A stretch of 38,163 nucleotides of DNA from Aquabacterium sp. (GTDB lineage: Bacteria > Pseudomonadota > Gammaproteobacteria > Burkholderiales > Burkholderiaceae_C). Location of the stretch: assembly GCA_023150345.1 (NCBI GenBank), contig JAKLLB010000036.1:1-38163 (forward strand). The letters run 5' to 3'. Both the position numbers and the translations under genes were made by a program. The notes beneath the pieces are model-generated. The model ran no database searches. It was not told the origin of the DNA and saw only the letters and a list, made by a program, of their open reading frames with translations. Shown piece by piece: positions 1-38,163 of the stretch; positions within the stretch are counted from its first letter, which is position 1, and every line of letters starts with the position of its first letter.

Positions 1-15
1 CGACCGGCCCCGGGT

Positions 16-417
16 TCAGGCTCCGGTGCCGGCGTCGCCCGGCGCAGGCGCGCGGTCGAGCTGCCAGCGCGCCAACCGGCCCGACTCCAGCTCCAGCGTG
101 ACGCGGTCACCGCCGGCGTCGCGCCAGGCGTAGCGCTCGGGGTCGTCGCCGAGCTTCTCGCCCAGGCTGCGGGTCAGCGCCAGGATTTCGAGCAGGCGCA
201 GGCCGGGACGCAGGCGGGCGTGCAGCATCACGGCGTTGGCCACGTGCCCGACGGGCGCCTGGCCGGCAGCGCGCATCACCCGCAGCGTGCGGCTGAACTG
301 CAGCAGCAGCCAGAACACGATGACCGACACCGCCAGCGCCACCCCGCGCCAGCCGTAGGCGTGCCAGCCCAGGGCCGTGCCGAGTACGGCCATCGCCCAG
401 CCCAGCGCCGAACTCAT
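16..417 (-). CDS. Small two-helix membrane protein of unknown function
   Basis: A 133-residue protein I do not recognise. Residues about 4-20 and 26-43 are hydrophobic and should form two membrane helices. The remaining 90 residues are soluble, rich in Arg and Asp, and end in a Pro/Gly/Ala tail. An upstream ATG at 492 would lie inside the preceding gene. The ATG at 417 was chosen because its ATGA overlaps the stop of the upstream phosphoesterase gene, the usual sign of translational coupling. It is the last gene visible in the leftward alr-radA-phosphoesterase unit, so it is probably co-transcribed. No catalytic motif is seen. Confidence 0.7.
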   Translation of the reverse strand: MSSALGWAMAVLGTALGWHAYGWRGVALAVSVIVFWLLLQFSRTLRVMRAAGQAPVGHVANAVMLHARLRPGLRLLEILALTRSLGEKLGDDPERYAWRDAGGDRVTLELESGRLARWQLDRAPAPGDAGTGA

Positions 418-1304
418 GGCTGTGTCCTCGCGCAGTTCGTCACGTCGCCCTCGAAGGGGCCCATCACGCCGGTGCGCAGGGCGTGTGCCCAATCGGCGCG
501 GCCTACCTGTTCAGCCTGCGCCGCGGCCGACGCCGAGTCGTATGCGGTGCAGCGCAGCTGCACCTGCCAGCCGGTGCGTGCATCGAACTCGAGCAGCGCC
601 CAGCGGGCATGCGGGCTGCCCGTTTCGACCCGATGCGGGTGCGGTCGTGTGTCGTCGAAGGCCGGCAGGCCCACGCTGCCGGGGTTCACCACCAGCGTGT
701 GCCCGCACTGCATCACCCGCGGCACATGCGTATGCCCGCACAGCACCAGGCGGGCCCGGTCGCGCACCGGCGCGCCCAGGCGGTGCGCGAGTTCCTCCGG
801 CGTGGCGGCCCGTATGCCGGGGTCGCCGCCGCGCTGGTGTCCGGCGGTGACGGTTTCCATGAGGTAGTGATGATCGCTGGCCGGCGTGCCGTGGCACAAC
901 AGCACGTCGTCGCGCAGCCAGTGCACGGCTGGCAGGGCAGCCAGCCAGCGCCGCGTCGCGGTACCGATGCGGGCGGCCGCATAGGCATCGCTGGAAGGTG
1001 GTGCGTTGGGCACTGCGGCGTCAGCAGGCGCACTCGGCACGGCCAGGAGCTGCCGTTCGTGATTGCCCGCCAGGGTGGGCCAGCCGGTGTCCTGCAGCAG
1101 GGCAGCGGTTTCGGCCGGCCACAGCGGGCCGCTCAGTGCGTCACCCAGGTTCACCACAGCGTCGCAGCCGTCCAGCTCGTCGAGCACGGCCCGCAGCGCC
1201 GCCAGGTTGCCGTGGATGTCGGACAGCACCGCCAGTCGCCAGCGCGCGTGCCGGCCTGCGGGCGCTGCCGATGGCGGGCTGTGCGTGGCGGCATCTCGGC
1301 TCAT
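414..1304 (-). CDS. Calcineurin-like metallophosphoesterase
   Basis: Predicted cytoplasmic phosphoesterase with a two-metal site. The full set of family motifs is present: D-x-H at residues 29-31 (SDIHGN), GD near 54, GNHE at 80-83, then CHGTP, GHTH and NPGS in the C-terminal half. These match the YfcE/MJ0936 group of calcineurin-like enzymes; the substrate cannot be read from sequence. The start at 1304 (MSRDAA) leaves a 10-base gap to radA. A start at 1364 would overlap radA by about 50 bases, and its extra residues show no family features. The gene overlaps the following small membrane-protein gene by four bases. The central region, about residues 90-105, is an Ala/Pro-rich insert. Confidence 0.85.
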   Translation of the reverse strand: MSRDAATHSPPSAAPAGRHARWRLAVLSDIHGNLAALRAVLDELDGCDAVVNLGDALSGPLWPAETAALLQDTGWPTLAGNHERQLLAVPSAPADAAVPNAPPSSDAYAAARIGTATRRWLAALPAVHWLRDDVLLCHGTPASDHHYLMETVTAGHQRGGDPGIRAATPEELAHRLGAPVRDRARLVLCGHTHVPRVMQCGHTLVVNPGSVGLPAFDDTRPHPHRVETGSPHARWALLEFDARTGWQVQLRCTAYDSASAAAQAEQVGRADWAHALRTGVMGPFEGDVTNCARTQP

Positions 1305-1314
1305 GGCTTCGATG

Positions 1315-2739
1315 TCACAAGCCGCGCGCGAGCGCGATGGCCTCGTCGATGCGCTCGATGGCATGCACCGTCAGACCTTCGATCGGCTTCTTCGGGGCAT
1401 TGGCCTTGGGCACCACCGCCACCGCAAAACCGAGCTTGGCCGCTTCCTTCAGGCGCTCCTGGCCGCGCGGCGCGGGGCGCACCTCGCCGGCCAGGCCCAC
1501 CTCGCCAAAGGCGAAGAACCCGGCAGGCAGGGCCTTGCCGCGCAGCGAACTCTGGATGGCCAGCAGCACCGCCAGGTCGGCCGCCGGCTCGCTGATGCGC
1601 ACGCCGCCCACGGCGTTGACGAACACGTCCTGATCCAGGCTGTCGACGCCCGCATGTCGGTGCAGCACCGCCAGCAGCATGGCCAGCCGGTCGCGCTCCA
1701 GGCCCACCGACAAGCGCCGCGGCGCCGCGCCCCCGGCATCGACCAGCGCCTGAATCTCGACCAGCAGCGGCCGCGTGCCTTCCAGCGTGACCAGCACGCA
1801 CGAGCCCGGCACCGGCTGCCCGTGGGTGGACAGGAAGATCGCGCTGGGGTTGCTCACGCCCTTGAGGCCGCGCTCGGTCATGGCGAACACACCGATCTCG
1901 TTGACCGCGCCGTAGCGGTTCTTGATGGCGCGCACCAGGCGATAGCTGCTGTGGGTGTCGCCCTCGAAGTACAGCACCGTGTCGACGATGTGCTCGAGCA
2001 CGCGCGGCCCGGCCAGCGCGCCTTCCTTGGTGACGTGGCCCACCAGCACGATGGCGCAGCCGCTGGCCTTGGCGGTGCGGGTCAGGTGGGCCGCGCACTC
2101 GCGCACCTGCGCCACCGAGCCCGGCGCACTGGTGAGCTGCTCGGAGTACACCGTCTGGATGGAGTCGATGACGCAGAACTGCGGCTGCAGGCTGGCCAGG
2201 GCGGCCTGGATCTTTTCGAGCTGGATCTCGGCCAGCACCTGCACCCGCTCGCCCGACAGGCCGAGGCGGCGCGCGCGCAGTGCCACCTGGGCGCCCGATT
2301 CCTCGCCGGTCACGTACAGCACCTGCAGAGGCGTGCCGCTGGTGCCGGGCTGCGACAGCGACTGCGCCGCCTGCAGCAACAGCGTCGACTTGCCGATGCC
2401 GGGGTCGCCGCCGATCAGCACCACGCCGCCTTCGACGATGCCGCCGCCGAGAACGCGGTCGAGTTCGTCCAGCCCGGTGGGCGTGCGCTCGACCTCGCTG
2501 GCCTCGATCTGCGACAGCAGCATCGGCGGCTGCGCGGCGGCCAGCGCCTGGAACCGGTGCCCCCGGCCTGCCGCCCGCTCCGCCACCGCTTCGTTCAGGG
2601 TGTTCCACTCGCCGCACTGGGCGCAGCGACCCAGCCACTTGGCATGGCTGGCGCCACAGGCGTTGCAGACGAACTCGGTGCGGGCGCGGGTGTTCACCTG
2701 CGGCACTGTAGCCGCACCGGAGCGCGCCGGCCGAAGCAT
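1315..2739 (-). CDS. radA: DNA repair protein RadA (branch migration ATPase)
   Basis: RadA (Sms) is a RecA-like DnaB-type motor that extends heteroduplex DNA during recombination. A C4 zinc finger is seen at the N-terminus (Cys25, 28, 39, 42), followed by Walker A GGDPGIGKST near residues 110-119, the family-specific KNRYG motif at 273-277, and a Lon protease-like C-terminal domain. The length of 474 residues is close to the family norm. The ATG at 2739 lies 4 bases after the alr stop. A GTG at 2697 (residue 15) would remove a poorly conserved leader and is an alternative start. It sits between alr and the phosphoesterase in a tight leftward operon. Confidence 0.95.
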   Translation of the reverse strand: MLRPARSGAATVPQVNTRARTEFVCNACGASHAKWLGRCAQCGEWNTLNEAVAERAAGRGHRFQALAAAQPPMLLSQIEASEVERTPTGLDELDRVLGGGIVEGGVVLIGGDPGIGKSTLLLQAAQSLSQPGTSGTPLQVLYVTGEESGAQVALRARRLGLSGERVQVLAEIQLEKIQAALASLQPQFCVIDSIQTVYSEQLTSAPGSVAQVRECAAHLTRTAKASGCAIVLVGHVTKEGALAGPRVLEHIVDTVLYFEGDTHSSYRLVRAIKNRYGAVNEIGVFAMTERGLKGVSNPSAIFLSTHGQPVPGSCVLVTLEGTRPLLVEIQALVDAGGAAPRRLSVGLERDRLAMLLAVLHRHAGVDSLDQDVFVNAVGGVRISEPAADLAVLLAIQSSLRGKALPAGFFAFGEVGLAGEVRPAPRGQERLKEAAKLGFAVAVVPKANAPKKPIEGLTVHAIERIDEAIALARGL

Positions 2740-2743
2740 GTGG

Positions 2744-3841
2744 TCAGTCGGCCGGCGCTGTGATCGTCACCGGCACCCGCCGCGCCAGTGCGCACATCAA
2801 CTCGTAGCCCAGCGTACCCGCGGCGTGGGCCACCTCGTCGACGGGCAGCACGCTGCCGCCCGGGCCGCAGCCCCACAGGGTGACCTCGCTGCCCGGCGCG
2901 GCGGCTGGAACGGGCGTGAGGTCGACGGCCAGCATGTCCATCGACACCCGCCCGAGGGTGCGGCAGCGGACGCCATCGACCAGCACCGGCGTGCCGGTGC
3001 CGGCATGGCGCGGGTAGCCGTCGGCATAGCCGCAGGCGGCGATGCCGATGCGCATGGGCGCTTCGGCGCGGAAGGCGCCGCCGTAGCCCACCGCCTCGCC
3101 AGTGGCCAGCGACTGAGTCGCGATCAGCCGCGTGCGCAGCGTCATCGCCGGGCGCAAGCCCCAGTGGGCAGCGTCGTGCTGCGGGTGATCGGGTGCGCTG
3201 CCATAGCACTGGATGCCCGCGCGCACCCAGTCGCTGCGCAACCCGGGGTGGCCCAGCAGCGCCGCGCTGTTGGACACGCTGCGCTCGCCGGGCAGGTCGC
3301 GGGTGGCGGCATCGAATGCGGCCATCTGCCGCTCCACGCCACCGGGTGCGTCGGCCTCGGCGAAGTGCGTCATCAGCGAGATCTCGTCGACCTGCGGCAG
3401 CGCGTTCAGGCGCACCCAGGCCGTGCGCAGGGCGGCCGCGGTGAAACCCAGCCGGTTCATGCCGCTGTTCATCTTCAGGAACACGCGGTGCGGCTGATGG
3501 GTCTTGTGCGCGCCCAGCCAGTCGATCTGCTGTTCGCAATGCACCACGTGCCACAGGTTCAGGCGCGAGCACAGCTCCAGGTCGCGCGCCTCGAACACAC
3601 CCTCGAGCAGCAGCACCGGGCCGCGCCAGCCCAGCGCGCGCACCCGCTCGGCCTCGGCCAGGTCGAGCAGGGCAAAGCCGTCGGCGGCGCGCAGCGGCTC
3701 GTACGCACGTTCGATGCCGTGGCCGTAGGCATCGGCCTTGACCACCGCCCACACGCGCGCATCGGGGGCTGCGGCGCGGGCGCGAGCCAGGTTGTGTGCC
3801 AGCGCATCGAGGTGGATCAGGGCCTGGATCGGACGGGGCAT
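2744..3841 (-). CDS. alr: Alanine racemase
   Basis: PLP-dependent racemase that interconverts L- and D-alanine for peptidoglycan synthesis; it could also be the catabolic DadX type. The PLP lysine is in [11 protein letters not shown] (Lys35), and the opposing catalytic tyrosine is in VGYGGAF (Tyr253). Also seen are MNSGMNRLG and GRVSMDML, with an MCAL-type C-terminal segment. The start at 3841 (MPRPIQ) was chosen because the usual family N-terminus begins there; the 24 extra residues of a longer reading are Arg-rich and unlike the family. It is the first gene of the alr-radA-phosphoesterase operon. A D-amino acid dehydrogenase lies 13 kb away, not adjacent. Confidence 0.94.
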
Positions 3842-3920
3842 GCGTCGATTGTCCCAAACGCGCCGCTGCAACCGCGGCGCGTGGTGGAGCCACCGGCGGC
3901 ACGCTGCCGTCAAGGGGCCA

Positions 3921-3929
3921 TGCTATAAC
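3921..3929 (+). promoter_or_regulatory. Candidate extended -10 promoter for lplT
   Basis: The 222-base divergent gap between alr and lplT holds TGCTATAAC, a match to an extended -10 element (TGnTATAAT). No good -35 is seen, which extended -10 promoters can tolerate. It would give a leader of roughly 130 bases before the lplT ATG. This is inferred from sequence only. Confidence 0.35.
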
Positions 3930-4063
3930 CCGCGGCCGGCGTTCGGGGTGTTTTCCCGGCGTGGGCACCGGATGCATCGACGTCGGCCAGCTGGGCCGGC
4001 GGCCAGGGCCCGGATTCAACTTGGACTGCGGGACGCGTTGGGGTGGTGGAAGACTGACCGAGC

Positions 4064-5341
4064 ATGAAGAAGGGCTTCCACACCATCATGTCGGCGCAGT
4101 TCTTCAGCTCGCTGGCCGACAACGCGCTGACGGTCGCGGCCATCGAGTTGCTGCGGACCCAGCAGGCCCCGGCATGGCACGTGCCCGCGCTGGCCGTGAT
4201 GTTTGCGCTGTTCTACGTGCTGCTGGCCCCGTTCGTCGGCGCCTTCGCCGACGCCGTTCCAAAGGGCCGGGTGATGTTCGTCTCGAACACCATCAAGGTG
4301 TGCGGCTGCCTGATGATGTTGTTTGGCGGCCATCCGCTGCTGGCCTATGCCGTGGTGGGCCTGGGCGCCGCGGCCTACTCGCCAGCCAAGTACGGCATCC
4401 TGACCGAGCTGCTGCCGCCGTCGCAGCTGGTCAAGGCCAACGGCTGGATCGAGGGCCTGACCATCCTGTCCATCATCGCCGGCACCGTGCTGGGCGGGCA
4501 ACTCGTGGGCCCGCGTATCGCGCCTTGGCTGCTGGGCATGGATGTGCCTGCCATCGATACCGGCATCGACACCCCGCCGGAGGCGGCGATCGTGGTGCTG
4601 CTGCTGTTGTACGGCGTGGCTGCCGTGTTTAACCTGTTCATCCCGCGCACGGAGGCGCCGCTGCAGCCGCTGACGCTGCGCGCGGGCCAGCTGCTGGCCG
4701 ACTTCTCGCAATGCAACGCCCGGCTGTGGAACGACAAGCTGGGCCAGATCTCGCTGGCCACCACCACCATGTTCTGGGGCGTGGGCGGCAACATGCGCAT
4801 CATCGTCTTCCCGTGGGCCGCGGCGGCGCTGGGGTACAGCACCACCCAGGCCTCGTCGCTGGCCGGCGTGGTGTCGATCGGCGTGGCCGCAGGCGCCGTG
4901 GTCGCCTCGATGCGCATGCGCCTGGACCGCGCCACCAGCGTGATCCCGCTGGGCGTGGTGATGGGGGTGCTGCTGATCGGGTTGAACGCGATCCGCGACC
5001 TCTGGGTGGCGGTGCCCTTTCTCATCATGCTCGGCGCGGCCGGCGGCTACCTCGTGGTACCTATGAATGCACTGCTGCAGCACCGTGGCCACAACCTGAT
5101 GGGCGCGGGCCGCTCCATCGCCGTGCAGAACTTCAACGAGCAGGCCTGCATCCTCGGCTTGGCCGCCTTCTACACCGGCATGACGAAGTTCGGCCTGTCG
5201 GCATTCGCGGCCATCGCCCTGTTCGGGTTGCTGGTCAGCGGCACGATGGGACTGATCTGGCGCTGGCACGCGCGCAACTGCGTGCAGCACCGTGACGAGG
5301 TGGAGCGGCTGCTGGCCATCGCCCGCACCGACAAGCATTGA
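4064..5341 (+). CDS. lplT: Lysophospholipid transporter LplT
   Basis: MFS-type inner-membrane flippase that moves lysophospholipids to the cytoplasmic face for re-acylation. The protein is 425 residues with about 12 hydrophobic segments. The N-terminal AQFFSSLADNAL segment and the YSPAKYGILTELLP segment are characteristic of LplT. In E. coli lplT lies next to aas; here the next gene is a DMT permease, and the acyltransferase function appears instead at 30.3 kb fused to a second LplT-like domain. The stop codon overlaps the TTG start of the following gene. The ribosome site is weak. Confidence 0.9.
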   Translation: MKKGFHTIMSAQFFSSLADNALTVAAIELLRTQQAPAWHVPALAVMFALFYVLLAPFVGAFADAVPKGRVMFVSNTIKVCGCLMMLFGGHPLLAYAVVGLGAAAYSPAKYGILTELLPPSQLVKANGWIEGLTILSIIAGTVLGGQLVGPRIAPWLLGMDVPAIDTGIDTPPEAAIVVLLLLYGVAAVFNLFIPRTEAPLQPLTLRAGQLLADFSQCNARLWNDKLGQISLATTTMFWGVGGNMRIIVFPWAAAALGYSTTQASSLAGVVSIGVAAGAVVASMRMRLDRATSVIPLGVVMGVLLIGLNAIRDLWVAVPFLIMLGAAGGYLVVPMNALLQHRGHNLMGAGRSIAVQNFNEQACILGLAAFYTGMTKFGLSAFAAIALFGLLVSGTMGLIWRWHARNCVQHRDEVERLLAIARTDKH

Positions 5342-6231
5342 CCCTGGGCACGCCCGCGACGCATCGTCTGGCGATCGCGGCGCTGCTGTTCAACGCGTTC
5401 ACCTGGGGGGTGTCGTGGTGGCCGTTCCGGCAGCTGCAGGCGCTGGGTGTGCATCCGTTGTGGCAGACCACGCTGGTGTTCGCCGCGGCCGTGGCGGTGC
5501 TGGTGGCGGCCTGGCCGCGCGCGGTGGTCGAGGTGGTGCGCACGCCCTCGTTGTGGGTCTTGGTGCTCGCCGCAGGCGCCACCAACGCATGCTTCAACTG
5601 GGGCGTGACCATCGGCGATGTCGTTCGGGTGGTGCTGCTGTTCTACCTGATGCCGCTGTGGTCGGCCTTGCTGGCATGGCTGCTGCTGGGCGAGCGTGCC
5701 GGACTGGCGGCCGGCATGCGCATCGCCCTGGCATTGAGCGGTGCCGCCGTGGTGCTGTGGCCCGCGCAGGGTGCGCCCGAACTGGCCCTGGGCCTGCCCG
5801 AGTGGCTGGGCCTGGCGGGCGGCTTCAGCTTTGCTCTGAACAACGTGATGCTGCGCCGCGAAGCCGGGCGCGGCGAACACGCCCGTGCGCTGGCCATGTT
5901 CCTGGGTGGGCTGCTGGTGGCCGGCGCACTGGCACTGTGGCAGGGCCGCAATGGCGTGGTGCCGCCGCCGCCCGATCCGGCTTGGGGCTGGGTGCTCGGA
6001 ACGGCCGCGCTGGCGTTCTGGTTCATCGGCTCGAACCTGGCGCTGCAGTACGGTGCGGCGCGGCTGGATGCTCACACCACAGCCGTGGTGATGATCTCCG
6101 AAGTGCTCTTCGCCAGCGCGTCGGCCCTGGCCTTGGGAGCCGGGCGGCTCACGCCGCAGGTGGCCGCCGGCGGTGCGTTGATCGTCGGCGCGGCGCTGCT
6201 GGCGGCCTGGCGGCCACGAGCGAGGACCTAG
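5338..6231 (+). CDS. EamA/DMT-family permease
   Basis: A 297-residue inner-membrane protein with about ten hydrophobic segments arranged as two EamA repeats, the drug/metabolite transporter architecture. The substrate is unknown. Translation appears to start at TTG 5338, which overlaps the lplT stop as TTGA and suggests coupling to lplT. No better ATG occurs before the first membrane helix. The 3' end meets the leftward receiver-protein gene tail to tail, the two TAG stops sharing CTAG at 6228-6231. The TTG start is inferred from spacing and homology; the family call is firm. Confidence 0.88.
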   Translation: MTLGTPATHRLAIAALLFNAFTWGVSWWPFRQLQALGVHPLWQTTLVFAAAVAVLVAAWPRAVVEVVRTPSLWVLVLAAGATNACFNWGVTIGDVVRVVLLFYLMPLWSALLAWLLLGERAGLAAGMRIALALSGAAVVLWPAQGAPELALGLPEWLGLAGGFSFALNNVMLRREAGRGEHARALAMFLGGLLVAGALALWQGRNGVVPPPPDPAWGWVLGTAALAFWFIGSNLALQYGAARLDAHTTAVVMISEVLFASASALALGAGRLTPQVAAGGALIVGAALLAAWRPRART

Positions 6232-7202
6232 TTTCGGCCGGGAGTCGGGCCTGGCACCGGCGCCGCTGAGGCGACGGCATCTACCGCCTGGACAGCCGAC
6301 GGCGACGGCTCCGGGCCTCGCTCCAGGCCCTGCTGGCGCAGCCACAGGTCGAGCGCCGGCAAGTCCAGCGGCTTGGGCAGGTGGGCATCGGCGCCAGCGA
6401 GCGTGCTGCGCACCCGATCGACCGGGCCGGAGAAGGCCGACACCATGACCACCAGCGGCGCGCGGCCACCCGGGTGCACGTGTTGATGCTTGATGTGCTG
6501 GCACAGCGCCAGGCCGTCCAGTTCGCTGCGCGGCCCGAGGTCGATGTCCAGGAACACGAAGCCGAACGGAACCCGAGCCAGCAGTTCCAGCGCCTTGGCG
6601 CTGGTGGTGGCCCACTCGGTTTCCAGGCCGTAGCGCTTGAGCTGGCGGTCCAGGAAGTGCAGTGCCAGTTCGCTGTCGTCCACCAGCAGGGCGCGGCGCA
6701 AGGGGTTTGGACGCAGGCGCGCCTCGCGCTGCGCGCGCAGCGCCGCCGCCGTGGCGCGACGCACGGTCAGGTCCATCGGTCCGCTGGGCGGACCGTCATC
6801 GGCCCGGCGCTGTGGCGCCGCAGCGGCGGCGTCGGCTGCACGGCCGGCGCCCGGCGGCGAGACCAGCGGCAATGGGCCGCTGCCCGGGTTGTCGCGCTGC
6901 GTCACCAGGCCGTCGAGTTCGCGCAACACGTGATTGGGATCGATGGGACGCATCATCCAGCTGGCCGCACCACCGGGTGAGTGCGCCCCGATGAACACCG
7001 CATCGCCCACCCGCCCCAGCGCCTGAAGCAGGTCGGGCACGCCGGACTGGTCGGCATCGGCCACGATGAACCGCGCCTCGTCGATGTCCAGCACATGCTG
7101 GTAGCGCGGCTGGCGCTGCTCAGCGATGCGGAAATACGACGCCAGCGCGCTGCGCTCGAAGGCGCTGAAGCCCAGCAGGGCAACGGGAATAGGCGCTGTC
7201 AT
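6228..7202 (-). CDS. Response regulator: pseudoreceiver plus receiver, no output domain
   Basis: A 324-residue protein. Residues about 168-290 form a normal receiver domain: acidic pair in LLVDDSE (175-176), phosphoacceptor in FLDIDLG (Asp219), a Ser in MVSAFS and Lys in LPKPLD. The first 100 residues look like a degenerate receiver: an ALLGF strand, AVFIGAHS, and MRPIDP where a receiver would have K-P, but no acidic pair. A Pro/Ala linker (about 105-165) joins the two. No DNA-binding or enzymatic output domain is seen, so it probably acts through protein contacts. No histidine kinase lies nearby. It is divergent from the peroxidase gene and shares its stop tetranucleotide with the DMT gene. 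Confidence 0.8.
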   Translation of the reverse strand: MTAPIPVALLGFSAFERSALASYFRIAEQRQPRYQHVLDIDEARFIVADADQSGVPDLLQALGRVGDAVFIGAHSPGGAASWMMRPIDPNHVLRELDGLVTQRDNPGSGPLPLVSPPGAGRAADAAAAAPQRRADDGPPSGPMDLTVRRATAAALRAQREARLRPNPLRRALLVDDSELALHFLDRQLKRYGLETEWATTSAKALELLARVPFGFVFLDIDLGPRSELDGLALCQHIKHQHVHPGGRAPLVVMVSAFSGPVDRVRSTLAGADAHLPKPLDLPALDLWLRQQGLERGPEPSPSAVQAVDAVASAAPVPGPTPGRN

Positions 7203-7285
7203 CGTGGCGGGGATTTCGGGTGACGCGAGGGCGCGCCGGGGTCATGGTGAATATGATGCAGTGTCAGACGAGGAGTTTCTCAGCA

Positions 7286-7777
7286 ATGACAACCCCGCAC
7301 ATCGGCGATTTTGAGGCCCAGACGATCCAAGGCAAGCGGGTCAAGCTCGCAGCCTACAAGGGCAAGGTGCTGCTCATCGTCAACACCGCCAGCGCCTGCG
7401 GCTTCACCCCGCAGTTCGCGGGCCTCGAACAACTCTGGGAAACCTACCGCGACCGCGGACTTGTGGTGTTGGGGTTTCCGAGCAACGAGTTTGGCGGCCA
7501 GGATCCGGGCAGCAACGACGAGATTGCATCGTTCTGCCAGCTCAACTACGGCGTGAGCTTCCCGATGATGGCCAAGATCGAGGTCAATGGGGAGCAGGCC
7601 CATCCGCTGTACCGCTGGCTGGCCGCCGAGGCCCCGGGGCTGCTGGGCACCAAGGCCATCAAGTGGAACTTCACCAAGTTCCTGGTCGGCCGCGATGGTC
7701 AGGTGCTCAAGCGCTACGCTCCGCAAGACGCGCCCGAAAAGCTCGCCGCCGACATCGAAGCCGCGTTGGCCGGGTGA
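7286..7777 (+). CDS. Glutathione/thioredoxin peroxidase, cysteine type
   Basis: A 163-residue thioredoxin-fold peroxidase that reduces hydroperoxides. The catalytic tetrad is visible: Cys38 in TASACGFT, Gln72 in EFGGQ, and Trp127-Asn128 in KWNFTKFL. The peroxidatic residue is Cys, not selenocysteine, as in bacterial BtuE/Gpx enzymes, most of which use thioredoxin. ATG 7286 follows a clear ribosome site (AGGAG at 7271-7275), which decides it against the upstream starts at 7220 and 7250. TATGAT at 7252-7257 is a possible -10. The stop overlaps the GTG start of the DUF2332 gene. Confidence 0.93.
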   Translation: MTTPHIGDFEAQTIQGKRVKLAAYKGKVLLIVNTASACGFTPQFAGLEQLWETYRDRGLVVLGFPSNEFGGQDPGSNDEIASFCQLNYGVSFPMMAKIEVNGEQAHPLYRWLAAEAPGLLGTKAIKWNFTKFLVGRDGQVLKRYAPQDAPEKLAADIEAALAG

Positions 7778-8913
7778 CCCACGGCACCGACGCCACGGCT
7801 CCAGGCGAGGCCAGTGCCACGCCCGATGGGCGCCGGCGGCAGTTCCTGCACTTCGCCGACCGCGAATGCGGCGAGGATCCACTGTATGTCGCGCTGTGCC
7901 ACCTGCTGGCGCTGCGGCCCGCGGCCCTGACGCTGCTCGACGCTGCGCCACGCACCCAGCAGCGGCCCAACCTCCTGCTCGCCGCGATCCACGAGCGCGT
8001 GCTCGACGGCGCTGGCGGTGCGCTGGCCGGCTACTTTCCGAGTGCCGGTGGCGACCGCATGCCTGACGCCGCCCTTGCCGCCGCCCTGGATGACTGCCTG
8101 GACCGCGAGCGCGTGAACATCCAGGCCCATGTGGCCGGCCGCAGCACACAGACCAACGAGATCGGCCGCTGCGCCGTGCTGTGGCCGCTGCTCGCACAGG
8201 TGGCCGCCGACACCGGTGCCCGCCTGCTGGCGCTGATGGACTTCGGCTGCAGCGCCGGTCTGAACCTGGGCGTGGACCACTATCGATACCGCCACGGCGA
8301 CGTGGCATGCGGCGCCCCTGAAGAAGTGGGCACGCCCGAGGTCGATTGCCATCCGGTGCATGGTCGCCGTCCGCCCGCGTGCCCGGCGCCACGCATCGAC
8401 AGCCGCCTGGGTGTCGACCCGGCCCCGGTGGACGTGCATGACGAGGCGGCGCTGCGCTGGCTGCGTGCCTGCCTGTGGCCGCACGACCGCGCGCGCATGC
8501 GGCGTTTCGACCAGGCCGCGGACATCGTGCGCGGTGCCGGGTGGCCGGTGCGCCAGGCGCCCGACGCCTACGCTGCCATCGAGCCCTGGCTGGACACGCT
8601 GGATGCGGGTGTGCAGCCGGTCGTCTTCAACAGCTGGGTGTTGGCCTACTTCGAACCCGAGGCGCGGGCCGCGCATGTGGCCGCCATGCGGGCGCTGGTG
8701 CAGCGCCGCGGCATCGCCTGGCTCAGCGCCGAAGGCCCGGGCCTGCTGCTGGGGCCTGCGCCTGCGGTGCTGCCCTCCGATGGGATGGTGAGCGCGGACG
8801 AGCTTGCGAACGCGACGCTGTGGTGGCTCACGCTGCCAGGTGCGGCCGGCGCGGCGCAGGCCACGCTGCGTGCGCGCAGCCATCCGCATGGCCGCTGGGC
8901 GCACTGGGAGTGA
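7774..8913 (+). CDS. DUF2332 family protein
   Basis: A 379-residue soluble protein matching my recollection of DUF2332. The clearest conserved points are GRSTQTNEIGR near residue 125, LMDFGCSAGLNL near 150 (a motif I-like glycine loop recalling SAM-dependent methyltransferases), and VVFNSWVLAYF near 285. The function of the family is not established; the glycine loop makes a methyltransferase-like fold plausible. The GTG start at 7774 forms GTGA with the stop of the peroxidase gene, so the two are probably translated together. An ATG further upstream would lie inside the peroxidase gene. Confidence 0.78.
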   Translation: MTHGTDATAPGEASATPDGRRRQFLHFADRECGEDPLYVALCHLLALRPAALTLLDAAPRTQQRPNLLLAAIHERVLDGAGGALAGYFPSAGGDRMPDAALAAALDDCLDRERVNIQAHVAGRSTQTNEIGRCAVLWPLLAQVAADTGARLLALMDFGCSAGLNLGVDHYRYRHGDVACGAPEEVGTPEVDCHPVHGRRPPACPAPRIDSRLGVDPAPVDVHDEAALRWLRACLWPHDRARMRRFDQAADIVRGAGWPVRQAPDAYAAIEPWLDTLDAGVQPVVFNSWVLAYFEPEARAAHVAAMRALVQRRGIAWLSAEGPGLLLGPAPAVLPSDGMVSADELANATLWWLTLPGAAGAAQATLRARSHPHGRWAHWE

Positions 8914-8968
8914 GGGCAGCGGCGGCAGCAGCAGCGGCAGCAGCGCCACCACCACCACCACCACCACC
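8914..8968. repeat. Triplet-repeat tract: GGC/AGC run then (CCA)7
   Basis: Directly after the DUF2332 stop comes an imperfect run of GGC and AGC triplets (8914-8945), then seven perfect CCA triplets plus CC (8946-8968). It ends about 45 bases before the aminotransferase ATG and fills most of the gap. On the opposite strand it would encode a run of valines, but no real gene is supported there. Such tracts can change length by slippage. Confidence 0.85.
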
Positions 8969-9012
8969 GGGCTTGATAATCGGCGTCATCGCCCCCTCCG
9001 GAGTGCCTCCCG

Positions 9013-10212
9013 ATGTTCCAGCATGTGCAGCCCTACGCGGGCGACCCCATCTTCGCGCTCGTCGACGCCTTCAACGCCGATGCCCGGCCCCACAAGGTCA
9101 ACCTGTCGATCGGCATCTACTTCGACGAGCAGGGCCGCCTGCCGGTGCTCGACAGCGTGCGCGGCGCCGAGGCGCTGATCCTGGCCGCCGGCGGTGCCAA
9201 GCCCTACCTGCCGATGGAAGGCGACGCTCGCATGCGCACCGAGGTGCAGAAGCTGCTGCTCGGCGCCGGGCATCCCGCTATCGCCGCCCAGCGCGTGGCC
9301 ACCATCCAGGGCGTGGGCTCGTCCGGGGGCCTGAAGATCGGCGCCGACTTCCTGCGCACCTGGCTGCCCGACAGCCAGGTCTGGGTGAGCGACCCCACCT
9401 GGGACAACCATCGCTCGATGTTCGAGGGTTCGGGCTTCGTCGTGAATACCTATCCGTATTACGACGCGGCCAGCGGCGGCGTGCGCTTCGAGGCCATGTT
9501 GCAGGCGCTGCGCGGCTTGCCCGCGCGCAGCATCGTGCTGCTGCACGCCTGCTGCCACAACCCCACCGGCGTGGACCTCACCCGCGAGCAGTGGCAGGCG
9601 CTGGTGCCGGTGCTGCGCGAGCGCGAACTGCTGGCCTACCTGGACCTGGCCTACCAGGGCTTCGGTGACGGCATCGCCGAGGATGCCTACGCCGTGCGCG
9701 CACTGGCCGATGCGGGCCTGACATTCTTCGTGGCCAATTCGTTTTCCAAGAGCATGAGTGTGTACGGCGAGCGTTGCGGCGCGCTCACCGCCGTGTGCGC
9801 CGATGCCGCAGAAGCCGCGCTGGTGCTGGGACAGTTGCGCTATACCGTGCGCCGCGTCTACTCGAGCCCGCCGCTGCACGCCGCGCAGATCGTGGCCCAT
9901 GTGCTGGGTGATGCCGAGCTGCGCGGCATGTGGGAGGGCGAGCTCGCCGCCATGCGTGAGCGCATCGCCGCCATGCGCCGGGCGCTGCACGATCGGCTGG
10001 TGCAGCGGCTGCCGGGGCGCGACTTCTCCTACTTCCTCACCCAGCGCGGCATGTTCAGCTACACCGGGCTCAGCGCGGCGCAGGTCGACCGGCTGCGCGA
10101 GGAGCATGCGGTGTACCTCATCCGCTCGGGCCGCATCTGCGTGGCCGGTCTCAACCTCGGCAATGTCGAGCGGGTGGCCGAGGCGATGGCCGCGGTGATG
10201 TCCACACGGTGA
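9013..10212 (+). CDS. Aromatic/aspartate aminotransferase (class I)
   Basis: PLP-dependent fold-type I aminotransferase of the TyrB/AspC group, moving amino groups between aspartate or aromatic amino acids and 2-oxoglutarate. Seen are the PLP lysine in ANSFSKSMSVYGERCG (Lys246), HNPTG at 182-186, the N-terminal VNLSIGIYFDEQG and the C-terminal GRICVAGLN that holds the carboxylate-binding arginine. The length of 399 residues is typical. A GGAG ribosome site lies about 9 bases before ATG 9013. AspC and TyrB cannot be separated from this sequence alone, so no symbol is given. Confidence 0.92.
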   Translation: MFQHVQPYAGDPIFALVDAFNADARPHKVNLSIGIYFDEQGRLPVLDSVRGAEALILAAGGAKPYLPMEGDARMRTEVQKLLLGAGHPAIAAQRVATIQGVGSSGGLKIGADFLRTWLPDSQVWVSDPTWDNHRSMFEGSGFVVNTYPYYDAASGGVRFEAMLQALRGLPARSIVLLHACCHNPTGVDLTREQWQALVPVLRERELLAYLDLAYQGFGDGIAEDAYAVRALADAGLTFFVANSFSKSMSVYGERCGALTAVCADAAEAALVLGQLRYTVRRVYSSPPLHAAQIVAHVLGDAELRGMWEGELAAMRERIAAMRRALHDRLVQRLPGRDFSYFLTQRGMFSYTGLSAAQVDRLREEHAVYLIRSGRICVAGLNLGNVERVAEAMAAVMSTR

Positions 10213-10262
10213 GCCGAAGGGCCGCGCGCCCGCCGCGTCTGTGCTGGCAGCGGCAGGCCCCA

Positions 10263-10281
10263 CGCCCGCCGCCTGCGGGCG
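10263..10281. terminator. Hairpin between convergent aminotransferase and mmsA
   Basis: CGCCCGC, loop CGCCT, GCGGGCG: a perfect 7-bp GC stem in the 78-base gap between two genes that end toward each other. There is no T-run on either side, so it would be at best a weak bidirectional terminator or 3'-end stabiliser. Confidence 0.4.
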
Positions 10282-10290
10282 CGAACCGCG

Positions 10291-11805
<1,515 letters not shown>

Positions 11806-11887
11806 GGGGAGTCCTCTGGCGGTGGTGCGTGTCGGCCCACAGTCTAGGCAGCGCAGGCGCGGCACGACAGCCCGCCGCGCGGGACAC

Positions 11888-11931
11888 ATTGTTCGCGATG
11901 ATGAACAATCTGCCCTGAATTGTCTGAACAA
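11888..11931. promoter_or_regulatory. Dyad operator in the mmsA-lysR divergent promoter
   Basis: ATTGTTC (11888-11894), an 8-base spacer, then GAACAAT (11903-11909) is a perfect 7+7 inverted repeat. A second site, TTGTCTGAACAA (11920-11931), reuses the GAACAA half-site with its copy 23 bases away, about two helical turns. The spacing of paired half-sites fits LysR-type RBS/ABS operators. I infer that the adjacent LysR protein binds here and controls mmsA and itself. Confidence 0.6.
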
Positions 11932-11944
11932 ACGGGTGCGCCGA

Positions 11945-12901
11945 ATGCAGGAACGGGCGAGGATCGAGGCACTTTGGTCCCATGTGCATTGGCTCACGAT
12001 GCTCGGGCAGTGCGGCAGCTACACCGCCGCCGCGCAGCGCCTGGGCGTGAGCAAGGCGGCGATGAGCGCGCGCATCGCCGAGCTCGAGCGTGCGGCTGGC
12101 GTGCAGCTGGTGCGCCGCACCACCCGCAGCGTGCGCCTGACCGAGGCCGGACAGCAGCTGGCCGACACCACCCGCGAGTCCTACGCCGCCATTGCGGCGG
12201 CGTTTGCCGGCGTGCGCGACCTTGCCGCCGTGCCGCGGGGGCGCTTGCGCATCACGGCGCCGGTGGCACTGGCGCGCCAGCAGCTGGTACCGCGGCTGCC
12301 GGAATTCCTGCGCGCCCATCCCGAAGTGCGCGTCGAGCTCGACCTGTCGGACCGGCTGGTGCCGCTGTCGCAGGAGGGCTACGACCTGGCGATCCGGCAC
12401 ACGCATGCGCCACCCGAGACGCATGTGGCCTGGACGCTGTGCGTCACCCGCAGCGTGCTGGTGGCCAGCCGCAGCTACCTGCGCCGCCGTGGCGTGCCCA
12501 AGACGCCGGCCGACCTGGCGCAGCACGACTGCCTGACCTACCCGCGGCCCGACGAGCCGCCGGCCTGGCAACTGGTGCCCCTCGATGCGGCGGCCAAGGC
12601 CGCGCCGGCCGCCAAGGTCACGGTGCCGGTGGGCGGCCCGTTCTCCGCCAACAACAGCGAGGCGCTGCGCGAGGCCGCGCAGGCCGGGCTGGGGATCGCG
12701 CTGCTGCCCGACTTCAGCGCCCAGGCGGGCCTGGCCAGCGGACGGCTACAGCGGGTGCTGCCGCGATGGGAGCCGGTCGGCAGCTTCGGCGCCCACCTGT
12801 ACGCCATCCGGCCCTACAGCGCCTACGTGCCGCGAGCCGTGCAGGCGCTCGTGAGCTACCTGCGCGAGTCATTGAAGGGCGGGTTCGGGGTGCCCGACTG
12901 A
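11945..12901 (+). CDS. LysR-family transcriptional regulator
   Basis: A 318-residue LTTR. The N-terminal winged helix-turn-helix is clear (residues about 10-65: [24 protein letters not shown]), with an effector-binding domain from about 90 onward containing [13 protein letters not shown] and LPDFSAQ segments. ATG 11945 was chosen because upstream codons lie within the operator region and are not LTTR-like. It is transcribed divergently from mmsA, so valine or beta-alanine catabolic intermediates are plausible effectors (inference). It ends toward the cyclodeaminase gene. Confidence 0.9.
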
Positions 12902-12930
12902 TCGGCGAACCGATCGGCGAAGCGACGGCC

Positions 12931-12965
12931 AAAAAAAGAGAGCCCGGCGATTGCTCGCGGGCTCT
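12931..12965 (-). terminator. Intrinsic terminator, leftward
   Basis: AGAGCCCG (12939-12946), an 11-base loop, then CGGGCTCT (12958-12965): a perfect 8-bp stem. Read leftward it is followed by T7 (complement of A7 at 12931-12937), a textbook Rho-independent terminator for leftward transcription. A second small hairpin, GTCCTT-CGAG-AAGGAC, sits just upstream on that strand at 12970-12985. It lies 155 bases past the cyclodeaminase stop, an unusually long 3' UTR unless a separate transcript ends here. Confidence 0.75.
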
Positions 12966-13072
12966 GCAAGTCCTTCGAGAAGGACGTCGTTGGGATCGCC
13001 GCGGCGCGCTCCTGGTTGCGCCGCCTGCCGCGTGGCTGCTCCCGGGGGGGGTGGGGCAACAACCGGCAATCG

Positions 13073-13109
13073 GGGGACTGTGCCCCAACCGGAGGGGTCT
13101 GCACATCCC
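13073..13109. promoter_or_regulatory. Pair of G/C dyads, 21 bp apart, in a convergent gap
   Basis: GGGGACTGTGCCCC (13073-13086) and GGGGTCTGCACATCCC (13094-13109) are two related imperfect dyads whose starts are 21 bases apart, two helical turns. They lie between two genes that both end here, where promoter elements are not expected. A G8 run (13044-13051) is adjacent. They may be operators for an unannotated leftward small transcript ending at 12931, or an RNA structure. No convincing -35/-10 pair was found. Confidence 0.3.
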
Positions 13110-13119
13110 TAGAACGTAG

Positions 13120-14055
13120 TCACAGGGGACCCGGATCTTGCAGTGCCGCCTGCGCACAGCGGGCGGCTGCCAGGTCCCACAGTGCATGGCCGCAGCTCTT
13201 GAACAGCACCGGGCCGCGGTCCTGGCGGGCGGGGGCGTCGGCCAGTGCAGGGCAGGCTGCGAGGTCGAGCCCGGCTTGCAGCAGGTCCCCGGCTTCCTGG
13301 CGGGCGCGGTCACTGTCGATCACCACCTGGCCGCGCGCGGCGATGTCGCGCACCAGTGCGGCATCGAGCTCGACCATCCCGGGGTGGAAGGAGCCGATCG
13401 CCGCGACGAAGGCGTCGTCGCGCACCCGGCCCTGCAGGCACACGGCGTGCGCCGGGGTCGCGGTCAGGACCAGCGGGCAGCGATCGAGCGCAGCCTGCAA
13501 GTCAGTGGCCACTTCGGCGTACACGCCCTGCTGGTGGAGCGTTTGTGCGAACGTGCTGGCCGATGCTGCGGTGCGGCCGCGGACCCAGACTTCGTCCACG
13601 CCGAGCGCCTGGGTGCAGGCCTGGACATGCGCCATCGCCTGCACGCCGGTGCCGATGACCAGCAGCGGCCCGACCGGATTGGGCGCCAGGTGGCGTGCCG
13701 CGTGCAGCGTCACCGCGGCCGTTCGCCGCGCCGTGAGCGCCGGACCATCGAGCAGTGCCAGCCGCTTCCCGGTGGACGTGCGCAGCACCAGCACATCGCC
13801 CAGGATGGCCGGCAGGCCGCGCTCGGGGTTGTCCGGCGCATAGGTGATCAGCTTGATCGCGGTGAGATCACCGGCGGTGGCATCCAGCCAGGCCGGCATC
13901 ACGAACGCATGGGTGCGCTCGGCCAGCGGCAGCACCCAGCGATCGGGCGCATGGGCATGGCCGGCTGCGGCATCGGCGAGCGTGCGCTCGATGGCGGCGA
14001 CCAGCTCGGGCCAGGGCAGGGCGAGTGCGGTGGCGGTGGCGTCGAGGATCTGCAT
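13120..14055 (-). CDS. Ornithine cyclodeaminase/mu-crystallin family enzyme
   Basis: A 311-residue NAD(P)-dependent enzyme of the OCD/mu-crystallin family. The Rossmann loop VIGTGVQA is at about 133-140, and the family substrate-side segments IKLITYAPDN (Lys68) and LTARRTAAV (110-116) are present. The family includes ornithine cyclodeaminase, alanine dehydrogenase and delta1-pyrroline-2-carboxylate reductase. The last is most common for solitary proteobacterial copies, but the substrate is not determined here. No proline-racemase or hydroxyproline genes flank it. It is divergent from the YecA-like gene with an 87-base gap; TATGAT on the minus strand (14124-14119) is a possible -10. Confidence 0.85.
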   Translation of the reverse strand: MQILDATATALALPWPELVAAIERTLADAAAGHAHAPDRWVLPLAERTHAFVMPAWLDATAGDLTAIKLITYAPDNPERGLPAILGDVLVLRTSTGKRLALLDGPALTARRTAAVTLHAARHLAPNPVGPLLVIGTGVQAMAHVQACTQALGVDEVWVRGRTAASASTFAQTLHQQGVYAEVATDLQAALDRCPLVLTATPAHAVCLQGRVRDDAFVAAIGSFHPGMVELDAALVRDIAARGQVVIDSDRARQEAGDLLQAGLDLAACPALADAPARQDRGPVLFKSCGHALWDLAAARCAQAALQDPGPL

Positions 14056-14142
14056 GGGGGGTTGCGGCTGGGCCTCAAGAGATTGGGCGACGACGCCCGA
14101 GCGGGCGTGGATCGCATGATCATAGGCAGGTCACAATGCCGC

Positions 14143-14856
14143 ATGCCCACTCGCTCCGCTGCCCGCCCCGCCGTCGGCCCTGGTTCGAACCCCGTGCCCG
14201 GCCCGCTGTCGGAGCCTGAACTCGATCGCCTGCAGGCCTTGCTCGATCGCCTGGCGCCTGAGTGCGAGCCGCTGGACATCGTGGCCATCGACGGCTACTT
14301 GTGCGGCGTGCTGCTGCAGTCGCGGGCAGTGCCTGCGGCACGTTGGTTGCCGGGCATCGTCGATGTCGATGGCCGCCCCGCGCCGGCGGCCTATCCGATC
14401 GACGAACTGCGCGCCCTGCTCGAGCGCCGGCATGCCGAGCTCGACCGCTCGATCGCGCACCGGCAGTGGTTCGACCCGTGGGTCTACCAGCTCGACGAGG
14501 ACGCCACTCCATCCGAGACCGTCTTGCCCTGGGTTGCGGGTTTTGCCGCGGCGATGGAGGCGTTCCCGCAGCTGCTGGAGCAGCATGAGGCGCAGCTGAT
14601 CGAGCCGCTGGCCACGCTGTACCGCCACTTCGACCCCGACGACCTCGAGGATGCCGACGCGCTGCTCGAGGAGATCGAGATGCTGGAGCTGCCCGTCGAC
14701 CTGCCCGAAGCGGTGGAGGACCTGGTGCGCAGCGTGCTGCTGATCGCCGACGTGTCGCGCCCGCGCCGCGAGACCGCCGGCGGCGTCAGCCGAAGACCCG
14801 GCGGGCGTGCACGCCCAGGCCCTGCGCCACGCTCGCGTAGCGGTCGCCGCGGATGA
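14143..14856 (+). CDS. YecA/YgfB (UPF0149) family protein
   Basis: A 237-residue acidic protein resembling the UPF0149 family: the helical LDIVAIDGYLCGVLL near residue 42 and LPWVAGFAAAMEAFP near 128 are its hallmark segments. Its function is unknown. Many YecA proteins end in a zinc-binding SEC-C motif; this one ends instead in a basic Arg/Pro/Gly-rich tail. The ATG at 14143 was chosen; an in-frame ATG at 14116 is also possible and has comparable ribosome spacing. The last 71 bases overlap the 3' end of the leftward Hsp70 gene, so the basic tail is coded antisense to it. Confidence 0.75.
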   Translation: MPTRSAARPAVGPGSNPVPGPLSEPELDRLQALLDRLAPECEPLDIVAIDGYLCGVLLQSRAVPAARWLPGIVDVDGRPAPAAYPIDELRALLERRHAELDRSIAHRQWFDPWVYQLDEDATPSETVLPWVAGFAAAMEAFPQLLEQHEAQLIEPLATLYRHFDPDDLEDADALLEEIEMLELPVDLPEAVEDLVRSVLLIADVSRPRRETAGGVSRRPGGRARPGPAPRSRSGRRG

Positions 14857-16117
14857 CCCGCGCACGCGGACAGCGCGCGGCGATGTCGCGCACCAGGGGC
14901 GCCAGCCCGGTCGAGCCACCGGTCAGATAGAGCGCGTCGACGTCGTCGCCGGTCACGCCGGCCAGGCGCAGGGTGTCGGCAGCGGCCTGGACGATGCGGC
15001 CGAGGTCGGCCTGCAAGGCCTGCGTGGCAGTCGGTTCGTCGAGTTCGGTCTGCAGGCCAGGCTCCAGGGCGCCGAGGTCCAGGCGCGCGGTGCCGCCCTC
15101 GGCCACCGTGATCTTCGCGGCCTCGGCGCGGGCGATCAGGGCATGGCCCAGGCGCTGCTGCAGCACCTGAAGCAGCCGGTCGTGGTGGCGCGTGTCGGCG
15201 TAGAACTCGCGCATGCGGCGCAGTTCCAGCACCCGGGCCGGCGCGTACACGGTGTTGATCAGGTGCCAGGTGGCCAGGTCGAAGTACACGCGGCTGGGCA
15301 CCTCGCGTCCGGTGGGGCCGCGACCGCGATAGCCGCATGCGGGCAGCACGCAGGCCAGCTCGATGTGGCGGTCGAAGTCGGTGCCGGCCACATGCACGCC
15401 GTGGTTGGCCAGGATGTCGTCCTGGCGCTCGACCCGCTGCCGGCGCTGCGGCCCGACCCGCACCAGCGAGAAGTCGGACGTGCCGCCGCCGATGTCGGCC
15501 ACCAGCACGAGCTCCTCGTGCGCGAGTGTGCGCTCGTGGTCCAGCGCGGCGGCGATGGGCTCGAACTGGAAGGCCACCTCCGCGAATCCGACGGCGCGCG
15601 CCGCGCGCTCCAAGGCTGCCTGTGCGGCGGCATCGCGAACGGGATCGTCGTCGACGAAGTGCACCGGGCGGCCCAGCACCGCGCGCCCAATGGGCATCCC
15701 GGCGTCGCGCTCGGCCAGCGTCTTCAGTCGCCGCAGGTAGCCAGAGACAACGTCGAGGTAGCGCACCGAGTGGCCGGCGCCGACGTCGGTGGCCTGGTCG
15801 GCCAGGGTCGAGCCCAGGATGCTCTTCATCGAGCGCATCAGGCGCCCTTCGATGCCCTCGACATACGTGGCCACCGCCTCGCGGCCGTAGTGGCGCCGCG
15901 GCTCTTCATGCGCGGCCAGGCCCTCGACGGCATAGAACACGGCCGTGGGCATGGTGCGCTGGCCGGGCTCGAGCTCGACCAGCCGCACGCCATCGCCTTC
16001 GGGCAGCGCGATCGCCGAGTTCGAGGTGCCGAAGTCGATCGCACAGCAGGCGCCGGCGCGCGCAGGCCCAGTCGTCGATTGCGCGGCCGCCTGTGGCGGG
16101 TGATGCGGTTTGCCCAT
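14786..16117 (-). CDS. YegD-like Hsp70-family ATPase
   Basis: A 443-residue protein with an Hsp70/actin nucleotide-binding domain and no typical substrate-binding domain, like E. coli YegD (450 aa). Phosphate 1 motif AIDFGTSNSAIAL (26-38), phosphate 2 motif VADIGGGTSDFSLV, and adenosine motif YLTGGSTGLAPL near the C-terminus are all intact, so it should bind ATP. The chaperone role is inferred by family. The start at 16117 (MGKPHH) is preferred; 16138 would add 7 residues. It is downstream of dadA on the same strand after 130 bases. Its 3' end overlaps the YecA gene by 71 bases. Confidence 0.9.
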   Translation of the reverse strand: MGKPHHPPQAAAQSTTGPARAGACCAIDFGTSNSAIALPEGDGVRLVELEPGQRTMPTAVFYAVEGLAAHEEPRRHYGREAVATYVEGIEGRLMRSMKSILGSTLADQATDVGAGHSVRYLDVVSGYLRRLKTLAERDAGMPIGRAVLGRPVHFVDDDPVRDAAAQAALERAARAVGFAEVAFQFEPIAAALDHERTLAHEELVLVADIGGGTSDFSLVRVGPQRRQRVERQDDILANHGVHVAGTDFDRHIELACVLPACGYRGRGPTGREVPSRVYFDLATWHLINTVYAPARVLELRRMREFYADTRHHDRLLQVLQQRLGHALIARAEAAKITVAEGGTARLDLGALEPGLQTELDEPTATQALQADLGRIVQAAADTLRLAGVTGDDVDALYLTGGSTGLAPLVRDIAARCPRARVIRGDRYASVAQGLGVHARRVFG

Positions 16118-16247
16118 GACGAACGCCGGCCGTGCCAACGCTCGCCATGCGGCAAACGCCGCTGCGGCCAGCGGCAGGAAGTGTGGGGGGCGCGGATTCT
16201 ACTGGCTCACGGCGCGGCCGCGGCCCGGCCCGTGGGTTGCGCGTGGC

Positions 16248-17576
16248 TCAGAGCGTGGACGCGCCGCGCGCCGCGACCGGCACATACGGGCGTGCGGGGC
16301 GCAGTGCGTCGCCGCAGAACCCGAAAGCCAGCGCCGGGCGGCGGCCGCTGATCAGCTCGGCCAGCGCCTGGCCCGATCCGGCACCATGGGTCCAGCCCAG
16401 CGTGCCATGTCCGGCGTTGAGCCACAGGTTGGGCACCCGGCTGCGGCCGATGTAGGGGATGTTGGTGGGCGTGCTGGGGCGCAGGCCGGTCCAGTAGTTG
16501 GGCTCGCTGGTATCGGCCACGCCGGGGAAGAGCTCTTCGTAACGCTTGACCAGCGCGGCGCAGCGCCGCTGCGCGGTGCGGCCCTCGAGGCTGTCGTCGT
16601 AGCCCGCCATTTCGGCGGTGCCGGCCACGCGGATGGTGTCACCCAGGCGTGAGATGGCGATCTTGCGGGTGTCGTCGAGCAGGCTCACCGTGCTGGCTGC
16701 CTCGGGACGGCGCAGCCTCATCGTGGCGGAGTAGCCCTTGGCCGGGTAGATGTTGAGCCACATGCCCAGCGGGCGCAGCAGTGGCGCGGTGTGCGAGCCC
16801 ATGGCCGCCACGTAGTGGTCGGCCGAGAGCGTGCGCGTCGTGCCGTGGCGCAGGCTGCGCACCCGCACGCCGGCGATGCGGCCGCCAACGGCATCGAGCC
16901 CGTCGACAGCGGTTTCGTAGAGGAAGGTCGCGCCTCGCGCCTGGCACAGCGCCGCCAGGCGCTGGGTGAACACGCAGGCATCGCCGGACTCGTCGCTGGG
17001 CGTGTAGGTTCCGCCGTGGATGTGCGCACCGAAGGCCGCCAGCGCGGGCTCGATGGCCAGCACCTCGTCGCGGCCCAGCACGCGGCGATCGACGCCATGC
17101 TCGCGCATCAGTTGCGCGGCCTGGGTGCCGGCTTCGAAGTCGGTGGCGGTGGAGAAAAAGTGCAGGATGCCGCGCTCCAGGCGCTGGTACTCGATGCCGG
17201 TGCGGGCCACCAGGGTCTTGAGCGACTCATGGCTGTAGCGGCCGAGGGCCACCAGCTGGCGCACGTTGCGCTCGAATGCGGCGTCGGTGCACTGGCCCAG
17301 GAACGACAGGCCCCAGCGCCACTGGTGGGGATCGAGGCGTGGGCGGAACAGCAGGGGCGAGTCGTCGCTGAGCAGCCAGCGCGCCACCTTCCAGGGCGCG
17401 GCCGCGTTGGCCCAGGGCTCGCAGAAGCTCACCGAGATCTGGGCGCCATTGGCTTTGCTGGTCTCGAGCGCGGCGTCGGGCTGGCGATCGACCACCGTGA
17501 CCTCATGGCCGGCCTCCAACAGATGCCAGGCGGTGCTGATGCCGATGATGCCGGCACCCAGGACGATGATCTTCAT
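16248..17576 (-). CDS. dadA: D-amino acid dehydrogenase
   Basis: FAD-dependent membrane-associated dehydrogenase that oxidises D-amino acids, chiefly D-alanine, passing electrons to the respiratory chain. The N-terminal dinucleotide fold GAGIIG is at residues 7-12, followed by AWHLLEAGHEVTVVDR. The C-terminal WTGLRPSTPTNIPYIG and LWLNAGHGTLGWTHGAGSG segments are characteristic of DadA. The length of 442 residues is close to E. coli DadA (432). ATG 17576 puts the FAD motif in its normal position; the 29-residue extension is not family-like. Its alanine racemase partner is elsewhere in the window. Upstream lies an AT-rich region with dyads. Confidence 0.93.
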   Translation of the reverse strand: MKIIVLGAGIIGISTAWHLLEAGHEVTVVDRQPDAALETSKANGAQISVSFCEPWANAAAPWKVARWLLSDDSPLLFRPRLDPHQWRWGLSFLGQCTDAAFERNVRQLVALGRYSHESLKTLVARTGIEYQRLERGILHFFSTATDFEAGTQAAQLMREHGVDRRVLGRDEVLAIEPALAAFGAHIHGGTYTPSDESGDACVFTQRLAALCQARGATFLYETAVDGLDAVGGRIAGVRVRSLRHGTTRTLSADHYVAAMGSHTAPLLRPLGMWLNIYPAKGYSATMRLRRPEAASTVSLLDDTRKIAISRLGDTIRVAGTAEMAGYDDSLEGRTAQRRCAALVKRYEELFPGVADTSEPNYWTGLRPSTPTNIPYIGRSRVPNLWLNAGHGTLGWTHGAGSGQALAELISGRRPALAFGFCGDALRPARPYVPVAARGASTL

Positions 17577-17638
17577 GGCGCGGTGACCCGATGGAACGTG
17601 GTGCACGCATTCTCGGAACGGGTCGCCCGGTTGTGAAG

Positions 17639-17688
17639 TATTCTGAATATTTTTGCGAATCAATCAGCGTTCCTAATGGCTTGATTCG
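17639..17688 (-). promoter_or_regulatory. AT-rich promoter/operator region of dadA
   Basis: This stretch is strikingly AT-rich for the window. It holds an 11-base palindrome TATTCTGAATA (17639-17649) and an 8+8 inverted repeat CGAATCAA (17656-17663) / TTGATTCG (17681-17688) with a 17-base spacer. On the dadA strand TTGATT (17663-17658) is 17 bases from TACTTC (17640-17635), a possible promoter overlapping both dyads. Lrp-type control of dad genes is known in enterobacteria; whether it applies here is inference. Confidence 0.5.
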
Positions 17689-17696
17689 AAACGCCA

Positions 17697-17719
17697 ACAC
17701 CCTCCGCGAGGGAGGGTGT
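17697..17719 (-). terminator. Hairpin after the PEP-CTERM gene
   Basis: ACACCCTCC, loop GCGAG, GGAGGGTGT: a perfect 9-bp stem 72 bases past the stop of the PEP-CTERM gene and upstream of dadA. Leftward it is followed by TTGGCGTTT, only a weak U-tract, so termination may be partial. Confidence 0.5.
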
Positions 17720-17791
17720 CCAGGGCAGGTGCAGCCTGCCGATCGAGGTTCGAGCCGCCGCGCCGCGTTGCAGCGACTGGCGCCCGTCAGT

Positions 17792-18589
17792 TCAGGCGGC
17801 CTTGCGGCGGCCCAGGCTGGCGGCACCGACCACGCCCAGCAGTGCCAGGGCCAGGGTCGACGGTTCCGGCACACCGCTGGGCTTGGCGCTGAGCAACACC
17901 TGCGACGAACCGACGCCAGGCTGGTACACGGTGAACGTGAAATTCGTGACCGCCGCCAAACCGATCGCGGCCCAGTTGCCGGTGTTCAGCGCGGTGAGGT
18001 AGTTGCCGACCTGGCTGGCGAACGTCGCGTTTCCGCCGGTGTACTCCAGGCCGCCAGCCGCGGTGCTGGCCGAGTAGCCGGTGTCGCCTTCGATTTCCCA
18101 GATGGCGTACTGGAACGCGGCGGACTTCAGATTGCTGGTCAGGCTGTCGTTGTAGGCATGCTGGTACAACTCGGTGAGCTTGTTCAGCACGGTGGCGGTG
18201 TTGCGGTCGAAGTAGCCACCGGCGGCGCGGCCGTTGTCGATGGTGTCGTTCGTATAGCGCGAGGTGTCGAACAAGGCGTCGTACCCGTTGTTCGCCGTGC
18301 CGTTGCTCAGCAGCCAAGTGGACAGCGGCATCGTCGAATACGGTTGCGCCGTGCTGAATCCGGTGAGCGGATCGAGGCAGTAGACCCAGAACTCGTTGTT
18401 CGCGGAGTCCTTCACCTCGAACGAACCCATGCTCCTGACGTTCGGGGTCTCGTTGCCGAACTTCAATGTCCGGTCGTCGAGCTTGCCGTCACCGGTCATC
18501 GACAGGGATTGGGCTGCGGCAGGCAGCGCACTCATCGTCGCGAGTACGGCGGCTGCAAGTGCAAGTGGGCGCAGGGTGTAGTACTTCAT
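17792..18589 (-). CDS. PEP-CTERM surface protein with a possible thioester domain
   Basis: A 265-residue exported protein. A signal peptide (1-27, cut near AAAQS) precedes the mature part. The C-terminus has the exosortase sorting signal: PEP at 241-243, a hydrophobic helix (about 245-260), then RRK. Mature residues contain one cysteine, Cys71 in WVYCLDP, and an AAFQYAIWEIEGD segment (Gln160, Trp164). This pair resembles the Cys and Gln that form an internal thioester in Gram-positive TED/TQXA adhesin domains (inference). The start at 18589 has GAGGGA upstream; longer readings lack a signal peptide. No exosortase gene is in the window. PrsT is encoded immediately upstream on the same strand. 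Confidence 0.88.
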   Translation of the reverse strand: MKYYTLRPLALAAAVLATMSALPAAAQSLSMTGDGKLDDRTLKFGNETPNVRSMGSFEVKDSANNEFWVYCLDPLTGFSTAQPYSTMPLSTWLLSNGTANNGYDALFDTSRYTNDTIDNGRAAGGYFDRNTATVLNKLTELYQHAYNDSLTSNLKSAAFQYAIWEIEGDTGYSASTAAGGLEYTGGNATFASQVGNYLTALNTGNWAAIGLAAVTNFTFTVYQPGVGSSQVLLSAKPSGVPEPSTLALALLGVVGAASLGRRKAA

Positions 18590-18775
18590 ATCGGGATCCC
18601 TCGATGGGCCGGCGCCAGGAATGGCCGGCCGTGATGGTGACGCAAGGTTACATGTGCCATGCGCTGCCACAACCCCGCGAACTGGTGGGTCACCCCCCTT
18701 GTTCTGGGAGCGTCCGGCGCCCACGCTCCGATCCGCACCCCTTGCGCCCCGGCAGCCTCGTCGGCGATGCGGTGT

Positions 18776-21607
18776 TCAGGCGCCGAGTTCGGCCTTGAGC
18801 CGGGCCACGTCGGGCGGCAGCGGCGCGCGACCGGCCGCCGCCAGCACGACGGCGAGCTCCTCGCGTGCCTCGGCTTTGCGGCCCGCCTTGTGCAGGGCAA
18901 CCGCCAGGTGGAATCGGGTCTCCACATTGCCCGGTTCGCGCAGCCGCGCGTCGCGCAGGTGGCGCAGGCCGGCATCGAGCTGACCCTGCTGCACCAGGAT
19001 CCAGCCGAGCAGGTCGATCGTGCGGGCGTTGCCGGGCGCCAGCTGAACGGCCCGTGCGGCGGTGGCCGCCGCTGCGGCATCGCCCAGGCGCAGCTGCAAT
19101 GCCGCCAGGCTGGCCAGGGTTGCGGCATCGTTCGGATCGGCGACGAGGACCTGCTCGAAGCTCTTGCGGGCGGCCTCGAACTGCCCGGCACCTTGCTGCA
19201 CTTCGGCCAAGGCCTTCAGCGCCAGCCGGTCCTGCGGATGGCGCCGGGCCCAGTCGGCCAGGAACTCCACGGGCTTGACGCGCTCGCCGGTGGCCAGCCA
19301 GGCGCCAGCCATGGCGATTGCGGTGGCCGTCGACGGCTCGCGCTCCATGGCGGTGCGGTACTCGGCCAGTGCCACTGCGGCTTGGCCCCGCGCCATCGCC
19401 AGGCTGGCCGCGGTCAGGGCCGTGGCGGCGGCCTGCGGATGCCGCGCGCGCAGGGTCTTCAGAGCGGCATCGACGGCCGCACTGTCCTTGCGACGGGCTG
19501 CCAGCTCGACCTGCAGGACCAGTGCCCCCAGGTCATCGGGGCGGCCTTTCAAGGCCTTGGCCACGCTGTAGTCGGCGCCGTCGAGGTGACCGGCGGCCAT
19601 CTGCAGGCGGCCAATGCCCACCAGCATGCCAGCGTCGAACTCGGCCAGGCGGGTGGCCTCGGTGAGTGCGGCGCGGCTGGCGGCGGCGTCGCCCGCGGCC
19701 ATCTGGGCTCGTGCCAGGGCGAGCGTCACCTGGATCTGGCCGGGGAACTGGGCGGTCAGCGTACGCGCCAACGCCACAGCCTTGTCGGATTGCCTCTGGG
19801 TCAGATACTGGTTGACCATGGCCAGACCCGGCCGGGCGTCCTTGCGTTGGACGTCGGTCGAGCGCTGCCAGTGCCGCATGGCCTCGGCCGGTCGGCCCGC
19901 ACGCAGCTCCAGCATGCCGAGCTGGAACAGCACGTCGGGGTCGTCGCGGCGGGTGGTGAGCATCTGCGTGAGGCGGGCGCGCGCCGGATCGAAGCGACCC
20001 TCTTCGATGTCCAGCCAGCTCAGGTTGATGCCGGCCGGACGGAACTTCGGATCGCGGGCCAGGACGCCCTCGAAGGCCTGGCGGGCACCGGCCTTGTCGC
20101 CGGTGCGCCCGCGCACGTTGCCCAGGAAATTGAGCATGGTGAGGTTGGCGGGATCGGCCTTGACGATGGCCTCGGCCGTCTGCACGGCCTTGGCCGGCTG
20201 CCCGCTGCGGGCGTACACCATTGCCAGCTGCACGGCGGCGCTTGCGTCGCGCGGGTCGGCGGCCAGCGCCTTCTCGAGGTTGGCCAGTCCTGCCTTGTCC
20301 TGGCCCAGTGCCATCTGGCTGTAGCCCAGGTCGCGCAACACCTCGGGCGAGGCTTGCCGCGCCGCAGCCTGTTCGAACAGCTCGGAGGCCCGCAGGTAGT
20401 TGCGCCGACCCATCTGGATGGTGCCCATCAGGTAGGCCACGTGCGGGTCGTCGGGGCGGATGCGCTGCGCCGCCTCGAGCAGCGGCAGGGCGCGGGTGGG
20501 CTCGCGAGCGTCCAGGTGTATCGACGCCAGCAGCGTCATGGCCGCGACGTGGCGCCCGTTGCGGCCCAGCAGCGTTTCGAGGTATTCCTGGGCCTGGCTG
20601 GTGTTGCCCAGCGCGCGGTGCGCCAGCGCGCCCGTCATGAGGGCCTGCTCGTTGCCGGCACGCCATGCCGGCGGTGCCGCGTCCACCAGGGCCGCGGCCT
20701 CGGCATAGGCGGCCTTGGCAGCGGCGCCGTCGGCACGGCGGCTGGCCAACAGTCCAGTGAGGTACGACGCCCGCGGGTCGGCCTGTCGCGCTGCCTTGAG
20801 GGCGGCAAGGTCAGCCGCCGCATCTGCGTCGCGACCGTTGCCGTAGAGCAGGCTCGCCCGAACGATGCGGGCTTCGGCGAGCTGGCCATCGAGCGTGATC
20901 GACTGCTCCAGTGCCGCCAGCGCGCCGGGCGCGTCGCCCAGCGCCTGCAGCACCGTGCCCAGGGCCTGCCAGGCTGCGGCATTGCGGGGAGCCAGTTCGG
21001 TGGCCTTCTGTGCCGTCGCGCGGGCGCGGTCCCGCTCGCCGCTCTTGAGCAGCAGGGGGGCTTCGGCGATCAGCGGCAGCGGCGACTTCGGATCGAGGGT
21101 ACGGGCCTGAGCGAACGCCTGCGAGGCTTGGGCGGGCTGGGCGGACATCGACAGCGCCGTGCCGCGCAGCGTCAACGCTTCGACGTGCAGATGCTGCGGC
21201 AGCCCGGGCAGGGTGACCAGGTCGAGCAGCTTGCGGGGCTCGCCCTGCAACAGGTAGAGCTGGCCCATCGGCAGCGCCACTTCGGCACGGTTCACGCCGA
21301 GCTTGAGCGCCTGCTCGAATGCGGCTTCGGCACCCTTGAGTTCGCCCTGGCGCAGCAGTGCCTTGCCCAGCAGCAAGTGGGCGGCAAGGAGTTGGGCGTC
21401 CTGCTGGATCGCGTTCTTGAGCTGCAGCACGCTGCCGGGCAGGTCGTTCTTCTCGTAGCGCTGCAACGCGTCTTCGTAGAACCGCGAGGCCTGTTCCGGC
21501 GCGGCCCAGGGTTGCGCGCTGGCCATGGCGAGCGACAGTGCGAGGCCCCATCGCGCCGCACGGGCGTGGCGGGTTGGACGGTGCGCGGTGGCGTGGTGAC
21601 TGGGCAT
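18776..21607 (-). CDS. prsT: PEP-CTERM system TPR-repeat protein PrsT
   Basis: A 943-residue exported protein made almost entirely of tetratricopeptide repeats (roughly 20 or more 34-residue units). The N-terminal block RFYEDALQRYEKND...QLKNAIQQDAQLLAA closely matches the start of the PrsT family, which accompanies exosortase/PEP-CTERM systems in betaproteobacteria. PrsT is normally a lipoprotein. Here residues 19-36 form a signal peptide ending in an Ala-rich site (AQPWAA) and no cysteine is seen, so it should be released or otherwise held. The neighbouring PEP-CTERM gene downstream supports the role. The gap between the two is 186 bases, so they may have separate promoters. Confidence 0.85.
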   Translation of the reverse strand: MPSHHATAHRPTRHARAARWGLALSLAMASAQPWAAPEQASRFYEDALQRYEKNDLPGSVLQLKNAIQQDAQLLAAHLLLGKALLRQGELKGAEAAFEQALKLGVNRAEVALPMGQLYLLQGEPRKLLDLVTLPGLPQHLHVEALTLRGTALSMSAQPAQASQAFAQARTLDPKSPLPLIAEAPLLLKSGERDRARATAQKATELAPRNAAAWQALGTVLQALGDAPGALAALEQSITLDGQLAEARIVRASLLYGNGRDADAAADLAALKAARQADPRASYLTGLLASRRADGAAAKAAYAEAAALVDAAPPAWRAGNEQALMTGALAHRALGNTSQAQEYLETLLGRNGRHVAAMTLLASIHLDAREPTRALPLLEAAQRIRPDDPHVAYLMGTIQMGRRNYLRASELFEQAAARQASPEVLRDLGYSQMALGQDKAGLANLEKALAADPRDASAAVQLAMVYARSGQPAKAVQTAEAIVKADPANLTMLNFLGNVRGRTGDKAGARQAFEGVLARDPKFRPAGINLSWLDIEEGRFDPARARLTQMLTTRRDDPDVLFQLGMLELRAGRPAEAMRHWQRSTDVQRKDARPGLAMVNQYLTQRQSDKAVALARTLTAQFPGQIQVTLALARAQMAAGDAAASRAALTEATRLAEFDAGMLVGIGRLQMAAGHLDGADYSVAKALKGRPDDLGALVLQVELAARRKDSAAVDAALKTLRARHPQAAATALTAASLAMARGQAAVALAEYRTAMEREPSTATAIAMAGAWLATGERVKPVEFLADWARRHPQDRLALKALAEVQQGAGQFEAARKSFEQVLVADPNDAATLASLAALQLRLGDAAAAATAARAVQLAPGNARTIDLLGWILVQQGQLDAGLRHLRDARLREPGNVETRFHLAVALHKAGRKAEAREELAVVLAAAGRAPLPPDVARLKAELGA

Positions 21608-21852
21608 GGCAGGGACGACGGGTCAAGCGGCTGTGAGCGCGCGCAGTCTCGCCCAATCGCGGCCCCAGTGCGCGGTCCCGGGAACGATCGGTGGCTGGGA
21701 GTGTGCATTTCGGCGTGTCCGGGTGCCCCCTGTTTCGCGGGGGCCGCCGACAACGCTTGAATTGGCGGGGTCGATCCCGACTTATTTCGCAGACGGCCAA
21801 GGGTGGGCCGCGCCACACTGGCAATCAGGCAGGCCCCTGGCAGGAGAGCGAC

Positions 21853-22068
21853 ATGGCCCAGACGACGAGTGCATGGTGGCAGCGCCACACACGGCAGCGT
21901 GCGGCCACGCGCGCGCCCGATCCGGCCGATATGGGCACGGCATTCGGCCTGGAGTTCATCCTCGACCAGGCGCCGCTGCCGGCCAGTGACGTGGCCAGCG
22001 GTACCCCACGCGAATCGACCGACGGCTGGTGGCGCCGCCTGCTCGCGCGGCGGCGCAAGACGGTTTGA
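21853..22068 (+). CDS. Small orphan protein (71 aa)
   Basis: A short reading frame with a very good ribosome site: AGGAG (21842-21846) six bases before ATG 21853. The product has WW pairs near each end (residues 8-9 and 59-60), a central DPADMGTAFGLEFIL segment (23-37) and a strongly basic tail. No signal peptide, membrane helix or known motif is seen. It stands alone on the plus strand between two leftward genes, in a 483-base gap. It is supported by its ribosome site and isolated position; the function is unknown. Confidence 0.6.
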   Translation: MAQTTSAWWQRHTRQRAATRAPDPADMGTAFGLEFILDQAPLPASDVASGTPRESTDGWWRRLLARRRKTV

Positions 22069-22090
22069 AGCGGCCTGCGCGTATCGCAGA

Positions 22091-22513
22091 TCAGCGCACG
22101 ATCAGCACCGGCGTCTCGCAGTGGGCCATCACCTTGGTGGTGACCGAGCCCAGCACCAGGTTGCCCAGCGAGCCGTGGCCGTGCGAGCCCATCATCAACA
22201 GATCGTAGCGACCCTTGGTCGCGACCTCGCCGATGACATCGGCCGCCGGGCCGACCTTGGCCACGAACTCGGCGGCGATCTTCTGCTTGTCGAAGAACGT
22301 GCGGATCGGCTTGAACACACGCTCGGCTTCGTCGGCGTAATGGGCCTTGAGCACGCTCTTGTCGAGCACCGCGGCAGCGCGCGCCGGCACCGCTGGCGTC
22401 ACCGTGAGCACGGTGTAGCGGTGGGCGCCACCCAGCCACTCGTCGTGGGCGGCCAGGTAGGCCAGCATGCGCTTGGTGAACGGGCTGCCGTCGACGGGGA
22501 CGAGGATCTTCAT
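22091..22513 (-). CDS. Universal stress protein, UspA family
   Basis: A 140-residue single-domain cytoplasmic stress protein. The ATP-binding signature G-x2-G-x9-G-S/T is seen in MGSHGHGSLGNLVLGSVT (108-125), placing it in the ATP-binding (UspFG/MJ0577) subgroup. VPVDGSP at the N-terminus and PVLIVR at the C-terminus are typical. A strong ribosome site AAAGGAG lies before ATG 22513. It appears monocistronic. Confidence 0.92.
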   Translation of the reverse strand: MKILVPVDGSPFTKRMLAYLAAHDEWLGGAHRYTVLTVTPAVPARAAAVLDKSVLKAHYADEAERVFKPIRTFFDKQKIAAEFVAKVGPAADVIGEVATKGRYDLLMMGSHGHGSLGNLVLGSVTTKVMAHCETPVLIVR

Positions 22514-22589
22514 GGGCGCGCTCCTTTGCTGCTGCCAGTGGACTGGGCAACGAGTGTGGCATGCCCCCAGGGCCTGCGCTTGCCGGGCG

Positions 22590-23378
22590 TCAATCGCGCG
22601 ATGGCACTTCGATCAGCCGCTGCGCGTCGTGGCCGCGCGCCTCGCCCTTGCCGGCCAGGCCGCGGGCGTGGCTGACCACGCGCGTGTGCCCGCCGCCCGG
22701 CCGCTCCACCGTGTAGTCCAGGCGGCAGTGCAGGTGGCCGTGCAGCCACAGATCGGCCGACGGGATCAGGGTGTCGTCAGCGTTGCAGAAGCTGGCGGTG
22801 CTGGGCTGCGGGCCGAAGCGCGGGTCGGCGCTGCGCAGGCTGGGCGCGAAGTGGGTGACGGCGACGGTGGCATCCCAGGCGCCGGCCGCCGGTTCGTGCA
22901 ACGCCTGCTCGAGCCAGGCCCGGCAGGCCTGGGCCTGCAACCGAACCTGCCGCGCATCGAACGCGGCGCCATCGATGGTGGCGGCCATCTCGCGCTGGAA
23001 GTAGGCCGCCGCGCGCAGGGCGCGCTCGTGTCGGGCGGGCCCGAGCACATCGAAGTCGCTCCAGCGCACGGTGCCCAGGAAGCGCACACGCTGGCCGTCT
23101 GCTGCGGTGATGACGCAGGCCTGCCGTTCAAGCAGGCGCAGGCCCAGCGCGTCGCAGTGGCGGCGAAAGGCCGGCCAGGCCGCATGCCACTCGCGACCGT
23201 CGAACTCGTGGTTGCCGGCCACCACCAGCACCGGCACCGGCCAGTGGGCAAAGCGCTCGTATCCGGCCCAGGTGGCGTCGATATCGCCGGCCAGCACCAG
23301 CAGGTCGGCACCGGGCGCGGGCAGCGGATCGAACGACTCGGTCTCGAGGTGGAGGTCGGACAGCAGTTGCAGCTTCAC
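22590..23378 (-). CDS. Metallophosphoesterase
   Basis: A second calcineurin-like phosphoesterase, 262 residues from GTG 23378. Motifs are D-x-H (SDLHLE, 8-10), GD (31-32), GNHE (55-58), a THFAP histidine and HGHLH near residue 220. The substrate is unknown. An upstream ATG at 23438 would add 20 residues, but those codons are the translation of the 23411-23436 hairpin after pckG, and its ATG abuts the stem. The GTG therefore looks right, giving the normal VKLQLLSDLH start. No clear ribosome site precedes it. Confidence 0.8.
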   Translation of the reverse strand: MKLQLLSDLHLETESFDPLPAPGADLLVLAGDIDATWAGYERFAHWPVPVLVVAGNHEFDGREWHAAWPAFRRHCDALGLRLLERQACVITAADGQRVRFLGTVRWSDFDVLGPARHERALRAAAYFQREMAATIDGAAFDARQVRLQAQACRAWLEQALHEPAAGAWDATVAVTHFAPSLRSADPRFGPQPSTASFCNADDTLIPSADLWLHGHLHCRLDYTVERPGGGHTRVVSHARGLAGKGEARGHDAQRLIEVPSRD

Positions 23379-23410
23379 GGCGGCGATTGTCACGGTGCCG
23401 GCACAAGCCA

Positions 23411-23436
23411 GAAGGGCGGCACTCAGGCCGCCCTTC
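23411..23436 (-). terminator. Hairpin terminator after pckG
   Basis: GAAGGGCGGC, loop ACTCAG, GCCGCCCTTC: a perfect 10-bp stem 19 bases past the pckG stop, a position typical of a terminator. No T-run follows on the leftward strand. It separates pckG from the phosphoesterase gene. Confidence 0.55.
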
Positions 23437-23454
23437 ATGCCCCATGGCAGGGGT

Positions 23455-25320
23455 TCAGTTCGCCAGCTTGTGCTCGAGGCGGTGCTTGATCGACAGCAAC
23501 TCGCGCGGCAGGCGCTCGCCCAGCATGTCGAACAGCTCGCCGTGCAGCTTGAGCTCGGTGGTCCACGCGCCGTGGTCGAAGCTCATCACGCTCTGGTATT
23601 GCGCGCGGCTGAAGTCCAGCCCGGTCCAGGTGATGTCTTCGTAGCGCGGGCTGATGCCGAACAGGTTGTCTTCGCCGCCGGCATGACCGTCCACGCGCTC
23701 GAGCATCCACTTGAGCACCCGCATGTTGTCGCCATAGCCGGGCCAGACGAACTTGCCATCGGCGCCCTTGCGGAACCAGTTCACGCAGTAGATGCGTGGC
23801 AGTTCGGCGCCCGAGTCGGCGAGCTTGGCCCCCATGGCCAGCCAGTGGGCGAAGTGATCGCCCATGTGGTAGCCCATGAAGGGCAGCATCGCGAACGGGT
23901 CGCGCCGAACCACGCCTTGCGCACCTGCGGCAGCGGCGGTGGTCTCCGAGCCCATGGTGGCGGCCATGTAGACGCCCTCGGCCCAGCTGCGGGCCTCGGT
24001 GACCAACGGCACGGTGGTGGAGCGGCGGCCGCCGAAGATGAAGGCGTCGATCGGCACGCCGGTGGTCGAGTCCCAGTCGGGGTCGAGCACCGGGTTGTTC
24101 GTCGCTCCCACCGTGAAGCGGGCGTTCGGGTGCGAGGCCTTGGCGCCGGTCTCCTTGGCGATCTGCGGCGTCCAGTCCTTGCCCTGCCAGTCGATCAGGT
24201 GCGCCGGCGGCTCGGCGGTCATGCCTTCCCACCAGACATCGCCGTCGTCGGTGAGTGCGACGTTGGTGAAGATCACGTCGCGCCCCAGGCTGGCCATGCA
24301 GTTGGGGTTGGTCAGGGTGTTGGTGCCCGGGGCGACGCCGAAGTACCCGGCCTCGGGGTTGATGGCATGCAGGCGGCCATCCTTGCCGGGCTTGATCCAG
24401 GCGATGTCGTCGCCGATGGTGGTGACCTTCCAGCCCTCGAACGACTGCGGTGGCACCAGCATGGCGAAGTTGGTCTTGCCGCAGGCACTGGGGAAAGCGG
24501 CGGCCACATGGTAGTTCTTGCCCGCAGGCGAGGTGACGCCCAGGATGAGCATGTGCTCGGCCAGCCAGCCGTCGTCGCGGCCCATGGTGCTGGCGATGCG
24601 CAGCGCGAAGCACTTCTTGCCCAGCAGGGCGTTGCCGCCGTAGCCCGAGCCGTAGCTCCAGATCTCGCGGGTCTCGGGGTAGTGGACGATGTACTTGGTC
24701 TGGTTGCAGGGCCAGGACACATCCTTTTGGCCGGGCTCGAGCGGCGCGCCCACGGTATGCACGCACGGCACGAACTCGCCGGCTTCGCTCAGCACCTCGA
24801 GCGCGGGGCGGCCCATGCGCGTCATGATGCGCATGCTCACGGCCACATAGGCGCTGTCGGTCAGCTCCACGCCGATGTGCGAGATGTGCGAGCCCAGCGG
24901 GCCCATCGAGAACGGCACCACGTACATGGTGCGCCCGCGCATGCAGCCCTTGAACAGCGCCCGCTCGCCGGTTTGCAGCAACGCGCGCATCTCGGCAGGC
25001 GCCACCCAGTTGTTGGTGGGGCCGGCGTCGTCTTTCTTCTCGCAGCAGATGAACGTGCGGTCCTCCACGCGGGCGACATCGCTGGGGTCGCTGCAGGCGA
25101 GGTAGCTGTTGGCGCGCTTGGCCGGGTTCAGGCGGCGCAGGGTGCCGGCCTGCACCAGGCGCTCGCACAGCCGGTCGTACTCGGCCGGGCTGCCGTCACA
25201 CCAGTAGACCTCGTCGGCCTCGGTCAGCGCGGCCATCTCGGCCACCCAGGACACCAGCTTGGCGTGCTTCACATAGGCAGGCACGTTCAAGCGCAGCCCT
25301 TCCAGCGCGGGTTGATTCAT
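23455..25320 (-). CDS. pckG: Phosphoenolpyruvate carboxykinase (GTP)
   Basis: Cytosolic enzyme that converts oxaloacetate and GTP to PEP, GDP and CO2 for gluconeogenesis. The protein is 621 residues, the normal length for GTP-PEPCK. The kinase-1 P-loop [10 protein letters not shown] with its reactive cysteine (Cys280), the FGGRRSTT loop, and the nucleotide-pocket segment [12 protein letters not shown] are all intact. ATG 25320 has TTGGAG upstream; the 29-residue extension to 25407 reads through the leader. It appears monocistronic, with a hairpin after the stop. The divergent neighbour is the MOSC gene across a 366-base gap. Confidence 0.96.
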
Positions 25321-25686
25321 CACACGGCTCCAATGAAGTGAACAGATACGAGAAAACGGAATTGGTTCAGCCTCGGTCGCCCATGGGGACGGGCGGGGCT
25401 GGACCAATGCCGCTCGATCGGCTGACGCGAGGAGGGTGTGGCTTTCGAATGTGGATCCGCGCGGGTCCGGCGTGGGGTACCACGCGGTTACGGCGCGACC
25501 CGCACGCGCGGGTGTCGTGGGGCGGGGTAGCGGATTGTCAAACGACTGTAATTAAGCCGTAACCACCCGGCTCTGGGGATGAATATGCAAATTCCGCATA
25601 GTTTGATGCCGGGATTGGGTGGCCGTGGGATGTCTGGCCGTCAGGTGGCTCAGCCCGGCGGTGCGCAGTTTGCGACACTCCACGCC
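25321..25686. other. Divergent pckG-MOSC intergenic region
   Basis: A 366-base gap with no gene. It holds the short leader and GGAG ribosome site of pckG at its left end, a minus-strand TTGACA (25541-25536) without a good -10, and an AT-rich stretch at 25534-25610 that most likely carries the promoters. TATGC (25584-25588) and GCATA (25596-25600) form a small inverted repeat with a 7-base spacer. The plus-strand frame opening at 25579 is read as non-coding leader. Confidence 0.5.
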
Positions 25687-26277
25687 ATGACTCCATCCGC
25701 CCGCATCCGCCATGTGAACGTCGCCCGCGCCGCCACCATCGACATCCAGGGCCGCCGCGTGCTCACCGCGATCGGCAAGCAGCCGGTGCTGGGCGCGGTG
25801 GCCGTGGCGCCGCTGGACCTGGCCGGTGACGAGCAGGCCGACCTGACGGTGCATGGCGGGCTCGCCAAGGCGGTGTATGCCTATCCGGCCGAGCATCTGC
25901 CGTTCTGGCAGACGGTGCGCGCCCAGGCCCGGGTGGCGGCGCACGACGACCCGGTGCCGCCAGGGCTGCTGGGCGAGAACCTCACGATCGAGGGCTTGAC
26001 CGAGGACCGGCTGTGGATCGGCGACCGCCTGCGGCTGCCCGACTGCGAGCTGGTGGTCAGCGAGCCGCGGCAGCCGTGCTTCAAATTCAATGCGGCGATG
26101 GGTTTTGCGCAGGCCGCCAAGCTGATGGCGCAGTCGGGCTATTGCGGAGCCTACCTGGCCGTGCTGCACCCGGGTACGCTGCGCGCGGGCGATGCCATCG
26201 AGCTGCGCCCCGGCCCGCGCGAGGTGAACCTGCGCGAGCTGTTCCGCTCGCGCATGGGCCGCAAGGCGCCGGACTGA
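25687..26277 (+). CDS. MOSC domain protein (YiiM-like)
   Basis: A 196-residue MOSC-domain protein. These proteins bind molybdenum cofactor sulfur; E. coli YiiM reduces N-hydroxylated bases such as 6-hydroxylaminopurine with Moco. The YiiM-type segments VHGGLAKAVYAYP (about 55-67), LLGENLTIEGL (94-104), IGDRLRLP and the conserved cysteine in EPRQPCFKF (Cys131) are present, so it can plausibly bind Moco. ATG 25687 was chosen since the family N-terminus starts there and upstream codons belong to the AT-rich leader. It ends 24 bases from the convergent Old Yellow Enzyme gene. Confidence 0.88.
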   Translation: MTPSARIRHVNVARAATIDIQGRRVLTAIGKQPVLGAVAVAPLDLAGDEQADLTVHGGLAKAVYAYPAEHLPFWQTVRAQARVAAHDDPVPPGLLGENLTIEGLTEDRLWIGDRLRLPDCELVVSEPRQPCFKFNAAMGFAQAAKLMAQSGYCGAYLAVLHPGTLRAGDAIELRPGPREVNLRELFRSRMGRKAPD

Positions 26278-26301
26278 GCCGCGCCGGTTGGCGTCTGGCG
26301 T

Positions 26302-27393
26302 CTACGCCTCGAGCGCCGGGTAGTCGATGTATCCGGCGTCGCCGCCGCCATACAGCCGCGCGGCATCCAGCGGGTTCCAGGGCGCGTCCTCGCGCAGCCG
26401 GCGCACCAGGTCGGGGTTGGCGATGTAGCCCTTGCCGAAGGAGACGAGGTCGGCCGCGCCACTGGCCACGGCTTGCAGCGCCATCGCCCGGTCGTAGCCG
26501 TTGTTGACCATCCACGCGCCCGGGAACAGGCGCCGCAGCGCGGCGTAGTCGAACGGGCGCACGCCTTGCTCGGACAGGTCACGGGAGCCACCGGTCTGGC
26601 CCTCGATCACATGCAGGTAGGCCAGCCCCATCGGCGCCACCGCGCGCACCGCGGCTTCGTACAGGGCCTGGGCGTCGCTGTCCTGGCCGGCGTCGTTGAC
26701 CGGCGTGACCGGGCTCAGCCGCAGCCCCGTGCGGCCGCTGCCGATCTCGCCGCAGACGGCAGCCATCACGGCCTGCAGCAGGCGCACCCGATTCGCGATC
26801 GACCCACCCCATTCGTCGGTTCGGTCGTTGATGCTGTCGCGCAGGAACTGCTCGATCAGGTAGCCGTTGGCTCCATGCACTTCCACGCCGTCGAAGCCGG
26901 CTTGCAGGGCACACCGGGCGGCGTGGCGGAACTGTTCCACCACCTGCGGCACTTCCTCCGAGCGCAGCGCGCGCGGGGTGGACGTGGGCACGAAGCCCTC
27001 GGCGGTGAACGTGCGCGACCGCGCGGCGCGGGCGGTGGACGACACCGGCACCTCGCCAGCGGGCAGCAAGCTGGTGTGCGAGATGCGGCCCACATGCCAC
27101 AGCTGCACCACGATGTGCCCGCCCTCGGCGTGCACGGCGTCGGTGACGCGCCGCCAGCCCGCCACCTGCTCGGTGGTGTAGATCCCCGGCGTGTCCAGGT
27201 AGCCGTGGGCCAGCGGGGCGACCGGGCTGCCCTCGGTGATGACGAGGCCGGCGCTGGCGCGCTGTCGGTAGTAGGTGACCATGCGCTCGCAGGGCACGCC
27301 GCCGGGCGCGCGGTTGCGCGTGAGCGGCGCCATCGCGATGCGGTTGGACAGGGCGATATCGCCCATCTGCAGGGGATCGAACACGGTGGTCAT
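26302..27393 (-). CDS. nemA: Alkene reductase, Old Yellow Enzyme family
   Basis: A 363-residue FMN flavoprotein that reduces activated C=C bonds (enones, N-ethylmaleimide, nitrate esters) with NAD(P)H. The substrate-anchoring pair His173/Asn176 is in VEVHGANGYL, and the flavin-side segments VVQLWHVGR (95-103), APLTRNRA near the N-terminus and NNGYD...SFGKGYIANPDL near the C-terminus are typical of NemA-type enzymes. ATG 27393 gives the usual MTTVFDPLQ start. An XRE-type regulator is encoded 65 bases upstream on the same strand, and a C10 run lies between them. The specific substrate is unknown. Confidence 0.9.
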   Translation of the reverse strand: MTTVFDPLQMGDIALSNRIAMAPLTRNRAPGGVPCERMVTYYRQRASAGLVITEGSPVAPLAHGYLDTPGIYTTEQVAGWRRVTDAVHAEGGHIVVQLWHVGRISHTSLLPAGEVPVSSTARAARSRTFTAEGFVPTSTPRALRSEEVPQVVEQFRHAARCALQAGFDGVEVHGANGYLIEQFLRDSINDRTDEWGGSIANRVRLLQAVMAAVCGEIGSGRTGLRLSPVTPVNDAGQDSDAQALYEAAVRAVAPMGLAYLHVIEGQTGGSRDLSEQGVRPFDYAALRRLFPGAWMVNNGYDRAMALQAVASGAADLVSFGKGYIANPDLVRRLREDAPWNPLDAARLYGGGDAGYIDYPALEA

Positions 27394-27406
27394 CGGACGG
27401 TGCGTA

Positions 27407-27416
27407 GGGGGGGGGG
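27407..27416. repeat. G10 homopolymer (C10 on the nemA strand)
   Basis: Ten consecutive G residues on the plus strand, 14-23 bases upstream of the nemA ATG. It sits where a ribosome site or promoter spacer would be, and no Shine-Dalgarno is seen there. It is the longest homopolymer I noticed in the window. Confidence 0.9.
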
Positions 27417-27458
27417 CTGAGGGAAGCGGGTGTGACGGGGCCGCAGCCGGGTGCGGGG

Positions 27459-28256
27459 TCAACGGCGGTCTGTCGGTGCCGGCGAGCGCCGGCCCACGAA
27501 TGCGGCCGACAACGGGGCGTCGGGATCTCGCTTGAGCTCGCGGAAGGCAGCGAACAGCCACGAACGCATGCCGATCATCAGGGTGTAGGGCCGTCGCTGG
27601 TCGGGCGGCAGCTTCTGGTCGGCCAGGTGCTGCTGCGCGAAGTCCTGGGCCACGCGCTGCAGCCGCTCGTTGAACAGCGTGGCCAGGCTGCGGCCGATCT
27701 GGCCGTGCACCAGCATCAGCATCTCGCCCTCGCCGTCGAAGCCGCCGCTGTAGTAGTCGCCCACCACACGCTCGCGAAAGTACTGCATCACCGGCCCGTC
27801 GGGCCGCCAGCGGAAGGTCTTGGCCAGCCGCAGCCGGTAGCGGTTCATCGGCCGCAGCTCGATCACCCCCAGGCGGTCGAGCTGCACCAGCCGGGCAATG
27901 CACTCGGGCTCGGTGAGCGTGTAGGTGGCCACGATCTGCTCGAGCGTCCACTGGCTGAGCACGCAGATCGCGCACAGCAGCAGCTTGGGGTCGGACACGA
28001 CGGCAGCTTCCTGCTCGGGCGTGAGTTCCAGGCGCAGCGACTGCGTGTCGGCCACCCGGCGAGACAGCTCGGCGAAGTCGGTCTTCAGGACGCGGCAGAT
28101 CTCGTCGATGCGCGACAGCGGCATGTCGCCCTGGGCGAACATGCGCTTGACGCTGGACTCGGCCAGACCCAGCTCGCGCGCCAGCGCGGCATAGGTCAGG
28201 CCCGCGGCCTTGAGCTCGGCCTTGAGCACCTGGATCAGCGATTGTGTGGTGGACAT
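27459..28256 (-). CDS. XRE-type helix-turn-helix regulator
   Basis: A 265-residue protein with an N-terminal HTH (residues about 8-60: TYAALARELGLAESSVKRMF, then LSRIDEICRVLKTDFAELSRR). The rest, about 200 residues, is predicted mostly helical; it includes ECIARLVQLDRLGVIELRPMNRY, which recalls a second winged-helix reading head, and VGDYYSGGFDGEGEMLML. The ligand and targets are unknown. It lies upstream of nemA on the same strand and is divergent from the yiaA-led operon, either of which it could regulate. Confidence 0.82.
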   Translation of the reverse strand: MSTTQSLIQVLKAELKAAGLTYAALARELGLAESSVKRMFAQGDMPLSRIDEICRVLKTDFAELSRRVADTQSLRLELTPEQEAAVVSDPKLLLCAICVLSQWTLEQIVATYTLTEPECIARLVQLDRLGVIELRPMNRYRLRLAKTFRWRPDGPVMQYFRERVVGDYYSGGFDGEGEMLMLVHGQIGRSLATLFNERLQRVAQDFAQQHLADQKLPPDQRRPYTLMIGMRSWLFAAFRELKRDPDAPLSAAFVGRRSPAPTDRR

Positions 28257-28425
28257 CGACGCACCGGGCTGAGAACGTGGCGGCTACGGTAACACCAGCA
28301 CACGCCGCAGCGCGGCCGCCGCGTGTTGCGTGCGCTCCCGCGGCGGCATGCGGTGCCCCACCGAGTGGGCATGAGCGAAGTGGCAACGCCACCCCGCCCC
28401 ATGAGGGTATCCCCTGGCGGTACCG

Positions 28426-28436
28426 ATTGATTCAAT
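28426..28436. promoter_or_regulatory. Palindrome upstream of the yiaA-led operon
   Basis: ATTGATTCAAT is a perfect 11-base palindrome in an AT-rich patch of the 267-base divergent gap between the XRE regulator and yiaA-like genes. It is a candidate operator for that regulator. The rest of the gap is GC-rich and shows no clear promoter boxes. Confidence 0.35.
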
Positions 28437-28523
28437 TACTGCAACTGCGTCGCTTCTGGTTGAACTGCCGCTGCCGTTGCCGCACCATCGCGCCATGTTT
28501 CACCACCGGCTCGATGCACACCC

Positions 28524-28991
28524 ATGAGCACTCCCGGCACCTCCTCCCTGATTCGCCGCGACACCGCCGCCTGGCGCCTGCAGGTGTGGCTGTCGTTCGC
28601 CCTGTCGGCATCGCTGTGCGCCATCGGCCTGGCCTGGCTTCCGGGCGACGACATCGACCGCGCGTTCATGGTGATGGGCTACGTGTTCTGCCTGTCCACC
28701 GCATTTGCCCTGGCCAAGTTCATCCGCGACAACCAGCACCGACGTGTCGACAGCCCGATGTGGAAGCTGGTGGTGTGGGGCGGCTTTCTTCTGGCCATGG
28801 CGCTGACGGGCTGGGGCCTGTGGCGCATGGGCATCCAGCCGGTGTGGAAGGCTTACCTGCTGGTGTGCTGGCTGTTCCTGATCTCCAGCGTCTTCACGCT
28901 GGCCAAGACCCTGCGCGACGCCTACGACGCCGATTTGCTCGAGGCCCGCTTGTCCGGCCGCGCCGAGGCTCAGCAGGAAGCCAGTGCCTGA
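28524..28991 (+). CDS. YiaA/YiaB-family inner-membrane protein
   Basis: A 155-residue membrane protein with four hydrophobic segments (about 17-38, 48-67, 82-101, 108-128) in two similar halves; the second of each pair ends FALAKFIRDN and FTLAKTLRDAYD. This internal repeat matches the YiaA/YiaB two-helix domain. The function is unknown. It begins a run of eight rightward genes, with 45 bases to the next one. Confidence 0.8.
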   Translation: MSTPGTSSLIRRDTAAWRLQVWLSFALSASLCAIGLAWLPGDDIDRAFMVMGYVFCLSTAFALAKFIRDNQHRRVDSPMWKLVVWGGFLLAMALTGWGLWRMGIQPVWKAYLLVCWLFLISSVFTLAKTLRDAYDADLLEARLSGRAEAQQEASA

Positions 28992-29036
28992 GGCTCGCCC
29001 CACCGCCTGCTGCCGCAACCGATCGAAAGGACTTCC

Positions 29037-29501
29037 ATGAACACCCTCCTCATTGCCCAGGCCGCGTCGAAGCAGGGCGGCTTGCGCCCCCCAAGGCTGC
29101 GCCAGCGCATGGGGGCCTGGGCCGCGGCCCTGGCCATGGCCTGCGCGGCGCCGGTCGCGGTGCACGCCCACGGCGGCGCCTCGGAGCTCAGCGCGATCTC
29201 GCTGCTGCCGGTGGCCGTCGTCGTCGCGGCGCCGGCGATGGTGCTGTCGGCCGGCGCCACCCTCACGGTGGTGGCGGTCGAAGCCTCGGCCCAGGGCACG
29301 GTGTGGGTGCTCGAGCGGGCCTCGGACGGCGTGCGCGCCTCGGTGGAGCTGGCCGCAGGTTCGGCCGTCGCGGTGGGCACCGCGGTGATGGTGACCGCCG
29401 TGAGCACGGGCTGGATCTTGTCCGCCGCCGGCCAGGCGATCGCGTTCGTCCCCAACGAGATCGGCGCCTCGCTGCTGTACAACGAACGGGTGACGCGATG
29501 A
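29037..29501 (+). CDS. Exported membrane protein of unknown function
   Basis: A 154-residue protein I do not recognise. A cationic N-terminus and a hydrophobic stretch (26-44) end in AVHAHGG, a probable signal peptide. Two more hydrophobic segments follow (about 56-80 and 108-138). AAAGGA precedes ATG 29037. The stop overlaps the DUF2145 start as ATGA, so the two products are made together and may interact. Confidence 0.7.
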   Translation: MNTLLIAQAASKQGGLRPPRLRQRMGAWAAALAMACAAPVAVHAHGGASELSAISLLPVAVVVAAPAMVLSAGATLTVVAVEASAQGTVWVLERASDGVRASVELAAGSAVAVGTAVMVTAVSTGWILSAAGQAIAFVPNEIGASLLYNERVTR

Positions 29502-30307
29502 AACGGCCCGCGCTGCGCGCCGGCGTGCTGGCCGGCGCCGTGTGGGCCGCCACCTGGCTGGCCGCACCTGCGGCGCAGGCCGGGCGTGCCTGCGAGGAGC
29601 AACCGCTGCAGGCGGCAGCGGTGCAGCAGGGCATGGCGCTGGCGCAAGCCACGGCCAGGTCGCTGCAGTCCAGCGGCGCCCGCGTGGTGCTGCTGGCCCG
29701 CGCGGGACAGGACCTGGGCAAGTACGGCCTGCGCTGGTCGCACCTCGGGTTTGCCTATCGCGAAGAAGGCTCGTCCGGGGCTCCGGTGTGGCGGGTGGTG
29801 CACAAGCTCAACCACTGCGGTACCGCGCAGGCGCAGCTGTATCGCCAGGGGTTGGGCGAGTTCTTCCTCGACCGCCCGCACCGTTACGAGGCGGCCTACA
29901 TCGCGCTGTCGCCGCAACTGCAGGCGCAATTGCTGCCACTGCTGCGCGACAACCGCCAGGTGGCGCGCATGCACCAGGCGGCCTACAACATGGTGGCCTA
30001 CCCTTGGTCCACGCGCTACCAGCAGAGCAACCAGTGGGTGCTGGAAACCCTGGCCATGGCTGCCGGCGGCGCAGCCGACCGCGGCCAGGCGCAGAGCTGG
30101 CTGTCGCGCCAGGGCTACGAGCCCACCACGCTGCGACTGTCGGCCTTCACTCGTCTGGGGGCGCGCGCAACGGCGGCCAACGTCGCCTTCGACGATCACC
30201 CGAACGACAAGCGCTTCAGCGACCGCATCGAGACGGTGACCGTCGACTCGATGTTCCAGTGGCTGGTGCGCGCGGGGCTGGGGACAACTCCGGTGACGGT
30301 GTCATGA
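29498..30307 (+). CDS. DUF2145 family exported protein
   Basis: A 269-residue protein with a signal peptide (1-28, AAQAG). It matches what I recall of DUF2145: AGQDLGKYGLRWSHLGFAYRE (69-89), VHKLNHCGTAQ (101-111), FFLDRPHRYEAAYIALSP and SNQWVLETLA. His82, His102 and Cys107 are possible active-site residues, and the SHLGF context recalls NlpC/P60-like YiiX enzymes; this is inference. It is coupled by ATGA to genes on both sides, so it belongs to the same transcription unit as the lipid genes downstream. Confidence 0.82.
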   Translation: MKRPALRAGVLAGAVWAATWLAAPAAQAGRACEEQPLQAAAVQQGMALAQATARSLQSSGARVVLLARAGQDLGKYGLRWSHLGFAYREEGSSGAPVWRVVHKLNHCGTAQAQLYRQGLGEFFLDRPHRYEAAYIALSPQLQAQLLPLLRDNRQVARMHQAAYNMVAYPWSTRYQQSNQWVLETLAMAAGGAADRGQAQSWLSRQGYEPTTLRLSAFTRLGARATAANVAFDDHPNDKRFSDRIETVTVDSMFQWLVRAGLGTTPVTVS

Positions 30308-32280
30308 GCGGGCCGCTACAGTCGGCAGCGCCCGCTCACGGTGGCGCGGCAGACTTGGGGCCGCATGACGCCGGCCAGGGAGACCCCCGCGTGAGTGCGC
30401 ACGACCATCCGAACCAGTTCGCGCTGCTGAGCCAGCGCCGCTTTGCGCCGTTCTTCTGGACGCAGTTCCTCGGCGCGGGCAACGACAACCTGTTCAAGTT
30501 CGCCTTCACGGTGATGGTGACCTACCAGCTGCAGGTGTCGTGGCTGCCGCCGTCCAAGGCGGGCCTGGTGATCGGCGCGGTGTTCATCCTGCCGTTCCTG
30601 CTGTTCTCGGCCACCAGCGGGCAGATCACCGACAAGCACGACAAGACCGCGGTGATCCGGTTCGTGAAGAACCTCGAGATCGGCATCATGGCGCTGGCGG
30701 CGCTGGGCTTCATGACGGCACATGTCGCCGTCCTGCTCACCTGCGTGTTCCTGATGGGGCTGCACTCCACGCTCTTCGGGCCGGTGAAGTACGCCTACAT
30801 GCCGCAGCACCTGAACGAACGCGAGCTCACCGGCGGCAACGGCATGGTCGAAATGGGCACGTTCGTGGCCATCTTGCTGGGCAACGTGCTCGGCGGGCTG
30901 CTCATCGCCATGCCGGAGGTGGGCGCGCGCTACGTGGCCATCGGCTGTGTGCTGGCGGCCGTGGCCGGCCGGTTCACGGCGCAGCTCGTGCCGCCCACGC
31001 CGGCCACCGACCCGGGCCTGGTGATCAACTGGAACCCGGTCACCGAGACCCTGCGCAACCTCAAGCTGGCGCACGGCAACATCGTCGTCTTCCGCTCGCT
31101 GCTGGGCATCAGCTGGATGTGGTTCTTCGGCGCGGTGTTCCTGTCGAACTTCCCGGTCTTCGCCAAGGAGGTGCTGCACGGCAACGAAGGCGTGGCCTCG
31201 CTGCTGCTGGTGGTGTTCTCGATCGGCATCGGCATCGGCTCGCTGCTGTGCGAGATGCTGTCCAAGCGCCACGTCGAGATCGGCCTGGTGCCTGCCGGAG
31301 CCATCGGCATGAGCGTGTTCGCGATCGACCTGTACTTCGCCTCGCGGGCTTTGCCGCCGTCGGCGGCGATGTCGGTGGCCGAGTTCCTGTCGCATGCCAC
31401 CCACTGGCGCGTGATCTTCGACCTCGGGCTGCTCAGCCTGTTCGCCGGCATCTACAGCGTACCGATGTACGCGCTGATCCAGCTGCGCAGCCAGCCCTCG
31501 CACCGGGCGCGGGTGATCGCGGCCAACAACATCCTCAATGCGCTGTTCATGATCGTCAGCTCGGTGGCCGCCGGCGCCATGCTCACGGCCGGCTTCAGCG
31601 TGCCCGAGGTCTTCCTGGCCACCGGCATCGCCAACGCCGCGGTGGCCATCTACATCTTCCTGCTGGTGCCCGAGTACCTGCTGCGGTTCGTGGCCTTCCT
31701 GCTCACCCGCTGCGTCTACCGCTTTCGCGTGCGTGGCGATGTGAACATCCCCACCGAAGGTGCCGCGCTGATCGTGTGCAACCACGTCAGCTTCATCGAC
31801 GCCATCGTGCTCATGGCGGCCAGCCCGCGGCCGATCCGCTTTGTCATGGACCACCGCATCTTCCAGCTGCCGGTGCTGGGCTGGCTGTTCAAGCTGGCCA
31901 AGGCCATCCCGATCGCGTCGCAGCGCGAGAACCCGGCCACCTACGCGGCGGCCTTCGAGGCGGCCGACCGGGTGCTGGCCGATGGCGACCTGCTGTGCAT
32001 CTTTCCAGAAGGCGGCATCACCCGCGACGGCCAGTTGCAGCCATTCAAGGGTGGCGTCATGAAGATCCTCGAGCGCCGGCCGGTGCCGGTGGTGCCGGTG
32101 GCCTTGCAGAACCTCTGGGGCTCCTACTTCTCACGTGTCGAGAACGGCACGGCGATGGTGCGACCCTTCCGCCGCGGCCTGTGGAGCCCCGTCGGCCTGG
32201 TGGCCGGCGAGGCCGTAGCGCCGTCGCAAGTGAGCCCCGAGCGCCTGCGCGATCGGGTGGCCACTTTGCTGGCGGCGTAA
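30304..32280 (+). CDS. LplT-like MFS transporter fused to PlsC-type acyltransferase
   Basis: A 658-residue two-domain membrane protein. Residues about 35-430 form an MFS domain with LplT-like features (FLGAGNDNLFKFAF, GPVKYAYMP, ELTGGNGMVEMGTF). Residues about 450-658 form a lysophospholipid acyltransferase domain with HX4D at His494-Asp499 (NHVSFID) and FPEGGIT (567-573). Together they should flip lysophospholipid inward and re-acylate it. The AMP-binding acyl-ACP synthetase domain that completes Aas-type fusions is absent, so acyl donor supply must come from elsewhere. ATG 30304 overlaps the DUF2145 stop. Confidence 0.9.
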   Translation: MSGPLQSAAPAHGGAADLGPHDAGQGDPRVSAHDHPNQFALLSQRRFAPFFWTQFLGAGNDNLFKFAFTVMVTYQLQVSWLPPSKAGLVIGAVFILPFLLFSATSGQITDKHDKTAVIRFVKNLEIGIMALAALGFMTAHVAVLLTCVFLMGLHSTLFGPVKYAYMPQHLNERELTGGNGMVEMGTFVAILLGNVLGGLLIAMPEVGARYVAIGCVLAAVAGRFTAQLVPPTPATDPGLVINWNPVTETLRNLKLAHGNIVVFRSLLGISWMWFFGAVFLSNFPVFAKEVLHGNEGVASLLLVVFSIGIGIGSLLCEMLSKRHVEIGLVPAGAIGMSVFAIDLYFASRALPPSAAMSVAEFLSHATHWRVIFDLGLLSLFAGIYSVPMYALIQLRSQPSHRARVIAANNILNALFMIVSSVAAGAMLTAGFSVPEVFLATGIANAAVAIYIFLLVPEYLLRFVAFLLTRCVYRFRVRGDVNIPTEGAALIVCNHVSFIDAIVLMAASPRPIRFVMDHRIFQLPVLGWLFKLAKAIPIASQRENPATYAAAFEAADRVLADGDLLCIFPEGGITRDGQLQPFKGGVMKILERRPVPVVPVALQNLWGSYFSRVENGTAMVRPFRRGLWSPVGLVAGEAVAPSQVSPERLRDRVATLLAA

Positions 32281-32296
32281 CGCGGGGGCGGCAGCC

Positions 32297-32527
32297 ATGT
32301 GGCGGGTGATGGTGATCGTGCTCCTCGCGTTCGGCGTGGTCGGCTTCGGCGCCTGCGCCCTGTGTGCGAGTGTCTACGGCCTGACGGCGCGCAACGCGTC
32401 GGAGTTCCTCGGCATCGCCGTCGCGGCGGCGGTCCTGACGGGCCTGTGCATCTGGGGCATCCGCCGCCTGCGCCTGGGGCGTGGCGCACCCGCGTCCGAT
32501 GGGTCGCCGCCACCACCCGCCGGATGA
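32297..32527 (+). CDS. Small two-helix membrane protein
   Basis: A 76-residue protein with two hydrophobic helices (about 4-24 and 37-55) and a basic, Pro-rich cytoplasmic tail. Its family is unknown. It begins 16 bases after the MFS-PlsC gene and its stop overlaps the ATG of the Lgt-like gene (ATGA), which supports it as a real, co-translated gene. It could be an accessory subunit. Confidence 0.65.
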   Translation: MWRVMVIVLLAFGVVGFGACALCASVYGLTARNASEFLGIAVAAAVLTGLCIWGIRRLRLGRGAPASDGSPPPPAG

Positions 32528-33282
32528 TCGATCACCCGGCCACGGCGGCAATGGCCCACACGGCGCTGGAGTACGCCGGCATGGCCATCGGCGTGGCGCT
32601 CTATCGGCAGAACCGCTCGGCGCAAGGGCTGGGCGGGCTGACGCAGCCCGGTGGCTTCGCGATCATCGTCGGGTTGCTCGCCGGCGCGGGCCTGGGCAAC
32701 AAGCTCGTGTTCCTCATCGAGCGGCCCGATGTCGCGCAGCTGCTGTGGGCGGGCCAGTGGGTGTGGCCGGGCCAGTCCATCGTTGGCGGCTTGCTCGGCG
32801 GACTGGTCGGCGTGGAGCTGGCCAAGGCATGGACCGGGCAGACACGCTCGACCGGCGATGCGATGGTGTGGCCGCTGGCGGTGGGCATCGCGATCGGCCG
32901 CGTCGGTTGCTTCCTGGCCGGCCTGCACGACGACACCTACGGCCTGCCGACCGCTCGCGCGTGGGCGGTCGATTTCGGCGACGGCGTGCCCCGTCATCCC
33001 ACCCAGCTCTACGACCTGCTGGCCGTGCTGGTGCTGGCCTGGGCGGCCACGGCCGGGCATCGGCGCCTGGCAGCGGTGCCAGGCTTGCAGTTCAAGCTGT
33101 TCCTCGCGGGCTACCTGGCCTGGCGCCTGCTCGTCGATGGCCTGAAGCCGGTGCGCGTGCCCTATCCCGGCGGGATCAGCGGCATCCAGTGGGCCTGTGC
33201 GCTGGCGCTGGCGCTGTACCTGCCGGTGTGCATGCGCGCATGGGCGCGCTTGCCCGACTCGCCGAAGGCGGCCGCGTCGTGA
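32524..33282 (+). CDS. Diverged Lgt-like (prolipoprotein diacylglyceryl transferase family) protein
   Basis: A 252-residue polytopic protein of the Lgt family. GRVGCF (125-130) with a following D-x-YG, RHPTQLYD (157-164), and the closing segment WRLLVDGLKP (200-209) align with Lgt motifs. It departs from true Lgt at key points: the HGG motif is replaced by QSIVGGLLGG (84-93, no His), and the Asn of GRIGNF is Cys129. It is also shorter than E. coli Lgt. It is therefore probably not the housekeeping Lgt but a relative that moves a lipid group to or from another acceptor (inference). The next gene is the radical SAM enzyme, 67 bases on. Confidence 0.8.
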   Translation: MIDHPATAAMAHTALEYAGMAIGVALYRQNRSAQGLGGLTQPGGFAIIVGLLAGAGLGNKLVFLIERPDVAQLLWAGQWVWPGQSIVGGLLGGLVGVELAKAWTGQTRSTGDAMVWPLAVGIAIGRVGCFLAGLHDDTYGLPTARAWAVDFGDGVPRHPTQLYDLLAVLVLAWAATAGHRRLAAVPGLQFKLFLAGYLAWRLLVDGLKPVRVPYPGGISGIQWACALALALYLPVCMRAWARLPDSPKAAAS

Positions 33283-33349
33283 GCCGCCTGGGCGCCATGG
33301 CGAAGGCCCCCAGCGGCGGGCCACGACGCACTTCCGGACGCACGACACC

Positions 33350-34828
33350 ATGACCCGCAAGACGCGCCCCTACCTCTTCTACGACACCACTGCATCGGTG
33401 TGCACCACGTGCCTGAGGCAGGTGGAGGCCAAGATCCTCTTCAAGGATGGCCATGTCCACATGGACAAATGGTGCCCGGTACATGGCACCGAGCGCGTGC
33501 TCATCAGTGACGACGAGGCCTACTACCGGCTTGGCCGCGAGGTCTTCGTCAAGGCACCCGAGTTGCCGGGGCACTTCGCCACCGCCATGCACTGGGGCTG
33601 CCCGTACGACTGCGGCCTGTGTCCGGATCACATGCAGCATGCCTGCCTGTCGATCATCGAGATCACCGACCACTGCAACCTGCGCTGCCCCACCTGCTAT
33701 GCCGCCAGCGGGCCGCATCGGTTGACGCACCGATCGATGGCCGAGGTGCGGGCGATGCTCGATGCGGTGATCGCAGTGGAGGGGCAGGCCGATGTGGTGC
33801 AGATCTCCGGCGGCGAGCCCACGCTGCATCCGCACTTCTTCGAGGTGCTGGCCGAGGCCCGCGCGCGGCCGATCCGCCACTTGATGCTCAACACCAATGG
33901 CCTGCGGCTGGCCCAGGAGCCCGGGTTCGCCGAACAGCTGGCTCGAGCCGTGGATGGCGGTCGCGCGTTCGAGGTCTACCTGCAGTTCGACTCGCTGGCG
34001 CGCGATCCGCTGCTGGCGCTGCGGGGTGCCGACCTGCGTCGCGTCCGCGAGCAAGCCCTGCAGCGGCTCGAGGCGCTGGGGCTGTCGACCACGCTGGTGA
34101 TGACCGTGCGCCGCGGCTTGAACGACCACGAGGTCGGTGACGTGATCCGCTACGCCACCCAATGGTCGTGCGTGCGCGGGGTCACGCTGCAACCGGTTCA
34201 GGATGCCGGCCGCAACGATGGCTATGACGCGCGGATGCACCGCCTGACGGTCAGTGAACTGCGGCGTCGCATCGTCGAGCAGTCGGGGGTGTTCACGCCC
34301 GACGACATCTTGCCGGTCCCATGCAACCCGGACAACCTGGCGATGGCCTATGCGGTGCGCACGGCCACCGGCCTGCAACCTCTGACACGCTATCTCGATG
34401 CGCGGGCGCTGGTGGAGGGTTCGGCCAATACCATCGTCTTTGAGCGCGACGAGCGCCTGAAGGAGCAGGTGTTCCGTCTGTTCGCCACCAATCACTCGCC
34501 GCAATCGCAGGCCGGGTGCCTGAGCGAGCTGATGTGCTGCCTGCCGCAGATCGACGCACCGCCGCAGTTCGACTACCGCCACGTCTTTCGGGTGCTGGTG
34601 GTCCAGTTCATGGATGCGTTGTCGCTCGACCTGCGCTCGCTCAAGAAGAGTTGCATCCACATGGCTCGGCCCGACGGTCGCCTGATCCCGTTCGAGAGCT
34701 TCAACCTGTTCTACCGCGATGAGCGCGCGGATCTGCTGGCGGGATTGCAGCGGGAGCTGGGTCGCTTCCATGAGGCTCGGCGCCGCACGGTACCGGTGCA
34801 ATCGACCGGCGAGGGGGGGGCGAGTTGA
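33350..34828 (+). CDS. Cysteine-rich radical SAM enzyme resembling tetraether synthase (Tes/MJ0619)
   Basis: A 492-residue radical SAM protein. Cysteine layout: C-x2-C (18, 21) with C-x2-H (42, 45) suggests a rubredoxin-like site; Cys84, 88, 91 and 99 an auxiliary cluster; CNLRCPTCY (109, 113, 116) the radical SAM cluster, with SGGEP at 153-157. The C-terminus holds Cys274, 325, 390, 396, 397 and 435, with SCIHMARPDGRLIPFESFNLFYRD. This order matches my knowledge of the MJ0619/Tes family (COG1964), whose archaeal member joins two lipid chains by C-C bonds. The last cysteine usually seen in the PFC-x-YN segment is Glu449 here. The substrate is unknown; neighbours suggest a lipid. Confidence 0.82.
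   Translation: MTRKTRPYLFYDTTASVCTTCLRQVEAKILFKDGHVHMDKWCPVHGTERVLISDDEAYYRLGREVFVKAPELPGHFATAMHWGCPYDCGLCPDHMQHACLSIIEITDHCNLRCPTCYAASGPHRLTHRSMAEVRAMLDAVIAVEGQADVVQISGGEPTLHPHFFEVLAEARARPIRHLMLNTNGLRLAQEPGFAEQLARAVDGGRAFEVYLQFDSLARDPLLALRGADLRRVREQALQRLEALGLSTTLVMTVRRGLNDHEVGDVIRYATQWSCVRGVTLQPVQDAGRNDGYDARMHRLTVSELRRRIVEQSGVFTPDDILPVPCNPDNLAMAYAVRTATGLQPLTRYLDARALVEGSANTIVFERDERLKEQVFRLFATNHSPQSQAGCLSELMCCLPQIDAPPQFDYRHVFRVLVVQFMDALSLDLRSLKKSCIHMARPDGRLIPFESFNLFYRDERADLLAGLQRELGRFHEARRRTVPVQSTGEGGAS
34813..34820 (+). repeat. G8 slippery tract at the radical SAM/CPBP junction
   Basis: Eight G residues read as GAG GGG GGG GCG AGT TGA at the end of the radical SAM gene. The CPBP gene is in the -1 frame relative to it, and that frame is open across the tract through TTG 34825. 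A -1 slip here would join the two proteins. Confidence 0.7.
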
Positions 34829-35499
34829 TCCCGCCGTCGCGCGCGGCATGGCTGCGGGCTGCGCCGTTCATGGCGTTCATGGCCATCCTGATGCTCAGGG
34901 GCCAGGCGGCGCAGTGGCTGCCCGGCGTCGATGGACGATGGCTCTACGCCGCGAACCTGCTGGTGGTGGCGCCGATGCTCGTGCTGTGGTGGCGCGAGTA
35001 CGGCGAGCTGGCATGGCAGAACCGGCCGCTGGCGCGCGAAGCGGCGCTGGCGGTGGGGGTGGGGTTCGCGGTGTTCGGCCTGTGGATCGCGCTGGACGCG
35101 CCGTGGATGCAGGTGGGCGAGCCCGCGGCGAGTTTCGTGCCGCTGGATGCCGAGGGCGGCTTGGTGTGGCCGCTGGTGGCGGTGCGCTGGGCCGGCGCAG
35201 CGCTGCTGGTGCCGGTGATGGAGGAGCTGTTCTGGCGCTCCTTCCTGATGCGCTGGATCGATCGCCCCGACTTTGCAGCGGTCGATCCGCGCAGCGCCAC
35301 CGTGCGAGCCGTGATGTTGTCGACCTTCGCGTTCACGCTGGTGCACACCCAGTGGCTGGCCGCTGTGCTTGCCGGGCTGGCGTATGCCACGCTGTACCGC
35401 GCCACCGGCCGGCTGTGGAACGCGGTGATCGCGCATGCGGTGACCAATGCCGCGCTGGGCACCTGGGTCGTGGTTACCGGCAACTGGGCCTACTGGTGA
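34825..35499 (+). CDS. CPBP/CAAX-type intramembrane protease
   Basis: A 224-residue polytopic protein of the CPBP (type II CAAX protease, Abi) family. The glutamic protease motif EE-x3-R is at Glu133-Glu134-Arg138 (VMEELFWRSFL), with His174 in TLVHTQWLA and His204-x3-Asn208 in AHAVTN. The C-terminal WLAAVLAGLAYATLYRATGRLW segment resembles the CAAX protease-related group linked to exosortase/PEP-CTERM systems (from memory). It starts at TTG 34825, overlapping the radical SAM stop as TTGA. It is the last gene of the operon. Substrates could be processed lipid-anchored or PEP-CTERM proteins; this is inference. Confidence 0.85.
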   Translation: MIPPSRAAWLRAAPFMAFMAILMLRGQAAQWLPGVDGRWLYAANLLVVAPMLVLWWREYGELAWQNRPLAREAALAVGVGFAVFGLWIALDAPWMQVGEPAASFVPLDAEGGLVWPLVAVRWAGAALLVPVMEELFWRSFLMRWIDRPDFAAVDPRSATVRAVMLSTFAFTLVHTQWLAAVLAGLAYATLYRATGRLWNAVIAHAVTNAALGTWVVVTGNWAYW

Positions 35500-35508
35500 G
35501 CGGTGTCG

Positions 35509-35532
35509 TCGGGCGGGTGCCGATGCGCCCGA
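35509..35532. terminator. Hairpin between convergent CPBP and SNF2-like genes
   Basis: TCGGGCG, a 10-base loop, CGCCCGA: a 7-bp GC stem centred in the 45-base gap where two genes converge. There is no T-run on either side, so it is a candidate bidirectional terminator only. Confidence 0.4.
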
Positions 35533-35544
35533 TCGTCGCTGTCG

Positions 35545-37836
35545 TCAGCCCCGGCCGAGCTCGTGCAGCACCTGCGCCCAGGCCATCATCCAGCCGTGCA
35601 GCGCCTGTCCGTGCCGGAAGCCCAGTGCGGCATCCCACAGCGGCATGTCGCGCCGCGAGGCCAGGGTGTCGCACAGCGCGAGCTCGAGGCTGTGCCCGGC
35701 CACGACGTGCACCCACTGGCGGCCCGGCCATGTGGGCTCGCTGGCCTCGGGCATGCCCCAGGGCGTGCCCACGCCCAGTACCACTTCTGCCTGCGCCGGC
35801 AGCGGTTCGTCACCCACCACCCAGCAGGCGGATTCGGGCACCGAGAGCTGCGCTGCCAGCTGCGCGCGGTCGGCGAGGTTCGCGCAGGCGATCGCGATGG
35901 CCACCGGCGCGCGCGCGGCCCAGTCGTCGAGCTGAGCCTGCAGCGCCGCTACCGTGGGCGCGGCCAGCGGGCTGTGGGCGTCGCCCGGCTGTACGCGGTG
36001 GCAGGCTGCGGCCAGCCGCGCCGGCAGTGTCGCCAGCTGCCACTGGAGGGTGTCGGCCAGGTAGCCGTTGGCCTGCCAGCGCTCGATGGCCACTTGGAGC
36101 TCGCGCAGCAGCTGGTCGTGTGCCAGGCGCGGCGCCGGGCCCAGCGTGACCAAACGCGGCGTGTGCACTTGTGGCGGCAATTGCGCCTGCACCTCGCTGC
36201 GCAGACGCTGCAGCATCACGCGTGACAGCGCGTCGTCCAGGCGTTGCAACTCGGCATCGTCCAGTGCCTGGCCCTGCTCGTGCGCCGCCCGCACCCGATG
36301 CAGCGCATGCACGGCACCGCGGCGGTGGTGGTCCAGCCAGCCGATGACTTCCTCGAGCAGGGGTGACTCGGCCAGCGGCGCGCCGCACAGCACCAGCGCC
36401 TGCGGCGCGTCGGCCGCCTGCCAGCCCGGCAGGCGCTGGGGCTCGTCGACGATCACGAGTTCGGGCTCCCAGGCGCGCCGGTGGGCTTCGTCCTGCGCCA
36501 GCGTGTCGGGGTCGAGGATGCGCACTTCCGAGGCGGCTGCCCACAGCGCGGCGCGCTCGTGCAGCGGGCCCTGTACCACCGCTGGCGGCGTCGCCAGCGC
36601 GTGCCCGGCCAGACGGCTCCACTCGTGGGCCCAGTCGGCCTTTTGTGTGGCGTGGCACAGCACGAGCACGCGGCGCAGCCCGAAGTGCTGCCGCCACAGG
36701 GTGGCAGCGGCCACTGCCTGCACGCGCTTGCCCAGGCCCCGATCGTCCGCGATCAGCGCACGGCCGGCGACCACCGCGAACAGCGCTCCCTCGGCCTGGT
36801 AGTCGGGCAGCTGTGTTGCACGCAGCAGCGACTGCAGCGCCGGGCTGCGCGCACCCTGCGGGCAGGCGGCCACGAGTTGCTGCAGGCGCCAGCGGCTGTC
36901 GCGCTCGTCGGCGCCGTGCATCCACACGGCATCGTCGATGTCCAGCGGATGACCGTGCCGCCTGGCCAGTTGCACGAGTCGGGGCAGCACATCGGCCCAG
37001 GCCGGTGAGGCGGGCTCGCCATCGGTCGTGCCCAAGCTGGTGCTGGCGAGCTCGTCGAGCTCCACCGGACATCCACGGCCCGGCTGCCACACCAGGTGGC
37101 GCAGGGCGTCGCGCTCGAACAGGCGCACCGCGCTGCGTGGCGGGCGATCATCGATCGCGGACTCGACCGCGGCGGGCTCGACGGTCGTGGGGGCCACCGC
37201 TGGGGCGGACGGCACCGCGGTGCCGTCGGGGCCTGCGTCGCTGGGGGCCGATGCCGCGGCCGCTGGCATCTCAGCCGGATTCGCGACCGGGTCCGCGCCC
37301 GGGTCTGCGTCCGCCTTCGCGACCGGGCGCGGCCGGGACGGGCGCCGGCGCTGGGTGGCTGGCGCGGGCGGGGCTTCGGCCTCGGTGCTGGGGCTGGGGG
37401 CGCGGCTGGTCGGGGTCTTGCGTGCGCGCTTGGTCGCGGTCTTGGCGGCCGTGGGCAGAGGCTCGACGGCGGGCTGCATCGCCTCGGGCGCTGTCGCGGG
37501 TCCGGGGCCGGCCAGGGCTTCGTCGACCGTGACGGCCGCGGGCGGTTCGACCTCCTGGGTCTGGCGCCGACTGCGGCTCGGCCGTCTTGTCGCTGTCTTG
37601 CGAGGCTCGGTCACCTCCGGCGCGGGCGTGGTGGGCGGCGTGGGCGGCGTGGGCGGACGTGCGTCGTCGTCGCGCCCAGGGGTGGCCCGCGCTCGCGACG
37701 TGCGGCGGCGCGCCGGGGTTGCCGCGGGTGCGGTTGCGTCGGCTGGCGCGTGGCCCGGCTCGGGCTTGGCGCTGGTGGAGGCATGCGGCGCGTCGGCGCT
37801 GGCGGTTTTGCGTCGGGTGCGGGAAGTGGTCGCCAT
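35545..37836 (-). CDS. SNF2-helicase-like protein with degenerate ATPase core
   Basis: A 763-residue protein. Residues 1-230 are low complexity, rich in Ala, Pro, Arg and Lys (TRRK, KRARK, RRRPSRPRP), like histone H1-type DNA-binding tails. From about 240 the SNF2 core begins: motif I is LIADDRGLGKRVQAV (361-375), where the usual Thr after Lys370 is Arg; motif II is VIVDEPQRLP (461-470). No clear motif VI arginine finger is found in the C-terminal third. It may bind DNA without active translocation. The start at 37836 (MATTSRT) was chosen; the extension to 37944 would run into tgt. It follows tgt on the same strand. Confidence 0.72.
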   Translation of the reverse strand: MATTSRTRRKTASADAPHASTSAKPEPGHAPADATAPAATPARRRTSRARATPGRDDDARPPTPPTPPTTPAPEVTEPRKTATRRPSRSRRQTQEVEPPAAVTVDEALAGPGPATAPEAMQPAVEPLPTAAKTATKRARKTPTSRAPSPSTEAEAPPAPATQRRRPSRPRPVAKADADPGADPVANPAEMPAAAASAPSDAGPDGTAVPSAPAVAPTTVEPAAVESAIDDRPPRSAVRLFERDALRHLVWQPGRGCPVELDELASTSLGTTDGEPASPAWADVLPRLVQLARRHGHPLDIDDAVWMHGADERDSRWRLQQLVAACPQGARSPALQSLLRATQLPDYQAEGALFAVVAGRALIADDRGLGKRVQAVAAATLWRQHFGLRRVLVLCHATQKADWAHEWSRLAGHALATPPAVVQGPLHERAALWAAASEVRILDPDTLAQDEAHRRAWEPELVIVDEPQRLPGWQAADAPQALVLCGAPLAESPLLEEVIGWLDHHRRGAVHALHRVRAAHEQGQALDDAELQRLDDALSRVMLQRLRSEVQAQLPPQVHTPRLVTLGPAPRLAHDQLLRELQVAIERWQANGYLADTLQWQLATLPARLAAACHRVQPGDAHSPLAAPTVAALQAQLDDWAARAPVAIAIACANLADRAQLAAQLSVPESACWVVGDEPLPAQAEVVLGVGTPWGMPEASEPTWPGRQWVHVVAGHSLELALCDTLASRRDMPLWDAALGFRHGQALHGWMMAWAQVLHELGRG

Positions 37837-37909
37837 GGGGCGTGTGGGTTCCGGTTCGATGGATGCGCGCGGCGGCGACCTTCGGCGGTCGTCAGGCCCG
37901 CCCGGGGGC

Positions 37910-38163
<254 letters not shown>

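Follow-up and report, generated by a model that had tools for sequence, protein, structure and literature searches.

A recurring module of a small membrane protein, an Lgt-family enzyme and a Tes/TrsS-related radical SAM enzyme

Closest described systems

The radical SAM enzyme Tes (also GDGT-MAS, MJ0619), the model for end-to-end coupling of lipid chains at their terminal sp3 carbons, has been described together with the ligands of its metal sites, which serve as the reference for the comparisons made here (PMC9433317; for this as for the other papers cited, what we report comes from the accessible part of the text). The same work indicated that Tyr459 is completely conserved in 1000 archaeal Tes homologues, that the M439A variant stays active, and that homologues also occur in bacteria not known for biphytanyl chains, 456 bacterial homologues lacking a known role being listed elsewhere (PMC8941075). 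For the TrsS group, a function was not found in the accessible parts of the literature, where TrsS is listed in one review table. Chain coupling of bacterial lipids, an analogous chemistry, has been attributed to the membrane-spanning lipid synthase Mss, likened to the present system by its description alone, which in its accessible part mentions neither Lgt nor a small protein (PMC13274423).

As for protein lipidation, residues R143 and R239 of the diacylglyceryl transferase Lgt are essential and lie at the phosphatidylglycerol site (PMC4728403). H103, which is not universal in Lgt, has been tied to protein-substrate specificity, changes at N146 and R246 have been reported in some distant Lgt proteins, and archaea were reported to lack Lgt (PMC13251419). 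A further relevant system is that of MYXO-CTERM proteins and myxosortase, in which an invariant Cys lies by a helix and Lgt, or an enzyme like it, has been proposed to attach the lipid (PMC11980579). As far as its accessible description goes, however, the helix and an Arg-rich tail come after that Cys and a CPBP protease cleaves, whereas in the module presented here K or R and a helix precede the Cys and the partner is a radical SAM enzyme. Literature searches, mostly of open-access papers and partial texts, gave no description of the three-gene set and no paper joining diacylglyceryl transferase with tetraether synthase; the texts examined in part on diacylglyceryl transferase and radical SAM held nothing on the pair of Lgt-like and radical SAM genes.

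Eight genes in Aquabacterium

The window, that is, the whole stretch of DNA analysed, comprises positions 1-38,163 of contig JAKLLB010000036.1 of Aquabacterium sp. (GCA_023150345.1). A sequence-only reading of positions 28524-35499 had described eight rightward genes with overlaps at five junctions and several lipid-related families, and had proposed that they make up one lipid pathway. All eight open frames were confirmed in that orientation (Table 1), but the four-base start/stop overlaps numbered four (at 29498, 30304, 32524 and 34825), the remaining gaps being 45, 16 and 67 bases. The family assignments were broadly right, except that the radical SAM enzyme fell under the Tes cut-off.

Table 1. 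Open frames of the eight-gene stretch in the Aquabacterium window (counts are over the 80 best-matching loci of a scan with at least 572 confirmed matches)
Feature	Position	Strand	Remark
YiaAB protein	28524-28991	+	Linkage only in Roseateles/Pelomonas-type loci, 3/80
ORF2, without family	29037-29501	+	Linkage only in Roseateles/Pelomonas-type loci, 4/80
DUF2145 protein	29498-30307	+	Linkage only in Roseateles/Pelomonas-type loci, 4/80
LplT-like MFS and PlsC-type acyltransferase fusion	30304-32280	+	Accessory, beta-proteobacteria; 13/80 loci
Small two-helix membrane protein, 76 aa, proposed acceptor	32297-32527	+	Family A HMM member
Lgt-like membrane transferase, PF01790 paralogue	32524-33282	+	LGT 74.9 bits
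Radical SAM enzyme, Tes/TrsS-related	33350-34828	+	Radical_SAM 81.7 bits
CPBP protease, Rce1-like, TIGR03008	34825-35499	+	Rce1-like 60.6 bits

A three-gene unit recurs

The conserved unit is made of three genes, those of the small protein, the Lgt-like enzyme and the radical SAM enzyme, and not of the eight-gene operon. In a genome scan that kept the 80 best out of at least 572 confirmed matches, so that its fractions hold for the nearer relatives, tblastn found the Lgt-like gene near the radical SAM gene in 73 loci (either strand), the LplT-PlsC gene in 13, one of them a weak opposite-strand match, and each of the four remaining genes (YiaAB, ORF2, DUF2145 and CPBP) in only three or four, which means that the pair, and not the set of eight, recurs far beyond chance. 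Searches with HMMs of the same best 80 loci placed the Lgt-like gene on the same strand and within 3 kb in 71, and on the opposite strand in three more. The 76-residue frame was detected by tblastn near the radical SAM gene in a single one of these loci, and far more often by HMM. After pooling, 97 of 101 loci were counted, leaving out one outside the family (L033) and three duplicates (L050, L074 and L077, equal to L024, L028 and L027). The Lgt-like and radical SAM genes share a strand and lie at most 3 kb apart in 87 of these 97, the former upstream in 84 of the 87, and four loci on uncut contigs have the radical SAM gene without an Lgt-like one (L070, L100, L115, L123). The linkage anticipated from the window alone, between two families of lipid chemistry, was thus found to be widespread and far from limited to the source genome. 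On the other hand, that all eight genes form one lipid-modification pathway is barely credible: their common strand and four overlaps speak for it, but four of them accompany the pair in just three or four of those 80 loci, and tblastn found no window gene beyond the pair in a set of 20 loci.

The module ranges from soil bacteria to marine archaea, an Lgt-family gene being present in the archaeal records. Among 72,556 plasmid records, nine matched at E 1e-40, the best from Persicobacter (50%), where the Lgt-like/radical SAM pair is accompanied by a small frame recognised by eye from its terminal motif; the small-protein HMMs did not single out this frame (E 0.04 and 0.13), other frames scoring equally. 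All-against-all clustering of the neighbours in the 80 loci, run on frames of at least 110 residues and thus missing most small proteins, produced antisense shadows and seemingly common families (ABC ATPase, DnaK, kinase, short-chain dehydrogenase and, in 12 of the 80 loci, an AMP-dependent ligase), as judged from single members. Beyond these and the core, no family was spread over phyla.

The Lgt-like enzyme

The Lgt-like product scores well above the PF01790 gathering threshold of 24.9 bits but far below the Lgt equivalogs (23 against 118.9 bits for TIGR00544 and 28.6 against 334 for NF000778), and a canonical lgt is located elsewhere in the source genome. A comparison with E. coli Lgt (PDB 5azb) over 87 aligned rows, duplicate loci included, revealed that the equivalents of R143 and R239, R126 and R201, are kept in all 87 and also in six of six low-scoring members, and those of Y235 and G154 are likewise invariant. 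In contrast, the column of H103 (HGGL motif) holds V in 69 rows, L in 6, E in 5, I in 4 and A in 3, that of N146 is Cys in all 87, and that of R246 is Lys in 85 and Arg in two; the presence of the family in archaeal records is a further difference from Lgt. Around Y26 the alignment of the N-terminal helix to canonical Lgt is ambiguous, and Foldseek with the predicted model gave no Lgt among the 50 matches listed.

The small membrane protein

The third recurring component, the 76-residue frame, had not been discussed in the sequence-only reading. Its product has two helices, the first of which carries Cys20 at its outer end (GFGAC), and its own family match is sub-threshold. In 74 of the 97 loci the pair has a match to family A or B nearby, and in 23 it has none. 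The HMMs, trained solely on matches near the pair, gave 95 matches near it and 11 far from it. The final models had no match in 19 control loci and 28 kb of the window, and the family A seed model had one control match (E 0.39). A training-free rule, written after examples had been seen, found a small frame next to the pair in 69 of the 87 loci; on the opposite strand, 12 of the 87 had one.

The helix Cys is present in 85 of the 95 near members, after a charge-free run with a median of 19 residues that is itself preceded by K or R in 81 of the 85, so that the small proteins have the lipoprotein-like order of a positive residue, a hydrophobic run and a Cys. The lipobox pattern calls for G, A or S at position -1. 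No strict lipobox is found in these 85 members, in which that position is often Leu (L 38, A 23, G 8, T 7, I 4, F 2, V 2, S 1). Outside the Cys, residues vary strongly. Two or three small-protein matches occur in 19 of the 74 loci, and in one (L075) seven small proteins follow in a row, six of them with the Cys; such multiple and tandem copies fit the expectation for substrates. In the source genome, the best candidates for extra copies reached only E 0.013 and 0.38.

The radical SAM enzyme

By sequence and by fold, the closest solved structure to the radical SAM enzyme is Tes (PDB 7tol, 7tom), the next fold match being SkfB with a TMq of only 0.37. This bears on a RiPP-like system in which the enzyme would modify the small protein itself, through a cross-link or a Cys-centred bond, with the Lgt-like protein merely inserting or anchoring it. 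Tandem small proteins by a radical SAM gene do look like precursor arrays, but we consider such a system improbable, given that the nearest relative of known structure is a lipid enzyme, that SkfB is so distant, and that little besides the Cys is constant in the small proteins.

The metal-site ligands of Tes were compared over 100 rows, three duplicate loci included. In the rubredoxin motif CX2CX20CX2H, C18, C21 and C42 are kept in all 100 and H45 in 97, with Cys in the other three, while the ligands of the N-auxiliary site (three Cys and one His) and of the RS motif CX3CX2C are all invariant (C84, C88, C91, H94, H97, C109, C113 and C116). The column of Tyr459 departs from Tes, with I in 59 rows, F in 29, M in 10 and L in 2, and never Tyr. 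That of Met439, ligand of the labile cluster, is mixed, with V in 51, M in 45 and others in four. Regarding the C-terminal cysteines of Tes (a CxxxC pair and the Cys of PFCAYN), for which L169, the one Tes over cut-off, was the reference, only C325 of the pair is kept, and C396/C397 (99 of 100) and C435 (all 100) appear instead. With Tyr459 absent and the C-terminal cysteines changed, chain coupling by this enzyme is not assured, and its being Tes itself is not supported, its score of 254 bits also lying below the Tes cut-off of 450 (NF045702). The pairing with an Lgt-like gene is a further difference from Tes. A TGA in one match (G642), considered as a possible selenocysteine codon, falls inside the aligned stretch; the frame there ends in TGA at 465 residues, shortly ahead of where the match stops, and it was read as a natural stop.

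The highest NCBIfam score of the enzyme, over its full length, is for TrsS (NF045646), at 304 bits, short of the cut-off of 490. HMM searching, which the sequence-only reading had seen as able to place the protein in a non-lipid family, accordingly put it in neither Tes, the lipid family, nor TrsS. A very improbable possibility is that the enzyme acts as the TrsS group does and the Lgt-like one on a non-lipid acceptor, the pair yielding a soluble or membrane cofactor-like product. That top score is in its favour, but the cut-off is not reached, the Lgt arginines are invariant, and three relatives below both cut-offs (L033, L176 and L185, with TrsS scores of 265-336 bits and Tes scores of 259-324) are without an Lgt-like neighbour, although L176 ends at a contig edge. 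Several control contigs, including L169, L176 and L178, are short or cut beside the radical SAM gene. In the tree, 40 rows of the family grouped at 93/95, just under the mark of the program, L033 forming a long branch.

Several acidobacterial genomes carry the module enzyme alongside other Tes-like proteins, one of them over the Tes cut-off, and these others have no Lgt-like neighbour. For this reason, not every bacterial Tes match should be taken for a gene of membrane-spanning lipids. The observation also counts against a somewhat unlikely alternative, in which the module would alter a free membrane lipid: the Lgt-like enzyme would move diacylglyceryl to another lipid or a small molecule and the radical SAM enzyme would couple or functionalise the chains, giving a membrane-spanning or unusual phospholipid, with the small protein as scaffold or lipid-presenting subunit. 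The kinship with Tes fits such a role, as do the LplT-PlsC gene in beta-proteobacteria and the occurrence of the module in Acidobacteriota, a phylum whose Tes homologues have been proposed for brGDGT synthesis (PMC8941075). It leaves unexplained, however, the recurring helix cysteine, the tandem small proteins, and why only H103 is lost when the Lgt arginines stay invariant.

A proposed mechanism

Our preferred reading, held tentatively and at somewhat less than an even chance, is that the Lgt-like enzyme lipidates the cysteine of the small protein with diacylglyceryl and the radical SAM enzyme modifies the chains. It draws on the Lgt arginine equivalents being kept and H103, the residue linked with specificity for the protein substrate, being replaced, and on the radical SAM enzyme keeping the metal-site ligands and the fold of Tes. 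The stretch before the Cys (K or R and about 19 uncharged residues) would be read as a lipoprotein-type signal, and the Lgt-like enzyme, holding phosphatidylglycerol through R126 and R201, would transfer the diacylglyceryl group to the cysteine in a thioether bond. As no dedicated protease is linked, the small protein would remain in the membrane. The radical SAM enzyme might then abstract hydrogen from inert chain carbons, either of the anchor or of the donor lipid prior to transfer, and join or otherwise modify the chains; coupling of the Tes type, end to end, would produce a lipid anchor that is ring-closed or spans the membrane. Any lysophospholipids that arise in beta-proteobacteria could be repaired by LplT-PlsC.

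A broader and more doubtful proposal, which we regard as unlikely, is that of a second protein-lipidation system common to bacteria and marine archaea, in which dedicated Lgt paralogues would lipidate Cys residues embedded in the helices of small membrane proteins and Tes-like radical SAM enzymes would couple the chain ends of the anchors into ring-closed or membrane-spanning ones. The module places a large group of Tes/TrsS relatives in a defined gene neighbourhood with two partners and offers a candidate substrate for them; an Lgt-family gene is also placed in records of archaea, from which Lgt was reported absent (PMC13251419, accessible part).

Accessory genes

The LplT-PlsC fusion is accessory, added to the module in beta-proteobacteria, where the repeated linkage that had been suggested for it was indeed seen. 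The CPBP protease, on the other hand, could not be retained as a member of the pathway. In the four loci that have it among the 80 top ones (from at least 572 confirmed matches), it lies several kb upstream of the pair, and with 200 bits it passes the threshold of 81 for the model pepcterm_CAAX (TIGR03008, 'CAAX prenyl protease-related protein'). As a processing enzyme for the small protein it was set aside, on account of this sparse linkage and the PEP-CTERM name of the model. It probably belongs to a PEP-CTERM set and not to the module, the source genome having an exosortase on another contig and a PrsT protein in the window.

Conserved unit

As the sequence-only reading had described, the stretch comprises eight open frames, all rightward, with four-base overlaps at four junctions (29498, 30304, 32524 and 34825; other gaps of 45, 16 and 67 bases) rather than at the five it counted.

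Coordinates and assignments of the features discussed
Feature	Sequence	Coordinates	Strand	Basis
Eight open frames, including YiaAB, DUF2145, MFS + acyltransferase, LGT and Rce1-like protease	window	28524-35499	+	Pfam assignments
ORF2	window	29037-29501	+	no Pfam family
76-aa ORF	window	32297-32527	+	sub-threshold Pfam match only
Lgt-like paralogue	window	32524-33282	+	PF01790
Radical SAM protein with N-terminal zinc-ribbon (HMPTM) domain	window	33350-34828	+	Pfam
TIGR03008 protease	window	34825-35499	+	
Canonical lysophospholipid transporter LplT	window	4064-5341	+	561 bits (cut-off 297)
PrsT of XrtA/PEP-CTERM system	window	18776-21607	-	467 bits (cut-off 312)
Exosortase	contig C44, own genome	46836-47546		248.5 bits
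Seven tandem family B small membrane proteins downstream of the radical SAM gene, helix Cys in six	locus L075	11241-14792		

These genes had been taken as one lipid-modification unit, but the real unit has fewer genes, occurs far more widely and takes in the 76-aa ORF, which had gone undiscussed. Within 20 fetched loci, tblastn at E 1e-3 found no window gene other than the pair of radical SAM and Lgt-like genes, which stood beside each other in 18. A named-genome scan with the radical SAM family alignment retained 80 relatives, the best among at least 572. Of these 80, 71 had the Lgt-like gene no more than 3 kb away on the same strand, whereas LplT-PlsC was near in 13 (one weak and on the opposite strand), ORF2, DUF2145 and the CPBP protease in 4 each, and YiaAB in 3. 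After pooling and deduplication the same-strand arrangement within 3 kb was found in 87 of 97 loci (Lgt-like upstream in 84 of the 87), which upheld the earlier claim that Tes-like and Lgt-like genes are linked; the Lgt-like gene was on the opposite strand in three loci and absent from seven, of which L032, L054 and L096 are cut by a contig end, unlike L070, L100, L115 and L123. Eleven control loci with radical SAM relatives from outside the family, some on short contigs, gave no Lgt-like match.

According to their records, the 80 top-ranking relatives (out of at least 572) include Burkholderiales, Rhodocyclales, Gammaproteobacteria, Myxococcota, Acidobacteria, Bacilli (Paenibacillus, Brevibacillus, Shimazuella), Planctomycetota, Omnitrophota, Elusimicrobia, Methylacidiphilales, Chitinophagales and archaea. 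Matches to the radical SAM protein occurred in 11 of 399 genomes of the order at E 1e-60 (own genome counted; one just 33% identical) and in 12 of 398 of the phylum at E 1e-50. The module looks accessory, since in three genomes of the genus (completeness 61, 86 and 100%) the Tes model found weak matches alone (E 1e-13 to 1e-16; own genome 4e-64).

LplT-type flippases with acyltransferases repair lysophospholipids, and in beta-proteobacteria LplT-PlsC may play an accessory role consistent with such repair. The window also holds a canonical LplT and thus two LplT-type flippases. The TIGR03008 protease is probably explained by PrsT in the window and the exosortase elsewhere in the genome.

Small membrane protein

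Relatives of the 76-aa ORF adjoin the pair, carry the motif GxGxCG and gave rise to an iterated model, family A, while members of family B have a Cys in the last helix and typically end in LLNAACFG or LLVAACFG. Of 101 loci, 77 have a match to either family close to the pair (74 of 97 deduplicated, with two or three matches in 19 of the 74), and the HMMs, which were trained on near matches, gave 95 matches near versus 11 far; of the latter, four are further tandem copies in L075, one (L024) lies just beyond the 900-base limit and six are elsewhere. The Cys follows a charge-free run (median 19 residues) in 85 of the 95 near members, with K/R before the run in 81 of the 85, and 70 of 97 loci hold such a helix-Cys member. 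The two final models gave no match in 207,787 bases made up of 19 control loci and the window's first 28 kb. A training-free rule, composed after examples had been seen, was satisfied near the pair on the module strand in 69 of 87 loci versus 12 of 87 on the other strand (0.52 matches per kb near, 0.096 opposite, 0.036 far), the loci being related, so that the nominal P value of the rule is not a fair measure of chance.

Moreover, similar helix-Cys proteins were recognised by eye in loci lacking an HMM match (L106, L107 and L111, from archaea; L115, L120, L122, L092, L031). In archaeal L106 the feature ends a 360-aa protein, and in a Psychrobacter locus it precedes a larger domain. On a Persicobacter plasmid the pair is accompanied by a short ORF, chosen by eye, whose product ends in GTGICGSLLS; HMM scores there are weak and do not single that ORF out.

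Lgt-like protein

The Lgt-like protein belongs to PF01790 but falls far under the Lgt equivalog cut-offs, and a canonical lgt is present elsewhere in the genome (270 bits). By the 5azb alignment, the counterparts of R143 and R239 of Lgt are R126 and R201, which are present in all 87 sequences, and the Y235 and G154 equivalents are retained, whereas N146 is replaced by Cys in all 87, H103 mostly by Val and R246 mostly by Lys; E98 and K101 are additional invariants. In the parts available of the respective papers, R143 and R239 are linked to donor binding and transfer (PMC4728403), whereas specificity for the protein substrate is linked to H103, the arm and the head domain, and H103, N146 and R246 are described as variable in some Lgt proteins (PMC13251419). 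Our reading is that donor chemistry is probably retained and the acceptor altered. The structure model is confident (pLDDT 91.5); Foldseek placed no Lgt (E. coli Lgt) among the 50 matches listed, despite clear sequence homology, and the family placement leans on the latter.

Radical SAM protein

The nearest NCBIfam models, TrsS (304 bits, cut-off 490) and Tes (254 bits, cut-off 450), are both below threshold, and both match 15 of 15 members of the family alignment. Tes/GDGT-MAS is the closest solved structure by sequence (E 4.8e-63; profile 5.8e-90) and by predicted fold (7tol/7tom, E ~2e-34, TM ~0.74; next match 2.2e-10), in a model of mean pLDDT 78.5 with a weak region at 357-402. Compared over 100 rows with the Tes cluster ligands (PMC9433317, available part), the family retains the rubredoxin, N-auxiliary and RS ligands, but of the CxxxC pair it keeps C325, it has lost the Cys of PFCAYN and it has new cysteines at C396, C397 (99 rows each) and C435 (all 100). 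The Tyr459 column is never Tyr, and that of Met439 is Val in 51 rows and Met in 45. A C-terminal cluster with a ligand set different from that of Tes may be inferred from these columns, and chain coupling as in Tes stands as a candidate reaction.

A tree set 40 family rows apart (support 93/95) from Tes, a second acidobacterial Tes-like group and three other bacterial relatives, the latter below TrsS and Tes cut-offs where scanned.

Proposed function

Lgt uses phosphatidylglycerol as the source of a diacylglycerol that it links to a Cys by a thioether. Tes couples inert chain ends, spending two SAM per bond (PMC9433317, available part). We tentatively propose, at somewhat less than an even chance, that the Lgt-like enzyme would use the small protein as its acceptor and that the radical SAM protein would act on the chains of this protein's anchor or of the donor. 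The main alternative, in which the lipids remain free and the small protein is a scaffold, seems to us somewhat less likely.

The individual families are already known, and the literature searched held no description of the three-part set. The nearest published idea, in the available part of PMC11980579, concerns MYXO-CTERM proteins, whose invariant Cys is proposed to be lipidated, by Lgt or an enzyme resembling it, before myxosortase cleavage; that system differs from the module in orientation and partner enzymes.

Archaeal records and further relatives

In the same set of 80 (out of at least 572), the pair occurs in three archaeal records, one 'uncultured euryarchaeote' and two Poseidoniales (marine group II). 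Lgt-family genes are present in L106, L107 and L111, and L106 also encodes PCNA, which disfavours a bacterial contaminant contig; archaea are stated to lack Lgt in the available part of PMC13251419.

On a Mycolicibacterium vanbaalenii plasmid (NZ_CP126902.1), a radical SAM relative of 35% identity, without an Lgt-like gene, neighbours a methyltransferase, a second radical SAM gene, CcdA and a disulfide oxidoreductase. The second Tes-like group, from acidobacterial loci L170-L175, scores 315-328 bits for Tes; the three aligned members (L170, L173, L175) miss the N-auxiliary cysteines and retain Met439 and Tyr459 of Tes, and the group deserves attention as possible membrane-spanning-lipid enzymes.
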